NCBI RefSeq assembly: GCF_001483965.1
Contig: NZ_CP010796.1
Location: 558,001-622,000, forward strand
Source of the DNA: Carnobacterium sp. CP1
GTDB taxonomy: Bacteria > Bacillota > Bacilli > Lactobacillales > Carnobacteriaceae
Direction of reading: 5' to 3'
DNA: 64,000 bases
Shown here: piece by piece, positions 1 to 64,000 of the stretch
How positions within the stretch are numbered: the first letter of the stretch is position 1
How the letters are laid out: each line of letters begins with the position of its first letter
The notes under the pieces: model-generated
Databases searched by the model: none
What the model was told of the DNA's origin: nothing
The model's input: the letters and a program-made list of their open reading frames with translations, nothing else
Translations under genes and position numbers: made by a program

Positions 1-2109
1 GAAGGTGAGTTACTGATGGTTGGCCAAAAGATTCAACAATTGATTCGAGAAGAGTTTCCAATTTACGATAAAAAAACCAAGATGAATCGGCCCATTCGTT
101 ATCAAGATATCGTTTTACTCACACCCACTAAAAAAAATAATTTAGTCTTGCTGGAGGTTTTTAAACAGCTTGCCATTCCGTTACAAGTCAACGACACACA
201 AAATTACTTCCAAACAACCGAGATCACCATCATGATGTCATTATTAAAAGTAATTGATAATCCTTACCAAGATATTCCGTTAGCTGCTGTATTGCGTTCG
301 CCGATTGTTGGCTTAAATGAAAATGAATTAGCTTCCATTCGCATCAGCCAAAAAACAGGCGACTATTATGAAGCACTGTTGGCTTTCCATGCCAGCTATT
401 CCGGATCAGATAAAGCCAGCCGATTTACGACTGTGCTTTACCACAAAGTTCAAGTCTTTTTAAATCGTTTAACGAAATGGCGTGAAGAAGCCCGCAGAAA
501 CCATTTAGTAGATTTGATTTGGTCTATTTATGAAGATACTCATTTTCTGGACTATGTCAGCGGTATGAGCTCAGGAAGACAGCGGAAAGCTAATTTACAT
601 GCTTTATATGAACGTGCAGCCAGTTATGAAAAAACCAGCTTTAAAGGACTCTTCCAATTTGTCCGCTTTATCGAAAAAATGCAAGACAAAGATAAAGATC
701 TAGCTGAACCAACCGCCATCACTACCGATGAAGATGCGGTTCGCGTAATGACGATCCACGCAAGCAAGGGGTTAGAATTTCCGGTTGTGTTTGTGCTGGA
801 TCTGACTAAACGGTTTAATTTACAAGACATCCGCAAAGGGTATTTATTCAATGAAGAATACGGGGTCGGAACAGACTTTAAAGACCTAGAACGCCGTATC
901 CGATACCAAACACTGCCAGAGATCGCCTTAAAAGTTGAAAAGAAAAACAAATTGTTGTCAGAAGAAATGCGAAAATTGTATGTAGCTCTGACAAGAGCTG
1001 AAGAAAAGCTGTTTTTAGTCGGTTCCTACAAAAATGAAGAAGCGGCTTGGAAAGAGTGGGGAGTCGTCGCTGCTCACCAAGCAACTGTTCTGCCAAACGA
1101 TATACGGTTTACTGCTAACAGTTTAATGAAGTGGGTGGGCTTAGCATTAGTCCGGCATCCAGACAGTCAAAATGATTACTTGTCTGTCACTGCTAAAAAT
1201 GGCTCGATCAGCCAGCATCCGGCTAAATTTTCCATTCATTTCTATAATGAAACGATGATCCAACAACAAATGATTCAACAAGATCTAGTACCTGATGAAC
1301 AGTGGATTGAAAAATTAGATACAGCTATTTCAAAAAATGAACAAACAAAACAAGAGTATCCATTATTAAACGAAGCCATTGCTTTAATGGATTACCAATA
1401 CCGCTATGAAAGTGCAACGCATACCACCAGTTACCAATCCGTTTCTGAAATCAAACGCTTGTTCGAAGAACCGGACGATGGTCAAATGGTTAAAATTGAT
1501 ATCAATCAGCCGCGGAATCAAAATCGTTATATAGAAGATACCTTGGCCCGGCCGAAGTTCATGGCTGAAATGACAGCACCTACCAGTGCAGAAATCGGCA
1601 CCGGCACTCACCTTGTGATGCAGTCGATTGATTTGAGCGTTCCAGTAACAGTGGAGACAGTCAACGAGTTGATTGCAGACTTGATCAGACGGGGAATGCT
1701 GCAGCACGAAATTGCTGAAAAAATTGAAGTTGGAAACATCTTACGCTTCTTCCAAACAACCATTGGACAATTGCTTCTGGCTCATCCGAATCATGTGCAT
1801 AGAGAAGCGCCTTTTTCATTGCTGTTAGCAGCAGAAACTATTTTTACGGATTTAGAAGAAGCAGCAGAAGATAAAATTCTTGTCCATGGTATCGTTGATG
1901 GGTATCTTGAATTTGATAAGGAACTGATCCTTTTTGATTATAAAACCGATCAAGTAGCTCGTTACGGTCGCGATGCTGGAGAAAAAATGTTAGAAAAGTA
2001 CAAAGGGCAAATGAATCTTTATCGAATGGCTTTGGAATCTATTTTAGATAAGCCGGTTACGGCAGCCTATCTGTGTTTATTAGCGAGTGGAGAAATCATC
2101 ACTATTTGA
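1..2109 (+). CDS. addA: ATP-dependent helicase/nuclease subunit A (AddA/RexA), 3' part only
   Basis: The frame is open from the first base, so the gene starts upstream of the window; about 700 C-terminal residues are present of roughly 1250 usual for the family. AddA with AddB processes double-strand DNA ends for recombination. Visible are UvrD-type helicase motif V (VMTIHASKGLEFP, near nt 745), motif VI (KLYVALTRAEEK, near nt 975) and a C-terminal RecB-type nuclease core with FDYKTDQV near nt 1935, whose Asp and Lys belong to the metal-dependent active site. The stop is followed at once by a strong terminator, so it is the last gene of its operon. Family assignment is firm; the start cannot be judged. 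Confidence 0.95.
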   Translation, partial: EGELLMVGQKIQQLIREEFPIYDKKTKMNRPIRYQDIVLLTPTKKNNLVLLEVFKQLAIPLQVNDTQNYFQTTEITIMMSLLKVIDNPYQDIPLAAVLRSPIVGLNENELASIRISQKTGDYYEALLAFHASYSGSDKASRFTTVLYHKVQVFLNRLTKWREEARRNHLVDLIWSIYEDTHFLDYVSGMSSGRQRKANLHALYERAASYEKTSFKGLFQFVRFIEKMQDKDKDLAEPTAITTDEDAVRVMTIHASKGLEFPVVFVLDLTKRFNLQDIRKGYLFNEEYGVGTDFKDLERRIRYQTLPEIALKVEKKNKLLSEEMRKLYVALTRAEEKLFLVGSYKNEEAAWKEWGVVAAHQATVLPNDIRFTANSLMKWVGLALVRHPDSQNDYLSVTAKNGSISQHPAKFSIHFYNETMIQQQMIQQDLVPDEQWIEKLDTAISKNEQTKQEYPLLNEAIALMDYQYRYESATHTTSYQSVSEIKRLFEEPDDGQMVKIDINQPRNQNRYIEDTLARPKFMAEMTAPTSAEIGTGTHLVMQSIDLSVPVTVETVNELIADLIRRGMLQHEIAEKIEVGNILRFFQTTIGQLLLAHPNHVHREAPFSLLLAAETIFTDLEEAAEDKILVHGIVDGYLEFDKELILFDYKTDQVARYGRDAGEKMLEKYKGQMNLYRMALESILDKPVTAAYLCLLASGEIITI

Positions 2110-2121
2110 TTCTTCCTAAAG

Positions 2122-2166
2122 AAAAAACCACTCATCGAAAATAATTTCGATGAGTGGTTTTTTTTA
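2122..2166. terminator. bidirectional intrinsic terminator between addA and the envelope cluster
   Basis: A perfect 13-bp stem (CCACTCATCGAAA with its complement, loop ATAAT) is preceded by an A-run and followed by a T-run, so it can end transcription of addA on the plus strand and of the glycosidase-like gene on the minus strand. Confidence 0.9.
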
Positions 2167-3378
2167 ATTAAAATTGTAGTTAACGCCAGGGGTATAGGTA
2201 TTGTTTGCATCCCATAATAAGAATTCATCTACACCGGCTTCATGCAACGCTTTGACTTGATCTTCTACTTGCGGTGCGCCGTAATTCATATAATTTCCAG
2301 CACCTAAATAAGAAGCTGTAAAGTCTTGCAACCATGGTCGTGATTGTGGTGGCGTATCTAAACCGCCTAACAGTTCGTTCTCAACTTTCATGTATTCAGA
2401 GACTAGCTTGTAAGGTTCTAAATCAGGTTTTCCAATACCAAAATACGAGCCCCAGTGACTTGGGTAAATCATTGAAGAAATAACATCAACGTTTTCCGAT
2501 ATTTTACTGAAGTTTTGGCCAATACCAGGAGCTTCCGGTACGGTAGCAGCATAACCAAAAATATCGACAGAAACTTCAACACCATAAGGTTTTAGTTCTT
2601 CACGAGCGTATTTGACAAAGTCAGTGACGGCTTCAACACGTTGTTGAACTTCATCCAAGTTCTTCGTATCGTAATCTCCGTGTGTGTAATCTAAAGAATC
2701 GCTTTGAGTCTCAAAACCTTCTGGGAACCGCACGTAATCAAATTGGATTTCTTTGAATCCCATTTTAGCCGCTTGTTTAGCGACTTCAACGTTGTAGTCC
2801 CAAACTTCTTTAGAGAAGGGGTTGACAAAAGCATCGCCATTGCTGTTTTTCCAAACACTGCCATCTGCACGTTTAAAAGAGAGGTCTGGTCTAGCTTCGG
2901 CAAGCAACGTGTCTTTAAAGACAACAATACGCCCGATTGGATAAATTTCATCTTTTTCTAACTGCTTCAACATAGCTTGTGGATCGGTTACGTAATCTTG
3001 TGTACTTTGTTGGACGATTTCATTTTCAGAACCAATATCCATGGTCATGCTTCCTTCATCATCTTTAACATCGATGACCATTGAGTTCAAACCACTGGAT
3101 TTGACAAAATCCGTCAATTCAGCCATTTTATCTGTTCCGCCAGCTGAATAAGCTGTTACGTAGATGCCTTTAACGCCTTTTTCAGGATAAGGGATGTCAA
3201 TTCCTGAATCGTAAGCAAATTGCGCCGGAAATTTTTCTGGAATGCTTAATAAAGGCTGATCATTGATTGCGATGGGTTCTTTTTGTTCCGTTTCCTCTGC
3301 TTGTACCGCAAAAGGCATGCTTAGGAAGAAGGCTGCACTTAATAGAAGTGTTCCTATCCATTTTTTATTGTTTTTCAT
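2164..3378 (-). CDS. secreted putative glycoside hydrolase (DUF4015-type)
   Basis: A 404-residue exported protein. Residues 1-27 form a signal peptide (KKW, hydrophobic core, cleavage near VQA-EE). The rest matches the style of the DUF4015 putative glycosidase family: a TIM-barrel-like series with GVKGIYVTAYSAGG, MVIDVKDDEGSM, FKEIQFDYVRFPEG and VSVDIFGYAA, containing acidic residues typical of barrel glycosidase active sites. The substrate is unknown; a cell-wall or exopolysaccharide role is inferred from its neighbours. Its ATG overlaps the stop of the upstream deacetylase by four bases, so the two are translationally coupled. Confidence 0.8.
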   Translation of the reverse strand: MKNNKKWIGTLLLSAAFFLSMPFAVQAEETEQKEPIAINDQPLLSIPEKFPAQFAYDSGIDIPYPEKGVKGIYVTAYSAGGTDKMAELTDFVKSSGLNSMVIDVKDDEGSMTMDIGSENEIVQQSTQDYVTDPQAMLKQLEKDEIYPIGRIVVFKDTLLAEARPDLSFKRADGSVWKNSNGDAFVNPFSKEVWDYNVEVAKQAAKMGFKEIQFDYVRFPEGFETQSDSLDYTHGDYDTKNLDEVQQRVEAVTDFVKYAREELKPYGVEVSVDIFGYAATVPEAPGIGQNFSKISENVDVISSMIYPSHWGSYFGIGKPDLEPYKLVSEYMKVENELLGGLDTPPQSRPWLQDFTASYLGAGNYMNYGAPQVEDQVKALHEAGVDEFLLWDANNTYTPGVNYNFN

Positions 3379-4238
3379 TCGTTTGGTACCTCTCTTTCTG
3401 GTGATTCAAGTAAAGCAGGGTCGACCCAAGTATAGCCTTGATCTTTTAGACCTTCTGCAATGTCGACAGCTGCTTCATTGGTCCAAGTACGGTCATGCAT
3501 CAACAAATTAGCTCCATCGTTTAAGTATTCAGTATGTAGCATAATATCGGTTAAAGCTGTTGCATCTTGATAATCGGCTTCCCAATCATAGCCATAGGTC
3601 CAAGTCATAGAAACCATTTTTTCTTCAGCCATTATTTCGTCTGTTGTATCCGTTGTGATACCAAATGGAGCACGGAAGAAACGAGGTTTTATACCGATAG
3701 CATCATAGATCAAATCGTTGGTTTCCAAAATTTCTTTCCGTTCTTCTTCAGGACTAAGCGTGCTTAAGTCAGGGTGAGTTTGAGTATGGTTCCCGATTTC
3801 AAAGCCCATATCATAAATTTCTTTCAATTTTTCTTTTCCTTCATCAGACTCGATGAACATCCCATTAATAAAGAAAATAGCGGGAGCGCCAATGTCTTTT
3901 AACTTGGTTGCAATTTCAACAGCATGCTCATCAGGAGCATCATCAAAGGTCAATAAAACGACTTTTGATTCATCATCGGCATTGATCGGTTCAATCACAG
4001 AATTCGCTGGATTTACACGGTATTTGTATGCGGCAGGCTGTTCTTCACTTTCTTTTACTGCTTCTTCAGAAGAGGTTTGTGATTCGCTCGTAGAATTAGC
4101 TGTTTCCGAACTAGATTGCATGGACTGGGTAAGTGCAGAGTCAGATGAGCTTTCTTTTGCGGATGAAGAATCGCTAGTTTGGCAGCCACTTAAAATCAAG
4201 GCGCTCATCAACGTTAACCCCATAATTGTTTGTTTCAT
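3375..4238 (-). CDS. polysaccharide deacetylase lipoprotein (NodB domain)
   Basis: A 287-residue lipoprotein with a type II signal peptide ending in the lipobox LSGC (Cys19), then a Ser/Thr/Glu-rich linker to about residue 75 that probably spans the wall. The NodB catalytic domain follows: TFDDAP (about 97-102, usual form TFDDGP), HTQTHPD with the two metal-binding His (about 151 and 155), RAPFG (about 189-193) and LLMHDRTW near the C-terminus. Family members remove acetyl groups from peptidoglycan or other surface glycans. It lies between the YkyA-like lipoprotein and the glycosidase-like gene, with an AGGAGTG ribosome site upstream. The exact substrate cannot be read from the sequence. Confidence 0.88.
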   Translation of the reverse strand: MKQTIMGLTLMSALILSGCQTSDSSSAKESSSDSALTQSMQSSSETANSTSESQTSSEEAVKESEEQPAAYKYRVNPANSVIEPINADDESKVVLLTFDDAPDEHAVEIATKLKDIGAPAIFFINGMFIESDEGKEKLKEIYDMGFEIGNHTQTHPDLSTLSPEEERKEILETNDLIYDAIGIKPRFFRAPFGITTDTTDEIMAEEKMVSMTWTYGYDWEADYQDATALTDIMLHTEYLNDGANLLMHDRTWTNEAAVDIAEGLKDQGYTWVDPALLESPEREVPNE

Positions 4239-4265
4239 TTTAGTATCACTCCTATAAGTTGTCGT

Positions 4266-4907
4266 TTATTTAGATGAATCGTTGACAGATTGTACAGCTT
4301 TTTCTGCTTCATTGCGTTGTTTATCCAATGCTTTAAATTGTTCATTTAGTTGTTGCAAAAGCTCTTTTGTTTTAGCGTCTTGTTCATTTAGTTTAGTGAT
4401 GCCGTCTGTTAATGTTTCGTAGGTAGCATCTTCAGCAGCAAGCGATTTAAAATACTCTTCTTCTTCGGATAATGATTTTTCATACTGGGTTGAATAAGTA
4501 TCGAGAGAGTCGGTAAGGGTTCCCATTTCTTTAGTCAAAGCATCTATTTGCTCTTTGGGTACTTTATCACCATCATTTTCGGACAAATCCTTTTGAATGG
4601 TTTCTATTTCAGAGTTGGCTTCTTTAATAGTCGTTAGAGAAGTTGTGCGTGCTTCGATATTTTCAAAAACAGGAGAGCTGCCGTCTGAAAATTGGCTGGA
4701 GCTATTATCCTCAGCTAGACTGTCTTCAAACATTTTTTGTAAAGCTTTTTCTTGTTCTGTTATAGCATTTAACTCAGTCAGTACCGTTTTTTCTTCTGGT
4801 TCAATGGCTTCAATGCTTTTTGTAGCATCAGCAATTCCATCATTGGCGCAACCAGCTAAAAATAAAGACGTCGCTAAGGCATAAACCGTTTTGGATCGTT
4901 TCTTCAT
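4266..4907 (-). CDS. YkyA-family putative cell-wall-binding lipoprotein
   Basis: A 213-residue protein with a lipoprotein signal ending LAGC (Cys19), followed by an almost entirely helical, Glu/Lys/Gln-rich body that reads as coiled coil. This arrangement and length match the YkyA family of Bacillus and relatives. Function is not established in the family. It is the first gene of a minus-strand trio with the deacetylase (27-nt gap) and the glycosidase-like gene, so a role at the envelope is inferred. Confidence 0.75.
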   Translation of the reverse strand: MKKRSKTVYALATSLFLAGCANDGIADATKSIEAIEPEEKTVLTELNAITEQEKALQKMFEDSLAEDNSSSQFSDGSSPVFENIEARTTSLTTIKEANSEIETIQKDLSENDGDKVPKEQIDALTKEMGTLTDSLDTYSTQYEKSLSEEEEYFKSLAAEDATYETLTDGITKLNEQDAKTKELLQQLNEQFKALDKQRNEAEKAVQSVNDSSK

Positions 4908-5211
4908 AAATATAAATCTCCTTTTATTATGTAGTCTATTGTCTTTACCACTGATTTTTAACCATCATTATGTAGTAAGAACATGCTTATTCTTATCCAA
5001 CACCGTTACATAAGAACTCTATCAGTATATCAAAAGTAGGAATGTTACCCAAGAGATAACTCTTGTTTTCAGTATATTCCTTACGATTGAATAAAAAATT
5101 CCGTAAAAACAATCGTTTGTCTTTTCAAAAGCTGCTTTGAATTATATGAAGAGTGTAGGCAGGCTTGATAAAAAAGCAAAAAAAATAATCCACATCCATT
5201 AAATGGAGGGA
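4908..5211. other. intergenic region upstream of the envelope trio
   Basis: About 300 AT-rich bases between the YkyA-like gene and the terminator of the small unknown gene. It must hold the minus-strand promoter of the trio. I see no ORF with a ribosome site and no strong RNA structure beyond a weak imperfect hairpin near 5190. Confidence 0.5.
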
Positions 5212-5268
5212 TTTTAAAAAAAGATAAAATAGACTGCAACTCTCATGGACGAATTGCTCAGTCTATTT
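5212..5268 (-). terminator. intrinsic terminator of the 79-residue gene
   Basis: Read on the minus strand, AAATAGACTG pairs with its complement around a 22-base loop and is followed by a T-rich tract. It sits directly at the stop codon of the small gene. Confidence 0.7.
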
Positions 5269-5506
5269 ATGCAATAGAATATAAACTTTTTTTAGCCGTT
5301 TCTTTGTTCGCGTACACTTGGAATTCACCAGCGTTGTAGCCGATTTCCAAGCCATTTTGATAATCTGAAGAATGAGCGTCAACAATGATGTAACGCATCA
5401 ATACACGATTTTCGCTATCTTCTAAGTCTAAAGCCAACGGGTAATCATCATTTTTAAACAATAAACCTTTGATTTGCCAAACTTTTTCAATGGTTGCTTG
5501 ATTCAT
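5267..5506 (-). CDS. small conserved-looking protein of unknown function
   Basis: A 79-residue soluble acidic protein with no signal peptide or membrane segment. It begins MNQATIEKVWQIKGLLF and contains ALDLEDSENRVLMRYIIVDAH; the predicted pattern is beta-rich. A good ribosome site (AAGGAGATG) precedes the ATG and a terminator follows the stop, so it looks like a real single-gene unit. I do not recognise the family. Confidence 0.65.
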   Translation of the reverse strand: MNQATIEKVWQIKGLLFKNDDYPLALDLEDSENRVLMRYIIVDAHSSDYQNGLEIGYNAGEFQVYANKETAKKSLYSIA

Positions 5507-5696
5507 AATAAATTCATCTCCTTTCTTTAACCTTTTACTATTTTACTCCTTTTTTATTTAAAAGCCAATAAAAAAGCTTAGAGATTTGTAAACCTTTCAT
5601 TCTTCAACAAAATAAAAAACTATCACTTGGCTAGCATATCATGTAAAATGGGAGAAGACTAGATTTAGAAGATTATAAACAAAGCGAGGTACACCT

Positions 5697-6164
5697 ATGT
5701 TTTTATATTATGTTTTAGCTGCTGTCATTATTGGCGTTGACCAATGGACAAAGTATTTGACTGTAGCCCATATTGATTTATATGAGGTCGTCGAAGTTAT
5801 TCCAGGTGTTTTATCATGGATGTACATTCGGAATACCGGCGCAGCTTGGAGTATTTTAGAAGGAAAAATGTGGTTTTTCTATCTGGTAACCATTGTCGTC
5901 GTCGGAGTAGTGGTCGTTTATTTACAAAAATATGGAAAGAATAGCCGTTTGCTGTCGATCGCATTGGCTTTTATTTTGGCCGGATCCATTGGCAACTTTA
6001 TCGATCGCCTGCGTGTCGAATACGTTATCGATATGGTTCGTCTAGAATTTATTAACTTTCCAATCTTTAATGTCGCGGACATGGCATTGAGCATCGGTGT
6101 CGTACTGATGATCCTTTATGTCTTTCTCGATGAAAAAAAACAAAAAAAGAACAGTCCAGGTTAA
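5697..6164 (+). CDS. lspA: lipoprotein signal peptidase (signal peptidase II)
   Basis: An aspartic membrane protease that cleaves the signal peptide of prolipoproteins after lipid modification. The 155-residue protein has four hydrophobic segments. The catalytic Asp pair is visible as Asp112 in YVIDMV and Asp128 in FNVADMALS, with the GNFIDR motif just before. The ATG follows an AGCGAGG site. It is followed 40 nt later by rluD, the usual Firmicutes pairing. Several lipoproteins in this window (deacetylase, YkyA-like) are expected substrates. Confidence 0.96.
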   Translation: MFLYYVLAAVIIGVDQWTKYLTVAHIDLYEVVEVIPGVLSWMYIRNTGAAWSILEGKMWFFYLVTIVVVGVVVVYLQKYGKNSRLLSIALAFILAGSIGNFIDRLRVEYVIDMVRLEFINFPIFNVADMALSIGVVLMILYVFLDEKKQKKNSPG

Positions 6165-6204
6165 ACGCTTATGTCAAACCTGATCATTAAAAAGGAGTTT
6201 TTGT

Positions 6205-7113
6205 ATGTCTCAAGCATATCAGTTTACAATAGAAAATGAAAAAGGGCGATTAGACAAAGTTCTTGTCGAATTGCTGCCTGACAAAACACGTTCCCATGTT
6301 CAGCAATGGATTAAAGAAGGAGATGTTTTGGTCAATAACGCTTCGACGAAGCCAAATTATCAAGTCCAACCAGGGGATGCCATCACGATCACTGAGCCAG
6401 AGCTTGTCCCTTTAGACGTTCAAGCTGAAAATATCCCTCTTGATATCGTTTATGAAGATAAAGATGTCGTAGTGGTCAACAAACCACAAGGATTAGTCGT
6501 ACATCCTTCCGCTGGTCACCAAACAGGTACACTAGTAAATGCGTTGATGTATCAAGTAAAAGATTTATCTGGAATCAACGGAACCATCCGTCCGGGTATC
6601 GTACACCGAATCGATAAAGACACAAGCGGCTTATTGATGGTTGCTAAAAATGATTTTGCTCATGAAAAACTAGCAACTCAGTTGAAAGACCGCACTTCTT
6701 TAAGAGAATACATTGCTTTAGTCCATGGTGTAATACCCCATGACAAAGGTACGATAGATGCTCCTTTAGGTCGTTCAAAAGCAGACCGTAAAAAACAAGA
6801 TATCATCCAAGACGGACGTCCGGCAGTGACCCATTTCCGCGTTTTAGAACGGTTTAAAGATTTCACCCTTGTTTCGTTGAAATTAGAAACAGGCCGAACG
6901 CATCAAATTAGAGTGCATATGAAATACATTGGTTATCCATTGGCAGGAGATCCTATCTATGGTCCGCGAAAAACGTTAGCAGGAAATGGCCAATTTTTAC
7001 ATGCTAAAGTCCTTGGATTTAAGCATCCGCGTACTGGGGAATTTTTAACTTTTGAAGCACCTTTACCTGCATTGTTTGAAGAAACTCTTGCTGAGTTAAG
7101 AGAAAACCGTTGA
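6205..7113 (+). CDS. rluD: ribosomal large subunit pseudouridine synthase, RluD family
   Basis: Converts uridines of 23S rRNA to pseudouridine. The 302-residue protein has an N-terminal S4 RNA-binding domain (about 14-75) and a RluA/RluD catalytic domain with HRIDKDTSG (134-142), in which Asp139 is the catalytic residue, and GRTHQIRVH for substrate binding. The ribosome site AAAGGAG precedes the ATG. The stop codon overlaps the -35 box of the pyr promoter. The specificity within the RluD group cannot be settled by reading. Confidence 0.93.
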   Translation: MSQAYQFTIENEKGRLDKVLVELLPDKTRSHVQQWIKEGDVLVNNASTKPNYQVQPGDAITITEPELVPLDVQAENIPLDIVYEDKDVVVVNKPQGLVVHPSAGHQTGTLVNALMYQVKDLSGINGTIRPGIVHRIDKDTSGLLMVAKNDFAHEKLATQLKDRTSLREYIALVHGVIPHDKGTIDAPLGRSKADRKKQDIIQDGRPAVTHFRVLERFKDFTLVSLKLETGRTHQIRVHMKYIGYPLAGDPIYGPRKTLAGNGQFLHAKVLGFKHPRTGEFLTFEAPLPALFEETLAELRENR

Positions 7114-7138
7114 CTTTTCATGCGGGACACGGTAAAGT
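7110..7138 (+). promoter_or_regulatory. sigma-A-type promoter of the pyr operon
   Basis: TTGACT at 7110-7115 and TAAAGT at 7133-7138 are separated by 17 bases. The -35 box overlaps the rluD stop codon. A PyrR-type leader follows. Confidence 0.7.
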
Positions 7139-7164
7139 CTTTGGAGATAGAAAAACAAGTAATC

Positions 7165-7286
7165 CTTTAATCCTAGTCCTGTGAGACTAAGAAGGAGCAG
7201 ACACGTATGAGCGAAGACTAGCTAGTTTTTAAAACAGTCAACCTCAGAATGCCCTCTTACTCAATAGGTAAGAGGGCATTTTTTAT
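7165..7286 (+). promoter_or_regulatory. PyrR-dependent attenuator 1, upstream of pyrR
   Basis: The leader holds a PyrR-binding-loop-like segment (AGTCCTGTGAGACT, 7175-7188, followed by AAGAAGGAGCAG), a middle region able to pair alternatively, and a terminator at 7249-7285 (ATGCCCTCTTAC, loop, complement, T-run). In this family UMP-bound PyrR stabilises the anti-antiterminator and so allows termination. Confidence 0.8.
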
Positions 7287-7334
7287 CGCTAAACAGAAAA
7301 AATTAATTATATGCTGGTACTGAAGGAGGAGTAA

Positions 7335-7886
<552 letters not shown>

Positions 7887-7904
7887 ATCAAAGTGAAACT
7901 TTAA

Positions 7905-8026
7905 TTGAGTCCAGAGAGACACAAAAGGTCACGACTATAAACCAGCAAGCTGGGAGCCGTCTGCTCCTATACTGTTGGGCTATTATCGAACCTAAAGGTC
8001 TCTAAGATCTTTAGGTTCTTTTTATT
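7905..8026 (+). promoter_or_regulatory. PyrR-dependent attenuator 2, between pyrR and pyrB
   Basis: A second PyrR-loop-like segment, GAGTCCAGAGAGAC (7907-7920), is followed by structured sequence and by a terminator at 7988-8025 (GAACCTAAAG with its complement and a T-run). In Bacillus the equivalent second leader precedes pyrP; here it directly controls pyrB. The next 140 nt up to pyrB hold no gene, only separated AACCGG and CCGGTT arms that could pair. Confidence 0.8.
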
Positions 8027-8167
8027 TGCCCTCAGCAACCACCAAACACTAAGCAGTGAGGCATAATAGAGAACCGGCTCAAATCTACCTAAGACAATTA
8101 AACTGAATTCAAGGGCTTTAAGGAACTAACCGGTTACTGAAGTACAAAAAACAAGGGGGACTATAAA

Positions 8168-9094
8168 ATGGGTGGAGTCATCGAAAGCATTCAATTAGAA
8201 CATTTTGTTTCAGTCGAAGCATTAACGAACGAAGAAGTACTAGCTCTGATCGGTCGTGCTGGTGAATTTAAAAAAGGAGTTCATCCTTCGTATGACGATA
8301 AGAAATATGCTGTTAACCTGTTTTTTGAAAACAGTACACGGACACATAAAAGTTTTGAAATGGCTGAAAATAAAATGGGAATCAAAGTCATCGATTTTGA
8401 ACCTTCGACAAGCAGTGTAACAAAAGGAGAGAGCTTATACGATACCGTACTGACGATGTCAGCTATTGGAGTAGATGTCGCGGTTATTCGCCACCCATCA
8501 GAGGCTTTCTATTCTGAATTGATCGCTAGTCCTACGATTACCTGTTCAATCATCAATGGCGGCGATGGTGCAGGACAACACCCGAGTCAATGCCTGTTAG
8601 ATTTAATGACGATTTATGAAGAGTTTGGTTATTTTGAAGGTCTAAAAGTTGCAATTGTTGGCGATTTAACTCATTCTCGAGTTGCGCGATCAAACATGCA
8701 GATGTTGAAACGCCTTGGAGCTACACTATACTTCTCCGGTCCGCCTGAATGGTACGATGAATCGTTTGATCAATATGGACAATACGTTCCAATGGATGAC
8801 CTGATCAAAATAGTTGACGTGATGATGTTGCTGCGCATTCAACATGAGCGGCATGAAACGTACGGAAACTTTTCTAAACCTGCTTATCTAACAATGTACG
8901 GCTTAACAGAAAGCAGAGAAAGCAAGATGCTGGACCACGCCATTATTATGCACCCTGCTCCGGTTAACCGCGATGTTGAACTGCAAAGTACTTTACTGGA
9001 ATGTCCACGGGCGCGAATCGTGGCTCAAATGGCTAATGGCGTCTTTACAAGAATGGCCATCTTAGAAGCAGTATTGGCTGGTCAAAAAGGGTAG
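8168..9094 (+). CDS. pyrB: aspartate carbamoyltransferase catalytic subunit
   Basis: Condenses carbamoyl phosphate with aspartate, the first committed step of pyrimidine synthesis. The 308-residue protein keeps the carbamoyl-phosphate motif [12 protein letters not shown], the flexible-loop Ser/Lys region [21 protein letters not shown] and [11 protein letters not shown]. All active-site elements look intact, unlike carA and carB downstream. AAGGGGGA precedes the ATG. Confidence 0.96.
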
Positions 9095-9137
9095 AATAGT
9101 ATTGAATAGAAATAAAGAAAGCTAATGAGGGATAAAA

Positions 9138-10433
9138 ATGACACTATGGATCAAAAATGCAACCACGATAGATCAACAAGGGAATCTTAACTTAACCGAA
9201 CTAGTGATTAAAGAAGACAAGATTGCTGCAATAGGGGATGATGTAGCTTCTTTAATCAAAGGGAAAACAGAACCGGAGAACATCATTGATGCTAAAGGAG
9301 CTTTACTGACTCCGGGTCTGATCGATGTTCATGTTCATTTAAGAGAACCAGGTTTTTCTTACAAAGAAACCATTAAAACAGGTACGGAGGCAGCGGCAAG
9401 AGGCGGATTCACTACCATTTGCGCAATGCCAAACGTAAACCCGGAACCGGATACGCCTGAAAAAATGCTGGCTCTTCAGGAAAAAAATAAAGCGGATGCG
9501 GTTATCAAAGTATTGCAATACGCTCCAATTACTAAAGGGCTGCGCAGCGATCATTTAACCGATCAAAAAGCTTTAATTGCTGCAGGAGCATTTGCCTTCA
9601 CCAATGATGGAGTCGGAGTGCAATCAGCTGGGACCATGTATTTAGCAATGAAAGAAGCCGCTAAAAATAATGTAGCGATCGTGGCCCATACAGAAGATGA
9701 TTCTTTATTGTTTGGCGGCGTGATGCACGAAGGCAAGCGTTCACGTGAACTGGGTTTGCCAGGGATCTTAAACATCACTGAAGCGAGCCAAATTGCACGT
9801 GACGTTTTGATCAGTGAGGCAACTGGAGCGCATTACCACGTTTGTCATGTTTCAACAAAAGAAAGTGTCCGAGTTATCCGCGATGCCAAGAAAGCCGGCA
9901 TCCATGTAACGGCTGAAGTCGCGCCTCATCACTTGATTCTGACAGAAGAGGATATTCCTGGAGATACTAGTCTGTATAAAATGAATCCTCCTTTAAGAAG
10001 CAAAGAAGACCGTGCGGCTTTAATTAAAGGTTTACTTGATGGTACAATTGATATGATCGCTACAGATCATGCACCGCACAGCAAAGAAGAAAAAGAAGGC
10101 AGCATGATTGGATCTCCATTTGGGATCGTCGGAAGCGAAACAGCCTTTTCTTTACTTTATACACACTTGGTTGAAACAGGCATTTTCACATTGAAACAAG
10201 TGGTTGACTGGTTAACCGTTCAACCGGCCAAAATATTCAACTTGGATAGCGGTATTTTAGCGGTTGGCAAACAAGCTGATTTAGCCTTGTTTGATTTAAC
10301 TACTGCCAAAGACATTCGAGAAGAAGACTTTTTGTCGCTGTCAGCCAATACACCTTTTATTGGCTGGAAAGTAAAAGGCACGACTGTTATGACGATCGCA
10401 GATGGAAAGATTGTATATGAGGAGGTAATTTAA
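9138..10433 (+). CDS. pyrC: dihydroorotase
   Basis: Zinc amidohydrolase that cyclises carbamoyl aspartate to dihydroorotate. The 431-residue length and layout fit the class I bacterial type. Metal-ligand motifs are [10 protein letters not shown] (about 60-70), the central His-containing segments VAHTED and YHVCHVST, and the catalytic Asp motif [12 protein letters not shown] (about 311). It lies 43 nt after pyrB and 2 nt before carA. It looks fully functional. Confidence 0.96.
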
Positions 10434-10435
10434 GG

Positions 10436-11539
10436 ATGGATCGTTTACTAATTTTAGAAGACGGCACTATCTTTAAAGGCAAAGGATTCGGTTCTTTGAT
10501 TGATACGATTGGGGAAGTTGTTTTTACAACGGGAATGACCGGCTACCAAGAAACGATAACCGATCCTTCTTACAACGGTCAAATTTTAGTTTTTGCTAAT
10601 CCTTTAGTGGGCAATACCGGCATAAACCGAGATGACTATGAATCCATCGAATCGATTTGTAAAGCAGTTATTGTCAAAGAATTTGCCCGTGTTCCAGCTA
10701 ACTGGCGCAGTCAAATGAACTTGGATGAATTTTTAAAAATCAAAAAAATACCCGGGATTTCGGGTATCGATACGCGGAGACTAACACGTCACATTCGTGA
10801 ATCCGGCATTATGCGCGGTATGTTAATCGACGCTCAAGATGACTTAGTTCATGCGTTTGACCAGTTAAGAGCAACGGTCTTGCCTAGCAACCAGGTATCG
10901 CAAGTCTCGGCTAGCCGTTCTTATGCTAGTCCAGGAGTAGGAAGAAATATCATTGTGATCGACTTTGGTTTAAAACACAGTCTTTTAAAAGAATTAAACA
11001 AACGCAATTGCCATGTTGTCGTTTTACCTTATGATACAACAGGAGAAACCATTTTAAACTTGGCTCCGGACGGGGTCATGTTGAGCAACGGCCCAGGTGA
11101 TCCAAATGATTTGCCGCAAGCTCTTAAAATGGTTCAAGAGTTGCAAGGTACGGTTCCTATTTTCGGGATTGGTCTGGGCCACCAACTGATCGCGCTTGCT
11201 AATGGAGCTAAAATCAGCAAATTGAAAGTAGGTCATCATGGTTTTAATTACGCTGTAAGGGAAGAGGCAACTGGTCGAGTTGATTTCACTTCACAAAACC
11301 ATCGCTTTGCATTAGAAAAAGAAACACTCGATGTTGATCAATGGATCATCACTCATACAGAAATTAAAGACAGCGCTATAGCCGGAATAAAACACCGCTA
11401 CCAGCCTGTTTTCAGCACTTTGTTTCAGCCTAACGCAACACCGGGGCCGCATGACGCTGTTCATCTATTCGATCAGTTTATGGAAATGATCGATGGTTGG
11501 AAGGAGGCAAGAGAGCATGATCAACAAGGCGAAAGCTAA
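10436..11539 (+). CDS. carA: CarA-like carbamoyl-phosphate synthase small subunit, catalytic triad lost
   Basis: By overall sequence this is CarA, 367 residues, with a normal N-terminal half ([30 protein letters not shown]) and a class I glutamine amidotransferase C-terminal half (SNGPGDPND). The amidotransferase centre is changed at every catalytic position. The nucleophile motif GICLGHQ reads GIGLGHQ (Gly246 for Cys). GHRGxNHPV reads GHHGFNYAV (266-274). The His-Glu motif YHPEASPGP reads FQPNATPGP (Gln331, Asn333). It should not hydrolyse glutamine. The frame is intact, AGGAGG lies upstream, and the stop overlaps carB by 23 nt. I call it a likely pseudoenzyme rather than a pseudogene. Confidence 0.85.
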
Positions 11540-14504
11540 AAAAGTTCTAGTGATTGGATCAACTCCAAGCGACAGTGATTCCTCAGCTAATGTGGATTAC
11601 GGAACAGCCCAAATCATTCTCTCTTTAAAAGAGATCGGCTATGAAGTTATTCTGGTTGATTCGAATCCAACCGCATTGGCAACAAATAAAGATAGAGCGG
11701 ATAAAGTTTACATCGAACCTCTGACCGTTGATTTTGTTTCACAAATCATTCGAAAAGAACGGCCAAATGAAATCTTTCCTGTCTTACACAACTCTTTAAG
11801 TTTTTATCTGATGGAAGAGTTGGCTCATTCAGGACTGTTAGAAGAACTGCACATCAAGGTACTGGGAACAAGCCAACAGACCATTCAAAAAATTAAACAG
11901 CCCGAAACTTTTCGGAAATGGATGCAGACCCTCAAAGAACCAACACGAGCAGGACAAGGCGTTTACTCACAGACAGAAGCCTTGGGTTTTGCTGAAAAAG
12001 AAGGCTTTCCGCTGCTTATTCAGTCTCAGACCCCTACTGGCGAATGGGTACAAGAATGGTGTTCTACTAATGAAAAGGTAAAAAAAGTAGCAGCTGCTCA
12101 TTTTCTTTTATCGCCGCACACCCCTATTTTTATTGAAACGGGTCTGACCGGTTATAAATTGATTCAATTTGAAGTATTGCGGGACAAAAAAGATCAGGCT
12201 TTAGTTGTTTCTACGTCAGAGAATTTGAAGACAGATGAATCCGATCAAAAAACTATGATCATGATCACCCCTAGCCAAACATTGACGGATCTTGATTACC
12301 AATTACTCCGTGATGCAGCATTAACGATTGTCCGCGGATTAGAGATCGAAGGAGGATGTACGATCCAGTTCGCTTTTCATCCAAACCGTTTTATGTATTA
12401 TGTGACTAAAATAGATCCTGGTTTTACTCGTTCAACTCTTTTAGTCAGCAAAGCAACAGGGTATCCAATCATCAAATTGTCTGTTAAACTAGCTGCCGGT
12501 TTAACGTTAGATACATTAAAAAATCCGTTTAATGAAACGGCTTATCTCGAATACGAACCTACGTTGGACTACATTACTACCTATATTTCGAATTGGTCTA
12601 ATGGGACATCTGTAAAAAGAAACTCTCCTAAAAAACAAATTACCGGAGAAGCAATGGCTATTGGCCGAACACTTGAAGAATCGATTTTGAAAGCTTTTCG
12701 TTCTTTGGATACAGCAGATGGCGTAACGTTACTGAAAACAGCCACTCACAGTAACGACGAAGAAATAGCAGAGCACCTACTGCATGCTCAGTATGATCAT
12801 CTCGCTTATTTACTCGAAGCTCTTCGCCGCGGATACACGATTGAAGAGTTAAGTGAGGTAACAAAAATCGAGTTGTTTTTCTTAGATAAATTAGCCCATA
12901 TCATTGAGATCGAGCACGAGCTCGAACGTCACCCTAGTGATCTTACTGCATTAAGAAGTGCTAAAGAATATGGATTTTCTGATTCAGTTATTGCTGCACT
13001 ATGGAAAACAACCGCTGACGAAGTAAATAGATTGCGTAATGCACATGATATCGTTCCTGTTTATAAAGCTATTGATAGCTCGGCGGGAGAAATCGCTGCA
13101 CAATCCACATGTTTTTATAGTACGTATGAAGAAGAAAATGAAAGTACGGCAATCGGTAAAAAGTCCATTTTACTTTTAACTGCCAGCACAGGCATGAACG
13201 ATCCAAGAAGAGGATACGATAGCGCTCTTTTACAAGCCATAACGGCTATCCAAGAAGCTGGCTATGAAGCAATCTTATTAAACAGCCATCCAGCATCTCT
13301 TTCAACGGATTTTTCTGTCCAGGCTAAAACGTATTTGGTCCCGTCAACGGTGGAGGATATCGTACAGGTAGTTCAGTTGGAAAAACCTATAGGCGTGATG
13401 GTTCAATTTGGAGGCCCAGAGGCACTTGAATTGTCTAAAGCGTTAACTCCTTTAGAAATCCCTGTCTTGGACGCTGTCCCGTCGTATTTAGTCAGCAAAG
13501 AGGCAGAGAATGACGGGATGATCGAACTTATTCAACCGTTGCTGGCAGAATTGGCTATCCCATATGCTGCACCGGAGAATCAGGCAATGGCTGATGAACA
13601 AATCGAAGTCATCAGTATTTCTGATGGAGAAAGAGTACTATTTCCAGGGTTGATCGAACACATTGGACACCTGAATGGAGTAGGGACAGAGCCCGTGATG
13701 GTTCATCCTACACAAACTCTTTCTGAACAAAAACAGCAGAAAATCAAAGAATATGCCGCTCGTCTAGCACTTGCTTTAAAATGGACGGGCATCACCACTA
13801 TGTATTTCACGATTCAGCAAGAAAACATCCAGTTTCTTAATCTAACACTAGGGACAACTCAAACGATTCCTTTTTTAAGCAAAGCAACGGGTTTCCCTAT
13901 CATTCCGACGGCCGTTCAAGTTCTCTTGGGTAACTCTTTAGCAGCTCAATTAGATTTAAAAGAAAACACACAAACAATAAGCCCCGCCGTTTATGTAAAA
14001 GCCCCTGTTTATTCATTTTCATCAGAACCTGAAATAGACTGGATGGGGGAAGTTATGGGATCTGATCGAACGTTAGGCAAGGCAATATTTAAAACCTTTG
14101 AAGCCGCCCAAGTTCATTTGTCAGAATTTGGTTCTATCCTTTTGCTGCTTTCCGAAAAAGATCAAGATCAAGCCGAAGAATTAACTAGGCGATTTCAGCA
14201 AATAGGATACCGTATGCTAACTACTCAACCATTAAGTCAACAATTAGCTGAAAAAGGTTTAGTAGTGACTGCGCTGGATCCATCTTTTGAGTCTATCGAT
14301 AAAAGCAGTGCAAAAAGAATCAATAAAAAGGAAATTCAATTAGTGATCGACACTAGAGCATCTAAAACGAAAACAGTAAAAGAACAGTTGACCATTCGTC
14401 AAGCAGCGCATGAACAAAATATTCCTCTGCTTACTTCTATTACAACGATTTCAGCTGTATTAAATTTCTTGGAATTGCGCACGTTCACAACAAATCCGAT
14501 TTAA
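11517..14504 (+). CDS. carB: CarB-like carbamoyl-phosphate synthase large subunit, both ATP sites degenerate
   Basis: A 995-residue CarB homologue (usual about 1060-1070) in one open frame. The start is the ATG 11 nt after GGAGG inside carA. Scaffold motifs persist: [49 protein letters not shown]. Functional motifs do not. First half: GSGPIIIGQ reads GSTPSDSDS (14-22), GGQT reads HNSL (91-94), the phosphate-loop Arg is Gln169 and the glycine loop is gone, and ExNPR reads KIDPG (298-302). Second half: ExNPR reads NLTLG (775-779) and about 70 residues of the ATP-grasp domain seem deleted near residue 690. The C-terminal allosteric-type domain remains. Catalysis is not expected. Confidence 0.85.
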
Positions 14505-14546
14505 GTTAGGAATCACATCAATGTAATCAATTTTTGGAGGGATCAT

Positions 14547-15476
14547 ATGAGTCGTTTAACAGTAACATTACCGGGATTGGATTTAAAAAATCCTATTATG
14601 CCGGCCAGCGGAACGTTTGGCTTTGGCGATCTATACATGGATCGCTACGATTATAGTGTCTTAGGAGCTCTGATCATCAAATCAACAACTGCAGAGCCGC
14701 GGATAGGAAACGCTGAGCCACGTTACCATCATTTAGAAAATGGAGTATTAAACGCAGTCGGTTTACGAAACCCAGGTGTAGATGTAATCGTAAATGAAAA
14801 ATTACCAGCGTTAGAAAAATTTGACACGCCTATTATCGCAAGTGTAGCAGGAACGACGATTTCCGATTATGTAGCGGTAACAAAAAAACTCTGTCACTCA
14901 CCAATTGTGAAAGCTCTTGAAATCAATCTGTCTTGTCCAAATGTAGCAGATGGAGGATTAACATTCGGTTCAAATCCTGAAGCTGTTTATCAGATGACAA
15001 AAGCAGTCAAATCAGTGGCTACTGTTCCAATTTATGTTAAATTAACACCTAATGTAACGGATATTACTGAAATTGCCAAAGCTGCTGAAGCAGGCGGAGC
15101 AGATGGCATCAGTATGATCAATACGCTTTTAGGAATGAGCATCGATTTAAAAACTAAACAGCCTTTTTTAGCCAATAAAACAGGAGGTTTATCAGGTTCA
15201 GCTATAAGCCCCATTGCTGTTCGAATGGTTTACCAAGTTTCTCGGGCTGTATCGATTCCAGTCATTGGGATGGGAGGCATCTCGACAGTCGATGATGTTC
15301 TTGAGATGCTGATGGCAGGTGCTAGCGCAGTAGCCATAGGGACAGCTAATTATAACAACCCTATGATTTGTAAAGAATTGATTGAAGCTTTACCAGATCG
15401 AATGGATGAACTAGGAATTACATCTATTGAGTCCTTGATCAAAGAAGTAAAGGCAGGCCAGAATAGTGAATACTAA
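14547..15476 (+). CDS. pyrD: dihydroorotate dehydrogenase, class 1B type
   Basis: FMN enzyme that oxidises dihydroorotate to orotate. The 309-residue protein aligns by eye with the Bacillus class 1B enzyme: [22 protein letters not shown], the catalytic-Cys motif EINLSCPNV (about 125-133), NKTGGLSG and IPVIGMGGI. Class 1B enzymes normally pair with the iron-sulfur/FAD subunit PyrK, whose gene would sit directly upstream; it is absent here. TTGGAGGG precedes the ATG. The gene overlaps pyrF by 11 nt. Confidence 0.94.
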
Positions 15477-16182
15477 ACCAATTATTGCGTTAGATTTTTC
15501 AACAAGTGAAGAGATAAAACAGTTTTTAAGTCATTTTAAAGATGAATCATTATTTGTCAAAGTAGGGATGGAGCTCTATTATCAAAACGGTCCTGAAATC
15601 GTTAAGTACATGAAAGAACTAGGACATGAGATTTTTTTAGATTTGAAATTGCATGATATACCGAACACAGTCAAGCGTTCAATGAAAGGTTTGGCAGCTT
15701 TGGATATCGATATGATCAATGTGCATGCAGCTGGAGGAAGTGAAATGATGGAAGCTGCAATGGATGGTATTCTTGCAGGCACTCCAGCCGGCAGTACGCG
15801 GCCGGATTTAATTGCCGTCACTCAACTGACTTCTACTACACCCGAAGCTATGCGGAGAGAACAGCTGATCGAAGTACCTTTATTGCAAAGCGTTATCCAT
15901 TACGCTCAATTGACTCAAACAGCCGGATTGGATGGAGTTGTTTGCTCTGCGTTAGAAGCACGGCTAATCAAAAAAAATACCGCTTCAGACTTTTTATGTG
16001 TCACACCTGGAATCCGACCTAGCGGCGAAGAAAAAGGCGATCAGAAACGGGTCGCTACACCAGCATCAGCTTATGAAGAAGGGGCCAGCCACATCGTGGT
16101 CGGGCGTCCCATTACATTGGCCCAAGATCCCGTAGCAGCTTATCACTTAATCAAAAATCAATGGAACGGAGACAACCATTAA
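15466..16182 (+). CDS. pyrF: orotidine 5'-phosphate decarboxylase
   Basis: Decarboxylates OMP to UMP, the last step of the pathway. The 238-residue protein carries the family motif [14 protein letters not shown] with the Asp-Lys-Asp charge network (about 58-71), plus VTPGIRPSG and HIVVGRPIT for phosphate binding. The start is GTG inside the end of pyrD, an 11-nt overlap that suggests translational coupling. The stop abuts the pyrE ATG. Confidence 0.96.
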
Positions 16183-16812
16183 ATGACAATCGAAAAAACA
16201 ATTGCAAAGCACTTATTAGATATTAAAGCAGTAAGTTTAAACCCAAATAATCCCTTTACTTGGGCAAGTGGAATGAAAAGCCCAATTTATTGCGATAACC
16301 GCATTACAATGGGGTATCCGGCGGTTAGAAAAGAAATCGCCCAAGATATGGCTGATTTGATTAGAGAAAATTACCCTTCCGTAGAAGTCATTGCCGGTAC
16401 CGCTACAGCTGGAATTCCGCATGCGGCGTGGGTCGCTGAAGTATTGGATTTGCCTATGGTTTACATACGCAGTAAAGCAAAAGAACATGGTAAAGGCAAT
16501 CAAATAGAAGGACGGTTAGTACCCGGTCAGAAAATGGTCGTGATCGAAGACTTGATCTCAACTGGCGGCAGTGTCATTGATGCTTGTGGAGCAGCCGCTA
16601 AAGAAGGGGCAGAGATTCTTGGAGTAGCTGCTATTTTCACTTATGAATTGCCAAAAGGATTAGAAAATTTCAAAAAACACGAAATTGCTTTAAAAACATT
16701 AACCAACTATACAACTTTAATTGAAGTTGCTTTAGAAACGAAAGCTATTGAACAAGAAGATGTCAGCCTTTTAAAACAGTGGAAAAAAGATCCAGTGAAT
16801 TGGAAAAAATAA
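16183..16812 (+). CDS. pyrE: orotate phosphoribosyltransferase
   Basis: Joins orotate and PRPP to make OMP. The 209-residue protein has the orotate loop region [21 protein letters not shown] near the N-terminus and the PRPP motif [16 protein letters not shown] (about 118-133). The ATG directly follows the pyrF stop. It is the last gene of the operon; no strong terminator sits immediately after it, but one occurs at 17117-17152. Confidence 0.96.
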
Positions 16813-16849
16813 TATTGCTCAGCGAACACATTTGCTGAACTACTGAACG

Positions 16850-17152
16850 AAATAAAAAGAGAGTGAGATAAAAAGCGTTTAGACTCGAATCTTCTACCTC
16901 GCATCCCGTACCTAAGCAGCTAAAGCTGCAAGGGCTAAGGCAACTAGAGGGAATAAGCGCAGTATGGTCATAGACCATCGAGCATTATGTAGGAGCACAC
17001 TGTAGGCTAGCGCCTAAGTGTATCGTGTTTGTACGTAGCTAAAGCTACAACTGCCATGATAAAGTGGACGTCGGGTCTGCTTTTTGGAACACGTTTTAGA
17101 ATAAACATTCGGATATGCAAAGAGGATGAGACAAAAGTCTCATCCTCTTTTT
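16850..17152. repeat. structured intergenic element with many small hairpins
   Basis: No gene fits here. The stretch begins AGAGTGAGATAAAAAGCG and ends with the similar GAGGATGAGACAAAAG. Inside are short stems: GCAGC-TAAA-GCTGC (16916-16929), ATGGTC-ATA-GACCAT (16964-16978), a TAGGCTAGCGCCTA palindrome (17003-17016) and GTAGC-TAAA-GCTAC (17035-17048), where the first and last share the loop TAAA. The layout resembles dispersed intergenic repeat elements of Gram-positive genomes; copy number cannot be tested from one window. Confidence 0.5.
17117..17152. terminator. terminator between pyrE and the MFS gene
   Basis: AAAGAGGATGAGACAAAAGT followed by its near-perfect complement and a T-run. The A-run on the other side lets it serve the minus-strand MFS gene as well. 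Confidence 0.85.
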
Positions 17153-18405
17153 TAATTTAATAGGTTACTAGAACCAATAAAACGATTTTTAGCTGCGCCT
17201 TGACCACAAATGAAGAGCAACAGAGCTGCTCCTGCTAACAGCAATAACGGACTATCCCAGCTATTCGTTACGTCATGCAAATACCCAAAGAGCATGGGTC
17301 CTATTGCAGCAAGCAGGTATCCAAAAGATTGAGCCATACCGGATAATTCTGCTGCTTGATGTGCGTTTTCGGTTCGTAAGCCAAAAAACATCATTGATAG
17401 GCCAAAAGCACATCCTCCACCAATACCAATCAAGATAATCCATAAAATAATTAAACCCGAACCGCCATAAAGCAATCCCAAAATGCCTGTTATTAATAAA
17501 ATGGACGTTATGCTGACTAATAAACGTTGATCAGCCATACGACCAGCAACAAGGGGGATAATAAAAGTAAAAGGAAGCAAGGCCAGTTGCATCATGGAGA
17601 GTAGCAATCCTGACTGATCAGAACTTATTCCTTGTTGCATCAATATTTCAGGTAACCAAGCAATTAGGACATAGAACACCATCGATTGGAGGCCCATGAA
17701 TAGAGTTACTTGCCAAGCTAATGGTGAACGCCATAAATTGGCTTTAGCTTGTGTGGGTTTGGTATATGTCTCGGACGTTTTTAGATAGTGCTGTTTTTTC
17801 ATTTGCGGCAGCCAAAAGAAAATGGACAGAAAACTTAATATCCCCCAAATTCCTAAAGCTCCCTGCCAACCATAGCCTGATTTCATCATAATAGGGATGC
17901 TGATACCTGAAGCTATAGCTCCAAACAAATTCATCGAAATAGAATACACACCAGTCATTACCCCGATTTTTCCAGGAAATTCTCGTTTAATAAGACTAGG
18001 CAGCAAGACATTACACACAGAAATAGCGAGTCCTAGCATAGCTGTTCCAATATATAAATTAGCCGTACCAGAAATAGAACGCACGAGGATACCAAAGGTC
18101 AAAAAAATAATTGCGAATAAAATCATAAACTCTATACCAAATTTTCGTCCTAACTTAGGCACAAAAGGCGAAATAAAGGCGAAAGCGAGTAGAGGAAGTG
18201 TAGTAATCATACCAGCTAATGTATTCGATAATTGTAATTGATCTCTAATATGTCCAACCAACGGCCCGACTGAAGTTAAAGGAGCCCGTAGATTAGTCGC
18301 AATAAAAACGATGCCTAAAATCATCACCCATTCTTTTGATTGTTTCTTAACCTCTATGGTTGTTTTTATACGTTGGTCGGTATTAAATTGTTTTGGCAAA
18401 TTCAT
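17152..18405 (-). CDS. MFS transporter, CynX/NimT-type
   Basis: A 417-residue integral membrane protein with about 12 hydrophobic segments. The first segment reads VMILGIVFIATNLRAPLTSVGPL, which is the signature style of the CynX/NimT (cyanate or nitroimidazole-type) branch of the major facilitator superfamily. The substrate is unknown. AGGAGG lies just upstream of the ATG. An XRE-cupin regulator is encoded just upstream on the same strand, and a perfect 13-bp inverted repeat lies in the MFS promoter region, so local control is likely. Confidence 0.85.
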   Translation of the reverse strand: MNLPKQFNTDQRIKTTIEVKKQSKEWVMILGIVFIATNLRAPLTSVGPLVGHIRDQLQLSNTLAGMITTLPLLAFAFISPFVPKLGRKFGIEFMILFAIIFLTFGILVRSISGTANLYIGTAMLGLAISVCNVLLPSLIKREFPGKIGVMTGVYSISMNLFGAIASGISIPIMMKSGYGWQGALGIWGILSFLSIFFWLPQMKKQHYLKTSETYTKPTQAKANLWRSPLAWQVTLFMGLQSMVFYVLIAWLPEILMQQGISSDQSGLLLSMMQLALLPFTFIIPLVAGRMADQRLLVSITSILLITGILGLLYGGSGLIILWIILIGIGGGCAFGLSMMFFGLRTENAHQAAELSGMAQSFGYLLAAIGPMLFGYLHDVTNSWDSPLLLLAGAALLLFICGQGAAKNRFIGSSNLLN

Positions 18406-18501
18406 CTTTATTCCTCCTGATAGTGCTCATAACTGAATAGGGTTAAATAGTTTTCTAGTTGCTACCATTCTAACAGTTACTTTCCAATACTTTTTCTTTT
18501 T

Positions 18502-18548
18502 GTATATTATAGTAAACAAAAAAACGAATACAATATACTATAATATAC
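18502..18548. promoter_or_regulatory. perfect inverted repeat upstream of the MFS gene
   Basis: GTATATTATAGTA (18502-18514) and its exact complement TACTATAATATAC (18536-18548) are 21 bases apart. The arms contain TATAAT-like boxes on the minus strand, so this is probably promoter plus operator. The XRE-cupin protein is the obvious candidate to bind it (inference). Confidence 0.6.
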
Positions 18549-18596
18549 AACTAATGGCTTGTCTATTTAAATTTTTACTTTATTTAAAAAGCCCAT

Positions 18597-18642
18597 AAAA
18601 AAAACACTCAATTATCCAGTAAGATAGATAATTGAGTGTTAT
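18597..18642 (-). terminator. terminator of the XRE-cupin gene
   Basis: A 14-bp stem AACACTCAATTATC with its complement, followed on the minus strand by eight T. Confidence 0.88.
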
Positions 18643-18683
18643 GGTTTAGTAATAGATAAACTACTGATTTAAAAAAGAATTAG

Positions 18684-19220
18684 TTAATAAGGACCGTATT
18701 TCAATGAAATATGCAATACAACCACATCATTAGAGTTATTGCTGTAAGAATGCACACCATCAGCACGAAAACTAATCGAATCATACGAACTCAACGTATA
18801 CGATTCCTCATTAATAACAATCTCAACCTCTCCTGACATCACTGTCACGATTTCAGTTGTATTCCAATGGTGCTTTTCTGGATGATATGAACTATTTTTC
18901 TGAAGGTAAGCACGATACATTTCAATTTCATTGCTTGTATTTTGAAAAATGGGTTCAATCATCCATGATTTTTGATCTCCCGAAATTCTCAATCCTTCTC
19001 CTGATCGAGATAGGTTCACTTCATTTTCTGTTGCAAACAACGTCATAAGAGGAATAGATAATCCTTTTGAAATTTTCCACAACATACCTAGGGTTGGGTT
19101 TGTCTCGCCGCGTTCAATATTTCCGAGCGTTAATTTACTTACATTGGTTAATTTAGATAATTCTTCGAGGCTTAACTGTCTTTCTTTTCTAAGCTTTCTT
19201 AATACTGCACCTACTTGCAA
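18684..19220 (-). CDS. XRE-family transcriptional regulator with C-terminal cupin domain
   Basis: A helix-turn-helix of the lambda repressor type occupies about residues 7-61 (LSLEELSKLTNVSKLTLGNIERGETNP), followed by a cupin sensor domain (about 105-175) with HHWNTTEIVTVMSGEVEI. Such proteins repress or activate neighbouring transporter or catabolic genes in response to a small ligand. The TTG at 19220 is the only conventional in-frame start, but it has no ribosome site; GGGAGG at 19259-19264 points instead to an ATA codon at 19248-19250, which would add ten residues. The likely target is the downstream MFS gene. Confidence 0.85.
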   Translation of the reverse strand: MQVGAVLRKLRKERQLSLEELSKLTNVSKLTLGNIERGETNPTLGMLWKISKGLSIPLMTLFATENEVNLSRSGEGLRISGDQKSWMIEPIFQNTSNEIEMYRAYLQKNSSYHPEKHHWNTTEIVTVMSGEVEIVINEESYTLSSYDSISFRADGVHSYSNNSNDVVVLHISLKYGPY

Positions 19221-19296
19221 TACAACTTGTTTTGGATCATCTGTTTCTATCTTCTAGACCTCCCTCGTTATAATTGCCAATCTTAACAAAAAAATG

Positions 19297-20997
19297 CTAA
19301 ACTTTTAATTTATCAACTAACGTTTTATCCGGTGTTACAAAGACTGTCCGTTGTCCTTCGTAAATCACAAACCCTGGTTTAGCACCATTGGGTTTGCGTA
19401 TTTTTTTAACTTCTACTAAATCCACTGGAACAGAAGCTGAGAGCTGCGATTTCGAGAAATAAGCGGCGATATTAGCAGCTTCCAAAATCGTTGTTTCAGA
19501 AGGATCGTTGCTTTGAATGATCACATGTGAGCCTGGAATGTTTTTAGTATGCAACCAGATATCCGATTTCCTAGCTGTTTTCAAGGTCAATTGATCATTT
19601 TGTAAATTATTTTTTCCAACTAAAATAGAATCGCCATCACTCGATACGTACTTGTCAGGAGCACTAGCTTTTTGCCTTTTTTGTTTTTTCTTCGTTTTCT
19701 TTTTTAAATACCCTTGTTGAATCAATTCTTCTTTGATTTCAGCTATATCTTTAGGCGTTGCAAGTTCTAATTGTGTTGAAACAGAATCCAGATAATCAAT
19801 TTCTTCGTTGGTCAATCGAATTTGTTCGGTAACAAAAATAATCGCATTTTTTAATTTTTGGTATTTCGAAAAATATTTTTGAGCATTCTGAGAAGGAGTA
19901 CTTCTGGGATTTAAAGCAATGGTCATTGGCCGATCCTCATCATAGAAATTCGCTAATGTTGCTTCCGTTTGTCCTTTATGCAGCTCATGCAAGTAAGCAG
20001 TCAATACTTCGCCGCGGATTCGATAATCATCCGCTAATTCTGTTTCTGCCATTGTTTTTTCAAGTTTTTTTAATTTTTTCATATTTCGCTGCAATTCTGT
20101 CTGCACAACATGGATCAAGTCTGCTCCTTGCTGCTGAACACGGTCCTTTTCGGCCTTACTTTGATAATAGTGGTCTAAAAGAGTACTCAATGTTGGGTAA
20201 CTCTCAGATTCTCCATTTAAACTAAGATAAGGGACCGGTGTAAAGAACGTTTTTTTCTTTACTTGTGTTAAAGTTGGCGCAGTTTTCCCCAGTCGAATCG
20301 TTTCAATAAAAGAATGCACAACTTCTGGAAATTTATCCAACTGTTCCTCGCTGCGGTAGACCAGTTCATTGGCTGTATCGGAGCCAAGTCCTTGATAGGC
20401 TTGTTGAAATTTTTTAGCTAACGGAAGATCAACAGGATTTTCAAGCACTTCAATTAGGGCTGAATTAGTCGTTTCAAATGGATTCAATTTGTCTTGGTGA
20501 GGAGGAGTGACATAGGTTGCACCCGGCATCACTGCTCGATACGTATTTTGACTAACAGGAACGTGTTTGATTGTATCCATGATTCGCTGCGTGTCTTGTT
20601 CAACTAAGAATAAATTACTGTGTCGCCCCATCAATTCAACGATGAGCATCATATTTTGAACATCGCCTAATTCATCACGGCTTTTAAATGTAAAGTGAAT
20701 GATTCGATCGTTTCCAACTTGTTGAATATCTTCTAAAACAGCGCCTTCTAAGTGTTTCCGCATCACCATACAAAAATTAGGCGGGGAACTTGGATTTTCA
20801 TATGGAATTTCAGTAAGCTGAATCCGAGCGTAACTAGGATGCGCAGACAGCAACAGCTTATGGTTTTTTCCATTCGCACGTATAACAAGTATAATCTCGT
20901 TTTTATAAGGTTGATGTACTTTGGATACTCGTCCATTGTTGAGCGCATATCTTAACTCGTCAACCATCGCATGGGTAAAGATACCATCAAATGACAT
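19297..20997 (-). CDS. rqcH: RqcH/FbpA NFACT-family ribosome quality control factor
   Basis: Binds obstructed 50S subunits and directs alanine tailing of stalled chains; older annotations call it fibronectin-binding protein. The 566-residue protein has the NFACT-N domain (start MSFDGIFTHAMVDELRYAL, with NFCMVMRKHLEG), a central helical coiled-coil region (about 285-410), a Lys-rich stretch (KKKTKKKQKRQK) and the NFACT-R domain containing DIWLHTKNIPGSHVII. Transcribed alone. Confidence 0.93.
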   Translation of the reverse strand: MSFDGIFTHAMVDELRYALNNGRVSKVHQPYKNEIILVIRANGKNHKLLLSAHPSYARIQLTEIPYENPSSPPNFCMVMRKHLEGAVLEDIQQVGNDRIIHFTFKSRDELGDVQNMMLIVELMGRHSNLFLVEQDTQRIMDTIKHVPVSQNTYRAVMPGATYVTPPHQDKLNPFETTNSALIEVLENPVDLPLAKKFQQAYQGLGSDTANELVYRSEEQLDKFPEVVHSFIETIRLGKTAPTLTQVKKKTFFTPVPYLSLNGESESYPTLSTLLDHYYQSKAEKDRVQQQGADLIHVVQTELQRNMKKLKKLEKTMAETELADDYRIRGEVLTAYLHELHKGQTEATLANFYDEDRPMTIALNPRSTPSQNAQKYFSKYQKLKNAIIFVTEQIRLTNEEIDYLDSVSTQLELATPKDIAEIKEELIQQGYLKKKTKKKQKRQKASAPDKYVSSDGDSILVGKNNLQNDQLTLKTARKSDIWLHTKNIPGSHVIIQSNDPSETTILEAANIAAYFSKSQLSASVPVDLVEVKKIRKPNGAKPGFVIYEGQRTVFVTPDKTLVDKLKV

Positions 20998-21174
20998 GTT
21001 TTTCCCTTCTTTCTTTATAACTGATTGTTTAAATAGCTATTTGCCTTTCTTTTTAAGAAAAAACAAACACAATTCATCCTTTTTATGATCGTGCTTTTAA
21101 TTATAACATTTTTAATAAGAATGTATATGCATCAAGGAAATCACATAGAAATTTATTTTTAATATACAAAACAG

Positions 21175-21204
21175 TTGAAAAAAGTATTTAAAGAAAGGTA
21201 AAAT
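21175..21204 (+). promoter_or_regulatory. probable promoter of the carbonic anhydrase gene
   Basis: TTGAAA (21175-21180) and TAAAAT (21199-21204) with an 18-base spacer; the gene starts about 55 nt downstream behind AAAGGAG. Confidence 0.55.
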
Positions 21205-21259
21205 ACAACTAGTTACTATTTTTTGAAATAGGAAAGTCTAAATTTAAAGGAGAAAATAA

Positions 21260-21955
21260 ATGGATTGGTATTATGAAGGAGAACGAGGACCTGAGCACTG
21301 GAAAGACATCTGCCAAGCTTTCAAAACAGCAGAAGAAGGCAGTTTGCAATCTCCCATTCAATTAAGCGAGAAAGAGGTCACAGACAAAATCAGTCAACAG
21401 TCGTTAACGATTCGTTACCATACGACACGTTTTGAGACTTCTTTTTTTAACCATACAGTACATTTGAGACCATTATCAGGGGGAGAGTTGAACTCGATTT
21501 TTTTTAATCACAAAAGATACATATTAGAGGATCTGCACTTTCACTTACCTAGTGAGCATGAAATCAACCATGAGTCTTTTCCATTAGAATTGCATTTGGT
21601 TCATCGTTCAAGAGAAAATGAATTACTCGTTTTAGGAATTACTGTCCTTCCAAACAAAGAGCCGGCAAATCCTGAAATGGCTCGTATGGATAGCCTAGCC
21701 TTAAACCCAAGAATTTCTGGGAGAGGGCTAGAAGTCCCCATAGATTTAGCTAATATTTTACCGGCCAAACAACAATTTTTTCATTATAGCGGGTCATTGA
21801 CGACACCGCCTACTTCTGGACCCGTTGATTGGATCGTTTTTCGACATCAAGCTTATATGCGCAAAGGTCTATTGCAAGCTTTCAAAGAGAACGTTGGTAA
21901 AACCAACCGTCCGCTGCAGCCTGCAGCTAATCGGCCTATTTTCTTATCTAAATAA
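21260..21955 (+). CDS. alpha-class carbonic anhydrase without signal peptide
   Basis: Interconverts CO2 and bicarbonate. The 231-residue protein starts directly in the domain (YYEGERGPEHW, LQSPIQL). The zinc ligands are visible in LHFHLPSEH (two His, about 93 and 95) and ELHLVH (third His). SGSLTTPPTSGPVDWIVF completes the active site. There is no signal sequence, whereas most bacterial alpha enzymes are exported, so a cytoplasmic location is inferred. AAAGGAG precedes the ATG. Confidence 0.92.
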   Translation: MDWYYEGERGPEHWKDICQAFKTAEEGSLQSPIQLSEKEVTDKISQQSLTIRYHTTRFETSFFNHTVHLRPLSGGELNSIFFNHKRYILEDLHFHLPSEHEINHESFPLELHLVHRSRENELLVLGITVLPNKEPANPEMARMDSLALNPRISGRGLEVPIDLANILPAKQQFFHYSGSLTTPPTSGPVDWIVFRHQAYMRKGLLQAFKENVGKTNRPLQPAANRPIFLSK

Positions 21956-21989
21956 AATCAGTCCCTTTTAAAGAAAATAACGATTTGGC

Positions 21990-22018
21990 TTGACACTTAT
22001 GAAAGCAACTAGTAAGAT
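21990..22018 (+). promoter_or_regulatory. promoter of the trpXYZ-type operon
   Basis: Consensus TTGACA (21990-21995) and TAAGAT (22013-22018) with 17 bases between. It starts a leader of about 415 nt. Confidence 0.75.
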
Positions 22019-22059
22019 AAATCTAATAAGTTTTTAATCAACCAATAGGAGTGTTTGCC

Positions 22060-22122
22060 ATGAATCCATTTTTACCTATCGCTATGAACTTAAATAATCG
22101 TTGGCAAAGCCAAGATAGATAG
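22060..22122 (+). CDS. leader peptide 1, 20 codons with one Trp codon
   Basis: A short ORF starting eight nt after AGGAG (22047-22051). The C-terminal part reads NLNNRWQSQDR, with Trp at codon 15. The Trp codon lies in a tight hairpin TTGGC-AAA-GCCAA (22101-22113). The next gene encodes a TrpX-type binding protein. The position, right after a promoter and before an attenuator, is that of a regulatory leader peptide. That it senses tryptophan is inferred. Confidence 0.7.
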   Translation: MNPFLPIAMNLNNRWQSQDR

Positions 22123-22147
22123 GTTGATTTATGAAGCTTCTTCATAG

Positions 22148-22300
22148 GTACAACCTTCAGGAAAGTTCTGAACTTGTATCTATGTTGGTTTATTTGAACA
22201 CACGTGAAAACGACCCACATAGAGTAAGACGTTTATTCTATGTGGAGTTGTTTAATATAAACAGCTACCACAAGTACTTTTGTGTAGCTGTTTATTTTTT
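22148..22300 (+). promoter_or_regulatory. transcription attenuator with competing hairpins upstream of trpX
   Basis: Four pairings are mutually exclusive in part. A: 22179-22189 with 22213-22223. B: 22215-22227 with 22233-22245. C (antiterminator): 22242-22254 with 22258-22271, 13 pairs, one bulge, loop ATA. T (terminator): 22257-22273 with 22280-22295, then seven T. A excludes B, B shares GTGG with C, and C shares its 3' arm with T. No T-box motif is present. Confidence 0.75.
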
Positions 22301-22344
22301 TACCATCATTATTTAAAATAATAGAGATAAAGGAGCAAAATAAG

Positions 22345-22398
22345 ATGTCTTTTCTTTTTATGAAACGATGGCAGTACTTGGAGAAAACAATTCAATAG
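22345..22398 (+). CDS. leader peptide 2, 17 codons, also with Arg-Trp-Gln
   Basis: A short ORF lying between the terminator and trpX, nine nt after AAAGGAG. It reads MSFLFMKRWQYLEKTIQ. Its RWQ triplet repeats that of leader peptide 1. It ends 41 nt before the trpX start, so it could control trpX translation or reinitiation. Function is inferred from position and the shared motif. Confidence 0.55.
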   Translation: MSFLFMKRWQYLEKTIQ

Positions 22399-22439
22399 GA
22401 ACGAAAGATTCTTTAACTACTTACTTTGGAGGAAAAAAT

Positions 22440-23426
22440 ATGAAAAAAATGATTGGGTTTATCAGTGTGTTAGCACTAATTTTAACGTTTGCATTTTTTA
22501 CGAACCAAACTAAAACAAACACAGCAACAAAAAAAGATTTGCCTATAGTAGGCGTCTTACAACTAACCAGCCATCCTGCGCTAGATTTGATTTATGAAGG
22601 TATTATCGATGCTCTAAACGAAGAAGGATTCATCGACGGAGAAACCATGACATTGGACTTTCAAAACGCTCAAGGCGACCAAAGCAATTTAAATTCTATG
22701 AGCGCTCGTTTCGTGAGTCGGAATACGGCAGTTATGGTGGGCATCGCCACCCCAGCTGCTCAAGCGCTAGCTAATAGTTCTCAAGAGATTCCAATTATTT
22801 TAGGAGCTGTCAGCAATCCTGAAGAAGCTGGGTTGGTTGCCAACAATGAAAAACCTGGTGGAAATATTACGGGTGTTAGTGATTTAACTCCAATTAAAGA
22901 ACAGTTTGAATTGATCAAGGAACTTTTGCCAGAAGCAAAAAAGATTGGCATTCTTTATTCATCCAGTGAAGACAATTCTATCGTTCAAGCTAAACAAGCT
23001 GCTGAAATTGCTACCGCTATGGGGTATGAAACAACTACTTTAACCGTTTCATCAACGAATGATGTGTCACAAGTTAGTTCTTCATTGGCCAGCCAAGTAG
23101 ATGCTATTTGGGTTCCAACAGATAATACTGTAGCCAGTGCTATGAATACCTTGATTGCAGCAACTGATGCTAACCACATACCGGTATTTCCAGCCGTAGA
23201 TACAATGGTAGAAGAAGGTGGACTAGCAACGATCGGTTTAAACCAATACGAATTAGGAAAATTAACGGGTCAAATGACAGCAGCTGTTCTTAAAGGCGAA
23301 AGCGATCCGGCAACAACGCCTGTGCAATACCTTGAGCAAGGAGAAATTATACTCAATGAAGAAAAAGCAAAGGAATTAGGGATTTCTATCCCGCAAACCT
23401 TGTTAGACCAAATGGCAAATCAATAA
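22440..23426 (+). CDS. trpX: TrpX-type ABC transporter substrate-binding protein
   Basis: Binds the ligand outside the membrane and delivers it to the permease. The ATG at 22440 is chosen because TTTGGAGG lies 7 nt upstream; a frame extension to 22368 has no ribosome site. The 328 residues begin with a signal sequence (KKMIGFISVLALILTFAFF) without a clear lipobox Cys, followed by PIVGVLQLTSHPALDLIYEG and GNITGVSDLTP, typical of the COG2984 family. Family members are predicted to carry tryptophan or tyrosine in Firmicutes. Followed by permease and ATPase genes. Confidence 0.85.
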   Translation: MKKMIGFISVLALILTFAFFTNQTKTNTATKKDLPIVGVLQLTSHPALDLIYEGIIDALNEEGFIDGETMTLDFQNAQGDQSNLNSMSARFVSRNTAVMVGIATPAAQALANSSQEIPIILGAVSNPEEAGLVANNEKPGGNITGVSDLTPIKEQFELIKELLPEAKKIGILYSSSEDNSIVQAKQAAEIATAMGYETTTLTVSSTNDVSQVSSSLASQVDAIWVPTDNTVASAMNTLIAATDANHIPVFPAVDTMVEEGGLATIGLNQYELGKLTGQMTAAVLKGESDPATTPVQYLEQGEIILNEEKAKELGISIPQTLLDQMANQ

Positions 23427-23458
23427 TTTAACTATATCTAAGAGAGTAGGTCATATCG

Positions 23459-24349
23459 ATGGATTTAATTGTAACAGCAACAGCACAAGGTTTGTTATGG
23501 GGAATAATGGCTTTAGGCATTTTTATCACTTATCGGATTCTAGATTTACCGGATATGACAGCAGAAGGGTCTTTTCCTTTAGGAGCTGCTGTTTGTGCCC
23601 GATTGATCCTTTCAGGCGTTCATCCGCTGCTAGCAGCACTAGCAGCTTTTATTATTGGAGCTCTCGCGGGGTTCATTACTGGTTTTTTGATCACTAAAGC
23701 CAACATGCCAGGTCTATTAGCCGGTATTCTGACTATGACAGGACTTTATTCCATTAATTTACGCATAATGAACCGGGCGAATTTAAGCTTATTAGGCAAA
23801 CAAAAAATAACGGACTTATTAAGTCGATACAACTTGCCGCCTCAGTTTGATACAATCTTTATGGGCATCCTTCTAACGGTCTTGATTATCACTGCACTAG
23901 TCCTTTTCTTTAAAACCGAACTAGGCCAAGCGGTGATTGCTACTGGAGATAACGAAAAAATGGCACGTTCATTAGGAATATCGACTAACCGTACAAAAAT
24001 ATTGGGTTTAATGTTGTCAAACGGAATCGTTGCTGCAGCAGGAGCTTTGATTGCACAAGACAATGGTTATGCAGATATTAGTATGGGGATTGGTACCATT
24101 GTTATCGGATTGGCTTCCGTTATCATTGGAGAGGTCATCTTCGGGAACTTATCTTTTGCCAATCGTTTGATTTGTGTGATTTTAGGCGCTATTATTTATC
24201 GCTTCATCATTATGTTTGTCTTGCTAGTAGGTCTACAACCAAACGATTTAAAACTGATTTCCGCCATTATTTTAGCTTTCTGTTTAGCTTTACCAAGTTT
24301 AAGAAACAAACTGAATTTAAACTTTTTCAATAAAAAGGAGGTTCTTTAA
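23459..24349 (+). CDS. trpY: ABC transporter permease, TrpY type
   Basis: A 296-residue membrane protein with about eight to nine hydrophobic segments, in the branched-chain-type permease group (COG4120). It has TYRILDLPDMTAEGSFPLGAA near the N-terminus and GDNEKMARSLGI in the cytoplasmic coupling loop. It lies 32 nt after the binding protein and is directly joined to the ATPase gene. Substrate follows from the family (aromatic amino acid) and is not proven here. Confidence 0.85.
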   Translation: MDLIVTATAQGLLWGIMALGIFITYRILDLPDMTAEGSFPLGAAVCARLILSGVHPLLAALAAFIIGALAGFITGFLITKANMPGLLAGILTMTGLYSINLRIMNRANLSLLGKQKITDLLSRYNLPPQFDTIFMGILLTVLIITALVLFFKTELGQAVIATGDNEKMARSLGISTNRTKILGLMLSNGIVAAAGALIAQDNGYADISMGIGTIVIGLASVIIGEVIFGNLSFANRLICVILGAIIYRFIIMFVLLVGLQPNDLKLISAIILAFCLALPSLRNKLNLNFFNKKEVL

Positions 24350-25159
24350 ATGACAACGCCCGCAGTCTTATCGCTTCAAAATATCACTAAAACATTTTAT
24401 CCTGGAACAGCTAACCAAAACCAAGTTTTAAAAGGGCTAAATCTAGAAGTCCAACAAGGCGATTTTATAACGATCATTGGTGGAAACGGTGCTGGGAAAT
24501 CAACTATGTTGAATAGTATTTCAGGAAACTTTTTAATTGATCAAGGTTCCATTAAAATCGAAGGCAAAGAGATCACTAAATTAAAAGAAGAACAACGCGC
24601 AGGAATGATCGGGCGGGTATTTCAAGATCCCTTGATGGGGACTGCGCCGCGTATGACGGTTAGCGAAAATTTGTCCATCGCTTATCGGCGCGGAAAGAGA
24701 AGAACGCTACGAAAAGGCAGCTCTCTAAAAGAAAGAGAGTTCTTCAAAGAAATTCTATCTAAATTGGGATTGGGTTTGGAAAATCGTTTGGACAGTGAAA
24801 TGGGATTATTATCTGGTGGACAGCGTCAGGCTATAGCATTACTAATGGCTACTATGAAAAAACCAGAGTTGTTGTTATTGGACGAACATACTGCAGCGCT
24901 CGATCCTAAAACAGCAAAAATTGTTTTAGATTTGACAAATAAGCGGATTTCCGAAGAGCATCTAACGGCATTGATGATCACCCACAATATGCAAGATGCT
25001 TTAAATTATGGCAATCGTTTAATTATGTTGGATCAAGGAAAAGTAGTCGTGGATGTCAAAGGTGAAGAAAAAAACAATTTAACTGTCGCTACAGTTTTAA
25101 ATTTATTCCAAGTTTCAACAGAAGAAAGTGCTCTTTCAGATGAAATGATACTGGGGTAA
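24350..25159 (+). CDS. trpZ: ABC transporter ATP-binding protein, TrpZ type
   Basis: A 269-residue ATPase with Walker A GGNGAGKST (about 45-53), signature LLSGGQRQA (about 157), Walker B LLLLDEHTAAL and the switch His in MITHN. The DEHTAALD form is characteristic of COG1101. AAAAGGAGG precedes the ATG, which follows the permease stop without a gap. Completes the trpXYZ-type importer; a terminator follows at 25229-25280. Confidence 0.88.
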   Translation: MTTPAVLSLQNITKTFYPGTANQNQVLKGLNLEVQQGDFITIIGGNGAGKSTMLNSISGNFLIDQGSIKIEGKEITKLKEEQRAGMIGRVFQDPLMGTAPRMTVSENLSIAYRRGKRRTLRKGSSLKEREFFKEILSKLGLGLENRLDSEMGLLSGGQRQAIALLMATMKKPELLLLDEHTAALDPKTAKIVLDLTNKRISEEHLTALMITHNMQDALNYGNRLIMLDQGKVVVDVKGEEKNNLTVATVLNLFQVSTEESALSDEMILG

Positions 25160-25228
25160 AAAAATAACAGGATAGAATCAATAAGCAGAAAAAAATAAAT
25201 GTAGTGTTTTTTAATCATTTTCATGAAA

Positions 25229-25280
25229 AGAAACAATAGCTTTTGTCTCTAAAAAAGACGAAGGCTATTGTTCTTTTTTA
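25229..25280 (+). terminator. terminator of the trpXYZ-type operon
   Basis: AACAATAGC pairs with GCTATTGTT around a 28-base internal segment and is followed by CTTTTTTAG. A smaller hairpin with AAAGCT/AGCTTTTTT follows at 25347-25378. Confidence 0.7.
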
Positions 25281-25383
25281 GTTTTCTTTCTCATTAGAAT
25301 GCTCATACAAAAAAGCATAAAAAAGAATAAATAAAATGTCTAATTAAAAGCTTTCCCTTGTAATAGAGAGCTTTTTTCGTTAT

Positions 25384-25422
25384 AGTTGTATTGTGCAACT
25401 GTATAAGTTGCACAATACAACT
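25384..25422. promoter_or_regulatory. long perfect palindrome, probable MarR operator
   Basis: Arms of 17 bases, AGTTGTATTGTGCAACT and its exact complement, flank GTATA. The palindrome sits 25 nt before the MarR-family start codon and overlaps where the promoter must be. Autoregulation by the MarR protein is the natural reading. Confidence 0.75.
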
Positions 25423-25446
25423 AGTTTGTTTTAAAGGAGTTCTTTT

Positions 25447-25881
25447 ATGGCTGACTCTATTTCTGTACATGAATTGATGGGAGAGCTCAATCTCTTCCAG
25501 CATAAATATGCTTCCATTGAGCAGTCGATGCTCAAAAAAAACCAGCTTAACCGTTCTGCTTTTTTTATTATGCAACAGCTTATTGAACAACCACTAACGC
25601 TAACAGAATTGGTTCATATCACTTCATTAAATAAATCTACTTTAAGCAGGCAAGTAAATGACTTAGCCGAAAAAGGATGGGTTACAAAAACGCCCGAAAA
25701 AGACAAGCGGTTCATTCAGTTGATGCTTTCAAAAGAAGCTAAACAAAAAGTTCATACCGTTCAATTTGAAATCGAACATCAATTGACCCAAGTTTTCAGT
25801 TCTTGGCCAGATGAAGAAAAACAATTATTGATTATTTTGATTAGGCGTATCAATCGAAAAATTGAATTAGTGGTAAACTAA
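25447..25881 (+). CDS. MarR-family transcriptional regulator
   Basis: A 144-residue winged-helix protein. The recognition region is TLTELVHITSLNKSTLSRQVNDLAEKGWV (about 52-80) followed by the wing KTPEKDKRFIQLMLS. MarR dimers bind palindromic operators and release on ligand or oxidant binding; the perfect palindrome just upstream suits this. AAAGGAG precedes the ATG. It may also control the unknown gene 43 nt downstream. Confidence 0.9.
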   Translation: MADSISVHELMGELNLFQHKYASIEQSMLKKNQLNRSAFFIMQQLIEQPLTLTELVHITSLNKSTLSRQVNDLAEKGWVTKTPEKDKRFIQLMLSKEAKQKVHTVQFEIEHQLTQVFSSWPDEEKQLLIILIRRINRKIELVVN

Positions 25882-25924
25882 TGAAAAATAATTTAAAAAA
25901 AGTAAGAAGACAGGAGGATAAAGC

Positions 25925-26239
25925 ATGGATGAAAAAACGTTAGCAAACCTTCCCAAAGAAGAACTGGTCCAATTGATCATGGAACAAAGTTCCGCTTTAA
26001 GTTTAAACGAAAAGCAATTAGAAAGCGAAATAGAAGAAAACCGTTTCTTTAAAAGCTTAGGTTTTGTCGAAGGGTATCAAGACTACAGCGAGTACTTCAT
26101 TTCATTTTTTGAAGACGAAAGTGAGGGAACAGCCAAAAAAGGCAGTATCTTCTTAGGACTCTTTAATGATTTTGTGCAAGATTATGGAACAGATGCTGTT
26201 TTAAATTTATTAGATCATTATATTGAAGACCATATTTGA
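25925..26239 (+). CDS. small acidic protein of unknown function in the MarR unit
   Basis: A 104-residue acidic, probably all-helical cytosolic protein. The first half reads as a Glu-rich helix or short coiled coil (LVQLIMEQSSALSLNEKQLE), the second contains FFKSLGFVEGYQDYSEYF and LLDHYIEDHI. AGGAGG stands upstream of the ATG. I do not recognise the family. The position after marR suggests co-transcription and shared control. Confidence 0.75.
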   Translation: MDEKTLANLPKEELVQLIMEQSSALSLNEKQLESEIEENRFFKSLGFVEGYQDYSEYFISFFEDESEGTAKKGSIFLGLFNDFVQDYGTDAVLNLLDHYIEDHI

Positions 26240-26318
26240 TCCAAATAAGCTTGATAGGTTTACAGACCTATCCTTTAATTGATACACTTACAGTATAATA
26301 AAGAATGGGGAGACGTTT

Positions 26319-26849
26319 ATGACTTTAAAAAATAAAAGAATATTGGCTCTTGTCAGCGATGATTTTGAAGATTTAGAATTATGGTACCCTGTTTACCGGT
26401 TAAGAGAAGCAGGCGCAACGGTTGATTTAGTTGGTGAGAAAGCTAAGACCGTTTATACTGGAAAATATGGAGTTCCAGCAACATCTGATTATAGTTTTGA
26501 TGAAATAAAAAAAGAAGAATATGATGGAATCTTGGTTCCTGGCGGTTGGTCCCCTGACAAACTAAGACGTTATCCCGCTGTTCTTGACTTCGTTCGTTAT
26601 TTTGATCAAGAAAAGAAACCTATTGGCCAAATTTGTCACGCTGGCTGGGTATTGATTTCTGCTGGCATCTTAGATGGTGTCAATGTTACGAGTACACCAG
26701 GAATCAAAGATGATATGACGAATGCAGGTGCTACATGGCATGATGTTCCGGCAATTACAGATGGACACATCATTTCGAGTCGTAGACCGCCTGATCTTCC
26801 AGAGTACATGCAACAGTATATTGCGGCTTTTGAGAGCGGTACAAAGTAA
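26319..26849 (+). CDS. DJ-1/PfpI-family protein
   Basis: A 176-residue member of the class I glutamine amidotransferase-like superfamily, group DJ-1/PfpI (peptidase, chaperone or deglycase activities reported in relatives). The nucleophile elbow is GQICHAGW (Cys about 108), the acidic partner lies in DDFEDLELWYP near the N-terminus, and GVLVPGGW-like sequence ILVPGGWSPDKLR is present. The ICHAGW form differs slightly from ICHGPW/ICHGPQ of typical PfpI. Single gene with its own GGGGAG ribosome site. Confidence 0.88.
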   Translation: MTLKNKRILALVSDDFEDLELWYPVYRLREAGATVDLVGEKAKTVYTGKYGVPATSDYSFDEIKKEEYDGILVPGGWSPDKLRRYPAVLDFVRYFDQEKKPIGQICHAGWVLISAGILDGVNVTSTPGIKDDMTNAGATWHDVPAITDGHIISSRRPPDLPEYMQQYIAAFESGTK

Positions 26850-26940
26850 ATGAGTTCGAAGCAACAATCATTCAGTATGGTTGTTGCTTTTTTTATCTGC
26901 TTCACACGATTAAACAAGGATATAAAGGGGGACAAGGACG

Positions 26941-27795
26941 GTGTTGAAAAAGGGTGAGGAAATTGGATTGATCTGCTGTTCTAACGGGAAACCTCCTAAA
27001 GAAAAAGCTCACATCAAACAATTGGTTTATTTATTAGAGCAACAGTATGATTTAAACGTTTGTTTAGCATCGACTATTTATCAAAAAAAGAATACGGTTT
27101 TTAGCGGTACTCCTCAAGAACGAGGCGAAGCTTTAATGTTATTTTATACTGATCCTTCGATAAAAATGATTTTTGATTTATCTGGTGGTGACGTAGCTAA
27201 TGAGATTCTTCCTTATCTTGACTATGAAGCTATAAATAAGGCCAACAAGCCATTTGTTGGATACAGCGACTTAACGGTCATCTTGAACGCTATCTACGCT
27301 CAGACAAGCTGTATAGGCTACAATTACCAGGTTTTACATCTTCTTGAAGTGGAAAAGCAACAAGAGCATTCTCGAAAAACTTTTATAGAACCTGTTTCTT
27401 TGATAGCATTTCATTATTGCTGGCTCACGTCTCCTATTCCTGTGACTGGTATTGCTGTCGGAGGCAATATCCGCTTCTTTTTGAAACTTGCCGGAACGCC
27501 CTATTGGCCAGAAATTACCAATAAAATCTTGTTTTTAGAAGCTAATGGTGGAAAGATAGAAAAAATTGCTGCTTATTTTGCTCAGCTAGATCAAACAGGA
27601 GCATTTAAAAATTGCGGTGCTATTTTATTGGGCCAGTTCACAACCATCCAAGCTGAAAAACAAACGGAACAGTTAGATGAATTGATTCGATTCTACGCGG
27701 AACAGTATGCCAAACCGGTACTTAAAACAGAGCAAATTGGACACTCAACCGATTCACTGCCTTTTCCGATAGGTAAAGAACTTTCTTTCGTTTAA
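26941..27795 (+). CDS. S66-family LD-carboxypeptidase / MccF-like serine peptidase
   Basis: A 284-residue serine peptidase of MEROPS family S66, which includes murein tetrapeptide LD-carboxypeptidases and the microcin C resistance enzyme MccF. The catalytic Ser is in VGYSDLT (about 107-113), the Glu in FLEANGG (about 200) and the His in IGHSTDSLPFPIG (about 266). There is no signal peptide, so it acts in the cytosol. The start is GTG after AAAGGGGG. Whether it trims recycled muropeptides or detoxifies a peptide-nucleotide cannot be told. Confidence 0.85.
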   Translation: MLKKGEEIGLICCSNGKPPKEKAHIKQLVYLLEQQYDLNVCLASTIYQKKNTVFSGTPQERGEALMLFYTDPSIKMIFDLSGGDVANEILPYLDYEAINKANKPFVGYSDLTVILNAIYAQTSCIGYNYQVLHLLEVEKQQEHSRKTFIEPVSLIAFHYCWLTSPIPVTGIAVGGNIRFFLKLAGTPYWPEITNKILFLEANGGKIEKIAAYFAQLDQTGAFKNCGAILLGQFTTIQAEKQTEQLDELIRFYAEQYAKPVLKTEQIGHSTDSLPFPIGKELSFV

Positions 27796-27903
27796 TTTCT
27801 AGAACAAAAGTACTTTGATTTTTGGTGCTATTCATTTCTAATTGTTGTAGAATAATCCTATGCTATCATTTTTATACTTGTGAAACAGAAAGAAGGGAAA
27901 ACC

Positions 27904-28494
27904 ATGTATCAAAACAAAAGAAAGGCTTATCATACGGCTATCTTAGGGATTTTATCAGCCATCATTATCATTCAAAACTTTGTGCCTCTATTAGGGTATA
28001 TTCCGATCCCACCGTTAAATCCAACAATTATTCATATTACAGTAATTGTCGCCGCTCTAACACTCGGCACAAAAGACGGGATGATCATCGGCGGGGTGTG
28101 GGGTGTCAGCCGCTTAATAAAAGCTTTTATCGCTCCAGCTTCACCTTTAGACTTGTTGCTGTTTACTAATCCCATCATTTCTATTGTCCCACGTATTCTT
28201 GTCGGTTTTGTTGCAGGATATGTTTACCATTTGTTTAAGCAGAAAAAAGGGAAGGACTCTTTGGGAATGGTCGTTTCTTCGGTATTTGCTTCTTTGACAA
28301 ATACCGTTTTAGTCTTATTTTTCATTTATGTGTTTTATAAAGACGATTACGCAACGGCTTTAAATGTGGATGTGGCCAATCTTGCCAAAGCGTTAGGTGC
28401 AATCGTGCTGACCAACGGTATTGCAGAAGCTGTTGCTGCAGCAATTATCGCACCTATTGTAGCTAGACCGTTAAAACGGTTTAGAACAAACTAA
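27904..28494 (+). CDS. ECF transporter substrate-binding (S) component
   Basis: A 196-residue membrane protein with about six hydrophobic segments, the size of ECF vitamin-transporter S components. It contains LGILSAIIIIQNFVPLLG, and PPLNPTIIHITVIVAALTLG near the second helix, in the style of the pantothenate-type (PanT) group; the ligand call is tentative. The ATG at 27904 is preferred because GAAGGGAA lies upstream of it. The energising EcfA/EcfT genes are not in the window, as expected for a shared-module system. Confidence 0.8.
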   Translation: MYQNKRKAYHTAILGILSAIIIIQNFVPLLGYIPIPPLNPTIIHITVIVAALTLGTKDGMIIGGVWGVSRLIKAFIAPASPLDLLLFTNPIISIVPRILVGFVAGYVYHLFKQKKGKDSLGMVVSSVFASLTNTVLVLFFIYVFYKDDYATALNVDVANLAKALGAIVLTNGIAEAVAAAIIAPIVARPLKRFRTN

Positions 28495-28506
28495 ACAAAA
28501 GACCAG

Positions 28507-28560
28507 TAAAGAACCCTCTTCAAACGGAGTCAACTCTGTTTGAAGAGGGTTCTTTAAGTT
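28507..28560. terminator. bidirectional terminator between the ECF gene and ddh
   Basis: GAACCCTCTTCAAAC pairs with GTTTGAAGAGGGTTC-type sequence through 15 bases, followed by TTT; minus-strand transcripts of ddh meet the same stem. Confidence 0.85.
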
Positions 28561-29537
28561 TAAAGCAGCTCTTTTCTTAATTGTGCTGCAGATTTAGGAG
28601 AAAGATAAGCAGGCGGAACATCGAGTACACTTAATGCACCAGATTTGCCATCTTTTTTAAATTTATAAGCTGCGCGAGCATAGGCAACTAGAATAGATGA
28701 AGTAAATTCAGCATTACTTTCAAGTTCTAATTGAAACTCGGCTTTTTGTTTGTTTCCAGTAGCTGACGTTGCTGTCCGAATAACAAACCCGCCATGGGGC
28801 ATTTTTTGGTGTTCTTCTTTAAATGTTTTTTCATCAATAAAGTGAACGGTCGTATCATATGGTTCAAAATAATCTGGCATGGTTTTAATCGTTTCTTCAA
28901 TGAGGTTTTGATCTGAACCTGCTTCAGCAACTACATAACAAACGCGTTTATGTTTTTCTCGAGTAGAAAGTGTCGGGTTTGAGCCGCTTCTAACTTCTTC
29001 CAGAGCTGTTTCAACTGGAATAGTGTATTGCACGCCAAATTTAACACCATCAATACGACGGATAGCATCTGAGTGGCCTTGACTTAAACCTTTCCCCCAG
29101 AACGTATATGTTTCTCCAGCAGGTAAGATTGATTCAAATACTGCACGGTTTAATGAAAACAAACCCGGATCCCAGCCAACTGAAATAATGCTGATATTTT
29201 TACCAGCTTTTGCTGATTGATCCATTGTTTCAAAATATTCTGGAATTTGATTATGGTTATCGTAACTATCAATGGTTGAAAAATGTTTGGCTAAAGCTGG
29301 CCCTTGTCCTGGCAAGTCTGTCGCTGAACCTCCACATAAAATCAAGACATCCAAATCTTCTTGGTAGTCTAAAATATGATCCAAACTGATGGCTTTAAGT
29401 TTAGAATCGAGATCTTCAGGATTTCGTCTGGTAAAGACGGCAATTCCTTCCATGTCTGGAAACTCTTCAAGCGCTAATTCTACGCCTTTTCCGATGTTTC
29501 CATACCCGACTAAGCCGATACGAATTTTGTTTGTCAT
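28560..29537 (-). CDS. ddh: meso-diaminopimelate D-dehydrogenase
   Basis: NADPH enzyme that makes meso-diaminopimelate from tetrahydrodipicolinate and ammonia in one step. The 325-residue protein has an N-terminal Rossmann motif GLVGYGNIGKGVE (about 8-20), CGGSATDLPGQGP and SVGWDPGLFSLNR (about 125-137), both characteristic of the family, and HSDAIRRIDGVK. It stands alone between terminators. Meso-DAP is used in peptidoglycan of many Carnobacteriaceae; the enzyme is patchily distributed among bacteria. Confidence 0.94.
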   Translation of the reverse strand: MTNKIRIGLVGYGNIGKGVELALEEFPDMEGIAVFTRRNPEDLDSKLKAISLDHILDYQEDLDVLILCGGSATDLPGQGPALAKHFSTIDSYDNHNQIPEYFETMDQSAKAGKNISIISVGWDPGLFSLNRAVFESILPAGETYTFWGKGLSQGHSDAIRRIDGVKFGVQYTIPVETALEEVRSGSNPTLSTREKHKRVCYVVAEAGSDQNLIEETIKTMPDYFEPYDTTVHFIDEKTFKEEHQKMPHGGFVIRTATSATGNKQKAEFQLELESNAEFTSSILVAYARAAYKFKKDGKSGALSVLDVPPAYLSPKSAAQLRKELL

Positions 29538-29790
29538 TTTACCACTCCATTCACATATCTTAAGCTAGTTGTTAATCTTCTAGCTCGTTCATTATAACGG
29601 ATAAAATAAAAAAAAGAAAATCCCATTTGTTTCTACCAACAAAAAGAACTAATGTTCAGTATTAGTTTCAAAAAAAGATCAGCTATGGTATTATTGAAAA
29701 TGTAGAAAAGTTTAAGACGGTGGCTATCTCTTATTAAAATGGGGTGATGCCGATGTTTTTGTTTCGGGCTTTCCCCAGAAAGGAAAACCC

Positions 29791-29874
29791 ATGAGTATCT
29801 TCGAAGCCTTGATGTTTGCACTAGCTTTTGCAACATTGGTTTTAAAAATCTCATCTAATGACAAAAAAAAGTAA
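29791..29874 (+). CDS. holin-like type I toxin peptide
   Basis: A 27-residue hydrophobic peptide starting MSIFEALMFALAFATLVLK and ending in Lys-Lys-Lys. This matches the Hol-Tox/TxpA-like group of small membrane toxins (typical opening M..FEALMLM..FG). AGGAAA precedes the ATG. Upstream lies GGGGTGATGCCGATG, a leader pattern I associate with these loci. A promoter-like TGGTATTAT lies at 29685-29693. An antisense promoter on the other strand and a shared bidirectional terminator complete the locus. Confidence 0.75.
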   Translation: MSIFEALMFALAFATLVLKISSNDKKK

Positions 29875-29910
29875 CCGTCTAAACTTTAGCGAGTAGGACG
29901 ATTACTTTTT
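29862..29910. terminator. bidirectional terminator shared by toxin mRNA and antisense RNA
   Basis: AGTAACCGTC (29870-29879) pairs with GACGATTACT (29896-29905) with one mismatch. It has A8 on its left and T5 on its right, so it works in both directions. Confidence 0.75.
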
Positions 29911-29982
29911 GTTTCTTCTATTTGGCTACCGTCTTTAACGGTTCTGCAAAAGAGGGGAATGTTGACGCATTTCTCTCTTTTC
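29863..29982 (-). ncRNA. predicted antisense antitoxin RNA of the holin-like toxin
   Basis: On the minus strand TTGAAA (30011-30016) and TATAAT (29989-29994) with a 16-base spacer predict a start near 29982. The RNA would run towards the toxin gene and end at the shared terminator, about 120 nt. It carries a TTAAAGACGGTAGCC segment resembling TTTAAGACGGTGGCT in the toxin 5' leader. The ends are estimates. Confidence 0.6.
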
Positions 29983-30167
29983 TCTTGTATTATAACATGT
30001 TTCTATTTTTTTTCAAATACATTCTCTTTTTAGCCGTTACAATAAAACAACGGCACTTAAATATGTCTGTAATACTTGAGGTATGAAATTGTAATAAACT
30101 GCTAATATCAATACAAATAAGATATATGCTATTATGAGAGAGTCAAATAGAAAGGGAAGAGACTATT

Positions 30168-30797
30168 ATGAAAAAACCAACTAAACCTACACGTGCAAAT
30201 AAATTCGAAAAAAATCGGAAAATTGCTAGAATCATTACCCTGATTATTAGCGTTACGCTTATTCTTATGCTGGTTATTTTTGGCGCTTGGTTATTGGGCG
30301 GCAATAATTCAGCTTCAAACGAATCTATGAAAGAACTGTCAAGCAGTATGAACATGACCACTTCTTCGACAGAAAAGCCAGAAATGGAGTCGGAAAGCAG
30401 CCTTGCTTCAGAAAGTTCTGCTTCAGAAGAAGAAACCAAAGAAGAGTCAGAGGCCGTTGAAACAGAAGAAACAACGCCTTCTGATGATAATGTCCTATCA
30501 GCTGTTACAGGGGATTGGAAACCAATCGGTACTCAACAAGAAGGGGAACATGCTACTAATTACGATACTGGTTCTCAAGACCGGAATGAAATAAAACAAG
30601 CTGCTGCTTATGCTACAGGATTGGACGCTTCCGATATGATCGAATGGCGCATAGAAAATGACGGAGATCAAAAAGTTCTTGCAACGGTTTCGGATAGCAA
30701 TCAAACTGAAACTTACCGCATTTATCTGTCTTGGGTCGATAATCAAGGATGGCAACCAACAAAAGTTGAACAATTAAAAGTAAACGATAAAAACTAA
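30168..30797 (+). CDS. YrrS-like membrane-anchored protein (DUF1510)
   Basis: A 209-residue protein with a Lys/Arg-rich N-terminus, one transmembrane helix (about 25-45, ARIITLIISVTLILMLVIF) and a long Ser/Glu-rich linker (about 48-110). The C-terminal domain has GDWKPIGTQQEGEHATNYD, EWRIENDGDQKVLATVSD and YRIYLSWVDNQGWQP, the pattern of the DUF1510/YrrS family. The topology is N-in with the domain outside. YrrS is linked to penicillin-binding proteins in Bacillus; the function is not settled. Confidence 0.8.
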   Translation: MKKPTKPTRANKFEKNRKIARIITLIISVTLILMLVIFGAWLLGGNNSASNESMKELSSSMNMTTSSTEKPEMESESSLASESSASEEETKEESEAVETEETTPSDDNVLSAVTGDWKPIGTQQEGEHATNYDTGSQDRNEIKQAAAYATGLDASDMIEWRIENDGDQKVLATVSDSNQTETYRIYLSWVDNQGWQPTKVEQLKVNDKN

Positions 30798-31007
30798 CGG
30801 CGGTTTATTAAATTAAGCTAAATGACCAGATTGTTAACTGTAGGAGGCTTCCTATGGTTAGCAATCTTTTTGTTTTTAAAAACATTGCTACACAAAATCT
30901 GCTTAGAAGGTTTCGCTTCTCGTTTTAAAGCAGAAAATGGTATCATTATTTTGTCTAGATCGCTTTATACGATTAAAATTTTTATTGCTTTTGGAGGAGG
31001 AATGAAT

Positions 31008-31877
31008 ATGCGGTGGAAAGACAGAAGAAAAAGCAGCAACATCGAAGATAGAAGAGGAAGCAGCATTAGCGGTGGTACACTTGTAGGCGGAGGCATCAGC
31101 GGTCTCATCATTTTATTGGTATTCACTTTTTTAGGAGGCGGTGATTTAGGTGATTTCCTTACTAACACTGCATCGCAAATAGGCGGAAATACTGCCACTG
31201 CCCCTTACCAAGAAACGGAAACAGAAGGCGAAAGAGCAGATTTCGTATCTGTTGTACTTGCAGATACAGAAGACGTATGGTCGAGTGTTTTTCAAGAATA
31301 TGGGTATACTTATGAAGAACCTACTTTAGTTCTTTTTTCTGATTCTGTTCAATCTGCCTGTGGAGTAGCGGGTTCTTCAACAGGACCATTTTATTGTCCG
31401 GCAGATGCTAATGTATATATTGATTTAAGCTTCTATGACGAATTAAGTCAACAGTTTGATGCCCCTGGCGATTTCGCCATGGCTTATGTCGTTGCTCATG
31501 AAGTAGGACACCATGTTCAAACACAACTTGGCATAACCGATCAGCTAGCTGAGTTGCGTGGAAAGATAAGCGAAAGTGAATACAATCAGTATCAAGTACG
31601 TTTTGAATTACAAGCAGATTATTTAGCAGGGGTTTGGGCAAACCACGCTCAGAGCCTAGGCTATTTAGAAGAGGGCGATTACGAAGAAGCTATCAACGCA
31701 GCCAGTGCTGTAGGGGATGATCGTATTCAATTACAAGCACAAGGATATATTGTCCCTGAAAGTTTTACCCACGGGACTTCTCAGCAAAGAATGAGTTGGT
31801 TTAAACGAGGATTTGAATCTGGAAACCTGGAAGACGGTGACACTTTTAGCGAAGGAGATTCTTTTGATCTTCCTTAA
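31008..31877 (+). CDS. YpfJ-type neutral zinc metallopeptidase, membrane-anchored
   Basis: The start at 31008 is set by GGAGGAGG eight bases upstream and the family opening MRWKDRRKSSNIEDRRG; the longer frame back to 30822 is not supported. The 289-residue protein has one membrane segment (about 25-45, glycine-rich), then an extracytoplasmic domain with the zinc motif VVAHEVGHHVQ (about 163-173), YCPADANVYIDL and FELQADYLAGVWA, which supplies the third ligand. Family members are predicted zinc peptidases of unknown substrate. Confidence 0.88.
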   Translation: MRWKDRRKSSNIEDRRGSSISGGTLVGGGISGLIILLVFTFLGGGDLGDFLTNTASQIGGNTATAPYQETETEGERADFVSVVLADTEDVWSSVFQEYGYTYEEPTLVLFSDSVQSACGVAGSSTGPFYCPADANVYIDLSFYDELSQQFDAPGDFAMAYVVAHEVGHHVQTQLGITDQLAELRGKISESEYNQYQVRFELQADYLAGVWANHAQSLGYLEEGDYEEAINAASAVGDDRIQLQAQGYIVPESFTHGTSQQRMSWFKRGFESGNLEDGDTFSEGDSFDLP

Positions 31878-31899
31878 AAAATAAAAAATGGAGGTTACT

Positions 31900-33105
31900 A
31901 TGAAAAATATAGAAAAGAACTTTACTATTGTAGAAGACATTATAAATAAGACCGAAACTGAAATTAAAAAAATGAAACCCGTCAATATATTGCTAGTCGG
32001 CAAGACGGGGGTAGGAAAGAGCACATTAATCAATCAAGTATTTCGTGAAAATTTAGCCAAAACCGGAATTGGCAGACCCATCACTAAACATTTAAGAAGA
32101 ATTTCTAAAGAGGGGATACCCATTGTTTTATACGATACACGTGGATTAGAACTTAATCTTGAAGTTCAAAAAGAAGTTCAAAAAGAAATTTTTTCTACGA
32201 TTTCTGAAGGAAAGCAAAAGAACAATGAAGAAAAAATTCATTTAGTTTACTATTGTATCAATGCTAATTCTTCTAGAATCGAACCGCTGGAATTAGAGTT
32301 GATTAAAAAGTTAAGTGAAGAAGTACCAGTATTAGTTGTTTTGACACAGTCCATTGGCGAGCCGGCAAAAGAACTTAAAACCTATATCGAAAATTTAAAT
32401 TTAAAGATCTATGGTGTTATTAACGTCATGGCTAAAGAATTTTCTATTTCTGAAGAGCTTTCAATTCCTGCTTTTGGATTAAAAGAGTTAATTGGACGGA
32501 GTTTTGAAATTATTCCTGAAGAGCAAAAGAAAGCTTTTAACAATGCCCAACAAGTAGATATTGATCGTAAAGCAAAATCTGCTCGTAGTTGGGCGACCAA
32601 GTATATTGCCACTTCTTTTGGTATTGGTTTCGTTCCGATTCCTTTTTCAGATGCGTCTGTTTTAGTTCCGATGCAAGTAACATTGTTAGCTCATATCACT
32701 GCGATTTTTGGAATTTCAATGGATAAAGCTACTATAGCTAGTTTGGTAGCCGCTATCGGGGGAACTGGGGGAGCAACTTATGCTGGTAAGTACATTGTAT
32801 CCAATGTCATCAAATTGATTCCAGGCGTTGGAACAATTGTTGGTGGACTGATCAGCGGCACAACGGCTTCAATTATGACTACAGCACTAGCATTGAGCTA
32901 CATTGAGGTTATGACGATTATTGCTAAAGGAGAAAAAGAAGGAAAATACCCTGACTTAAAGAATATCGAAAAGTTAATGCGGGATAAATTTGAAGAACGG
33001 TTAAAAAAAGGGAAGTCAGTTTCAAGTAATAACAAAGAGCTTTCTGAAAATAACCTTGAACAACAAAAAACGAAGAAGAAATGGTGGCCATGGAAAAAGA
33101 AATAA
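31900..33105 (+). CDS. GTPase with C-terminal DUF697 membrane domain
   Basis: The ATG at 31900 follows GGAGG by six bases; an in-frame ATG at 31888 lies before that ribosome site and is unlikely. The 401 residues show the P-loop GKTGVGKSTL (about 32-41), a DTRGLE G3 motif, and VLTQSIG where the G4 Asn-Lys-x-Asp would be, so G4 is atypical. The C-terminal half has two to three hydrophobic stretches (IATSFGIGFVPIPFSDASVLVPMQ, GGTGGATYAG) as in DUF697 proteins, and a Trp/Lys tail. Overlaps the next gene by 25 nt. Confidence 0.8.
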   Translation: MKNIEKNFTIVEDIINKTETEIKKMKPVNILLVGKTGVGKSTLINQVFRENLAKTGIGRPITKHLRRISKEGIPIVLYDTRGLELNLEVQKEVQKEIFSTISEGKQKNNEEKIHLVYYCINANSSRIEPLELELIKKLSEEVPVLVVLTQSIGEPAKELKTYIENLNLKIYGVINVMAKEFSISEELSIPAFGLKELIGRSFEIIPEEQKKAFNNAQQVDIDRKAKSARSWATKYIATSFGIGFVPIPFSDASVLVPMQVTLLAHITAIFGISMDKATIASLVAAIGGTGGATYAGKYIVSNVIKLIPGVGTIVGGLISGTTASIMTTALALSYIEVMTIIAKGEKEGKYPDLKNIEKLMRDKFEERLKKGKSVSSNNKELSENNLEQQKTKKKWWPWKKK

Positions 33106-33674
33106 GAGACAGCAACAGTAATTCTTTCAATAAACGTGTTTTTATTGGACTTGAAATGGATCAAGTGAAAGAAGAATTGACGGACATACAAAATCAATTA
33201 AGACCTTATACTGAAAAAGGAAAATTTATTTCTAAGGATAATCTCCATTTGACCCTTCAGTTTATCGGAGAAATTAAAGATAGCGACTTGCAACCTTTAA
33301 AAGAGATGATTACTGCATCAGCCGAAACAATTGAGCCTTTTTACCTAACATTTGATCACCTGGGGCAATTTACAAAGAAGAAAAGACAAGTGATTTGGAC
33401 AGGGATAGAGAATAACCCTACCTTATTTGATTTGTATACTCGGCTGCAACAGACTTTTCAAGAAAACCAACGGTTAAAAATAAAAAAAACAGCATTTTTG
33501 CCTCATATTACAATTGGAAGAAAAATGCTTCTAACTGCACCCATAAAAGAAATAGAACCAAAATTAAGCTGGCCAAAAGTCAATACTGTTGAAGTCACTA
33601 AGGTTGTTTTATACGAGAGCAAACAAATTAATGAAACATTGCGTTACTTGCCAATTTTTGAACAGCTATTGTGA
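33081..33674 (+). CDS. thpR: RNA 2',3'-cyclic phosphodiesterase (2'-5' RNA ligase family)
   Basis: A 197-residue 2H phosphoesterase with both catalytic His motifs: HLTLQF (about 54-59) and HITIGR (about 138-143). FDHLGQFTKKKRQVIWTG lies between. The gene begins inside the end of the GTPase gene; the first ATG is weakly supported by a ribosome site and an ATG at 33090 is possible. Biological substrate uncertain in the family. Confidence 0.88.
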   Translation: MVAMEKEIRDSNSNSFNKRVFIGLEMDQVKEELTDIQNQLRPYTEKGKFISKDNLHLTLQFIGEIKDSDLQPLKEMITASAETIEPFYLTFDHLGQFTKKKRQVIWTGIENNPTLFDLYTRLQQTFQENQRLKIKKTAFLPHITIGRKMLLTAPIKEIEPKLSWPKVNTVEVTKVVLYESKQINETLRYLPIFEQLL

Positions 33675-33714
33675 ACCCCTCTCTTTTCATTGCCCTGTTT
33701 TAAGAGGGGGGTTC
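33672..33714 (+). terminator. terminator of the GTPase-thpR unit
   Basis: GAACCCCTCTC and its complement AGAGGGG(G)GTTC flank a loop of about 17 bases; followed by GCTGCTTTT. It begins at the thpR stop codon. Confidence 0.7.
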
Positions 33715-34530
33715 GCTGCTTTTATGGTTAAAAAGAGAGCAGGGAACAAAGAAGGAGGTTAAATAAGCTGTTTTTTTGCCCAATAAATGAAAAGGCTTTC
33801 CAGGGTGCTTAAATCAAAGAATTTCAATGCGTAAACCTCATTTGGTTAGCAAATAAACTGATTTTTTGATTCATTAAAGCTCTTTAAAGGAAGTTTCACC
33901 ACAAAAAAAGAATTGCATTGCTTTAATGAACCTGGTTTTTCAAAATAACCATTTATCCTTAAATACAATAAACAAATCCAATTATTTAGAATTTTATATA
34001 AAATTGAATCGAATAAAGTCGTTTTTTACGGATACGATCAAATTAATTTAAATTATTAGGTAATCAATTTAAAAATAATTTTTATTTTCTAATGTATAAA
34101 TAATTTTAGCGAGCGAATAAAAAGATCTAAAAAAAATACTCTAAATATAAATATAATGATCATAAGTTAGTATAAAATATTCCGCTAGAGATCATAATTA
34201 ATCATAGAAATATTTTTATTCGGTAAGAAATATAAAAACTGCAACTGAATGATTAAATGATTTAAAAAATAGAAAACGAACCAAAAAGAGAGGATAACTG
34301 ATAAATGTTTTGGAACCTATATAAGGCAGTAATTTCGATTTTTCTTAGTTTACATAATATATATTATACAGAGTAGTTAACTTGCTTAAAAAGCGGACTT
34401 CTATCAAAATATCTGCTTTTTAGGACGATTTTAAGCTCGTTTCAAGTTCTTTCTATGACCGTATGTCTTTAAACGACTTTAAAATAGTTTTAAACCATTC
34501 TAAGTTTCATTTGATAGGATTTTATATACA
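33715..34530. other. long AT-rich stretch without a normal gene
   Basis: About 800 visibly AT-rich bases between the thpR terminator and the ppaC terminator. No ORF of ordinary length is supported. It contains one short ORF with a ribosome site (34305-34376) and a hairpin after it, listed separately. It could hold a small RNA or decayed sequence. Confidence 0.6.
34305..34376 (+). CDS. possible 23-residue hydrophobic peptide
   Basis: The ATG lies nine nt after AGAGAGGAT. The peptide starts MFWNLYKAVISIFLSLHN and ends in Glu, with a hydrophobic centre long enough to sit in or on a membrane. A stem AAAAAGCGGA/TCTGCTTTTT follows at 34389-34425. A TATAAA box lies at 34171-34176. I do not recognise the peptide; chance occurrence in AT-rich DNA is possible. 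Confidence 0.3.
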   Translation: MFWNLYKAVISIFLSLHNIYYTE

Positions 34531-34570
34531 AAAACGGATCAAACCTATTATCAGCTTGATCCGTTTTCGT
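34531..34570 (-). terminator. terminator of ppaC
   Basis: AAAACGGATCAA and its complement TTGATCCGTTTT around a 13-base loop, directly after the ppaC stop on the minus strand, followed by TTTTTGTAT. Confidence 0.85.
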
Positions 34571-34579
34571 ATTCATCTT

Positions 34580-35509
34580 TTATTTCGTTAACGCTGCTGT
34601 TAATTGTGGCACGATTTGTTTCTTACGTGAAACCACTCCTTTTAATACAGCTTTGTTGTTTTCTAATGTAACATTGAAAGCTTCTTCTACAGCTTCAATA
34701 GGATTTCCTACAGCCAACACAACTGAATCGCTATCTAAAATATTGGTTACCACTAAAACAAACAAATCATATTGTTCTGCTTCGTTGGTTTGTAACATGG
34801 CTGTTTCTAATTCAGCTTGTTTAGAGAATACGTCGTTTACATCAACAACATTCACTTGAGCTACTCGAACTTGTTTATCTCCCATTGGAAAACTTTTAGC
34901 GTCCATATCAATCAGTTCAATTGCTGATTTCTCACTTAAATCAGTACCAGCTTTTAACATTTCTAAGCCATACTCATTAACATCGACTTTCGCAATTTCT
35001 GCAAGCTCTTTAGCTGCTTGGATGTCTTCTTCTGTACACGTTGGCGATTTGAATAATAAGCTATCTGATACGATAGCTGATAACATCAACCCCGCCAATG
35101 CTGCAGGTATTTCAATATTGTTTTCTTTGTATAATTTCAACATGATCGTGTTTGTACACCCTACAGGTTCAGCACGGTAATACAAAGGATTAGCGGTCTC
35201 AAAATTAGCAATACGGTGGTGATCGACCACTGCTAAGATCTCAACATCGCGAATGTCTGACACACTTTGCTGAAATTCGTTATGATCAACTAACATAACT
35301 TTATCGGTTTCATTTGCTACTGTTTCAACAACACGCGGAGCTTCAAATTTAAAATAATCTAAGGCATGACGTGTCTCTTCGCCTACTTCTCCTAATGCTA
35401 CTGCCTCAGCTTCTACCCCTAATTGATTTTGCAGATAAGCAAATGAAATAGCAGATGCGATCGCATCTGTATCTGGATTTTTGTGACCAAAAATTAATAC
35501 TTTACTCAT
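34580..35509 (-). CDS. ppaC: manganese-dependent inorganic pyrophosphatase
   Basis: Family II pyrophosphatase of the DHH superfamily, which hydrolyses pyrophosphate in the cytosol and drives biosynthetic reactions. The 309 residues include [13 protein letters not shown] (about 8-20), the DHH motif [10 protein letters not shown] (about 94-103) and the C-terminal [10 protein letters not shown] for substrate binding. GGAGCG precedes the ATG. Transcribed alone, between a terminator and the LysR gene. Confidence 0.95.
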
Positions 35510-35561
35510 ATATAATAACGCTCCTTTACTCTTTTAACTCTATTTTCTATTATCAACTAAT

Positions 35562-36509
35562 TTAGGTTTTTAGTCTAGTAGAATAATCTACTTCTTTTAA
35601 ATAATGATCAAAATCTTCTAAAAAATGTTTGATTCGCGGAATCAACTCTTTATCATGTCGGTAAACAAAAGATAATTGAAAAACGATGGGCGGTTCGAAC
35701 GATAATGCTCTAGCAGACATTTTATCTTGATTGGCACGTACAAATGATTTAGGCAATGCAGTAAAGCTTTTTGTAGCTTCGCTAAATTCATACAATTGTT
35801 CCGGGGTCGTAAAAAAGCCAGAAATTGAAGGCCAGTCAGACAACTGGTTTTTAAAGGTCTCACGAAGTAAATCATTGATATAATATGTATCAGGATAAAC
35901 GGACCATGGATGATTGGTCGTTTGACTTAACATGATGGTTTCTTGATCAGCCAATTCTTCTTTATGGTGTAAAAAAAGCAGTTCTTCATCAATAATTTTT
36001 CGTGAAGAATATGGTTTCCAATTTACTATCTTTTGATCGGGTAAATACATAATGGCTAAATCGATTTTGTTGTTTTCTAATTTATGCCAGATTTCGTCAC
36101 GAGTCAGCATATAAAGCGTTACTTTGATTCCGGGATTTTCCTTAAAATAATACATGATAAACTGCATAAATATTTTATCTTCAATAGAAGACAATAAGCC
36201 TAACTTAACATCGCCTTGGTTAGAATTCGTTGTTTTTTGTATCTCGTTAGAGGCATTATTTAAGATCGTATAAATAGAGTGCGTTGTCCGCAGCATAGTC
36301 TGCCCTGCTTCAGTCATATATAACTTTTTTCCAATAGAATAGAATAACGGCGCATCAATTGAGCGCTCAATCTTTTTAATTTGTTGGGTTAAGGCTGGTT
36401 GTGAGATCCCTAAAATGTGAGCTGCTTTTGTGTAGTTCATGGTTTCAGCTAGCTGCAAAAAGTAATCCAATGTTTTTGAAGAAAAAATAGATACCTTTTT
36501 CTGATCCAT
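35562..36509 (-). CDS. LysR-family transcriptional regulator
   Basis: A 315-residue regulator with an N-terminal winged helix-turn-helix (YTKAAHILGISQPALTQQIKKIE, about 26-48) and a substrate-binding-like sensor domain. Targets unknown; neighbours are ppaC and pflA, both on the same strand. Its ATG follows AGAGGTGACG. LysR proteins often control adjacent divergent genes, but none is divergent here. Confidence 0.88.
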   Translation of the reverse strand: MDQKKVSIFSSKTLDYFLQLAETMNYTKAAHILGISQPALTQQIKKIERSIDAPLFYSIGKKLYMTEAGQTMLRTTHSIYTILNNASNEIQKTTNSNQGDVKLGLLSSIEDKIFMQFIMYYFKENPGIKVTLYMLTRDEIWHKLENNKIDLAIMYLPDQKIVNWKPYSSRKIIDEELLFLHHKEELADQETIMLSQTTNHPWSVYPDTYYINDLLRETFKNQLSDWPSISGFFTTPEQLYEFSEATKSFTALPKSFVRANQDKMSARALSFEPPIVFQLSFVYRHDKELIPRIKHFLEDFDHYLKEVDYSTRLKT

Positions 36510-36641
36510 ATTATTAACGTCACCTCTTTCATTATAACCAGTTTCTTATGCAAATAGTTACTCTCATTCTAATAAACAAATAGAAAAAGAGCAACTAAAA
36601 ATTGCTCTTCCTTTGTTTCGTGTCATAAATTCACTTAAGCA

Positions 36642-37403
36642 CTATACCGTTTGATGCAGGGTATACTCATCCACATGTAAGAGTCGTTTGGCATTTTCTA
36701 CGCGTTCTGCAGTTGGCGGTTCGATGTGTTCTAATTTGTAGGGGATATTCAATGCCGCATATTTATAAACCCCTAATTTATGATAAGGCAGGATTTCAAC
36801 TTTAAGGACATTGCCCAAAGATTTGATGAATTCATCTAAACGCACCAAATCTTCATCCACATCTGATCGTTCTGGGACTAAGACATGCCTGATCCAAACC
36901 GGTTTTTTTATATCCGATAAATAACGCGCCATATTTAAAATGTTTTTATTCGACATCATTGTTAACTTTTTATGTTTTTCGTCATCGATGTGCTTGATAT
37001 CGAATAAGAGTAAGTCTGTGTATTTCATCAATTCTTCAAAACGGCTAAAAAAAGGATCATCATACGTAAAAGGTTGACCACATGTATCAAGCGTTGTATG
37101 AACGCCTTCAGCTTGAGCTTTTTTAAAAAGTTCAATTAGAAAATCAATGTGCAGCAGTGGTTCCCCTCCGCTAATGGTGATTCCGCCCTTTTCTCCCCAA
37201 TATTCACGATAAGCTAATGCCTCTTCGAGTAATTCATCGGCAGTGTAAGGTGTCCCTCCTCCCATATTCCAAGTATCTGGGTTATGGCAAAATTCACAAC
37301 GCATACGACAGCCTTGCATAAAAGCGATAAAACGGATTCCAGGACCATCTACTGATCCAAAGCTTTCTGTTGAATGCACATAACCGGTAGTTAAATCCCT
37401 CAT
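36642..37403 (-). CDS. pflA: pyruvate formate-lyase activating enzyme
   Basis: Radical SAM enzyme that installs the glycyl radical on PflB under anaerobic conditions. The 253 residues contain the 4Fe-4S motif CRMRCEFCHNPDTW (CxxxCxxC, about 32-39) and the SAM-binding GGITISGGEPLLH. It follows pflB by about 100 nt with a hairpin in between. AAAGGAGG precedes the ATG. Confidence 0.96.
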   Translation of the reverse strand: MRDLTTGYVHSTESFGSVDGPGIRFIAFMQGCRMRCEFCHNPDTWNMGGGTPYTADELLEEALAYREYWGEKGGITISGGEPLLHIDFLIELFKKAQAEGVHTTLDTCGQPFTYDDPFFSRFEELMKYTDLLLFDIKHIDDEKHKKLTMMSNKNILNMARYLSDIKKPVWIRHVLVPERSDVDEDLVRLDEFIKSLGNVLKVEILPYHKLGVYKYAALNIPYKLEHIEPPTAERVENAKRLLHVDEYTLHQTV

Positions 37404-37425
37404 GATAAAACCTCCTTTATTTTAG

Positions 37426-37462
37426 AAGGCACACTTTCTTTTTTATAAAGAAAGTGTGCCAG
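37426..37462 (-). other. intercistronic hairpin between pflB and pflA
   Basis: GGCACACTTTCTT pairs with AAGAAAGTGTGCC across six bases. On the minus strand the stem is followed by TTCTAAAATAAAG, not a T-run, so it is more likely an RNA-processing or stability element, or a leaky terminator, than a full stop. Confidence 0.6.
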
Positions 37463-37504
37463 ACATACATTATTTTCTAAAAAGTATAACATCAACGTTT
37501 ATTT

Positions 37505-39733
37505 TTACATACTGCCGTGCATCGTACGGTTGATAACATCCATCTGTTGCTCACGCGTTAGCTTAATGAAGTTTACAGCGTAGCCAGAGACACGGATCGT
37601 TAATTGCGGGTAATCTTCCGGATGGTCCATAGCATCTAACAGCGTTTCTCGATTAAAGACATTCACGTTTAGATGATGCCCGCCTTTTTTTACGTAGCCG
37701 TCTAACATATTTGCTAGATTTGATTGTTGAACCTCATCTTCTTTCCCTAATGCTTTAGGAATAATCGAGAACGTATTTGAAATGCCGTCTAAAGAGTAAC
37801 GATAAGGTATTTTAGCCACTGAATTTAAACTTGCTAATGCTCCATGTGTATCACGCCCGTGCATAGGATTCGCACCAGGAGCAAAAGGTTCCCCTGCACG
37901 ACGTCCATCAGGAGTGTTTCCAGTCTTTTTACCGTAAACGACATTTGATGTGATTGTTAAAATAGATGTTGTGTGTGTTGCTCCCCGATATGTGGGGTGT
38001 TTTTTTACTTTTGACATAAATGTTTTTAATAACCAGATGCCAATATCATCTGCACGATTATCATTATTGCCAAATTTAGGGTAGTCCCCTTCAATTTCAT
38101 AATCAGTGACTAAGCCGTTTTCGTCGCGAATAGCTTTGACTTTAGCGTATTTAATAGCTGATAAGGAATCAATGACTACAGAGAACCCAGCAATACCAGT
38201 CGCCATAGTTCTCATTACTTCGCTATCGTGTAAGGCCATTTCAATGCGCTCATAAGAGTATTTATCATGCATGTAATGAATGATATTCAATGTGTTCAAA
38301 TACAAACCAGCGATCCATTCCATCATTGCATCATATTTTTCCATTACTTCGTCATAGTCTAAATACTCTGAAGTGATCGGCTGATATTTAGGCCCGATTT
38401 GAACTTTTAGTTTTTCATCTACCCCGCCGTTGATTGCGTATAATAAGGTTTTTGCTAAGTTAGCACGAGCGCCAAAAAACTGCATCTGTTTGCCGATCCG
38501 CATAGCAGAAACACAGCACGCAATCCCATAATCGTCTCCCCATTCAAGTCGCATAACGTCATCGTTTTCATATTGGATGGCACTGGAAGCGATTGAAACT
38601 TTTGCACAATACTTTTTAAAGTTTTCCGGCAAACGCGTTGACCAAAGTACCGTCAAGTTAGGTTCAGGTGCAGGTCCTAAGTTCGTTAAACTGTGTAAGA
38701 AACGATAACTATTCTTGGTGACGAGATGACGTCCATCTTCTCCTACGCCACCAATTGATTCGGTAACCCAAGTAGGATCGCCAGAAAATAAATCATTGTA
38801 GTCTGGAGTCCGAGAAAATTTAACTAAGCGAAGCTTCATAATAAAGTGATCAACAATTTCTTGTGCTTCAACTTCAGTTAACGTTCCATTAGCGAGATCA
38901 CGTTCGATATAAACATCCAAGAAAGTAGAAGTCCGTCCCAATGACATAGCAGCACCATTTTGTTCTTTGACCGCTGCTAAGTAGCCTAAATACAACCATT
39001 GGAAAGCTTCAATGGCTGTTGAAGCGGGTTGGGAAATGTCAAATCCATAGATATGTCCTAACTCTTTCAATTCGATCAAAGCTCTGATTTGTTCATTTAA
39101 TTCTTCACGGTCGCGTATCACATTTTCACTCATAGTACCGTATCCTGTATTAGCTAAATCGCTTTTTTTCTCAGCAATCAAACGATCTACGCCATATAAA
39201 GCCACTCTGCGGTAATCTCCAATGATTCTTCCGCGTCCATAAGCATCCGGGAGACCTGTAATGATGCCGCTGCGGCGAGCAGCACGGATTTCTGGAGTAT
39301 AGGCATCAAATACACCTTGATTGTGTGTTTTACGATAATCGCGAAAAATGTGTGAAACTTCAGGATCAATGCTAAATCCATAAGATTCAGCTGATTGTTC
39401 GCTCATGCGAATACCTCCAAACGGCTGCAATCCTCGTTTAAAAGGTTTTTCAGTTTGAAATCCAGTTATTTTTTCAAATTCTTTATTCAAATAGCCTGCA
39501 GCATGAGAAGTGATCGTGGAAACCACCTTAGTATCCATGTCCAATACCCCGCCTGCTTCGCGTTCAGCTTTGTTTAATTCCATCACCTGTTTCCATAATG
39601 CAGCGGTAGCCTCAGTAGAACCCTCTAAAAATTCGTCAGTACCGTCATAAGGCTGATAGTTTTGTTGTATAAACTCACGTACGTCAATTTCTTCTTTCCA
39701 TACTTTCCCTTTAAACCCTTGCCATTGTTCCAT
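37505..39733 (-). CDS. pflB: formate C-acetyltransferase (pyruvate formate-lyase)
   Basis: Glycyl-radical enzyme that cleaves pyruvate with CoA to acetyl-CoA and formate, the main anaerobic mixed-acid route in these bacteria. The 742 residues match the family length. The adjacent active-site cysteines are in [13 protein letters not shown] (about 404-416) and the glycyl-radical motif is RVSGYAVNF near residue 718. AAGGAGG precedes the ATG. A palindrome lies at the predicted transcription start. Confidence 0.97.
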
Positions 39734-39767
39734 TATAAGTGAACCTCCTTATAAATTAAAATATTTA

Positions 39768-39814
39768 TGTAACAGCTTTTACATGCTCAGTATAACACAA
39801 GTTAAAAATAAAAC
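39768..39814 (-). promoter_or_regulatory. pflB promoter with palindromic site
   Basis: On the minus strand TTGTTT and TATACT with a 16-base spacer form a promoter. Next to the start point lies TGTAACAGCTTTTACA (39768-39783), a TGTAA-N6-TTACA palindrome. It does not fit the 14-bp CcpA cre pattern. The binding factor is unknown. Confidence 0.5.
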
Positions 39815-39999
39815 AATCTTATTAACGCTATATTCCATAGTATTTTATAATTAAAACATATTTTTGTTTAAATTTCCTTTAGAATAAACGTTCATTAAAC
39901 TGCAGATGGTTTATTTGTTTATGTTGGTTATTTCACAAAAATATTTTCTAAATACTTCTGTACTAGTATACGCGACTTTTATCCGCTCGTTGTAGTACA

Positions 40000-40034
40000 A
40001 AAAAAGAGTGCGAATCTCTTCGCACTCTTTTTTT
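40000..40034 (-). terminator. terminator of parC
   Basis: AGAGTGCGAA and TTCGCACTCT flank TCTC; A7 on the left gives the U-tract for the minus-strand transcript. T7 on the right would allow use in the other direction. Confidence 0.9.
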
Positions 40035-42488
40035 CTATTCTTTTATTTCATAGACAACTTTTTTGTGTACATCAACAGGTGCTCCATCGGTAGCTTCATC
40101 CAAAATAAATGAACCATTTGAATAGCGATCGCTAATTTGATAACTCGTACTAGATAAATCGAACGCGTTATCTTTTTCAGTTAAAATAATGTATTCCTGA
40201 TTTTTTTCACCATCTAATAAAAAGGCAACTCGATGAGGATTGTTTTTCAATTCTCTCAATACCAATAAGCCACGTTTGGCTCGTCCTAATGAATCAAAAT
40301 CATGGATATTCATTTTCTTAACAGAACCACGTTGAGTAACAAGAATGACTTCTGTCTTAGGGGCTTCCGCTTCAAATAATATCCCGTTAACAACATAATC
40401 GCCATCTTTAAGATTGATGGATTTTACTCCTCCTGCTTTCGCTCCGACTATCGGAACCTCAGCCAGTGGGTAGCGTAAGCCAAAACCACGATGAGTAACT
40501 AAAAAGACATCTTGTCCTGTTTGATCTTCAGTGTAAATGACATTAACGATAGCATCTGAATCTGTTTTCAGCTTCATAGCTACGAACGATTTTGTTCGAT
40601 AACTGCGGCCAACCACGAAATCTGCTGCGCTCGTTTGTTTAATAAACCCTTCTTCGCTTATCAAGGTAAAGGTCGCAGACGGATTAAAGTCTTTTAAGGC
40701 AAATGCCTTAAGAACCATTTCGTCTGTCTCAAAGGTGATATTTTGAGAGAGGTGTTCTCCGATATCTTTCCATCTTAATTCTGTCAATTCATGAACTGGC
40801 CGGTAAATGATATTCCCTTTAGTAGTGAAAAGCAGGAGATGGTTTAATGTATTCATCTGTTCAATGAAAATTGGATAATCACCTTCACGCATTCCAATTT
40901 CTTCAGGTTTCGAAGCTCCATAGGAACGCAAGCTGGTTCGCTTGATATACCCTTCTTTTGTCACGGAAACAATCACTTCTTCTTGAGCTACAAGCACTTC
41001 CGTCTCCACTTTTAACTCTTCAATTTCATTCTCAATGACTGTCCGACGCGGGCTGCCATACTTTTTCTTAATCTCAGCTAACTCTTGTTTCATCACGCGT
41101 CTCATCTCAGCTGGACTCGTTAATATTTTTTTGAAAGAAGCAATGGCTTTGCTCAAAGCATCTGCTTCACTTTCCAGCGCTGTAATATCCGTATTGGTCA
41201 ATCGGTACAGTTGCAAAGAAACAATTGCCTCGGCTTGTGCTTCAGTAAAGTCAAATTGCTCAATGATATTATCTTTTGCATTCTTCTTATCCTTACTGTT
41301 TCGAATCGCACTGATAACTTGATCTAAAATAGAAAGTGCTTTGATCAAACCGACGACGATATGAGATCTGCTTTCAGCTTTTCTTAGATTAAAATTGGTG
41401 CGTCGTGTAATGATTTCCCGTTGGTGTTCAAGATACGCTTCTAGCATCCGAGAAATGCCTACTTGTTTCGGTCGTTTTTGGTCAATAGCTACCATATTAA
41501 AATTATATGAAACTTGTAAATCGGTGTTTTTCAATAGGTAAGTTAATATTCCGTTAGCGTTCGCTTCTTTTTTCAATTCTACAACGATTTGTAATCCGGT
41601 ACGATCCGATTCGTCTCGAACCTCAGCAATACCATCCACTCGTTTGTTGATCCGGATTTCATCCATTTTCCGGACTAATACAGCTTTATTGACTTCATAA
41701 GGAATTTCGTTGATAACAATTTGTTGTTTTCCGCCTCTTAAATCTTCAATACGCGTTTTTGAACGGACAACGACTTTTCCTTTTCCGGTTTCATAAGCTT
41801 TTTTAATCCCGCTTAGCCCTTGCAAAATACCGCCTGTAGGGAAATCTGGTCCTTTTAAGTAAACCATTAAGTCAGATACCTTTGCATTCGGATGATCTAT
41901 TAAGTGCATCGTTGCATCAATGACTTCACTTAAGTTATGCGGAGGGATATCGGTTGCATATCCTGCTGAGATTCCTGTTGCACCATTGACTAGCAAATTA
42001 GGATAGCGAACAGGTAAAACAGTCGGTTCCTCATCTGTATCGTCAAAGTTTAAAACAAAATCAACAGTTTCTTTCTCGATATCGCGTAAGAGTTCTTCCG
42101 CAATTTTAGATAAACGAGCTTCTGTATACCGCATTGCTGCTGGCGGGTCACCGTCCATACTTCCGTTGTTTCCATGCATTTCAACCAGTTCTTCACGTAG
42201 TTTCCAGTCTTGACTCAACCGCACCATCGCTTCATATACACTGCTATCTCCATGCGGATGATAATTCCCGATAACGTTTCCGACTGTCTTAGCCGATTTC
42301 CGAAAGCCTTTTTCAGAAGTGTTGCCTTCTACGTTCATGGCATATAAAATTCGACGTTGAACCGGTTTTAAACCATCACGAATATCTGGGAGAGCACGTT
42401 CCTGGATAATGTATTTTGAGTAACGTCCAAAGCGGTCTCCCATAACTTCTTCAAGAGTCAGTTCTTGAATGTCCGCTCTATTCTCCAT
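40035..42488 (-). CDS. parC: DNA topoisomerase IV subunit A
   Basis: Cleaves and rejoins DNA to separate daughter chromosomes, as an A2B2 complex with ParE. The 817 residues include the quinolone-region motif [17 protein letters not shown] (about 76-92), where the Ser and Glu associated with sensitivity are both present, the catalytic Tyr in [11 protein letters not shown] (about 119), and a C-terminal beta-pinwheel with repeats. The start overlaps parE by 11 nt. Confidence 0.96.
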
Positions 42489-44481
42489 CTACAGCACTTC
42501 CTTCATTTTCTAATTCCGATGTTTCCATAAGTTGATCATTGTCTAAAATACTGCTGCCTTCTTCTAGTGAGAATTCAACATGAGATTCGATCCATTTGCG
42601 TCGAGGTTCAACCTTATCTCCCATCAAAACAGAAACACGTCGTTCTGCTTGTGCAGCATCATCGATTCTAACACGAATGAGGGTTCGAGTCTCAGGATCC
42701 ATTGTCGTATCCCATAGCTGATCCGCATTCATCTCACCTAACCCTTTATAACGCTGTAAAATGTAATTTTTACCAAATTTTTTCGTTACGTCTACTAATT
42801 CATCATCCGTCCAAGCGTAGGCTATCTTTTCTTTTTTACCGATTCCTCTTGATAGTTTATATAATGGAGGTAAAGCTAAATAGATTTTACCCGCTTCAAT
42901 CAACGGTTTCATGTACCGATAAAAGAAGGTCAGCAACAGCACCTGAATATGGGCCCCATCGGTATCTGCATCGGTCATAATAATGATTTTATCGTAATTA
43001 CAGGCTTCTATATCAAATTCAGGCCCAACCCCGGCACCGATCGTATAAATCATCGTATTGATTTCTTCATTTTTCATGATGTCTTGTAATTTAGCTTTTT
43101 CAGTATTGATAACTTTTCCACGCAACGGTAAAATAGCTTGGAACTTACGATCACGTCCTTGTTTAGCTGATCCACCTGCAGAATCTCCCTCAACGAGGTA
43201 CAATTCATTACGTTTAGCATTTTTACTTTGCGCCGGCGTCAATTTACCTGATAACAATGACTCATTTTTTCTGCGTTTTTTCCCGTTTCGGCTTTCTTCA
43301 CGGGCTTTTCTGGCAGCGTCTCGAGCTTCTCGCGCGGTAAGAGCTTTACGAATGAGCTGTTGGCTCATTTCACCGTTCTCTATCAAATAGAAACCCATTT
43401 GTTCGCTGATGACCGCATCTACGGCTCCACGAGCTTGTGCCGTCCCTAATTTGCTTTTGGTTTGACCTTCAAATTGCAATAAATTTTCAGGAATACGAAC
43501 AGAAATGATCGCGGCTAACCCTTCTCGAAAGTCACTGCCTTCAAGATTTTTTTCTTTCTCTTTTAACAGATTTACTTTACGGGCATATTCATTAAATGTT
43601 TTAGTTAAAGCCGTCTTCATACTTGATTCATGTGTTCCACCGTCTTTGGTTCTCACGTTGTTAACAAACGATAAAATGTTTTCTGAATAGCCGTCATTGT
43701 ATTGGAACGAAAACTCCACTTCCATACTGTTGCTCTCTCCTGAAAAATAAGCAACTGGTGTTAAAGTATCTTTATCTTCATTTAAATAAGCGACAAATTC
43801 TTTGATTCCTTCTTCATAATGGAAAACGTCAGATTTATCGTTTCGCTCGTCAATCAGTTCAATCCGCAAATTTTTCAAAAGAAAAGCTGATTCTCGCAGC
43901 CTTTCTGATAAGACATCATAAGAGTAATTAACGGTAGAAAAGATTGTCGCATCTGGTTTAAAATGAACCGTTGTTCCGTTTTTTCCGCGATTGTTTTTCT
44001 TCTTTGTTAATGTTCCTTTTGGTTTTCCGCCGTTTACGAAATGTTGTTGGTACTCTGTGCCATCTCGAATGACAGTAACGGTCAGCCACTCAGAAAGTGC
44101 ATTAACCACACTTGCACCTACACCATGTAAACCACCCGATGTTTTATAACCGCCTTCTTGTCCAAACTTCCCACCGGCATGCAGCACAGTAAATATAACT
44201 TGGATCGTCGAAACGCCTGAAGAATGCATTCCAACTGGCATTCCGCGTCCATTGTCTTTTATACTAACACTATCGTCTTTGTGTAAAGTAACGATTATTT
44301 CATTACCGTAGCCAGATAAAGCTTCATCTACGGAATTATCAACAATCTCATATACTAAATGATGCAAACCTCTAGTATCTGTTGACCCAATATACATTCC
44401 CGGCCTTTTACGGACAGCATCTAATCCTTCAAGAACTTGAATGGATTCATCGTTGTATTCTACTTTTATTTTTTTTGGCAT
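42478..44481 (-). CDS. parE: DNA topoisomerase IV subunit B
   Basis: ATPase subunit of topoisomerase IV. The 667 residues show the GHKL ATPase motifs ([33 protein letters not shown]) and a TOPRIM domain with [20 protein letters not shown] and [11 protein letters not shown]. ParE rather than GyrB is supported by the opening [17 protein letters not shown] and by pairing with parC. Confidence 0.95.
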
Positions 44482-44900
44482 TAAAAAAACTCCTTAACCA
44501 TTATTACGAGTTACTTAGTGCGTTAATTAAAACTTACCTCAAAAAAATCCTTTTTCAAGTGCACAATTAAAAAGCTCACTTCGTATTCATCCGTTTATTT
44601 ATCTAAGCATCTATTCAATAATACTCTATCTAACAACGATTGAAAAGAAAAAATCGCTATTTCTGTAAAAAAAGGGAAAGTATGTTCGCATTCAAAAAAT
44701 GCACATCTCCTGCTTTACTATTAAACTAGTTCTCATAGTAAAACGCAAGAGGCAACTTAATTTCAATTCTTTTGCAACCGTTAAACAATGCTCTCTCTAT
44801 AATTTGGTTCAGCTTTATTCAATCGATTTTAACTAGCCTTACAGTAGAATAAGTGGTAAAATATGGCTTATCGGCAATCAAGTTGCTGAGTTAGGAGTGA
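44482..44900. other. divergent intergenic region parE / plsY
   Basis: About 420 bases holding the promoters of parE (minus) and plsY (plus). One imperfect hairpin is formed by TTTACTAT and ATAGTAAA (44715-44744). I see no ORF with a ribosome site. Confidence 0.5.
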
Positions 44901-45527
44901 GTGAAGTTGGTAAAAATTATACTCATGTTTATTACAGCCTACCTCTTAGGTTCTATACCATCTGGAGTGTGGTTAGGTAAAAAACTATATAAAAAAGATA
45001 TTCGTAATTATGGCAGTGGAAATTCAGGAACCACTAATACGTTTCGTGTATTAGGCGTAAAAGCTGGCATACTTGTATTGCTAGCAGACGTTTTAAAAGG
45101 AACATTAGCAGCGAGTTTGCCCTACTTAGTGCATTCTGATTTGAATCCAATGGTATTAGGCCTAGGAGCCATCCTAGGACACACATTCCCAATATTCGCT
45201 GAATTCAAAGGCGGAAAAGCAGTCGCTACCAGCGCAGGGGTTCTTCTGGCATACAATCCGACTTTTTTTATTTTCTGCGTGGTTTTATTTTTAGTGATTT
45301 TATTCTTTTCACGGATGGTCAGTTTTTCAAGTATGCTGGCCTTACTGATTATAACGCCGTCAACCCTTTTGACAAACGATTGGATTTTAACAACGATTGC
45401 CGCTGTCTTGACTGTTTTTATCATCTATCGTCACAAAGATAATATCAAAAGAATCCGTAACGGAACAGAAAGCAAAGTTCCATTTGGATTTGGTTATAAA
45501 AAAGATTCGTCTCAAACAAAAAAGTAA
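44901..45527 (+). CDS. plsY: glycerol-3-phosphate acyltransferase PlsY
   Basis: Transfers the acyl group from acyl-phosphate to glycerol-3-phosphate, the first step of phospholipid synthesis. The 208-residue membrane protein has about five hydrophobic segments and the three conserved cytoplasmic motifs [11 protein letters not shown] with [37 protein letters not shown], and [13 protein letters not shown]. The start is GTG after TAGGAG. Confidence 0.95.
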
Positions 45528-45540
45528 TCCTCAACAAATC

Positions 45541-45579
45541 AAACGCCTGACAGATTTTTATCTGTCAGGCGTTTTTTTG
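45541..45579. terminator. bidirectional terminator plsY / galM-like
   Basis: ACGCCTGACAGAT and ATCTGTCAGGCGT flank TTTT and are followed by T7. Confidence 0.9.
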
Positions 45580-45586
45580 CACTAAA

Positions 45587-46465
45587 TCAATCAACAGCGA
45601 TTTCATAGTGGCAATTAAATTGTTCAGCCGGAGCCAGGTGTTGAATACCTAGCTTTTCTGTTAATTGTCCAGTTGCATCAAGTGAATCTGCCACTCCAAA
45701 CCATGGTTCAATACAAACAAACGGAGCTTCTTGTTTAGGAGGAGACCAAATACCAACGTATGGAAATCCTTCTAACGTTACGGCTACTTTATGCTTGGTT
45801 TTGTCTGATTGGATAGAAAATGTATTTTTCCTTTTAGTTTCGTAAATCAATGCATCTTGATCAAATAAAGCTCTTTTTAAAGCGATATCCGTATTGGTTT
45901 GAGCTAATGTACGGTTTTCGAGATCTAGATAAGGCCCTTCTAAAGGGATAAGCGTTCTAGAACGCTTAGGTGAAAAGTTCAAATAGTAATCTTCAAAAAC
46001 GGTCTCTGAGGTTAGAGGAACGTTAAACCCTGGATGGCCTCCAATTGAAAAATACATTTCTTCTTGTTGATTTAAGTTTTCAACTAAATAACCAACATCA
46101 AGAGTTTGGTTTTCTAAACGATAAGTAATCGTTAAACGAAAATCAAAAGGATACTTTTCTTTAGTAGAAGGATCGGCTGATAATTGTAAAGCTACTGCTG
46201 TTTCACTTTGTTGGGTTATATTAAAAGGGTAGTCTCTTGCAAAACCGTGTTGTGACATCGAGTATCGTTTGTTCTTGTATTCATATTGATCGTCTTTTAA
46301 TCGTCCGACGATTGGAAATAAAACCGGTGCTTGTCTATTCCAAAAAGCAGGGTCGCCTTGCCATAAGTACTCAATACCCGTTTCTTTATTTCTTAGACTC
46401 GTTAATTCTGCACCTTTTTCAGAAATAGTAACAATTAAGTTTTGGTTTTCTAATTTAATACTCAT
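45587..46465 (-). CDS. aldose 1-epimerase family protein
   Basis: A 292-residue galactose mutarotase-like protein of the LacX/YeaD-like branch. It has GAELTSLRNKETGIEYLWQGDPAFWNR near the N-terminus, LFPIVGRLKDD, a catalytic-type His in MSQHGFARD (about 73), another in GGHPGFN (about 146) and PFVCIEPWFG. It interconverts sugar anomers or a sugar phosphate. Stands alone, so the substrate is open. Confidence 0.85.
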   Translation of the reverse strand: MSIKLENQNLIVTISEKGAELTSLRNKETGIEYLWQGDPAFWNRQAPVLFPIVGRLKDDQYEYKNKRYSMSQHGFARDYPFNITQQSETAVALQLSADPSTKEKYPFDFRLTITYRLENQTLDVGYLVENLNQQEEMYFSIGGHPGFNVPLTSETVFEDYYLNFSPKRSRTLIPLEGPYLDLENRTLAQTNTDIALKRALFDQDALIYETKRKNTFSIQSDKTKHKVAVTLEGFPYVGIWSPPKQEAPFVCIEPWFGVADSLDATGQLTEKLGIQHLAPAEQFNCHYEIAVD

Positions 46466-46504
46466 TGATATCCCCCTTTAATCCCGTTTCTTTATTATTG
46501 GTTG

Positions 46505-47314
46505 TCAGTAAGCCCATTCTTTATCTAAAGCCTCGATAAACTTGGTATTATGGATACGAATATACGTCCCTTTCATTCCAAGTGATTTAGATTCGATGAT
46601 GCCGCCAGATTCTAATTTTCTTAAGGCATTAACAATCACCGAACGTGTGATTCCGATCTTATCCGCTACATTCGAAGCAGTCAGCCGTCCTTCTAAGCCG
46701 CCCAATTCTTCAAAAATAGCTTTGACAGCCTTCAATTCACTATAAGACAATGTTTTAATGGCAATTTGGACATTAGCCGAATCTCTAGCTTCTTCTTCGA
46801 TTTGAGTAGATTTCTTATAGATAATTTCAATCCCCACAACCGTCGCTGCATGTTCTCCTAATATCAGATCATCATCATCAAATTGAGGAGCTAAGCGGGC
46901 TAAAATCAACGTCCCTAATCGTTCACCAGCTGCATAGATAGGAATAACAGTGGTTAACCCATCTGTAAACAAATCGCGCGTTTCAATAGGAAAGACTGTA
47001 TAGTCGCTTTCAATACCAATATTGGTACGTGTTTCCTTAATTTCGAGCATGCTTAAAGCATACTCAAGCGGAAACTTCTTAGCATCCAGCATTTCTTTGA
47101 CTCGTTCGTTGTTGATTTCATGCTTTTCGGTATAGCCGAGTAGATTACCGGCTTCATCGATCAAATAAGTATTGGCATTTAAAACGTCTCCTAAGATAAC
47201 AGCCATATCAGTAAAGGGCAAATTCCCTTCTTCTATCGAGCCGTTGCTTACTACGCCGCCTTTTTTTTGAAGCATGTTATTGATTTTACGCATTTTTTGA
47301 AGTAAACCACTCAT
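46505..47314 (-). CDS. codY: GTP- and branched-chain-amino-acid-sensing pleiotropic repressor CodY
   Basis: Global nutritional regulator of low-GC Gram-positives. The 269 residues have an N-terminal GAF sensor domain and a C-terminal winged helix-turn-helix with ASNVADKIGITRSVIVNALRKLESGGIIESKS, nearly invariant in the family. GGAGGAAG precedes the ATG. It follows xerC-hslV-hslU as in the classic cod operon. Confidence 0.97.
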   Translation of the reverse strand: MSGLLQKMRKINNMLQKKGGVVSNGSIEEGNLPFTDMAVILGDVLNANTYLIDEAGNLLGYTEKHEINNERVKEMLDAKKFPLEYALSMLEIKETRTNIGIESDYTVFPIETRDLFTDGLTTVIPIYAAGERLGTLILARLAPQFDDDDLILGEHAATVVGIEIIYKKSTQIEEEARDSANVQIAIKTLSYSELKAVKAIFEELGGLEGRLTASNVADKIGITRSVIVNALRKLESGGIIESKSLGMKGTYIRIHNTKFIEALDKEWAY

Positions 47315-47334
47315 GTTCTTCCTCCAAATAGTTA

Positions 47335-48756
47335 TTATAGAATGTACCGGCTTAAATCCTTGTCTTCCACAATATGCTCAATTTTTTCAGTGACATAATT
47401 TTTAGTAATGGTGATTTCGCCCATTTGCATATCTGGTGCTTCAAACAATAGGTCTTCTAATAATTTTTCTAAAATAGTGTGCAAACGACGCGCACCAATA
47501 TTGTCGGTTTCATGGTTTACACGATAAGCGATATCGGCTAATTGCTCAATGGCTTCAAAAGTAAACGTTACATCAATATTATCTGTCCTCAACATAGCAA
47601 CATATTGTTTGATCAAAGCATTATTAGGCTCTGTTAAAATTTTAACAAAATCTTCTTTCGTTAAATCATCCAATTCAACACGAATTGGAAAACGTCCTTG
47701 TAATTCAGGAATCAAATCGCTTGGTTTCGAAACATGGAAAGCTCCTGAAGCAATAAACAAAATATGATCAGTATGAATCGTACCGTATTTTGTCGATACT
47801 TGTGATCCTTCAACGATCGGCAGAATATCTCGTTGGACTCCTTCGCGAGAAACCTCTCCGGAATTGCTGCCTTTAGATGTGATTTTATCAATCTCGTCAA
47901 TAAAAATAATACCGGAATCTTGCGCCAAACGAATGGCTTCAGAATGGATGTCTTCACGGTTTACTAATTTTTCTGATTCTTCTTGAATCAAGATTTCAAT
48001 GGCTTCTTTAACCGTTACAGAACGTTTCACTTTATTTTTAGGACGCATTGCTCCTAACGTTTCATTCAAATCAATTCCCATTTGTTCTAGACCAGCGTTC
48101 ATAGGGGAACTTTTAGCTTTTTTATTTTCCTCAACTTCGATCGTCACTTCTCTAGTGTCCAATAAACCATCACGAATTTGTTGTTTGATGGTTTCTCGAT
48201 TGGTCGAGATGGCTTCAGTAACTTCTTCTTCCTCTTCTTCAGGATGTTTTGGTCCCACATTCATTCCCATGTTTTGGAACATAGCTTCAAAAGGATTACC
48301 TGATGCCGTTTCTTTTTTCTCTTTTTTAATGCCCGGAACTAAGATTTTAACCAGTCGATCAATAGCTTTTTTCTCGGCTTGTATATAAACGCTTGAATAC
48401 TGGCGTTTTTCGACCAATCCAATAGCGGCTTCTACTAAGTCACGCACCATTGATTCAACGTCTCTTCCAATATAACCCACTTCAGTAAACTTCGTTGCTT
48501 CAACTTTAATAAAAGGTGCCTTAACGATTGTAGCTAGGCGGCGTGCAATCTCCGTCTTTCCTACACCCGTAGCTCCAATCATCAGCATATTTTTTGGTGT
48601 GATTTCTTTTTGCAGGTCTTCATCTAATTGTAAACGGCGATACCGGTTGCGCAATGCAACTGCAACAGATTTTTTAGCTTCTGTCTGGCCAATAATGTAC
48701 TTGTCTAATTCATTCACAATTTCTCTTGGTGTCATATTTTCTAATGTATTCATCAT
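47335..48756 (-). CDS. hslU: HslU (ClpY) ATPase subunit of the HslUV protease
   Basis: AAA+ unfoldase that feeds substrates to HslV. The 473 residues carry Walker A MIGATGVGKTEIARRLA (about 57-73), Walker B GIIFIDEIDKI, a sensor region and a variable insertion domain (about 110-240) rich in charged residues. It ends EDLSRYIL-style (DKDLSRYIL), the C-terminal tail that inserts into HslV. It starts 13 nt after hslV. Confidence 0.96.
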   Translation of the reverse strand: MMNTLENMTPREIVNELDKYIIGQTEAKKSVAVALRNRYRRLQLDEDLQKEITPKNMLMIGATGVGKTEIARRLATIVKAPFIKVEATKFTEVGYIGRDVESMVRDLVEAAIGLVEKRQYSSVYIQAEKKAIDRLVKILVPGIKKEKKETASGNPFEAMFQNMGMNVGPKHPEEEEEEVTEAISTNRETIKQQIRDGLLDTREVTIEVEENKKAKSSPMNAGLEQMGIDLNETLGAMRPKNKVKRSVTVKEAIEILIQEESEKLVNREDIHSEAIRLAQDSGIIFIDEIDKITSKGSNSGEVSREGVQRDILPIVEGSQVSTKYGTIHTDHILFIASGAFHVSKPSDLIPELQGRFPIRVELDDLTKEDFVKILTEPNNALIKQYVAMLRTDNIDVTFTFEAIEQLADIAYRVNHETDNIGARRLHTILEKLLEDLLFEAPDMQMGEITITKNYVTEKIEHIVEDKDLSRYIL

Positions 48757-48768
48757 TTCATCACGTCC

Positions 48769-49308
48769 TTATAATTCTTCGACAATAATATTATGGTTGG
48801 TAAAGACACAAATATCGGCAGCTACATTTAAACTCTCTTGTGCAATTTCAGCAGCTGTTAAATGATCTCCGTGTTTTTTTAAAGCTCGTCCTGCTGCAAG
48901 TGCAAAGTTTCCACCTGATCCAATCGCTAAGACACCATCATCTGGTTGGATGACTTCCCCACTTCCTGAAACCATTAACATCTCTTCTTTGTTCATGACA
49001 ATCAGCAAGGCTTCTAATTTTTGAAGAGCTCGGTCAGTCCGCCATTCTTGCGCAAGTTCAACTGCTGCACGAGTTAGATTGCCTTTGTATTCGTTTAATT
49101 TTCCTTCGAATTTTTCTTCTAAAGTAAACGCGTCTGCTACACTTCCGGCAAACCCAACTAGTACTTCTCCATTATAGATGCGGCGTACTTTACGAGCCGT
49201 TCCTTTCATGATCACACTTTCGCCCATTGTCACTTGGCCATCGCCAGACATTGCACAAGAGCCGTTGTGTTGGATCGCAAAGATCGTTGTTGCGTGAAAT
49301 GTTGTCAT
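48769..49308 (-). CDS. hslV: HslV (ClpQ) peptidase subunit
   Basis: Threonine-type peptidase of the HslUV complex. The ATG at 49308 is chosen because GGAGGAATAACG lies just upstream; a seven-codon extension starts before the ribosome site. The 179-residue protein begins [12 protein letters not shown]. It carries the N-terminal extension seen in Bacillus ClpQ, which has Ser at position 2; here it is Thr, and Thr7 aligns with the usual catalytic Thr. GDGQVTMG and [16 protein letters not shown] complete the fold. Confidence 0.94.
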
Positions 49309-49341
49309 CGTTATTCCTCCATTGTTCAATCATTCTAGTTA

Positions 49342-50241
49342 TCAGGCTCTAGGATGAAATTGACGGTAATTTTTTTGTAAATGTTCTTTGGTAACATGGG
49401 CATAAATTTGCGTAGACGATAAGCTGGCGTGTCCTAATAACTCTTGGACAGTTCGCATATCTGCTCCATTGTTTAATAAATGTGTAGCAAATGTATGCCT
49501 CAACATATGAGGATGAATATCTGCTGTCAAACTACTTTTTTTTATGATTTGATTTAAGACGTATTCAATACCGGATACAGATATCTGATCGCCATAATGA
49601 TTCACAAACAGATAATCATGTTCTTTATGGTATTTAGCCATTAATACACTCCGACATTTTTCCAGGTATTCTTCGATCGCCACACTTGCGTAGTGTCCAA
49701 ACGGCACATAACGTTCTTTATTGCCTTTCCCATGAATCAAAACAACGCTTAAATCAAAATCGATATCTTTTATGCTGATCCCTCTGCATTCGCTGACCCG
49801 TATCCCTGTACCATATAGAACTTCTAAAAGAGCTTCATTCCGAAAATCGAGCGGTTTATCGCCTTTAACGGTTTGAAATAGAGCTTCCATTTCTTTCTCA
49901 TAAAAAAAACGCGGTAAACGAAGCGTTTTCTTTTTTAAATGTATATAAGAAAACGGATTTTCTGCAACCACATGGTTTTTTAAAAGAAATTGATAGAAAG
50001 CTCTTAAACTCGATATCTTTCTTGAAATTGTATTGCGGCTTAGCTCGCGTTCTGTTAGTTCGCCTAAAAAAATCCGAACATCTTGCAAGGTCACGGCTTC
50101 ATATGCTGCATCGCCCGTTTCAAGCAAAAAATTCGAAAAATCAAGAATATCTTCTTCATAAGCTTTTTTGGTAAGTTCAGAGTAGTGACGTTCAGTGATC
50201 AAGTATTGTAAAAAAGTTGTTTTCAATTCATGATTATTCAA
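49342..50241 (-). CDS. xerC: tyrosine recombinase XerC (CodV)
   Basis: Site-specific recombinase that resolves chromosome dimers at dif. The start is probably TTG at 50241, six nt after GGAGGG, giving 299 residues, the family length; a GTG at 50256 overlaps that ribosome site. Catalytic residues are visible: Arg in GTGIRVSE (about 148), Lys in [20 protein letters not shown] (His and Arg, about 241-244), [14 protein letters not shown] (His and the nucleophile Tyr, about 276). First gene of the cod operon. Confidence 0.93.
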
Positions 50242-50414
50242 AAAAAGTCCCTCCACTCATATGACAAAGTTACTTTATCATAGAAGCAAAGGGATTACAA
50301 TTGATTGTGTTTCAAACTTATCGAAATTTTAAACTATTCTGTCTTTTTTTAAAACCGCTGTTTATACCTGTTTAGTTCTTTTATCTTTCATCGGGAAAGC
50401 ACAGCGCTGCTTTA

Positions 50415-52490
50415 TTATTGTACTTCTTCTTTATACTCACAGTGACTGCAAATCACTTGCTTTTTCCCTTTAGTTTTCTTTTCAACTAAATAATGATCGC
50501 ATTTTGGACAGTTTCTGCCAATCGGTTTATCCCATGAAACGAATTCGCAAGCTGGGTAACGATCACAACCATAAAACAACCGATTTTTCTTCGATTTCCG
50601 TTCAATCACTTGGCCTTCTTTACATGTCGGACAAGTGACGCCAATTTCTTTGACGATAGCTTTCGTATTGCGGCATTCAGGAAAATTACTGCAAGCATAA
50701 AACTTACCATACCGTCCTAGTTTGATGACCATTGGATGGCCACATAACTCACAATCGAAACCAGCAGGTTCATCTTTGATTTGGATTTTTTCAATGGTTT
50801 CTTCAGCTGTTTCAACTTCTTTAATAAACGGTTGATAGAAACGATCGATAACATTCACCCATTTTTCTTTACCCTCTTCGACAGCATCTAAGTCTTTTTC
50901 CATTTCTGCTGTAAAATGAGTATCAACGATTTGCGGGAAAAATTCAACGACTAAATTATTGACGATCATACCCAACTCGGTTGGTTCAAACCGCTTACTT
51001 TGCAACTTCACATAATATCTTTTTTGGATGGTATTAAGTGTTGGAGCATAGGTAGAAGGACGACCAACTCCATTTTCTTCCAGTGTCCGGATCAATGTTG
51101 CTTCAGAAAAGCGAGCTGGCGGTTGAGTAAAGTGCTGTTTCGGTTCAATGTCAACCGATTGAACACGGTCGCCTTTTTCCATCTCGGGTAAGATGTTTTC
51201 TTTTTCTTCTTTCCCGTCATCGGTTCCTTCCACATAAACTTTTTGATAACCAGGGAACTTAAGTGTTGAACCATTTGCTCTAAACAGAATGGCATTTTGA
51301 ACAATATCAACTTTTACTGTATCAAAAACTGCAGGGGTCATTTGACTAGCAACTAACCGTGACCAGATAAGATTGTAGAGTTTATATTGATCCTTTGTCA
51401 AATGCTTTTCGATTTCTTTAGGTGTCCGCATCACGCTTGATGGTCGGATAGCTTCATGGGCATCTTGAGAACTAGCCGACTTTTTAGCTATACGGGGTTT
51501 TGAAGCAGAATACTCTGGTCCAAACTCTTTAGTGATGTATTCCGCAACTTCGTTCTTAGCAGATTCAGCGATCCGTGTAGAATCTGTCCGCATATAGGTA
51601 ATCAAACCAACGGCTCCGCCACGCCCCAATGAGATCCCTTCATAAAGCTGCTGAGCGATCATCATGGTTTTTTGTGTTCTGAAATTTAATTTTCGTGCAG
51701 CTTCTTGTTGTAGAGTACTTGTTTTAAAAGGCAAAGCGGGATTACGTTTGCGTTCTTTTTTAGTTACTTTGGTAACGTCAAAATCATTGCCTTTGATTTC
51801 TTGAATCACTTTTTGAACATCCTCAGCATTGCCTAAATTCATTTTTTTGCCGTTTAAACCATAAAAATTGGCTTTGAATTTTTTGGTCCCTTTTTTAAAA
51901 TTCCCAGCAATGCTCCAGTATTCTTCTGGTTTAAACTCATTGATCTCTGTTTCACGTTCACAAATAAGTTTTAAGGCAATCGATTGAACTCGTCCAGCAC
52001 TAAGACCTTTTTTGACTTTCTTCCATAAAATAGGGCTAATCGTATAGCCTACTAAACGGTCTAAAATTCGGCGAGCCTGCTGTGAGTTTACCAATTCCAT
52101 ATCGATGGAACGGGGTTCTTTAAATGCACCTTTGACGGCTTCTTTTGTAATTTCATTAAAAACGACTCGATTTTTAGCTTCACTGTCTAATCCCAGAAGA
52201 AAGCTAAGGTGCCATGCGATAGCTTCTCCTTCTCTATCCGGGTCAGCTGCGAGGAAAACTTTTTCAGCCTTTTTAGCGTAACCTTTTAGTTCTTTTATTA
52301 GAGGCCCTTTTCCACGTATGGAAATGTATTCGGGTTCATAGTTATTTTCTACATCAATTGCCATGCGGCTTTTTGGCAAGTCACGAATATGACCTAGACT
52401 AGCAACAACTTTGTAGTTTTTTCCTAAATATTTTTCAATTGTTTTTGCTTTCGCAGGCGATTCTACAATCACCAGGTATTTATAGGCCAA
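50415..52490 (-). CDS. topA: DNA topoisomerase I
   Basis: Relaxes negatively supercoiled DNA. The start is TTG at 52490, seven nt after AAAGGAG, giving [22 protein letters not shown] and 691 residues, the usual length; the longer ATG frame has no ribosome site. It has the TOPRIM motif [13 protein letters not shown] (about 98-110), the active-site Tyr in [12 protein letters not shown] (about 296), and three C-terminal four-Cys zinc motifs (CELCGHPM...C, CPTCKEG...C, CPKCDHY...C). Confidence 0.96.
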
Positions 52491-52729
52491 TGGAATGCTC
52501 CTTTCAAATGAGCTCTTATTTTCTATTTTCAGCACTTTCTTTGCTAAAAGAGAAATCGTTAATAATCTTATGCTATCTAAAGGCCCTTTGTCAACTATTG
52601 ATATCTCCTCTTAAAAAACAGCTTCCTCAATGTTCTCTCTTAAATAGAAGAAAAAGAAGACTATTTTGATCTTATACTGAGTTCATTTGTATTCTATGAA
52701 CCATCTAATGTTCTTTGCTAATGACTGTT

Positions 52730-53599
52730 TCAAAACGTTATTTCTTCTAAGATATGAGCAGCCGATAAGACACACTTAGCCCCATGCAAAATCAAATCAT
52801 TTGTTCCTTCAACACCAGGATTGGTGATGTCTCCAGGTACAGCAAAAACTTCTCTTCCTTCTTGTAACGCTAGATTAGCTGTAATTAAACTTCCGCTACG
52901 GTATTTTGCTTCTATTACTAACGTCCCTAAAGACAAGCCGGCAATGATTCGATTTCTCATCGGAAAATGATGGCGTAATGGTTTGGCACCTAAAGGATAT
53001 TCTGAAAGCAATAAATGCTCTTGACCGATTTTTTCTTGCAGTGCTTTGTGCTCATAAGGGTAAACACGATCCAAACCCGTTCCAACAACAGCAACCGTTT
53101 TTCCTTTTTCGCGCATTGTTTTTTGATGAACAGCACAATCGATTCCCTTGGCTAGTCCACTAACCATCACGATATCATTTTTAACCAACTCCGGCAGCAG
53201 TCGGTTTAAGACATTTTCACCATAAGCGCTACTCTTTCTGGACCCTACAACAGCTAATAACCGCTGCTCTAATAAAGATAGATCGCCTTGATAAAACAGC
53301 AAGACGGGTGGATTATAGATTTGTCTTAAATATTCAGGGTACTGATCATCTAAAATCGTTAGCCAACGGATATTTTTTGTTTGATAGCGTTGAAAAAGCA
53401 ACTCTAGTTGAACGGCAGCATAGCTGTTTAAAAAAGTTTTTGTGTGTGCTGGAGTTAATTTTACATTTACGGACAACTCATAAGCAGATGAGTAAGGGTT
53501 ATCTAGTAAGGCAGAAATCATACGTAGTTTACTGGCAGGTCCGATACCGCCACAATGCGATAAATGAAAAATCCTTTGATTTAGTAATTGTTTGTCCAT
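52730..53599 (-). CDS. dprA: DNA processing protein DprA
   Basis: Loads RecA on incoming single-stranded DNA during transformation. The 289 residues contain a short N-terminal helical region and the Rossmann-like DprA core: VVGSRKSSAYGENVL (about 117-131), VSGLAKGIDCAVHQ, SEYPLGAKPLRHHFPMRNRIIAGLS and VPGDITNPGVEGTN. The order rnhB-dprA-topA follows the Bacillus arrangement. Confidence 0.95.
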   Translation of the reverse strand: MDKQLLNQRIFHLSHCGGIGPASKLRMISALLDNPYSSAYELSVNVKLTPAHTKTFLNSYAAVQLELLFQRYQTKNIRWLTILDDQYPEYLRQIYNPPVLLFYQGDLSLLEQRLLAVVGSRKSSAYGENVLNRLLPELVKNDIVMVSGLAKGIDCAVHQKTMREKGKTVAVVGTGLDRVYPYEHKALQEKIGQEHLLLSEYPLGAKPLRHHFPMRNRIIAGLSLGTLVIEAKYRSGSLITANLALQEGREVFAVPGDITNPGVEGTNDLILHGAKCVLSAAHILEEITF

Positions 53600-53713
53600 C
53601 TTTTCTGCTCCTTCGTTTCATGGTCTATTTAGTCTGATGACAATCAGATTTATTATCCGCAAAGCAGAACTTCTTTATTTATTATTTATTATAATGAAGA
53701 GATCTCTATACGA

Positions 53714-53751
53714 AAAAAACTGAAGCTCATGTCTTTCATGAGCTTCAGTCG
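53714..53751 (-). terminator. terminator of the rbgA-rnhB unit
   Basis: CTGAAGCTCATG and complement around a four-base loop; followed by T8 on the minus strand. Confidence 0.9.
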
Positions 53752-53759
53752 TGTGTTTA

Positions 53760-54539
53760 TTAATAAAGTTGTAATCTATTTCGGACAGGTGCAAAAGAAT
53801 GGCGATGAATCGGACAAACGCCTAACGTCTCCAAGCCTTCTAAATGCACTTTTGTGCCATAACCTGCATTTTGAGCAAACCCGTATCCTGGATAAAGGCG
53901 ATCATACTCCGCCATCATCCGATCACGCGTCACTTTTGCAACGATACTTGCTGCGGCAATCGATAAACTTTTCGCATCTCCCTTGATGAGACTTTCTTGA
54001 GGAATCGAAGTTGGCAACTGCATAGCGTCAATCAGCAAATGCTCTGGAGCAATCGGCAATTTTTGAATAGCTTCAAGCATGGCTAATTTAGTTGCTTGGT
54101 AAATATTGACCTCGTCAATAACCGAATGCTCTTTCACCCCTATACCGATGGCTAAAGCTTTGGCTTGAATTTCATCAAATAATTGATCGCGTTTCTCGCT
54201 GGACAGCTGTTTTGAATCATTGATCTCTAAAACATGAAAATCCTGAGGCAAAATCACTGCTGCCGTAACAACTGGTCCAGCTAACGGACCACGGCCGACT
54301 TCATCGATTCCTGCGACAAACTGGATGCCATTAGCCCAAAGGTGTTTTTCAATTTGCAGCATTTTTTGATAATTTTCTTCTAATAATTGTTTTTTTTCAA
54401 GTCTTTTTTCCCAGGCTTTCAAAGCTGTGCCCACACCTTTTCGGGTATCTGCTTTGAGCGCTAAAAGGCGTTCATCAGAAGGATGCTCAATCGTTGTCAA
54501 CAACTCTTTGACCGCCATAATGGACAGTGGCTTTTCCAT
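53760..54539 (-). CDS. rnhB: ribonuclease HII
   Basis: Cleaves RNA-DNA hybrids and removes single ribonucleotides from DNA. The start at 54539 follows GGGGCAGAG just past the rbgA stop, giving 259 residues; a 15-codon upstream extension inside rbgA is less likely. Catalytic acids lie in VAGIDEVGRGPLAGPVV (Asp and Glu, about 77-80) and in LLIDAMQLP; SIAAASIVAKVTRD and YGFAQNAGYGTKVHLE are family motifs. Confidence 0.95.
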   Translation of the reverse strand: MEKPLSIMAVKELLTTIEHPSDERLLALKADTRKGVGTALKAWEKRLEKKQLLEENYQKMLQIEKHLWANGIQFVAGIDEVGRGPLAGPVVTAAVILPQDFHVLEINDSKQLSSEKRDQLFDEIQAKALAIGIGVKEHSVIDEVNIYQATKLAMLEAIQKLPIAPEHLLIDAMQLPTSIPQESLIKGDAKSLSIAAASIVAKVTRDRMMAEYDRLYPGYGFAQNAGYGTKVHLEGLETLGVCPIHRHSFAPVRNRLQLY

Positions 54540-54540
54540 G

Positions 54541-55410
54541 TTACTCTGCCCCTTTTTCTGGTATTGATACTGCAGGAACCGCATCTAATGTATAGCGCCC
54601 TACTTTTCCGCTTCTAATTTCATAGATGATCATCTCCGCAGCACGGCTATAATCCTCTCTAAATCCTCTTTTTTCGGTAATCAGCATCAACATTTCCGGC
54701 GAAGGCAAAACGATCTCTTCAGCGGTTAACTTATAACGATCAGCCAATTGTTCCGGGTAGTGCTGCTGCATTACTTCTATTCCATATAAAGCAATATCAT
54801 CTAATTGCAAAATAGTATCTTTAATCGCTCCTGTTAAAGCCAGTTTTTTTCCAACTTCTGGGTCTTCAAATTTCGGCCAAAGAATTCCTGGAGTATCCAG
54901 TAAATCAAGTTCTTTGTTTAATCTTAGCCATTGCTGAGCTTTCGTTACGCCAGGTCTATTGCCTGTCTTAGCAATATTTTTCTTAACGAATCGATTGATC
55001 AGTGTAGATTTTCCGACGTTTGGTATTCCAATACTCATCGCCCGGATTGGACGTGGTTTTCGGCCTTGAGCAGCCATTCGATCAAATTTAGGTTTTAATA
55101 ATCTCTTAGCTTCACTCATAACTTTTTTCATGCCAATACCTTCTTGCGCAACTATCGGAACGGCAGAAATCCCTTGTTTATTAAAGTAGCTGACCCATTT
55201 TTGAGTCAACGCCTCATCAGCTAAATCGCTTTTATTTAAAATAACTATCCGTGGTTTGTCGCCAATCAATTCATCCAGAATAGGATTACGGCTAGAAAGC
55301 GGAATCCTAGCATCTACTAATTCAAAAATAACATCTACTAACGTTAACTTTTCAGTCACTTGTCTTCTTGCTTTGGCCATATGGCCTGGAAACCATTGTA
55401 TCGTTGTCAT
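54541..55410 (-). CDS. rbgA: ribosome biogenesis GTPase RbgA (YlqF)
   Basis: Circularly permuted GTPase needed for late 50S assembly. The 289 residues show the motif order G4-G1-G3: NKSDLAD (about 58-64), GIPNVGKSTLINR (about 126-138), DTPGILWP. WFPGHMAKA at the N-terminus is the family signature. AAAGGAGCG precedes the ATG. Coupled to rnhB (the stop and the next ATG are within a few bases). Confidence 0.96.
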   Translation of the reverse strand: MTTIQWFPGHMAKARRQVTEKLTLVDVIFELVDARIPLSSRNPILDELIGDKPRIVILNKSDLADEALTQKWVSYFNKQGISAVPIVAQEGIGMKKVMSEAKRLLKPKFDRMAAQGRKPRPIRAMSIGIPNVGKSTLINRFVKKNIAKTGNRPGVTKAQQWLRLNKELDLLDTPGILWPKFEDPEVGKKLALTGAIKDTILQLDDIALYGIEVMQQHYPEQLADRYKLTAEEIVLPSPEMLMLITEKRGFREDYSRAAEMIIYEIRSGKVGRYTLDAVPAVSIPEKGAE

Positions 55411-55436
55411 TGTATCGCTCCTTTTATTTCTTCAAA

Positions 55437-55473
55437 AAAAAAGGTGAAGAGCAGAATCGCTCCCCCTTTTTGA
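55437..55473 (-). terminator. terminator after the signal peptidase I pair
   Basis: AAAAAGG...GAGC and GCTC...CCTTTTT form a stem with a small internal loop; the A-run at the left becomes a U-tract on the minus strand. Confidence 0.65.
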
Positions 55474-55491
55474 TTTAATGCTTTTTTCTGC

Positions 55492-56145
55492 TTACTCTTT
55501 GATCATACCAAAGTCTTTTAAAGGCCAAATTCGGATATCTGTAGTGCCAGAAACCGTTTCTTTATCGATAAATCCAAAAGAACGACTGTCTTTAGAGTTC
55601 GTTCGGTTATCTCCCAATACAAAATAAGAATTTTCCGGAACTTTTTCCATCCCAGTCACCGAAGCCAACGTAAAGTTTTCGGTAAATGATTCGCCTGGAG
55701 CTAATTCTGATTTTGATTCCTCTAGGTAAGGTTCTGCTACGGCTTCTCCATTCACGTACAACGTCTCGTCCATTACCATGATTTCATCACCTGGCATCCC
55801 GATGACACGCTTAATGTATTGCTTTTCCGGATCATCTGGAGCAGGAAAAACAATTAAATCAAACCGTTCAGTCTCTTCAATTTTATTTAAAATCAAACGA
55901 TCTTGGTCGTGAAGGGTCGGGTACATTGATTCTCCGTCGACACTAACCGGAACAAATAAAAAATGACGAATCAATAAAAAGATAATGACTGCTATAACGA
56001 CATATAATAAAGTACTGAAGGCCTCTTCCAACCAAGTTTTCCTCTTTTTGTTTTTAGGTTTCTTACCCAAATTGTACTTTAAACGTCTAGGCTCAAACTG
56101 CTCTTCTTGAGCATCTCGACCATCCGAATAAGTTGTTTTATTCAT
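55492..56145 (-). CDS. lepB: type I signal peptidase (copy with long cytoplasmic N-tail)
   Basis: Removes signal peptides of exported proteins. The 217 residues have a charged cytoplasmic N-terminal tail of about 38 residues, one membrane helix (LLYVVIAVIIFLLIRHFLF), the catalytic Ser in VDGESMYPTL (about 76) and the general-base Lys in YIKRVIGMPGDE (about 117), then VLGDNRTNSKDSR. It lies 27 nt after a second, shorter paralogue. Confidence 0.94.
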   Translation of the reverse strand: MNKTTYSDGRDAQEEQFEPRRLKYNLGKKPKNKKRKTWLEEAFSTLLYVVIAVIIFLLIRHFLFVPVSVDGESMYPTLHDQDRLILNKIEETERFDLIVFPAPDDPEKQYIKRVIGMPGDEIMVMDETLYVNGEAVAEPYLEESKSELAPGESFTENFTLASVTGMEKVPENSYFVLGDNRTNSKDSRSFGFIDKETVSGTTDIRIWPLKDFGMIKE

Positions 56146-56172
56146 TGACTACCACCACTACCTTCTATTAAA

Positions 56173-56718
56173 TTATTGAACAATGGATAAACGCTGGAAC
56201 GGAAAATAAATCATCGTTGTTTCACCGATAATAGCAGATGATGGGATAGACCCAAAATAACGACTATCATTACTAGATCGCCGATTGTCTCCTAAAACAA
56301 AATACTCGTCTTCCGGCACTGTTTTTTGGCCCGTCAGTTCTTCTAAAGTAAAATCAGAAGTCCAGGTTCCGCCAGCATGGTTTACGAAATCATTTTCCAG
56401 GAAAGGCTCTTCAATTGGACGATCATCAATGTACAATTGATCGTCTTCGTAACGCAATGTCTCATTAGGCAACCCAATGACACGTTTGACCAATGTTCGG
56501 TTGGAAGCATCTTTAAAGACAATCAAATCAAACCGATTAATATGATAAATTGTTTCTACGATAATCTGATCACTTTGTTGAAACGTTGGAATCATTGAAG
56601 AACCTTCAATCGTCATTGGTAAAAAAATGAAGTTTCGAAAAAAAGCTGTCAGGACCAGCGCTAATAAAAATGGTTTGACCCAATCCCATACTTGATTCCT
56701 CCAAGTTTTTTTTTCCAT
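56173..56718 (-). CDS. type I signal peptidase (short copy)
   Basis: A 181-residue paralogue of the adjacent lepB product. It has a short N-terminus, one membrane helix (PFLLALVLTAFFRNFIFLP), the catalytic Ser in IEGSSMIPTF (about 40) and Lys in LVKRVIGLPNE (about 78), and VLGDNRRSSNDSR. Both copies keep the Ser-Lys dyad, so both should be active; division of labour between substrates is inferred from the tandem arrangement. Confidence 0.93.
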   Translation of the reverse strand: MEKKTWRNQVWDWVKPFLLALVLTAFFRNFIFLPMTIEGSSMIPTFQQSDQIIVETIYHINRFDLIVFKDASNRTLVKRVIGLPNETLRYEDDQLYIDDRPIEEPFLENDFVNHAGGTWTSDFTLEELTGQKTVPEDEYFVLGDNRRSSNDSRYFGSIPSSAIIGETTMIYFPFQRLSIVQ

Positions 56719-56807
56719 ACTTGTCGCTCCAAACTAATCTATTTGACTCTATCATACAAGAAAACGTTGAAAATAACTATTCATTTCCTTAAAAAAATGC
56801 CTAATAA

Positions 56808-56842
56808 AAAAAGGAAGATTGCGTGTACCATCTTCCTTTCTT
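56808..56842 (-). terminator. terminator of the S41 peptidase gene
   Basis: AAGGAAGAT and ATCTTCCTT flank an 10-base loop; the A-run at 56804-56812 gives T8 on the minus strand. Confidence 0.85.
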
Positions 56843-56885
56843 CTTTTTCTATTTTTAATTTTAATGAATGGTCGGCAACTAAACT

Positions 56886-58340
56886 TTAATTTTCTTCTAA
56901 ATACTGAACGCCTTTTTCATATTGAGTATCGTTTTCTTTCATTAATTCTCTTAAGTCTGCAATCATTGCGGCAGCTGTTTCGCCTTCTACCACACCGTTT
57001 TCATCTAATTGATGACCTTTTTGAAATTCTTTTACGGCTTGTGTAGTCGTTTCGTCAAAATATCCGTCAATAGTACCGCTGGAGTAATCTAAAGCATCCA
57101 ATATTTGTTCAACGTTTTTAACTTCAGCTGAAACATCACCTTGTTTGTATGTTTTAGTAGCATCTATCACCAAAAGTTTAGTGTATGCTGGCAAATCGAC
57201 GGAAATAGTAGGCTCAATGCCTTTTTCATTGATCCATTCACCGTTAGGCGTTAACCATTTAGCGATCGTCAATTTTAATTCACTTTTATCAGAAAAACTA
57301 GCGACCGTTTGAACGGTTCCTTTTCCAAACGTTTTGGTTCCGATAATTTGCATATTGGCTGATTCTTTCAATGCTCCTGCTAAGATTTCCGAAGCACTCG
57401 CACTTCCTTCATCCACCAGTAAAACAGACGGTTCGGTAACTTTAAAATCGCCCATCGTTTTATCGTCGGCTACAATTTTGACCGCTTCTTGGTCACGTTC
57501 CTGAGTCTGCATAATGGTTGATCCCTCTTCAACAAACATATTGGAGATGCTTAATGCCCCATCTAATAGACCGCCGGGATTTTGTCTAACATCAAACACA
57601 AATGATGTTGCTCCCTGTTCTCTTAACTCTTTAACTGCTGTTACTAATTCATCATAAGTCGGATCTGAAAAACTAGTGATCGCAATATAGCCAATCGTTG
57701 GATCCGTTTCATCTAAATTGTATACCACTGTCTCCACTGGGATCGTGTCACGAGTAACGGTGACTTCGAATGTTTCCTCGCCTCTTTGGATGGTTAACAC
57801 CACATCTGACCCTTTTTCTCCGCGAATGAATGAAACTGCTTCATTTAAGGTTAAACCGGTCAAATTTTTATCATCTGCTTTAAGCAATACATCATTTGGC
57901 TTCAAGCCGGCTTCTTCGGCTGGGGAACCCGCAATAGGGGAAACGATCATGATGGAATCGCCTTGTTTCATCACTTCTGCACCTATCCCTTCAAAAGAAG
58001 CTGATATCGTATCATTTAGTGAAGCTGATTCTGAAACGTCTAAATACTGTGTGTAAGGATCTCCAATGGCGTCTACCATGCCCGACAAAGCACCTTCGAT
58101 CAACTGGTCTTCATCTACTTCTTGGTAATAATCTGTAGAAAGCTGATTGTAAACTGCTTCAATTTTTGAAAAAGTACCTGGGGTTTGTGCAGTTCCTTCT
58201 TCGGTTGGTGCCGTTTGTTCTGTTCGATCAGCAACAACATAAGTTCCTCCAATCGAAATGGCTGCTACAGCTAATAGAGAAATAAGATACGTTCCCATTC
58301 TCATTTTAATCTTTTTTTTCTTTTTCGGTTCTTCCTCCAT
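56886..58340 (-). CDS. ctpA: S41-family C-terminal processing peptidase with PDZ and peptidoglycan-binding domains
   Basis: A 484-residue membrane-anchored serine protease. Order: Lys-rich cytoplasmic start, one membrane helix (about 13-35), a PDZ domain (about 120-190, GIGAEVMKQGDSIMIVSPI, GLKPNDVLLKADDK), the S41 catalytic core with Ser in EGSASASEILAGALKE (about 318) and Lys in GTKTFGKGTVQT (about 342), then a PG-binding-1 repeat (YSSGTIDGYFDETTTQAVKEFQ). It processes or degrades exported proteins at the wall. Confidence 0.94.
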   Translation of the reverse strand: MEEEPKKKKKIKMRMGTYLISLLAVAAISIGGTYVVADRTEQTAPTEEGTAQTPGTFSKIEAVYNQLSTDYYQEVDEDQLIEGALSGMVDAIGDPYTQYLDVSESASLNDTISASFEGIGAEVMKQGDSIMIVSPIAGSPAEEAGLKPNDVLLKADDKNLTGLTLNEAVSFIRGEKGSDVVLTIQRGEETFEVTVTRDTIPVETVVYNLDETDPTIGYIAITSFSDPTYDELVTAVKELREQGATSFVFDVRQNPGGLLDGALSISNMFVEEGSTIMQTQERDQEAVKIVADDKTMGDFKVTEPSVLLVDEGSASASEILAGALKESANMQIIGTKTFGKGTVQTVASFSDKSELKLTIAKWLTPNGEWINEKGIEPTISVDLPAYTKLLVIDATKTYKQGDVSAEVKNVEQILDALDYSSGTIDGYFDETTTQAVKEFQKGHQLDENGVVEGETAAAMIADLRELMKENDTQYEKGVQYLEEN

Positions 58341-58387
58341 ACTGCAACTCCTCCCGCTCTCTTATTGAGATTGTAACTTACATGAAA

Positions 58388-58432
58388 ACAAAAACCAACA
58401 AAACCAAGTTGATTTCGTTGGCTTTTTGCATA
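58388..58432 (-). terminator. terminator of deoD
   Basis: On the minus strand CCAACGAAATC pairs with GGTTTTGTTGG (with G-U pairs) and is followed by TTTTTGTTTT. Confidence 0.7.
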
Positions 58433-58469
58433 ATTCTTTTACGAAGATCCTGCCAGATGAGCTAAAACC

Positions 58470-59186
58470 TTACTTTTTCTTCATTTTTAACGCTGTTTCT
58501 AAAGCCACGATCATCATATCGTCAAATGTCCGCTCACGTTCATCTGATGAAGTCTCTTCACCAGTCAATAAATGGTCGCTAATCGTCAAAATAGCTAGGG
58601 CTTTGCGATTGTATTTAGCTGCGAGTGTGTAGAGACCTGCCGCTTCCATCTCCACAGCTAAGACGCCATAATCCGCTAATTTCTTTTTATCTAGTTCTTC
58701 GTTGTAAAAACGATCTGCTGACAAAACATTGCCGACTTTCATATTCATTCCTTTTTCTATGCCTACTTCATAAGCCGTTTTCAGCAAATCAAAGTTTGCT
58801 AGCGGAGCAAAGTCTACTTGATTATGGAACGTATGACGGTTGATACTTGAATCCGTTGTAGCCCCTTGTGCTAACACAACATCTCGCACTTTAACATCCA
58901 TTTTCATTCCGCCAGCGGTTCCTACACGCATCAAGTTTTGAACATTATAACTGGTGATCAATTCTTCTGCATAAATCATCATGGAAGGCAATCCCATTCC
59001 AGTCCCTTGAACAGAGATCCGTTCACCTTTATACAACCCGGTATACCCAAACATATTCCGCACACGATTGTATTGTTCTACTTCTGTTAAAAAAGTCTCG
59101 GCAATATATTTCGCCCGTAATGGGTCACCTGGTAATAAAATTGTTTCTGCAATTTGACCTGCTTTTGCTTCAATATGCACACTCAT
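58470..59186 (-). CDS. deoD: purine-nucleoside phosphorylase, DeoD type
   Basis: Cleaves purine nucleosides with phosphate to base and ribose-1-phosphate. The 238 residues show [17 protein letters not shown] (about 18-34), the phosphate-binding MRVGTAGG (about 86-93), [13 protein letters not shown] (about 178-190) and the catalytic-Asp region [10 protein letters not shown]. Hexameric NP-I family. AGGAGG lies upstream of the ATG. Confidence 0.95.
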
Positions 59187-59237
59187 TATTTATTCCTCCT
59201 AAATGTCATTTTACAAGACCAGTGTATGATATAACTG

Positions 59238-59462
59238 TTATTCTTTGTTTCTATCGACATACCGTTCCCACGCTAAATCAAAGGTTGTCATTTCAGCTAA
59301 ATAATCGCCATTCAATTCTAAATAATGACTGATTTCTTGATAATCTTCAGATTGTTTAGGAAACCCGTCATCTAGGTATACAGCATTAGCAAATAGCGTG
59401 ATGGCATCTTTCTTATGAGGGTCTCTTACGGTCATCAAATAATGATAAAATGGACGTCGCAT
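59238..59462 (-). CDS. YozE-family SAM-like small protein
   Basis: A 74-residue helical protein beginning MRRPFYHYLMTVRDPHKKDAITLFANAVYLD-like sequence with DDGFPKQSEDYQEISHYLE, the pattern of the YozE/UPF0346 family, whose fold resembles a sterile alpha motif. Function unknown. It follows msrA by four nucleotides and is probably co-transcribed with it, an association also common in relatives. Confidence 0.88.
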   Translation of the reverse strand: MRRPFYHYLMTVRDPHKKDAITLFANAVYLDDGFPKQSEDYQEISHYLELNGDYLAEMTTFDLAWERYVDRNKE

Positions 59463-59466
59463 CTTT

Positions 59467-59982
59467 TTACTTCACCTCTCTATCTGCTCTGTTTTTTATG
59501 CGGTCAAGTTGTTCTTGTTCGTAACGGGCAGGGTTTTTACGATAAAAGTCTTGATGTTCTGCTTCTGCCGGATAGAAAGTAGTTGCAGGTTCAATGGTCG
59601 TCACAATCGGTTTAGTGTAACGTCCGCTTTGCTCTAACCGTTTTTTTGAACGCTTCGCACTGTCACGTTGCAATTCATCAGCAACAAATATCACTGGCCG
59701 GTAATTGTCGCCTCGATCCTGAAACTGACCCATTGCATCGGTTGGATCCGTTTGATTCCAATAGATTTCGACCAGTTCTTCATAGGAAATCAGCGCTGGA
59801 TCAAATGTGATCTCGACAGCTTCCGTGTGGCCGGTCGTTTGGGTCATCACTTCTTCATAAGTTGGATCAATGGTTTGTCCACCGGTGTAGCCAGAGACTA
59901 CTTTTTCGATACCTGGTTGTTTATCGAATGGGGACACCATACACCAAAAACACCCGCCGGCAAAAATAGCTGTTTCTTTCAT
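59467..59982 (-). CDS. msrA: peptide methionine sulfoxide reductase MsrA
   Basis: Reduces the S form of methionine sulfoxide in oxidised proteins. The 171 residues have the catalytic Cys in [14 protein letters not shown] (about 8-21; Cys at GCFWC), [21 protein letters not shown] and QHDY-type sequence [16 protein letters not shown] lies upstream. Followed closely by the YozE-family gene. Confidence 0.95.
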
Positions 59983-60015
59983 ATCGTTTCCTCCTCGTAT
60001 GGTAAAAATTATTAT

Positions 60016-60621
60016 TTATTTGGCTGGCAGATGCACATTTAAGCGAATATCGTCTTCTGTTAAATCAATCTTGCTGGCTGAAAAATGCATGCCGCTTTCT
60101 AGATAAAATTCGTTTAAATTAAAAACAATGAGTTCCTTTTCACTGTTGATAGCTACCCAAGCGGGAACTTTTAATTGTTCTTTTATTAAATTCATGGCAA
60201 ATGAGATGGGTAAATTCAAAGAACCTACTGCGATTTTTGTAGCTTTGAACTGCAGATTTCCATTTTCCATCACAAATGGTTCTAAAAACAAGGAAAACTG
60301 CACGTCGTGACCGAATAACTGAAAAGTCCCTAATAATTGAGCTTGATCTTCTAATAAGAAATCAAATTCAACCGCCTCATTTGATAATTCTTCATCAATA
60401 TATTTTGTTACCAATTGATTCAGGTCTTCTTTGTGTGCCTGAATTTGAAACGTCATTTCATCTTTTTGAGAAACCTCTGATAAGTTAGGTTCTCCTTGAA
60501 TGACCGCTGTCATTTGAGTAAAAAACCAGATAACAATCCCTAATACAATTGTCAATAAAATAAGAAAGGCCCATTTCCATCCTTTTTGTTTTAGTTTGAT
60601 GTGGTTTGTCTTTTCTTCCAT
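60016..60621 (-). CDS. YpmS-family membrane-anchored protein (DUF2140)
   Basis: A 201-residue protein with a Lys-rich cytoplasmic N-terminus, one membrane helix (WAFLILLTIVLGIVIWFF, about 17-34) and an extracellular beta-rich domain with FDFLLEDQAQLLGTFQLFGHDVQFSL, matching DUF2140/YpmS. It is preceded on the same strand by a YpmR-like SGNH hydrolase, the same pairing as ypmR-ypmS in Bacillus. Function unknown, probably envelope lipid or polymer related. Confidence 0.85.
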   Translation of the reverse strand: MEEKTNHIKLKQKGWKWAFLILLTIVLGIVIWFFTQMTAVIQGEPNLSEVSQKDEMTFQIQAHKEDLNQLVTKYIDEELSNEAVEFDFLLEDQAQLLGTFQLFGHDVQFSLFLEPFVMENGNLQFKATKIAVGSLNLPISFAMNLIKEQLKVPAWVAINSEKELIVFNLNEFYLESGMHFSASKIDLTEDDIRLNVHLPAK

Positions 60622-60650
60622 ATAAACTCCTTTTGATTAGAAATTTTTAA

Positions 60651-61496
60651 CTATTCTTCAGCAATTCGTTGTTTTAAAATAGCCTGATACAATTTTTCAG
60701 CCATCAATTCATAGCCCTTATCATTGGGATGAAACAGATCTTCTTCATACAACAAAGGATTGATCTCAGCCTGCTCCGCTGCTAGCGAACTATCCGCTAC
60801 TCCGTCTTCTGATAAGGGGAGCTTAGACAAGTTAAAGATATCATCTAGCGAAAGATAGACGCCTTCTTCCTTTTCCACCAGTTCTTTTGTTGACTGATTC
60901 CAAGAATCCAAGATCGTCTGCATCTCAGTAATATCCGGAAAGAGATCAGCGTAAGGATTGTAAATCCCAAAAACATAAACTTGTGCTTTAGGGTTCAGCT
61001 TATTAAATTCTGAAAGAATCGTTTTCAATTCGGTTTCATACTTCTTTTTTGGTTGAATAAAACTATCCTGATTTATGTTGAGGGTGTCTTTTTTGAAGGT
61101 TTGTATTACATCATTTCCACCCACTGTTAAAACTATGATATCAGCTTTTTTTAAATCGGATTGAATCTCCTCTTGTTGTTGAATGCGCAACAAGATCTGA
61201 TCGCTGCGGTCACCGCTTTTTCCATAATTCTTTGTGGTTACTTCTTTGATGCTATTTGTCTCTCTTAATAAGTTGGCCGTTAAAGGGACATAACCTCCAT
61301 TTTGTGTGCTGTCTCCAACTCCTTCAGTCAAAGAATCCCCTACTGCTACTAGATAGAGAGAATCATTCATCGGTTCTGCTTGGTCTGATTTAAATGGTTT
61401 ATTTTGTCCGAATAAAAAATCTAACCCTTGGTAAACGATGAAGACCCCGACTGCTAAAATTAAACAAGTAATAAAAAAAGAACGTATTTTTTTCAT
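60651..61496 (-). CDS. YpmR-like SGNH/GDSL hydrolase, membrane-anchored
   Basis: A 281-residue serine esterase of the SGNH family. N-terminal signal anchor (FFITCLILAVGVFIVYQGL, about 6-24). Block I is VAVGDSLTEGVGDS (about 52, catalytic Ser), block III is LTVGGNDV (about 126) with the oxyanion Asn, and block V is LFHPNDKGYELMAEK with the Asp/His pair partner His near residue 257. It acts outside the membrane on an unknown ester. Followed by the YpmS-like gene. Confidence 0.88.
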   Translation of the reverse strand: MKKIRSFFITCLILAVGVFIVYQGLDFLFGQNKPFKSDQAEPMNDSLYLVAVGDSLTEGVGDSTQNGGYVPLTANLLRETNSIKEVTTKNYGKSGDRSDQILLRIQQQEEIQSDLKKADIIVLTVGGNDVIQTFKKDTLNINQDSFIQPKKKYETELKTILSEFNKLNPKAQVYVFGIYNPYADLFPDITEMQTILDSWNQSTKELVEKEEGVYLSLDDIFNLSKLPLSEDGVADSSLAAEQAEINPLLYEEDLFHPNDKGYELMAEKLYQAILKQRIAEE

Positions 61497-61529
61497 CGTG
61501 TTCCACCCCGCTTCATGATAAAACTAAGT

Positions 61530-62399
61530 TTAGTTCGTTTCATTATTGCTTTTTTCTCCATCTGTGTAATACATAATAGCATAGGCCCCTTTTCCCGTAT
61601 GAGTGGCAATTACCGGGCTAGTCTGATCCATACTCATAGGAACCATTGGCAGCGCCTTTTGAAAAGCTTCATTTAATTCGTTGACGTATTCAAAATCAGA
61701 TGCATGTGAAAAACCCACTTCACAAACGTTCTTAGTTTGTTGCAGTTCCTCTTTCAATTGCTGGTTCCATTTATTGACTGGTTTCATACCCCGACCTTTG
61801 ACCCGGCTTTCTAACTTTCCATCAACGAGTTCAAAAACTAATTTCATGTTCATTAAACTAGAAACAGCACCCACTACACGGCTGACGCGTCCTCCTTTAA
61901 CTAGATTTTCCAATGTTCGAACGCAGATAAACAATTTCGTGTTTTTTCTAACAGTTTCAATACGGTTTAAAATGGCTGTTTTATCAGCACCTGTTAAAGC
62001 TAACTTTGCAGCTTCGATCACTTGAAAAGAAAGCCCACGGTCAGTAAACTTGCTATCAATGACGGTTACATCTGTATCCGTCATTTGAGCAGCCTGTCTA
62101 GCCGCATTAACTGTGCCGCTTAATGATTCAGTCATATGGATCGAAATCACTTGTCCGCCGTTTTCTCCTAGTTTGTTGTATGTTTCTAGAAATCTTCCTA
62201 ATGGAGGTTGGCTCGTTTTCGGTAATTCTTTGGCTGTCGCCATTCGCTCCATAAATACATCTTTTTGAATCGTTTCTCCGTCTACGTAAGTGTCTTCATC
62301 CACTAAAATCGTTAAAGGCAAAACATGGATATTTAATTTTTCCAATTCTTCTGGACTTAATTGAGCAGATGAATCCGTTACGATTGTTATGTTCTTCAT
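61530..62399 (-). CDS. DegV-family fatty-acid-binding protein
   Basis: The start at 62399 (MKNITIVTDSSAQLSPEE) matches the family; a TTG-initiated ten-codon extension is less likely. The 289 residues include TSQPPLGRFLE (the TSqPs motif that holds fatty acid), HMTESLSGTVNAARQA (about 92-107), VIDSKFTDRGLSFQV and GGRVSRVVGAVSSLMNMK. DegV/FakB proteins present fatty acids to FakA kinase; fakA is not in the window. The gene lies upstream of the SGNH hydrolase gene on the same strand. Confidence 0.9.
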   Translation of the reverse strand: MKNITIVTDSSAQLSPEELEKLNIHVLPLTILVDEDTYVDGETIQKDVFMERMATAKELPKTSQPPLGRFLETYNKLGENGGQVISIHMTESLSGTVNAARQAAQMTDTDVTVIDSKFTDRGLSFQVIEAAKLALTGADKTAILNRIETVRKNTKLFICVRTLENLVKGGRVSRVVGAVSSLMNMKLVFELVDGKLESRVKGRGMKPVNKWNQQLKEELQQTKNVCEVGFSHASDFEYVNELNEAFQKALPMVPMSMDQTSPVIATHTGKGAYAIMYYTDGEKSNNETN

Positions 62400-62585
62400 T
62401 TTTCTTTCATCCCATCTTTCTTCCTGCAATTTATTTAAAAATCATGTTATACTGAAAAAACACCCACTTATTTTATCGTTCCATACCCTAATTTATACAT
62501 AGAATAGTATAACAGATTCTCTAATCAGCGTATACTCAATCTATAGTGAGTCACTCTATAAACAGTATTGGCAGGAGGTAGTCAA

Positions 62586-63248
62586 ATGGAAAAAAAATCT
62601 TTGAAGAATAACCCCGATTTTACCAAAACCTACTTGATCACCAATGAAGTGTTTAATGCAATCACTCATGGTATCGGCTTTGGATTAAGCATTGCTGGTC
62701 TAGTCATTTTACTTTATAAAGGTTCTCAAACCGGCACTGCTCTTGAAATCGTTTCATATGCTATTTATGGCGCCACACTCATTCTTTTATATCTATGTTC
62801 AACACTTTACCACAGTTTAGCATTTACACCGGCTCGCAAGCTCTTTAAAATATTTGATCATATGAGTATTTTTCTTTTAATTGCAGGAACCTATACTCCT
62901 TATACCTTAATTACTATTGGCGGAGCTCTGGGATGGACACTTTTCGGAATAGTTTGGGCAATCGCGATTCTTGGAGTCCTTTATAAAGCCATCTGGATCA
63001 ACAAATTCCAAAAATATTCTACTTGGTTGTATATTGCTATGGGTTGGTTATGTGTTTTCGCTTTGAAACCTATGTATTTGGGATTGGGTACTAAAGGTTT
63101 TACTTTGCTCGTATTGGGCGGTTTATCTTTCACGATTGGAGCTATTTTCTATAGCTTGCGAAACATTAAATACATGCATGTGCTGTGGCATCTATTTGTC
63201 TTAGCCGGTACAGCCTTTATGTACTTTTCAATTCTTTTTTATGTTTGA
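62586..63248 (+). CDS. trhA: hemolysin III / TrhA family membrane protein
   Basis: The ATG at 62586 lies seven nt after CAGGAGG, so the frame extension upstream is excluded. The 220-residue protein has seven hydrophobic segments and the PAQR-like motifs NAITHGIGFGLS (about 21-32), STLYHSLAF (about 85), DHMSIFLLIAGTYTPY (about 103-118) and MHVLWHLFVLAGTAF (His pair near the C-terminus), the conserved metal-site residues of the family. It is linked to membrane lipid homeostasis in relatives. Confidence 0.9.
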   Translation: MEKKSLKNNPDFTKTYLITNEVFNAITHGIGFGLSIAGLVILLYKGSQTGTALEIVSYAIYGATLILLYLCSTLYHSLAFTPARKLFKIFDHMSIFLLIAGTYTPYTLITIGGALGWTLFGIVWAIAILGVLYKAIWINKFQKYSTWLYIAMGWLCVFALKPMYLGLGTKGFTLLVLGGLSFTIGAIFYSLRNIKYMHVLWHLFVLAGTAFMYFSILFYV

Positions 63249-63283
63249 TTTTTTTCTGCTGCTGCTGATAAATCACAGTCAAC

Positions 63284-63325
63284 TAAAAAGGCCTCCAGCT
63301 TTTGTGCTGAAGGCTTTTTTAGTCG
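63284..63325. terminator. bidirectional terminator trhA / folA
   Basis: AAAAAGGCCTCCAGC and GCTGAAGGCTTTTTT pair with one mismatch around TTTTGT; flanked by A- and T-runs. Confidence 0.82.
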
Positions 63326-63336
63326 AGTGTTTTTAG

Positions 63337-63825
63337 TCAGTTTCGCGTATACGTTTCAAATTGGTGCGGGTATTTATTGCGATCATCTGTTATTCCTTGC
63401 TCCACATTCACTAGTTTCCATTGAGTCCAATCTATTTCAGGAATAAACGTATCTCCTTCAAATTCCCCATCGATCATTGTTCGGTGCAGCAAATCTGCAT
63501 CGCCCATAAACTCTTTAAAAACACCTGAACCGCCGGTAATAAATAAGTCGTTCTCATAATCCTTAGCGAAATCCAATACCTCTTGGCGGCTATGCATGAT
63601 CAAAACACCTTCCGCCTGATACTCTTTATCGTTGGTCATTACGATATTGATGCGGTTGGGTAAGGGACGTTTATTCATCCCTTCGAACGTTTTTCTGCCC
63701 ATCACAACAGCATTTCCTTGTGTCATTTCTTTAAAATACTTTAGATCATTCGGCAAATACCAAGGCAACGTTCCTTTGTTGCCGATAACACCGTTACGAT
63801 CTTGCGCCCATAGAAAAGCAATCAT
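63337..63825 (-). CDS. folA: dihydrofolate reductase
   Basis: Reduces dihydrofolate with NADPH; target of trimethoprim. The 162 residues show GVIGNKGTLPWYLPNDLKYFKEMT (about 12-35) with the active-site Asp in PNDL, VMGRKTFEGM (about 42-51) for NADPH and LFITGGSGVF (about 93-102). It follows thyA on the same strand, the usual thyA-folA order for recycling dihydrofolate. Confidence 0.95.
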   Translation of the reverse strand: MIAFLWAQDRNGVIGNKGTLPWYLPNDLKYFKEMTQGNAVVMGRKTFEGMNKRPLPNRINIVMTNDKEYQAEGVLIMHSRQEVLDFAKDYENDLFITGGSGVFKEFMGDADLLHRTMIDGEFEGDTFIPEIDWTQWKLVNVEQGITDDRNKYPHQFETYTRN

Positions 63826-63855
63826 GTTTACCCCTTCTTTCCTTTGTGATCTATC

Positions 63856-64000
63856 CTAAACTGCAATCGGAGCTTTGATCCCCGGATGCGGATGGTACTG
63901 TTCAATTTGAATATCATCCATTTCAAAATCGAAAATACTGGTTTTGTTTTCATTTAATTTCAATACTGGAAAGTCTTTGGGTTCACGTTTTAATTGTTTC
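63856..64000 (-). CDS. thyA: thymidylate synthase, C-terminal 48 codons only
   Basis: The reverse strand from the window end reads KQLKREPKDFPVLKLNENKT, then FDFEMDDIQIEQYHPHP and ends GIKAPIAV-stop. This is the C-terminus of the folate-dependent ThyA family, whose Ile-Lys-Ala/Met-Pro-Val tail closes the active site. The 5' part lies beyond the window. folA follows after about 30 nt. Confidence 0.93.
   Translation of the reverse strand, partial: KQLKREPKDFPVLKLNENKTSIFDFEMDDIQIEQYHPHPGIKAPIAV

Follow-up and report, generated by a model that had tools for sequence, protein, structure and literature searches.

The pyr operon of Carnobacterium sp. CP1 raises the question why a gene pair for carbamoyl-phosphate synthetase (CPS), carA-carB, is kept although the residues needed for catalysis are gone. 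The locus lies in a window of 64,000 nucleotides (contig NZ_CP010796.1, positions 558,001 to 622,000, forward strand), to which the coordinates given below refer unless another contig or locus is named. A preliminary description of this DNA had noticed the loss of the glutaminase triad in CarA only. That loss stood, but the case turned out to be wider: CarB appears to be dead as well, the losses are common to congeneric species and they recur elsewhere. With a probability of about 0.78, we read the window carA-carB pair as a catalytically dead CPS that became a pseudoenzyme and is kept for a non-catalytic function.

Active sites of CarA and CarB in the window

The operon is encoded on the + strand in the order leader, pyrR, pyrB, pyrC, carA, carB, pyrD, pyrF, pyrE. 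A PyrR-binding leader (RF00515, 7160 to 7286; Rfam 56.6 bits, gathering score 54) is located 5' of the gene for the operon regulator PyrR (7341 to 7886, ORF of 181 aa, 86–87% identity to congeners). The aspartate carbamoyltransferase (ATCase) gene pyrB (8168 to 9094) scored 354 bits with NF002032 (cut-off 263) and looks functional from its sequence, retaining the active-site motifs of ATCase. It is followed by pyrC for dihydroorotase (9138 to 10433, ORF of 431 aa), with 73% identity to two congeners (G001 and G003). The gene for the CPS small subunit, carA (10436 to 11539), starts with ATG and encodes 367 aa; it is classed here as a pseudoenzyme gene by alignment and predicted fold. It overlaps by 23 bases with carB for the large subunit (11517 to 14504), a putative pseudoenzyme of 995 aa with both ATP-grasp sites gone and a short C-half (1056–1061 aa in the aligned relatives). 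Purine-rich, ribosome-site-like stretches were seen by eye upstream of both starts. The genes pyrD (dihydroorotate dehydrogenase, 14547 to 15476), pyrF (OMP decarboxylase, 15466 to 16182) and pyrE (orotate phosphoribosyltransferase, 16183 to 16812) were assigned by their ORFs and by identity to congeners. A gene for a CynX-like MFS transporter (assigned by eye; 17152 to 18405, − strand) adjoins the operon.

The window CarA carries the motif FGIGLGHQ, in which Gly246 (GGT, 11171 to 11173) replaces the nucleophile Cys (C269 in E. coli), and the motif LFQPNA, in which Gln331-Pro-Asn333 (11426 to 11434; CAG at 11426 to 11428, AAC at 11432 to 11434) stands for His-Pro-Glu/Asp (H353 and E355). Aligned with E. 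coli CarA, the changes are C269G, H353Q and E355N, and the Cys-His-Glu/Asp triad of CarAB is thus represented by Gly, Gln and Asn. The substitutions reported in the preliminary description (GIGLGHQ, FQPNA and GHHGFNYAV) were reproduced base for base, and its claim that such a protein cannot hydrolyse glutamine by the known mechanism holds with these three residues. Cys and His are kept in all 16 non-congeneric relatives aligned. The third triad position is Asp, not Glu, in each of these 16, so the present lineage most likely replaced Asp by Asn at this position. The protein scored above both family cut-offs (TIGR01368, 424.5 bits, cut-off 307; NF009475, 463.7, cut-off 221).

In the N-half of CarB, R129 is replaced by P, R169 by Q, E299 by K, N301 by D and R303 by G. 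The C-half has a gap of approximately 60 residues; R715 is deleted, and Q829, E841, N843 and R845 are replaced by Y, N, T and G, respectively. None of these E. coli CarB sites varies among the 16 intact relatives. From work on the E. coli enzyme, the former five are ATP/Mg ligands of the bicarbonate-phosphorylating half and the latter five those of the carbamate-phosphorylating half, and both halves of the window CarB are accordingly devoid of their ligands. All three active sites, the glutaminase and the two ATP-grasp sites, therefore lack residues that do not vary among intact relatives. CarB scored above the cut-off of NF003671 (698.6, cut-off 599) and below that of TIGR01369 (691.4, cut-off 1027), and its branch is 2.66 changes per site long. 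The folds are predicted to be retained (CarA: pLDDT 85.4, TM 0.91 to E. coli CarA; CarB: pLDDT 77.7, TM 0.89 to E. coli CarB) in models that depend on homologous sequences and are no proof of stability. Missing catalytic motifs together with a retained, if predicted, fold are features of a pseudoenzyme. Of five residues of the allosteric domain, K954, T974 and N1015 belong to the UMP/allosteric site. T977 and K993 are UMP-site residues according to a published account (PMC6245113). Only T974 is left in the window CarB.

Congeneric copies and selection after the apparent loss of catalysis

The genus was sampled with five genomes, one per species and the window genome included. Three congeners (G001, G003 and G004) encode full-length CarA (361–367 aa) and CarB (1056–1059 aa), with the common losses C269G and H353N in CarA and R129P, R169M, E299G, R303C, R675P, G721N, G722E, N843H and R845H in CarB. 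Counting the window, C269G and the loss of H353 are found in 4/4 genomes of the genus with CarA, compared to 0/16 other relatives. The same distribution (4/4 vs 0/16) holds for CarB R129P, R169M/Q, E299G/K, R303C/G, R675P/D, the loss of E841, N843H/T and R845H/G. The four CarA form one clade and the four CarB form one clade in single-gene trees. A misread Cys codon at 11171 to 11173 is excluded, as the three congeners encode Gly by GGC, GGG and GGG; a sequencing or assembly error was ruled out, the same state being present in congeners with different codons. With GGT in the window, the codon thus drifts while Gly is kept. Intact triads in close relatives were named in the preliminary description as a finding that would refute it; they start in neighbouring genera, and the three congeners retaining carAB are also without Cys and His. 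All five allosteric residues (K954, T974, T977, K993 and N1015) are kept in these three. A second CPS was searched for in the congeners and not found.

In the sister species (G002), carAB is absent and pyrC is followed by pyrD, which indicates that the function of the pair is dispensable there. When the window species is compared with G002, protein identity rises from 72% for PyrC to 94–99% for PyrD and PyrF and 91% for PyrE (window ~14547 to 16812, L182 7453 to 9719); this jump suggests a recombination tract starting beside the carAB deletion site. In the pyrB gene of G002, one base appears to be missing from a run of T (L182, ~5235 to 5245); this is either a real frameshift or a homopolymer error. 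The pyr operon of G004 has lost its native pyrB, and none was found in the G001 stretch either. Both genomes carry a different ATCase-like gene elsewhere (L200, 5738 to 8807, in G004; contig C111 in G001), matching the window PyrB at 35%; that of G004 scored above the ATCase cut-off and adjoins pyrI-, pyrK- and pyrD-like ORFs (assigned by eye). A loss of ATCase in the genus was rejected on account of these genes.

Since the losses are common to the three congeners, the branches among them were taken as post-loss. Values of ω were obtained with our own implementation of a GY94-type codon model with F3x4 frequencies, not with published software. On these branches, ω was 0.050 for CarA (2ΔlnL 438 against ω = 1) and 0.053, 0.128, 0.092 and 0.042 for four regions of CarB (2ΔlnL 507, 100, 364 and 168). 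A smaller model with intervals gave 0.019 (0.009–0.033) for the CarA N-terminal domain, 0.072 (0.054–0.095) for the glutaminase domain and 0.040 (0.023–0.060) for the CarB allosteric domain; the living genes of the operon ranged alongside (pyrC 0.106, pyrD 0.036, pyrF 0.061, pyrE 0.047, pyrR 0.025). Pairwise dN/dS between G001 and G004 was 0.07 for carA, 0.10 for carB and 0.06–0.13 for pyrC, pyrD, pyrF and pyrE (pyrC 0.13), at dS of 0.31–0.50. Judged by these codon-model estimates, the dead CarAB of the congeners is under strong purifying selection, like the living pyr genes. Together with the full length of the proteins, this means that the protein is kept and not just an open frame. The ATP-grasp halves of CarB are relaxed approximately three-fold relative to the living CarB background (0.018 and 0.029), and no relaxation was found in the CarA N-terminal domain and the CarB allosteric domain. 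Because these two are the constrained parts, complex formation and effector binding are suggested as what is kept. On the window branch itself, ω was 0.06 for CarA (2ΔlnL 38), a weak value on a saturated branch, and 0.08–0.15 for CarB, with ω = 1 rejected for each region (2ΔlnL 7.4–25.8) on a likewise saturated and poorly determined branch. Purifying selection after the loss, as expected of a pseudoenzyme, is thus seen in the three congeners and in Tetragenococcus (see below), and in the window only on this saturated branch.

These values bear on ordinary decay, in which the pair would have become pseudogenes after a switch to arginine-derived carbamoyl phosphate and the open frames would be a matter of time. 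The missing carAB of the sister species is in its favour, as is the fast-evolving, shortened window CarB with its missing UMP-site residues. We regard decay as unlikely, since three congeners keep both frames at ω of 0.04–0.13 with neutrality rejected. Moreover, 245 of 589 columns identical in three relatives are changed in the window CarB without a single stop, compared to about 15 stops that neutrality would predict from these conserved-column changes alone, at 0.06 nonsense mutations for each nonsynonymous one. The view of the preliminary description that simple decay does not explain carA gains support here, with the caution that the window CarAB is the most degraded copy in its genus. As it is the most eroded and a sister species is without the genes, carAB may be on its way out in the window species.

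Recurrence in other genera

Relatives were taken as the best 80 of 549 CarA-like matches, a selection that favours sequences like the dead query. Cys269 is absent in 8 of these 80, namely in Enterococcus aquimarinus, E. alcedinis and Candidatus E. avicola (Ala), in four Tetragenococcus (Gly) and in one of two copies of Lactobacillus selangorensis (Gly). CarA of Loigolactobacillus rennini has kept the Cys and carries Leu for His353. A CarB match was obtained for 79 of these 80, and both metal motifs are missing in six according to the site table (four Tetragenococcus, L. selangorensis copy 2 and L. rennini). A search with TIGR01369, in which E. alcedinis was outside the set, returned one full CarB each for E. 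aquimarinus, L. rennini, T. halophilus and T. muriaticus and two for L. selangorensis. The CarB gene of Bavariicoccus seileri (L125) contains an in-frame stop.

A survey of 395 genomes with a dead-CarA pattern gave 69 matches in 66 genomes. Thirty were inspected, of which 10 proved to be CarA; among the other 20, which did not, three from one family are ObgE-like (by eye). Most of the 39 matches outside the inspected set resemble the ObgE-like ones. The pattern misses G001 and G004 and therefore undercounts. Seven of eight genomes labelled Tetragenococcus matched (G374 left out), and all seven were confirmed as CarA with Asn at His353. CarB has lost residues of the C-half in 7/7 of these loci, two of which have C-half deletions (1007 and 1009 aa) like that of the window. 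With one T. halophilus omitted, the remaining six loci gave ω of 0.039 for CarA and 0.106, 0.101, 0.143 and 0.063 for CarB, with neutrality rejected throughout.

A single origin of the dead CarA by transfer between the genus and Tetragenococcus was rejected on CarA (p-AU 1e-54). The corresponding test on CarB gave p-AU 0.174, window CarB and that of L. rennini being long branches that attract each other, and independent loss in the two groups is claimed on the CarA sequences only. Measured against 31 intact CarA references, 7 of 89 invariant columns are changed in G003, 9 in the window and 12 in T. halophilus; R123Q, C269G, A281C and H353N are identical in G003 and T. halophilus. With 33 intact CarB references (332 invariant columns), 78 are changed in G003, 88 in T. 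halophilus and 41 in both (20.7 expected). At these 41 sites, 11 substitutions are identical, compared to 2.5 expected from shuffling, which may reflect convergence or hidden exchange. Among the seven invariant columns of the CarB allosteric domain, none is changed in G003 and one in T. halophilus. By these counts, the losses cluster in the catalytic halves, and CarA and the allosteric domain are spared.

That the pair is still an enzyme, either with migrated catalytic residues or with one half performing a partial reaction (such as an ATPase dependent on bicarbonate or carbamate, or another kind of ligase), is improbable. The predicted fold is intact, the CarB of the three congeners retains E215, H243, N301, E761, H788 and Q829, and most Tetragenococcus loci keep R169, N301 and R303, with Asp at E299, all of which would fit such an activity. 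Against it, the metal-binding Glu residues E299 and E841 are lost in 4/4 genomes of the genus, the nucleophile is replaced by Gly, and three active sites were struck together. It is very improbable that the frames are kept only for the passage of ribosomes to pyrD-F-E, the protein itself not being needed. Polarity or translational coupling would agree with the close or overlapping spacing of carA, carB and pyrD, but it would select against stops and frameshifts and not on amino acids, for which ω is far below 1, and in G002 pyrD-F-E directly follow pyrC without carAB. An ammonia-dependent CPS with only the glutaminase lost, as in vertebrate CPS1, which has Ser for Cys (PMC4655335), appears to be true of E. 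aquimarinus and E. alcedinis and is hardly credible for the window, being refuted by the sequence, as both ATP-grasp sites are absent in window and congener CarB. In these two enterococci (L241, 4287 to 8539, and L139, 10001 to 14259, respectively), CarA carries C269A and H353Q and every checked CarB site is intact; their CPS, with the glutaminase lost and both phosphorylating halves present, is likely ammonia-dependent and a parallel to CPS1.

Carbamoyl-phosphate supply, putative function and known systems

The own genome of the window harbors one CarA locus and one CarB locus; a second intact CPS was not found in it with the CarA protein as query or with the TIGR01369 family. The genes arcA-arcB-arcD-arcC (names other than arcC assigned by eye) are arranged in a row as a complete arginine deiminase operon, with genes for arginine deiminase, ornithine carbamoyltransferase and carbamate kinase, and a second carbamate kinase is encoded in an allantoin/oxamate gene cluster. 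The latter kinase, in the oxamate carbamoyltransferase cluster, is a fusion with a DUF2877-like N-terminal domain that spans about 285 residues (L156, 7078 to 8880; C1, ~813077 to 814879). In G003, carbamate kinase and this partner domain match as separate stretches. Inside the allantoin cluster lies an ORF that resembles reverse transcriptases, by eye those of group II introns (L156, 2494 to 3402). The gene arcC is present in 5/5 genomes of the genus, and a carbamate kinase scored above the cut-off in all 18 family genomes, with intact or dead CPS; as intact CPS is included, the supply permits the loss without predicting it. In Thermococcus kodakarensis, which has no CPS, arginine-derived carbamoyl phosphate feeds pyrimidine synthesis via ornithine transcarbamoylase, and deletion of the carbamate kinase had little effect (PMC13260591). 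In the genus studied here, carbamoyl phosphate for pyrimidines would now come from arginine or citrulline, mainly via ornithine carbamoyltransferase, with a possible contribution of carbamate kinase. Such an alternative supply may have freed CPS from catalysis.

The function for which the pseudoenzyme is kept would be non-catalytic, possibly that of a metabolite sensor or scaffold for carbamoyl-phosphate metabolism. The CarA-CarB complex would most likely still bind ligands, with a glutamine pocket at the nucleophile-less site and a UMP-type site that is intact in the three congeners. In the window species, with the UMP-site residues and much of CarB gone, the function is probably weaker or different. 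Tentatively, Lactobacillales may have repeatedly converted CPS into a non-catalytic sensor, a complex that binds glutamine and UMP-type nucleotides and signals nitrogen and pyrimidine status to a carbamoyl-phosphate metabolism fed by arginine, be it to ATCase, to ornithine carbamoyltransferase, to carbamate kinase or to the operon itself; we consider this specific role possible and rather doubtful.

CPS is regarded as almost universal, and its presence is taken to prove that pyrimidines are made de novo. In the present case, full-length genes under selection, which pass or nearly pass curated CPS profiles, appear unable to provide carbamoyl phosphate. Six dead CarB score above the TIGR01369 cut-off of 1027 (those of the three congeners, T. 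halophilus, L. rennini and the second copy of L. selangorensis), and automatic annotation and metabolic models will label these organisms CPS-positive on that gene. The recurrent cases represent a repeated natural experiment on the use of a multi-domain allosteric enzyme after its catalysis is gone, with glutaminase-only loss in some enterococci as intermediates and the outright loss of carAB in G002 as the end point. A full-text search found no publication that describes a catalytically dead CPS for these bacteria, which is weak evidence of novelty, subscription papers being mostly outside its coverage.

Gene order, domain order, predicted folds and location in the pyr operon are like those of E. 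coli CarAB (PDB 1bxr and 1c30), from which the window pair differs in the missing glutaminase triad, the missing ATP/Mg ligands of both halves and the shorter C-half. Vertebrate CPS1 has kept an inactive glutaminase-like domain after the loss of the catalytic Cys (PMC4655335). The window CarA likewise retains a dead glutaminase domain; in contrast to CPS1, which has kept both phosphorylating domains, those of the window appear dead, and the closer bacterial counterparts of CPS1 are E. aquimarinus and E. alcedinis. For fungal CAD-like proteins, active or inactive dihydroorotase domains are noted (PMC6022934, section 3.1). They resemble the present case in that a dead enzyme domain of the pyrimidine pathway is kept in a complex; there it is one dead domain of a living multienzyme, whereas here a whole stand-alone enzyme would be dead. 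Pyrimidine carbamoyl phosphate would be derived through ornithine transcarbamoylase as in T. kodakarensis, which, unlike the window species with its retained dead CPS, has no CPS homologue. Fungal Dis3-like pseudonucleases (PMC8097288) are likewise described as having lost catalysis repeatedly while the protein was retained; the CPS case differs from them in fold and pathway.

Follow-up and report, generated by a model that had tools for sequence, protein, structure and literature searches.

What keeps a carbamoyl phosphate synthetase (CPSase) in a pyrimidine operon once the residues for its catalysis are gone? The question is raised by the pyrimidine operon of Carnobacterium sp. CP1 (NZ_CP010796.1), contained in the 64,000-nt stretch of DNA analyzed here (the window). 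Its gene order is pyrR, pyrB, pyrC, carA, carB, pyrD, pyrF, pyrE, and a PyrR attenuator RNA 5' of pyrR indicates that the operon is still PyrR controlled. The features concerned are the following (window positions, strand).

7160 to 7286, +: PyrR-binding attenuator RNA, upstream of pyrR (RF00515, 56.6 bits)
7341 to 7886, +: pyrR
8168 to 9094, +: pyrB, aspartate carbamoyltransferase, retaining the motifs STRT, HPxQ, RxQxER, and HPAP
9138 to 10433, +: pyrC, dihydroorotase
10436 to 11539, +: pseudo-carA, glutaminase subunit of 367 aa, with Cys269 changed to Gly and His353 to Gln
11162 to 11185, +: CarA nucleophile-elbow motif FGIGLGHQ (canonical FGICLGHQ)
11420 to 11449, +: CarA motif with the canonical form xFHPEAxPGP, His353 and Glu355 lost
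11517 to 14504, +: pseudo-carB, CPSase large subunit of 995 aa; lost are the ATP-grasp sites of both halves and the sites for UMP/IMP and ornithine
12408 to 12422, +: CarB first ATP-grasp metal motif, KIDPG (canonical ExNPR)
13839 to 13853, +: CarB second ATP-grasp metal motif, NLTLG (canonical ExNPR)
14547 to 15476, +: pyrD, class 1B-like, in an operon without pyrK
15466 to 16182, +: pyrF
16183 to 16812, +: pyrE

The 3' end of carA overlaps the start of carB by 23 bases, and the carB frame (11493/11517 to 14504, plus strand) is open throughout, its 995 aa being counted from the ATG at 11517. The absence of pyrK between carB and pyrD (window 14504 to 14547) is common to the Carnobacterium genus and genus g3, and the window PyrD scores as class 1B-like although pyrK is absent.

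Residue roles in CarA and CarB are those of the E. coli enzyme, except for T977, K993, and T1042. The roles of these three CarB residues follow published work (PMC6245113). The sequence-only reading had described a CarB with both ATP-grasp sites lost in an open frame, and comparison residue by residue confirms it, with every motif exactly where it had been placed: GSTPSDSDS (14 to 22), HNSL (91 to 94), Gln169, KIDPG (298 to 302), and NLTLG (775 to 779), together with the scaffold motifs GEAMAIGRT (377 to 385) and FLSKATG (786 to 792). Among metal and catalytic residues, the first half carries R129P, R169Q, E299K, N301D, and R303G, while in the second half R715 and R754 are deleted and E841N, N843T, and R845G are found. 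A protein about 70 residues short in the nucleotide-binding subdomain of the second half had also been reported; in all, 78 residues are deleted compared to a sister-genus CarB, of which 54 fall in the second ATP-grasp domain (E. coli positions 690 to 743) and the rest elsewhere, at E. coli positions 367 to 369, 754 to 757, and 900 to 907 and at the N terminus. What fails for this protein is the statement that only functional motifs were lost: it has lost 220 of the 430 positions that are invariant in the controls, among them 7 of the 9 effector positions of the UMP/IMP and ornithine sites. Losses hit 10 of 11 catalytic, metal, or phosphate columns versus 193 of 398 other control-invariant columns (p=0.005), and the best-kept part is the oligomerization domain (29/39, p=0.0006).

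Is the protein still a CarB? By synteny, tree position, and the order of its domains (preATP-grasp, ATP-grasp, oligomerization, second half, MGS), it is an orthologue, with Pfam matches to D1, D2, D3, and MGS; judged by the metal ligands and catalytic residues of its two ATP-grasp sites, it is no longer a CarB. An AlphaFold model, which served for fold confirmation only, has a modest pLDDT of 64.6, and its top fold matches are CPSase chains (1c30_A, E value 9.7e-65). The window pair resembles canonical CarAB (E. coli 1JDB/1C30/1BXR; TIGR01368/TIGR01369; EC 6.3.5.5) in orthology, synteny, domain order, and best fold match but differs from it in lacking key residues of all three active sites; the window species adds to this a deletion of 54 residues in the second ATP-grasp domain and, alone among the four species, the loss of the effector sites.

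The third of these sites lies in CarA, whose changes the sequence-only reading had missed. The window CarA keeps 109 of 128 control-invariant positions, but the nucleophile Cys269 is Gly and His353 is Gln; without the catalytic Cys and His353, the glutaminase site is predicted to be dead as well. The Cys269/His353 pair of class I glutaminases is also absent from three congeners, which have Gly269 and Asn353. As judged from the residues, then, the loss is larger than first described, reaching both subunits, all three active sites, and the genus as a whole. Since neither ATP-grasp site retains its catalytic residues, the pair would be unable to make carbamoyl phosphate.

Could it still do so poorly, through replacements that we fail to recognize? 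NCBIfam PRK05294 accepts the window CarB (698.6, cut-off 599), and both CarA models accept CarA (TIGR01368, 424.5 versus 307; NF009475, 463.7 versus 221), meaning that annotation can easily overlook the loss. However, the stricter TIGR01369 rejects CarB (691 bits, cut-off 1027), and the pair has jointly lost the metal-binding residues of its two ATP sites, the catalytic Arg set of each, and the Cys/His of the glutaminase, which makes residual catalysis highly improbable. Nor does another CPSase stand in for it: profile searches of the whole window genome found no second CPSase and, for TIGR01369, no match above the cut-off, and the other weak matches are shorter ATP-grasp (carboxylase-like) proteins, which rules out a second active CPSase there. 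In each of the four genomes with such a pair, its CarB is the sole CPSase.

A frameshift or assembly artefact was ruled out by the single open frame, the two-contig genome, and equal losses in three other species. Horizontal acquisition of a distant CarB was also rejected, since the gene is syntenic and clusters with its congeners in a free tree (support 80), and since the congeners have R129P and CarA C269G in common with it. A genome-contig search with the window CarB returned no close relatives, and one with a congener CarB returned, apart from ordinary CarBs, a single named congener, the MAG Carnobacterium sp. HKST-UBA02; plasmids gave no match.

How far does the loss extend, and when did it happen? 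The genus sample comprises five genomes: the window species and G001, G002, G003, and G004. In G001, G002, and G004, carA-carB occupies the same position in the pyr operon as in the window, and their CarB proteins (1,056 to 1,059 aa, 78 to 90% mutual identity) all have R129, R169, E299, R303, R754, E841, N843, and R845 replaced. The losses common to all four species are CarB R129, R169, E299, R303, E841, N843, and R845 and CarA C269 and H353; at R754, the three congeners have Gln, and the window protein has a deletion. The positions lost in the genus are canonical in E. coli (position 754 being His), two Bacillaceae, and six genomes of two sister genera. In the three congeners, 9 of 11 catalytic, metal, or phosphate columns are lost compared to 116 of 398 other control-invariant columns (p=0.0006), an excess indicating that the pattern is not due to chance. 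Effector and ornithine positions go the other way (0/9 versus 116/398 lost, p=0.047), and the allosteric domain keeps 19 of 20 invariant columns versus 283 of 410 (p=0.007). As far as sequence comparison alone can tell, all nine effector contacts are kept in the congeners, whereas seven are lost in the window. The description of a protein that has lost only its functional motifs fits the congeners better than the window CarB.

CarB R129P and CarA C269G are common to all four pairs, suggesting that inactivation began before the radiation of the genus. Other CarB losses differ between the lineages (R169M versus R169Q, E299G versus E299K, and Q285R in the congeners only), suggesting that dismantling went on separately. 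R129P and C269G would have come first, and loss or replacement of the other catalytic residues in the two ATP-grasp sites would have followed, partly independently. The fifth genome, G003, has the same operon, but carAB is cleanly absent between pyrC and pyrD, and pyrB is frameshifted (L091:8050-10460). Its identity to the window is 72 to 76% up to pyrC and 88 to 90% from pyrD onward, and this jump right past the carAB deletion points to a recombination junction there. In G002 and G004, the operon pyrB is missing and an unlinked pyrB lies elsewhere in the genome, in G002 within a PyrB-PyrI-PyrK-PyrD cluster (L090:5738-8807). Both CarB and PyrB are absent from the related genera g4 and g6.

Are the retained genes under selection, or are they simply decaying? 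For the G002-G004 pair, with unsaturated synonymous sites (dS about 0.5), carB has a dN/dS of 0.10 and carA one of 0.07, compared to 0.06 to 0.135 for pyrC, pyrD, pyrE, and pyrF (pyrC, 0.135; pyrE, 0.09; pyrD, 0.06). Branch-class codon models put the ω of carB at 0.027 for live lineages, 0.074 for the catalytically deficient congener clade, and 0.133 for the window branch, and ω=1 is rejected for both the clade (2ΔlnL, 1,033) and the window branch (59.7). For carA, ω is 0.049 in live lineages, 0.049 in the congener clade, and 0.042 on the window branch, so that this CarA is as constrained as a live one; in the congeners, ω=1 is rejected with 2ΔlnL above 400 for both genes. Outside G002-G004, synonymous sites are near saturation, which makes branch dN/dS values, including that of the window branch, rough, and the comparison of such pairs covers four sequences. 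The sequence-only reading had proposed a pseudoenzyme under selection. Codon-level tests across the genus show purifying selection (congener dN/dS, 0.05 to 0.10; ω=1 rejected), and even the window carB branch (ω, 0.133) does not show random substitution with dN/dS near 1. The proposal holds well for CarA and for the congener proteins; it is also true of the window CarB, but there the constraint has loosened.

This loosening is visible in branch lengths. The window CarB protein branch measures 1.44 substitutions/site, while those of the other window pyr proteins are 0.09 to 0.18, that of the window CarA is 0.275, and the CarB tips of the congeners, after a fast stem, are 0.04 to 0.07; the window CarB has therefore evolved about tenfold faster than its operon neighbors. 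However, neither carA nor carB has a stop or frameshift in any of the four species, across dS values of 0.4 to more than 2. Neutral simulation of the window carB, started from a sister-genus carB instead of a reconstructed ancestor, accumulated about 74 stops at 43% identity and 43 at 60%, and none was observed. Mismatches in the window CarB are also conservative, with a mean BLOSUM62 score of -0.10 versus -0.68 ± 0.07 under neutrality and a hydropathy correlation of 0.51 versus 0.24 ± 0.04. The lack of stops and the conservative mismatches indicate that the protein, and not the frame alone, was kept through most of the branch, and both disfavor a neutral pseudogene.

The same data bear on two rival explanations. 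Because carAB lies in mid-operon, selection might act against nonsense mutations to spare pyrDFE while the protein itself has no function, and the clean deletion in G003 was indeed tolerated. Such an effect predicts neutral missense change, but residue class and hydropathy are conserved far beyond neutral, retention differs between domains, and ω is below 0.1 in the congeners; of all the readings considered, we find this one the hardest to credit. A second explanation is slow decay, in which arginine breakdown made catalysis dispensable, the window species is well advanced, and the G003 deletion marks the end point. The lost carAB and broken pyrB of G003, the absence of CarB and PyrB from g4 and g6, the tenfold-longer window carB branch, and the missing effector sites of the window CarB are all in its favor. 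Against it stand the low dN/dS of the congeners with ω=1 rejected for both genes, the intact frames in four species, the fold-conserving substitutions of the window CarB, and the constraint on the window CarA, so that decay is an unlikely account, though the one we would consider first among these rivals.

Another question is where the genus obtains carbamoyl phosphate. The carbamoyl-phosphate motifs of the window PyrB (STRT, HPxQ, RxQxER, and HPAP) are intact, indicating that PyrB still needs this substrate, and arcA, arcB, and arcC are present in all five species of the genus. Together, the intact motifs of the window PyrB and the presence of arcABC throughout the genus sample make arginine to citrulline to carbamoyl phosphate the simplest supply, and arcABC is the likely source in the genus. 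The arginine deiminase system would feed PyrB through ArcB, which would convert citrulline and Pi to ornithine and carbamoyl phosphate, with or without ArcC. Sister genera whose CarAB is live have arcABC-type genes as well, so these genes are not diagnostic. Genetic proof that pyrimidine carbamoyl phosphate can come from arginine exists for Thermococcus kodakarensis, where ArcB, and not ArcC, mattered (PMC13260591). The route there (ArcE/ArcB), with phosphorolysis of citrulline by ArcB feeding PyrB, is like the one proposed here; T. kodakarensis has no CPS homologue left, whereas Carnobacterium retains an apparently dead one in its operon. The window genome also encodes, within an allantoin-type cluster (L024:7078-8880; C1, about 813.1 to 814.9 kb), a 600-aa ORF in which an N-terminal domain is followed by a fused second carbamate kinase.

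If catalysis is gone, what could the pair be doing? One idea is that the scaffold is not dead but has acquired new chemistry. In all three congeners, N843 and R845 are both His (VHFHASR), forming an HxH motif (L015/L016/L017) adjoining the kept His788 and Gln829, a candidate new metal site; the nucleotide and ribose contacts E215, G241, H243, E761, H788, and Q829 are kept, and purifying selection is strong. However, the window orthologue has none of these residues, the CarA glutaminase is gone too, and three CarB sequences from one clade say little about a new site, leaving repurposing improbable.

We rather favor, as the probable explanation, a two-subunit pseudoenzyme kept for a noncatalytic allosteric or structural role and loosening in the window lineage. 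Loss of catalytic residues combined with purifying selection, the mark of a pseudoenzyme retained by selection, is found in these orthologues, most strongly in G001, G002, and G004. After inactivation, the CarA/CarB assembly would have been retained in the pyrimidine operon as a scaffold or sensor. In the congeners, it would most likely be an effector-binding (UMP/IMP and ornithine) structural partner of downstream enzymes, tuning or holding them; in the window species, where the effector site is gone and CarB is loosening, constraint would act mainly on CarA and the CarB oligomerization domain. A more specific version, which we offer tentatively, is that a pseudo-CPSase dead at the glutaminase and at the bicarbonate- and carbamate-phosphorylating sites could be a UMP/IMP/ornithine-sensing hub in an arginine-fed genus, with the sensor gone in the window species, where CarA and the CarB oligomerization domain would be left to serve in assembly. 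Several observations constrain such a role. G003, without carAB and with pyrB broken, means that at least one congener can do without the pair. Since the effector residues are gone in the window CarB, a single function cannot explain the four species equally well. Because an unlinked copy has replaced the operon pyrB in G002 and G004, a scaffold dedicated to the original PyrB is unlikely there, and any partner was probably not that PyrB alone. The joint loss of carAB and pyrB in G003 fits a link between them without proving it.

Partial parallels exist in other systems. Genus g71, from another Lactobacillales family, has CarA C269A in three of three species (G279, G310, and G418, at L120:6781-11042, L121:8958-13297, and L154), with His353 changed to Gln in the two pairs aligned and with canonical CarB motifs. 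This enzyme may be a bacterial counterpart of CPS I, a synthetase that has lost the glutaminase alone and would run on ammonia only. Mammalian CPS1 is an ammonia-dependent synthetase. Both retain a dead glutaminase domain or subunit, as Carnobacterium appears to do, but their synthetase half is intact, whereas that of the Carnobacterium pair is predicted to be dead. Two further genomes have altered extra copies: G240 encodes an extra CarA without the Cys and a CarB of which the first 643 aa are left, adjoining pyrFE (L119:8072-11111), and G409 likewise carries an additional CarA that lacks the Cys and contains stops (L125). They were not counted as a second case, given the intact CarA of G240 at L148 and the stops of the G409 copy. 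In Pseudomonas aeruginosa, an inactive dihydroorotase chain (pDHO) is required for ATCase assembly and activity (PMC7053772). This too is a catalytically dead pyrimidine-pathway enzyme that is retained; it differs in being another enzyme with a proven partner, while in Carnobacterium two subunits with three putatively dead sites would play a role suggested by conservation. The open-access literature searched contained neither a description of a pseudo-CPSase, weak evidence as absence there is, nor work on a Carnobacterium CPSase.

CPSase is among the most conserved enzymes with multiple active sites. A genus that retains it with three sites gone would mean that catalysis is separable from its structural and allosteric roles, making those roles testable. 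The intact pairs of the sister genera, g71 with an apparently dead CarA and a live CarB, the Carnobacterium pairs, and the deletion in G003 form a graded series in the dismantling of a channeled enzyme. For genome interpretation, annotation by family models would call the first pyrimidine step present where the catalytic residues say that it is absent. Finally, although no database annotation points to one, selection in most species of the genus suggests a noncatalytic job for this maintained CPSase.

Follow-up and report, generated by a model that had tools for sequence, protein, structure and literature searches.

The leader of about 275 nt that lies between a carbonic anhydrase gene and trpXYZ in the window (the whole stretch of 64,000 nucleotides from Carnobacterium sp. 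CP1 that was analysed) is, judged in silico, very probably a ribosome-mediated transcription attenuator that acts on trpXYZ and reads the supply of Trp-tRNA through a codon of a short leader ORF. Comparison of sequences shows that this ORF and the pairing strands behind it exist and are conserved, that the strands covary and that the leader codon class tracks the downstream gene. Moreover, it is likely that the Lactobacillales have one inherited attenuator chassis that was repeatedly re-coded and whose specificity is set only by exchangeable leader codons (Trp, Phe/Tyr, Ile or mixed Tyr-Trp-Phe). With up to several copies per genome this would be an aromatic and branched-chain regulon that replaces T-boxes, and the Rfam families RF04312 and RF02863 would be pieces of it.

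The leader ORF, MNPFLPIAMNLNNRWQSQDR, has 20 codons (22060-22122, on the + strand as are all leader features and genes given below) and is preceded by a Shine-Dalgarno sequence, AGGAG (22047-22051), that is aligned in relatives; a Trp leader is found there at the same place. A short ORF with a ribosome binding site and a codon for the amino acid of the regulated genes is thus present. The Trp codon is codon 15 (22102-22104) and lies within a hairpin of its own, UUGGC-AAA-GCCAA (22101-22113), just as the first-pass annotation had read it from the sequence. The same annotation had placed a consensus promoter upstream, which holds in part: a promoter-like TTGACA-17-TAAGAT (21990-22018) scores 10/12 in a scan, and TTGAC and a -10-like element are aligned in relatives, but the scan of the window found 2 promoters where 2.5 were expected, which is not above chance. 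The promoter call therefore rests on the alignment with relatives. The first gene downstream, trpX (22440-23426; PF04392), encodes the substrate-binding protein of a tryptophan ABC transporter and is a member of the NCBIfam equivalog TrpX (NF041285, 457.2 bits, cut-off 390). It is followed by the permease gene trpY (23459-24349; PF02653) and the ATPase gene trpZ (24350-25159; PF00005).

A second short ORF with a Shine-Dalgarno sequence, MSFLFMKRWQYLEKTIQ, is found just 5' of trpX (22345-22398). The residues (K/R)RW and the bases ACGATGGC at this ORF are common to many Carnobacteriaceae and absent in L003-L005 and L025; it could be a second Trp sensor. Elsewhere in the window, Rfam rli28 (110.9 bits, + strand) adjoins a RatA antitoxin RNA (63.8 bits, - strand) at 29679-29992, and a PyrR binding site is seen at 7160-7286 (56.6 bits).

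The 274-nt leader folds at -88.6 as compared to -52.3 (sd 4.1) for shuffles, a z score of -8.85. Its strands are 1 (22121-22136), 2 (22143-22156), 3 (22174-22190), 4 (22213-22227), 5 (22233-22254), 6 (22257-22271) and 7 (22279-22295). Strands 1 and 2 form hairpin P (22121-22156, -15.7 kcal/mol), in which AGGUUG and the bases after it, starting inside the leader stop codon, pair with a stretch that ends in CAACCU. Strands 2 and 3 form H3 (22143-22184, -17.4 kcal/mol), which pairs CAUAGGUACAA with UUGUAUCUAUG and excludes P as well as the next hairpin, A (strands 3:4, 22179-22224, -12.6 kcal/mol). A in turn excludes B (strands 4:5, 22215-22245, -17.1 kcal/mol), B excludes C (strands 5:6, 22242-22271, -12.9 kcal/mol), and C is the antiterminator of terminator T with its U tract (strands 6:7, 22257-22301, -18.6 kcal/mol). 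From these successive exclusions it follows that seven strands, each of which can pair with either neighbour, form a chain headed by the ORF. A, B, C and T had been proposed before, and folding reproduced all four at those places; the cascade is real, and with P and H3, which had been missed, it is two steps longer than thought. Hairpin B is the terminator in most relatives, and in RF04312 it carries the U tract itself; in the window, where its U tract is poor, the clear terminator is T. A further hairpin, H1 (22074-22124, -12.4 kcal/mol), pairs ACCUAUC (22074-22080) with GAUAGGU (22118-22124); it is weakly conserved by eye and might cover strand 1 in the absence of a ribosome.

Both exclusive states covary, which answers the check that the first-pass annotation had called for. 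In alignment A1 (77 of 111 sequences, those with more than 90% identity removed), the state with P (helices 1 and 2) and A (helix 3) has 89.0% paired cells, and 15 of its 23 pairs are changed on both sides; the doubly changed cells number 116, as against 46.2 after shuffling and at most 45 when the pairing is slid. The same 77 sequences give 86.3% paired cells for the state with H3 (helix 1) and B (helix 2, with 96.3% of cells paired); here 23 of 28 pairs are changed on both sides, with 169 doubly changed cells as compared to 65.8 shuffled and at most 104 when slid. The second stage was followed in 17 relatives that have it; alignment A3 was made without L002, which was mis-anchored and is near-identical to L001. 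Terminator T has 89.3% paired cells and 6 of 11 pairs doubly changed, whereas the covariation of C is the weakest (77.5% paired cells, 5 of 12 pairs doubly changed). Mutually exclusive antiterminator and terminator structures are both conserved, the second stage (C/T) less so.

Translation of the leader, stalling, termination and the response to amino acids would be connected as follows. At low Trp-tRNA the ribosome would wait at UGG (22102) and strand 1 would stay free; 1:2, 3:4 and 5:6 could then form, neither terminator would, and trpXYZ would be transcribed. With ample Trp-tRNA the ribosome would reach the stop codon (22120) and cover strand 1, upon which 2:3, 4:5 (B) and 6:7 (T) would form and transcription would end. 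Folding of window prefixes is in line with this, bearing in mind that these are equilibrium folds and not kinetics. With the Trp codon in the A site (RNA free from 22116) the probabilities were 0.94 for P, 0.00 for H3 and 0.99 for A; with the stop codon in the A site (RNA free from 22134) they were 0.00, 0.83 and 0.23. When P and A were enforced, B had 0.00 and C 1.00 at 22272, and when H3 was enforced, B had 1.00 and C 0.17. In the full-length RNA, however, T wins with P and A enforced (0.93) as well as with H3 enforced (0.94): P, A and T together have -55.7 as against -52.7 for P, A and C, and C beats T only while T is incomplete. Hence, C must act before T is complete and the last step must be kinetic. 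Apart from this late step, a ribosome at the codon favours the antiterminator and one at the stop codon the terminator in silico. The mean probability of A in 111 leaders is 0.87 when the ribosome sits at the first sensor codon and 0.47 when it sits at the stop codon; A drops by more than 0.3 in 67 of these leaders and rises in 4. A fall from codon to stop was likewise seen in 38 of 62 Phe/Tyr leaders and in 13 of 15 Ile/Leu leaders, with no rise in any. With the ribosome at the stop codon A remains above 0.5 in 53 of the 111 leaders, and without a ribosome it averages 0.59, so that a leader that is not being translated would not clearly be off.

Matches to the TrpX protein occur in all 5 genomes of the genus and all 18 of the family, and 80 trpX loci were kept from the scan of the collection. 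Nearly all trpX loci of Lactobacillales have a short ORF with a Trp codon upstream that is led by a Shine-Dalgarno sequence. Before the stop codon these leaders end in LNSSWQSQDR, NFFDWQSHVE, INRWQFQH, LNGWWRR and others. The usual form is LNxxWQ(N/S)WRR with two Trp codons; the window has, with WQSQDR, a one-Trp form, and a single Trp codon senses more weakly than the two that are usual. The first-pass annotation had made its reading depend on a peptide that is conserved in relatives, and the leader is indeed kept across the Lactobacillales. Of the 81 two-Trp leaders, 68 encode Q by CAA; for the L that precedes N, the codons TTG, TTA, CTG and CTA are all in use. On the basis of this codon bias, selection of the conserved WQS purely at the peptide level was dropped as an explanation; since Q is mostly CAA while the L codons vary, both RNA and peptide levels may act.

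The downstream half of the window leader corresponds to the Rfam trpB motif, RF04312, in which H3 and B are the two hairpins. Its model gives the window 43.9 bits where the cut-off is 59; relatives (L025, L027, L072 and L076) pass. At E <= 0.001 the motif matches in 160 of 295 genomes of the order, 52 of them over the cut-off, but across the phylum there are only 5 matches in 398 genomes, two of which (L138 and L139) are false by eye; the motif is therefore rare outside the order in this set. We fetched 114 matches, the order being represented by 30 returned loci and 80 further listed matches picked by hand. An automatic rule found a Trp ORF with a Shine-Dalgarno sequence ending at most 35 nt from the motif in 106 of the 114, of which 105 start with ATG. 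Applied with ATG to controls, the same rule accepted 16 of 2280 sequences with shuffled dinucleotides, a single one of the 114 reverse strands and, at shifted places, 7 of 342. Of those that the rule missed, two have a Trp ORF by eye, L209 with a weak Shine-Dalgarno and L193 with an ATT start, and L136, L211 and L219 have an ORF with Phe/Tyr codons at the same place; L138, L139 and L205 were dropped as unrelated hairpins. Taking the rule and inspection by eye together, a leader ORF is at the 5' side of RF04312 in 111 of 111 credible copies. In the Alkalibacterium loci L072 and L076 the ORF starts beyond 500 nt, outside the first leader scan, and that of L072 was read by eye. In one genome (G073) the best RF04312 match (L106) is followed by a reverse-transcriptase-like ORF, recognised by eye, instead of trpX, as would result from the insertion of an element.

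The distance from the sensor codon to the switch is nearly constant, unlike that from the stop codon. With distances taken to the start of the best duplex, to a precision of about 2 nt, 78 of the 81 leaders that have at least two Trp codons have the last one 9-12 nt upstream of the P arm, and 85 of 107 leaders have the first Trp codon 18-21 nt upstream of it. The stop codon may lie as much as 8 nt upstream of that arm or up to 15 nt within it (-8 to +15).

Inspection of the window genome revealed three further copies of the chassis besides the trpX leader. Two precede TrpX paralogs of 46 and 43% identity, and their leaders, translated by eye, end in QLNNYFFSYFIDCL and QLNNYYFSYLRCCL before the stop codon. 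The fourth copy in the genome, found with the covariance model at C1:507440 (L383, E 0.06), has a leader ending in NNSQYWFSYFRESL with Tyr, Trp and Phe codons; it stands before the gene of a pyridoxal-phosphate aminotransferase that would act on aromatic amino acids. A 21-base chassis pattern has further copies in 123 of 290 genomes. Among the 40 pattern loci fetched were 34 Phe/Tyr leaders (type NNYYFSYFR), one Ile leader (TIISIIR) and one locus in which no leader was called (L271); four matches with neither leader nor chassis (L256, L261, L264 and L265) were judged to be chance. Alignment A2 was composed of every second sequence of A1, less L190, L106 and L121, plus 29 of the 40 pattern loci and L228. 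The covariance model of the chassis matches in 60 of the 76 genomes of one family, with up to 7 matches per genome, though some of these are one site matched again on its reverse strand; of these matches, 60 listed ones were picked by hand and fetched, and every one carries a leader. In one genome (G243) Trp, Phe/Tyr and Ile leaders are found side by side. At about base 250, L339 has a Leu/Ile leader, ESLLSLSILR, before a LivJ-like gene, and L334 a Val/Ile leader, VVIINRIYIR, before an OppA-like gene; it is possible that these are further specificities.

The codon class of the leader agrees with the downstream gene in 204 of 210 called leaders, gene families being assigned via representatives and seven paralog loci (L006-L012) being labelled Phe/Tyr by hand. 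Trp leaders (122) precede TrpX-like genes in 115 cases and trpB in 5; 2 are without assignment (L106 and L368). The 73 Phe/Tyr leaders stand before TrpX-like paralogs (54), aroE (11), DAHP synthase (3), an SNF-family transporter (1) and a permease (1), and 3 have no assignment, whereas the 15 Ile or Ile/Leu leaders precede LivJ-like genes (7), ilvE (4), ilvA (2), ilvB (1) and an OppA-like gene (1). Since genes of the TrpX-like kind are found behind Trp as well as Phe/Tyr leaders, the agreement rests there on the protein tree. A tree of 120 of the 169 TrpX-like proteins has a single branch, with a support of 100, between the 79 that have Trp leaders and the 41 that have Phe/Tyr leaders, and the class changes once as compared to 34.3 times after shuffling; as a caveat, the split of the transporters into Trp and Phe/Tyr is a single event on this tree. 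In accordance, three proteins behind Phe/Tyr leaders reach 286-339 bits with the NCBIfam TrpX model (cut-off 390) and two behind Trp leaders 457 and 478. Because this RNA, when it carries Phe/Tyr or Ile codons, precedes genes for those amino acids, the sensor should be the codon and, hence, the supply of aminoacyl-tRNA.

These codon exchanges also bear on the other ways in which such a leader could work. A single Trp codon in the window leader, a peptide conserved around it (LN..WQ.W.R) and the off state that results in the fold simulation from a ribosome held at the stop codon would all suit a TnaC-like arrest, which the first-pass annotation had offered as well and in which free tryptophan halts the ribosome at the leader end so that strand 1 stays masked. 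We consider this very unlikely. The stop codon varies widely in position relative to the Trp codon and to P, leaving no fixed distance from sensor to stop, while the distance from the Trp codon to the switch hardly varies; the C-termini differ (WQSH, WWRR, WQSRHSGL), the codons in common mostly agree in their nucleotides too, so that constraints on the RNA may explain them, and a chassis with F/Y or I codons would require new ligand sites. A metabolite-binding riboswitch in the downstream half, with an aptamer that binds the amino acid and favours the terminator, has the conserved hairpins and an anti-terminator in the right shoulder of P1 on its side, and the motif was classed a strong candidate by Narunsky et al. 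2024 (PMC11109978). Against it, an ORF with the cognate codon is at the 5' side of all 111 credible copies; most of the conserved letters belong to the pairing segments, paralogs of other specificity keep these letters and differ in the codons of the ORF, and an attenuator is left possible by the authors themselves in the passages on the motif (PMC11109978). The riboswitch is accordingly given very little probability indeed.

A protein, be it an anti-terminator or another RNA-binding factor, that reads the hairpins next to an incidental ORF would be compatible with the folding and is among the options considered by Narunsky et al. (PMC11109978), but the presence of the ORF, the position of its codon and the identity of that codon all track the downstream gene, which makes such a reader extremely unlikely. 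A T-box that directly reads uncharged tRNA-Trp is reported to control trpX in Streptococcus suis and precedes trpX in 3 of 20 loci tested, all three in clostridial or Firmicutes MAGs. For the window leader it is hardly conceivable: no T-box (RF00230) was found in the window at the gathering score, nor over 21960-22460 at E up to 1, and the earlier remark that an attenuator stands here instead of a T-box was correct. Altogether, the data support codon-reading, ribosome-mediated attenuation over riboswitch, T-box or TnaC-like arrest. The trp-type leader-peptide attenuator proposed at the outset is borne out by the conservation of the leader, the covariation of both states, the fold simulation and the codon-exchanged paralogs before matching genes.

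The his attenuator of E. coli and Salmonella has six strands (A-F), the trp attenuator four. Like these enterobacterial systems, the leader described here has a peptide with cognate codons, a chain of mutually exclusive strands and a terminator at the end. Unlike in these, strand 1 is at or after the stop codon, so that a ribosome at the stop masks it, there are seven strands with two terminator-like hairpins in the window, and the sequence of the chassis is common to different amino acid classes. Leader-peptide attenuators are already known for his genes of Firmicutes (PMC2965389, PMC9413887), and uORFC-13-1 at aroF of Acholeplasma is, like these, a regular leader peptide outside the Proteobacteria, among Gram-positive bacteria and their kin (PMC8632094); as far as these sources describe them, they have His or Phe codons in separate RNAs, and a shared, re-coded chassis is not reported. 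In the open-licence literature of PubMed Central no account of this attenuator class with a re-codable chassis was found.

Parts of this class have been seen before. Narunsky et al. 2024 (PMC11109978) described the trpB motif as an orphan and a strong candidate for a riboswitch; its copies, over 900 in number, were from Firmicutes and Fusobacteria and lay upstream of trpB or of genes for amino-acid ABC transporters. In the passages on the motif it appears without leader ORF and without P, and an attenuator is mentioned as no more than an option; our analysis adds the ORF and P and extends the class to other amino acids. As judged from covariance model scores, the Phe/Tyr form is also in Rfam, as RF02863 (Enterococcus sRNA 2410): 5 of 20 Phe/Tyr, Ile or Trp loci are over the cut-off of 61, the best with 166.9 bits. 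In Enterococcus faecium this RNA is 195 nt long, and Northern blots confirmed it and showed two transcripts (PMC5593968); the account of it there is that of a small RNA, not of a terminated leader. The two transcripts could reflect two terminators. A search of the open-licence literature in PubMed Central found no link of the trpB motif to a leader peptide, to RF02863 or to codon-exchanged copies.

The attenuator thus offers a mechanism for an orphan riboswitch candidate with more than 900 reported copies and for an orphan family of enterococcal sRNAs. The codon exchanges found in nature serve as an existing test for the part of an attenuator that determines its specificity, and they point to a modular sensor whose input should change when a few codons are replaced. 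For the lactic acid bacteria, amino-acid control is predicted for many transporters and biosynthetic genes, and the TrpX-like paralogs are likely to have substrates of the Phe/Tyr class.

Follow-up and report, generated by a model that had tools for sequence, protein, structure and literature searches.

The window, a stretch of 64,000 nucleotides from Carnobacterium sp. CP1, carries the tryptophan transporter operon trpXYZ behind a leader that holds two short open reading frames, ORF1 and ORF2, with tandem terminators between them. The promoter, reading frames, and genes of the locus are as follows.

21990 to 22018, + strand: promoter TTGACA-17 nt-TAAGAT
22060 to 22122, + strand: ORF1, leader peptide MNPFLPIAMNLNNRWQSQDR and a stop codon, with a Trp codon six codons ahead of the stop
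22329 to 22335, + strand: Shine-Dalgarno (SD) sequence of ORF2, AAAGGAG, 9 nt ahead of the ATG
22345 to 22398, + strand: ORF2, MSFLFMKRWQYLEKTIQ, from ATG to TAG, with the invariant core CGATGGC at 22366 to 22372
22440 to 23426, + strand: trpX, tryptophan ABC transporter substrate-binding protein, NF041285 above the cut-off
23459 to 24349, + strand: trpY, permease of the trpXYZ operon, from permease-family matches below equivalog cut-offs and the operon position
24350 to 25159, + strand: trpZ, ABC ATPase of the trpXYZ operon, from a profile search and the operon position

TrpX was identified by an equivalog match to NF041285 (NCBIfam) of 457.6 bits, the cut-off being 390. ORF2, its own AAAGGAG, and its distance from trpX had been reported in an earlier, sequence-only reading of this DNA and were confirmed on the sequence, with 41 nt between the ORF2 stop and the trpX ATG (22440). 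In the relatives, boxes resembling TTGACA and TAAGAT were likewise visible 5' of ORF1. The gene at 21260 to 21955, 5' of the leader, resembles an alpha-type carbonic anhydrase (GSLTTPPTSGPVDWIVF) and had no NCBIfam match.

ORF1 and the alternative helices of the leader

We aligned the trpX leaders of 18 family genomes and of Atopococcus (n = 19) and found ORF1 in all of them. The conserved end of its peptide reads W-Q-S-Q-[DN]-R-stop, with the variants W-Q-N-Q, W-H-N-Q, W-Q-S-R, and W-Q-S-H, and the residue ahead of Trp is R, S, N, or D. From the end of ORF1 onward, the RNA can form a series of overlapping helices.

22121 to 22156, + strand: helix 1:2, AGGTTG (22121 to 22126) with CAACCT (22151 to 22156); 97% of cells paired in the 19 sequences, two pairs with double changes
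22143 to 22184, + strand: helix 2:3, which is P1 of the trpB motif; 93 to 96% paired
22179 to 22223, + strand: helix 3:4, the antiterminator, TCTATGTTGG with CCACATAGA; 88% paired, and also predicted by masked-ribosome folding
22215 to 22245, + strand: terminator T1 (helix 4:5); 98% paired
22259 to 22301, + strand: second terminator T2 (helix 6:7) with a U-run; five of the nine stem pairs show double changes

Together with helix 5:6, in which the 5' arm of T2 (CCAC) pairs with the 3' arm of T1 (GTGG; 97% paired), these helices were kept in 88 to 98% of cells across the 19 sequences; the inner stem of helix 1:2 was 86% paired. Double changes were seen in helices 1:2, 2:3, 4:5, 5:6, and 6:7, and one pair of helix 5:6 is T-A in 14 sequences and C-G in 4. 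In the tandem terminators (22215 to 22301), the 5' arm of T2 (CCAC, CCGC, or CCCG) covaries with the 3' arm of T1 (GTGG, GCGG, or CGGG), which suggests a domino of alternating helices.

The RNA 3' of a masked ribosome, parked on either the Trp or the stop codon of ORF1, was folded up to the point before the 3' arm of T1 is made. In the window, the predicted probability of the antiterminator was 0.96 with the ribosome on Trp versus 0.09 with it on the stop codon. With the ribosome on Trp, this probability lay between 0.90 and 0.96 in 18 of the 19 species (0.23 in G006), and with the ribosome on the stop it was 0.25 or less in 16 of the 19. Helix 1:2 was buried by the ribosome on the stop and free with the ribosome on Trp. 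The modelled ORF1 switch consists of mutually exclusive helices, the choice between which is set in silico by the position of the ribosome. At equilibrium, T1 formed in most species in either state, so control by ORF1 would have to be kinetic.

The same region matched RF04312, the trpB motif, in a permissive Rfam search (22141 to 22257, 43.9 bits, E value of 6e-5), below the gathering score of 59. The motif has been published as an orphan but strong riboswitch candidate, located mostly ahead of amino-acid ABC transporters, and its authors noted that classical attenuation could not be ruled out (PMC11109978, NAR 2024). It occurs once in this genome and in 136 of the 246 genomes of the order. 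Two members of the window's family reach the gathering score (66.3 in G008 and 59.2 in G012), and the window copy is built like the motif: a P1 hairpin whose right shoulder holds the antiterminator is followed by a terminator, all of it ahead of a transporter gene. The window copy is a divergent relative of RF04312 by orthology, and not a member by covariance score.

An order-wide set of 80 further leaders and the 20 best RF04312 loci was scanned for SD-preceded ORFs ending just 5' of the motif, and the removal by eye of five weak or odd matches left 95 leaders. Trp codons were present in 87 of them (L156, showing MQTRSVYSTQLNTAWKSWRSSLY, was entered by eye), about 8% being expected near the stop, and the first Trp mostly lies four or six codons ahead of the leader ORF stop. 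The remaining eight had Tyr and Phe codons at the corresponding position (NNYYFSYFR, NHFYFSYFR, NTFNFSYFR, HAYYYGYFG, NSFFFGFFR, and similar). Downstream of these Tyr/Phe leaders were aroE in three cases and TrpX-like binding proteins in five; the three of these five proteins that were tested scored 316 to 336 bits, below the 390-bit TrpX cut-off. Such a codon swap, accompanied by a change of the target gene, is what codon-reading attenuation predicts, and these ORFs, preceded by an SD and carrying codons for the regulated amino acid shortly ahead of the stop, have the form of leader peptides in ribosome-mediated attenuation. From these comparisons and the folding model, ORF1 is predicted to encode the leader peptide of an RF04312-related transcription attenuator. 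The role in transcription attenuation that the sequence-only reading gave to ORF1 fits both its Trp codon near the stop and the predicted exclusive helices. Aside from the trpB-motif paper, a search of a single literature collection found no report of this leader as an attenuator.

ORF2 ahead of trpX

Between the terminators and trpX, an SD-preceded ORF2 with an early Arg-Trp was present in 14 of the 18 family genomes and in Atopococcus (15 of the 19 leaders). All 15 ORF2s contain CGATGGC, that is, the Arg and Trp codons plus the first base of the following codon, located three to seven codons past the start. This genome and its sister G002 have identical peptides (MSFLFMKRWQ.. for ORF2). MEKKRWR[MFL].. 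is found in five species and MRQWTSQRWQS.. in two, while the types confined to single species are MIKLTKRWRSR.., MKKKVTKRWRNK, MEMKRWRFCW, MKSWIRRRWPS.., MKRRWHST.., and MEEQRVKRWRP... The ATG-to-CGA spacing ranges from 9 to 21 nt, and the length, the C terminus, and the tail differ greatly, with the frame being kept in every case. Basic residues are common ahead of Trp. Trp is followed by Q, R, H, or P, and of the codon for this residue just the first base, C, is fixed. Arg is encoded by CGA in all ORF2s (17% of the Arg codons in the window genes), and C follows TGG in 15 of 15 ORF2s versus 22 of 127 cases in the window genes.

Among 5,000 dinucleotide-preserving shuffles of the window stretch from the second terminator to trpX, 62 gave rise to an ORF that follows an SD and has Trp within its first nine codons, and none to such an ORF with RWQ; depending on the species, an early Trp in such an ORF arose in 0.2 to 11% of shuffles. 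Judged by sequence comparison, ORF2 is real and conserved. It is missing from three of the five congeners (G001, G003, and G004) and from one further family member (G008), in which it is apparently dispensable, and the TrpX tree is compatible with one gain and two losses.

The sequence-only reading had singled out the Arg-Trp-Gln shared by the two ORFs as a nascent-chain motif used twice, and had held that the loss of ORF2 or of RWQ in close relatives would refute it. Both ORFs proved conserved with a constrained Trp codon, but RWQ did not: it is literally present in both ORFs here, and the sister genome G002 is the only other one with RWQ in both, while ORF1 conserves W-Q-S and ORF2 conserves R-W. 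RWQ as a conserved shared motif was thus ruled out by the comparison of the 19 leaders, and by the standard that the sequence-only reading had set, the losses of ORF2 described above partly refute that reading. The location of ORF2 between the terminators and trpX, where translation of trpX could be affected, was borne out. On the aligned sequences, the part truly constrained in both ORFs is TGG-C. Order-wide, C follows the first TGG in 82 of 86 leader ORFs (22 of 127 cases in the window genes), giving the same TGG-C that is invariant in ORF2 of the window's family. Since the constraint is on the nucleotides CGATGGC and the chain is only four to nine residues long at Trp, the conservation of ORF2 speaks for decoding and not for a peptide motif. 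TnaC-type arrest has a conserved peptide motif whose position with respect to the arrest site is fixed, and none of this kind was found in ORF2.

The ATG within CGATGGC opens a 352-amino-acid frame in phase with trpX (22368 to 23426), from which gene callers could wrongly give TrpX 24 extra N-terminal residues. As a true start, this ATG was rejected: its phase matches that of trpX in this genome and its sister alone, it has no nearby SD, and it opens frames that differ greatly in length among the relatives.

A second ORF2 family was found in the trpX leaders of Alkalibacterium and relatives (f6), whose TrpX proteins form a separate, well-supported clade of the TrpX tree. In 12 of 13 of these leaders, an SD-preceded ORF with the pattern M(Q)(M)x[SA]DW[DEN]W and a free tail lies at the corresponding place (L142, L143, L149, L150, L152, L153, L154, L157, L165, L167, L127, and L128). 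RWQ is absent from it, and the surrounding residues and nucleotides are unlike those of the window's family, with Trp alone common to both. A Tyr/Phe version of ORF2 was sought in the paralogous leader L196 and was not found.

The position of Trp, taken as the first base of its codon (the first Trp in f6 and the conserved Trp in the window's family), is 45 to 79 nt ahead of the trpX ATG in 27 of 27 ORF2s of the two families, with a standard deviation of 6 to 7 nt per family. The first base of the stop codon, by comparison, ranges from -55 to +77 relative to this ATG (standard deviation, 28 to 44 nt), and coupling through the ORF2 stop codon was rejected as a conserved feature on these grounds. 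The leading edge of a ribosome parked on the ORF2 Trp would fall between -32 and -66 and so leave the trpX SD uncovered. No hairpin consistently sequestering this SD was found in either family, and a stall does not free the SD; a hairpin over the trpX SD that is opened by a stalled ribosome was rejected. With the trpX SD not hidden and the Trp position kept within a narrow range, an effect on ribosome traffic or occlusion, or on the life of the mRNA, is favored over a hairpin switch.

Proposed control of trpXYZ and its alternatives

The trpXYZ leader probably comprises two successive Trp-codon sensors of tRNA-Trp charging, the first acting on transcription and the second on translation. When charged tRNA-Trp is short, a ribosome would park on the Trp codon of ORF1 and leave AGGTTG free to pair with CAACCT; helix 1:2 would free segment 3 for the antiterminator, and T1 would fail. 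The freed 3' arm of T1 may also disrupt T2 through helix 5:6. When Trp is plentiful, the ribosome at the ORF1 stop would cover segment 1, allowing P1 and then T1 and T2 to form, and transcription would end. After read-through, ribosomes would start on ORF2 and, if Trp is short, park early on CGA-UGG-C, 45 to 79 nt 5' of trpX and off its ribosome-binding site. With Trp available, they would advance toward, into, or past this site and hinder initiation. The sequence comparisons support this reading through the conservation of both ORFs and their Trp codons, the geometry, the constraint at the nucleotide level, and the exchange of codons in ORF1; from these we infer that ORF2 is translated, that it stalls when Trp is short, and that the stall raises trpX output. 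Against it, the short ORF2s (MEKKRWRFY and a stop) have just 12 nt from Trp to the stop and would occlude the trpX site only weakly, and one Trp codon by itself senses starvation only modestly.

Tentatively, and with rather less confidence than we place in the two sensors themselves, ORF2 could be a hungry-codon sensor tuned at the level of decoding, in which the fixed context CGA-UGG-C lets one Trp codon respond with unusual sensitivity to the charging of tRNA-Trp. CGA, an Arg codon read by inosine, would then occupy the P site with Trp in the A site and C next. A peptide attenuator and a second, translational Trp sensor would thus be combined in one leader, an arrangement that would have arisen separately in the two families.

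It is possible, if rather unlikely, that the stall acts on mRNA life instead, protecting the 5' end of the read-through mRNA from a 5' exonuclease or from Rho and so prolonging the life of trpXYZ mRNA when Trp is short. Stalled ribosomes are known to stabilize mRNA in erm leaders, and such protection would explain why the early Trp codon alone is fixed and the stop is not; ORF2 also lies directly 3' of the T2 hairpin. The narrow spacing between Trp and trpX in both families would, however, be left unexplained. That the constraint is on nucleotides and not on residues would also suit an RNA or DNA signal (a pairing or a protein site) that falls inside an ORF by chance, but CGATGGC is invariably in frame behind an SD and an ATG, and no conserved complementary partner for it was found in the leader or in early trpX, which makes this account unlikely.

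Nascent-chain arrest by RW(Q) in the exit tunnel during translation of both ORFs, perhaps with free tryptophan as a coeffector, was the view of the sequence-only reading, and we now regard it as very unlikely. The literal RWQ in both ORFs and the basic residues common before Trp in ORF2 favor it, but the shared motif is confined to the two sister species, with ORF1 keeping WQSQ[DN]R and ORF2 keeping nucleotides; the variable residue after Trp, the short chain at that point, the SDW[DEN]W of the f6 ORF2s, and the Tyr/Phe leaders, which swap codons as codon reading predicts, all argue against it. Short ORFs ahead of genes can help initiation (PMC4833913), and many ORF2 stops lie 13 to 50 nt before trpX, so that ORF2 might simply boost trpX by translational coupling or reinitiation, the Trp codon being incidental. 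This is highly improbable given that Trp is kept in every ORF2 of the two families, while everything else, the stop included, varies.

If the reading of two successive sensors is true, a common orphan riboswitch candidate of lactic acid bacteria works as a leader-peptide attenuator, its codons revealing which amino acid it senses, Trp or Tyr/Phe, and some lineages have gained another ORF with a Trp codon immediately ahead of the transporter gene. This would be an instance of a rare two-tier control, best known from the anti-TRAP system of Bacillus subtilis. If the hungry-codon reading is true as well, a single mRNA gauges the supply of the amino acid twice.

Comparison with known systems

Helices 2:3, 3:4, and 4:5 of the window leader coincide with P1, the antiterminator (at the right shoulder of P1), and the terminator of the trpB motif, and the kinds of downstream genes are shared as well (amino-acid ABC transporters and sometimes trpB). 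The two differ in that the motif match begins 3' of the leader ORF; the leader ORF with its swapping aromatic codons is added here. Like E. coli trpL, which encodes a leader peptide with Trp codon(s) near its stop, the window leader combines such codons with mutually exclusive RNA helices, but it has one extra switching segment, and the stalled ribosome must leave segment 1 free rather than mask it.

In Streptococcus suis, trpXYZ is under a Trp T-box (PMC9382623). The operon and the signal, uncharged tRNA-Trp, are the same here, but an Rfam search found no T-box upstream of trpX in the window leader. A T-box is present at G000:C1:1596368-1596613, ahead of trpD...trpB, with TGG in the apparent specifier region, and on sequence grounds synthesis and uptake seem to be served by different tRNA-Trp sensors in this genome. 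Near both ends of the contig (G000:C1, about 14.8 to 21 kb and 2569 to 2585 kb), identical T-box and identical trpS scores were observed, which reflect either an assembly overlap or a duplication.

The leader of B. subtilis rtp (anti-TRAP) senses uncharged tRNA-Trp in tandem, at transcription and at translation (Chen and Yanofsky 2003, 2004, as cited in PMC11255114). As proposed for the window leader, rtp senses tRNA-Trp in two tiers on a single mRNA, with Trp-codon stalling in a short ORF just before the gene as the second tier, and such an ORF does lie here between the transcription control and trpX. The first tier differs, being a leader-peptide attenuator in the window and a T-box in rtp. 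The rtp leader peptide, rtpLP, has three consecutive Trp codons, and its stop keeps a short, fixed distance to the gene's SD. One conserved Trp codon is found in the window's family and two in f6, and the distance from stop to SD is not fixed, given the range of the stops. By analogy, the window leader would work like rtp without being a member of the rtp system, which is its nearest functional parallel.
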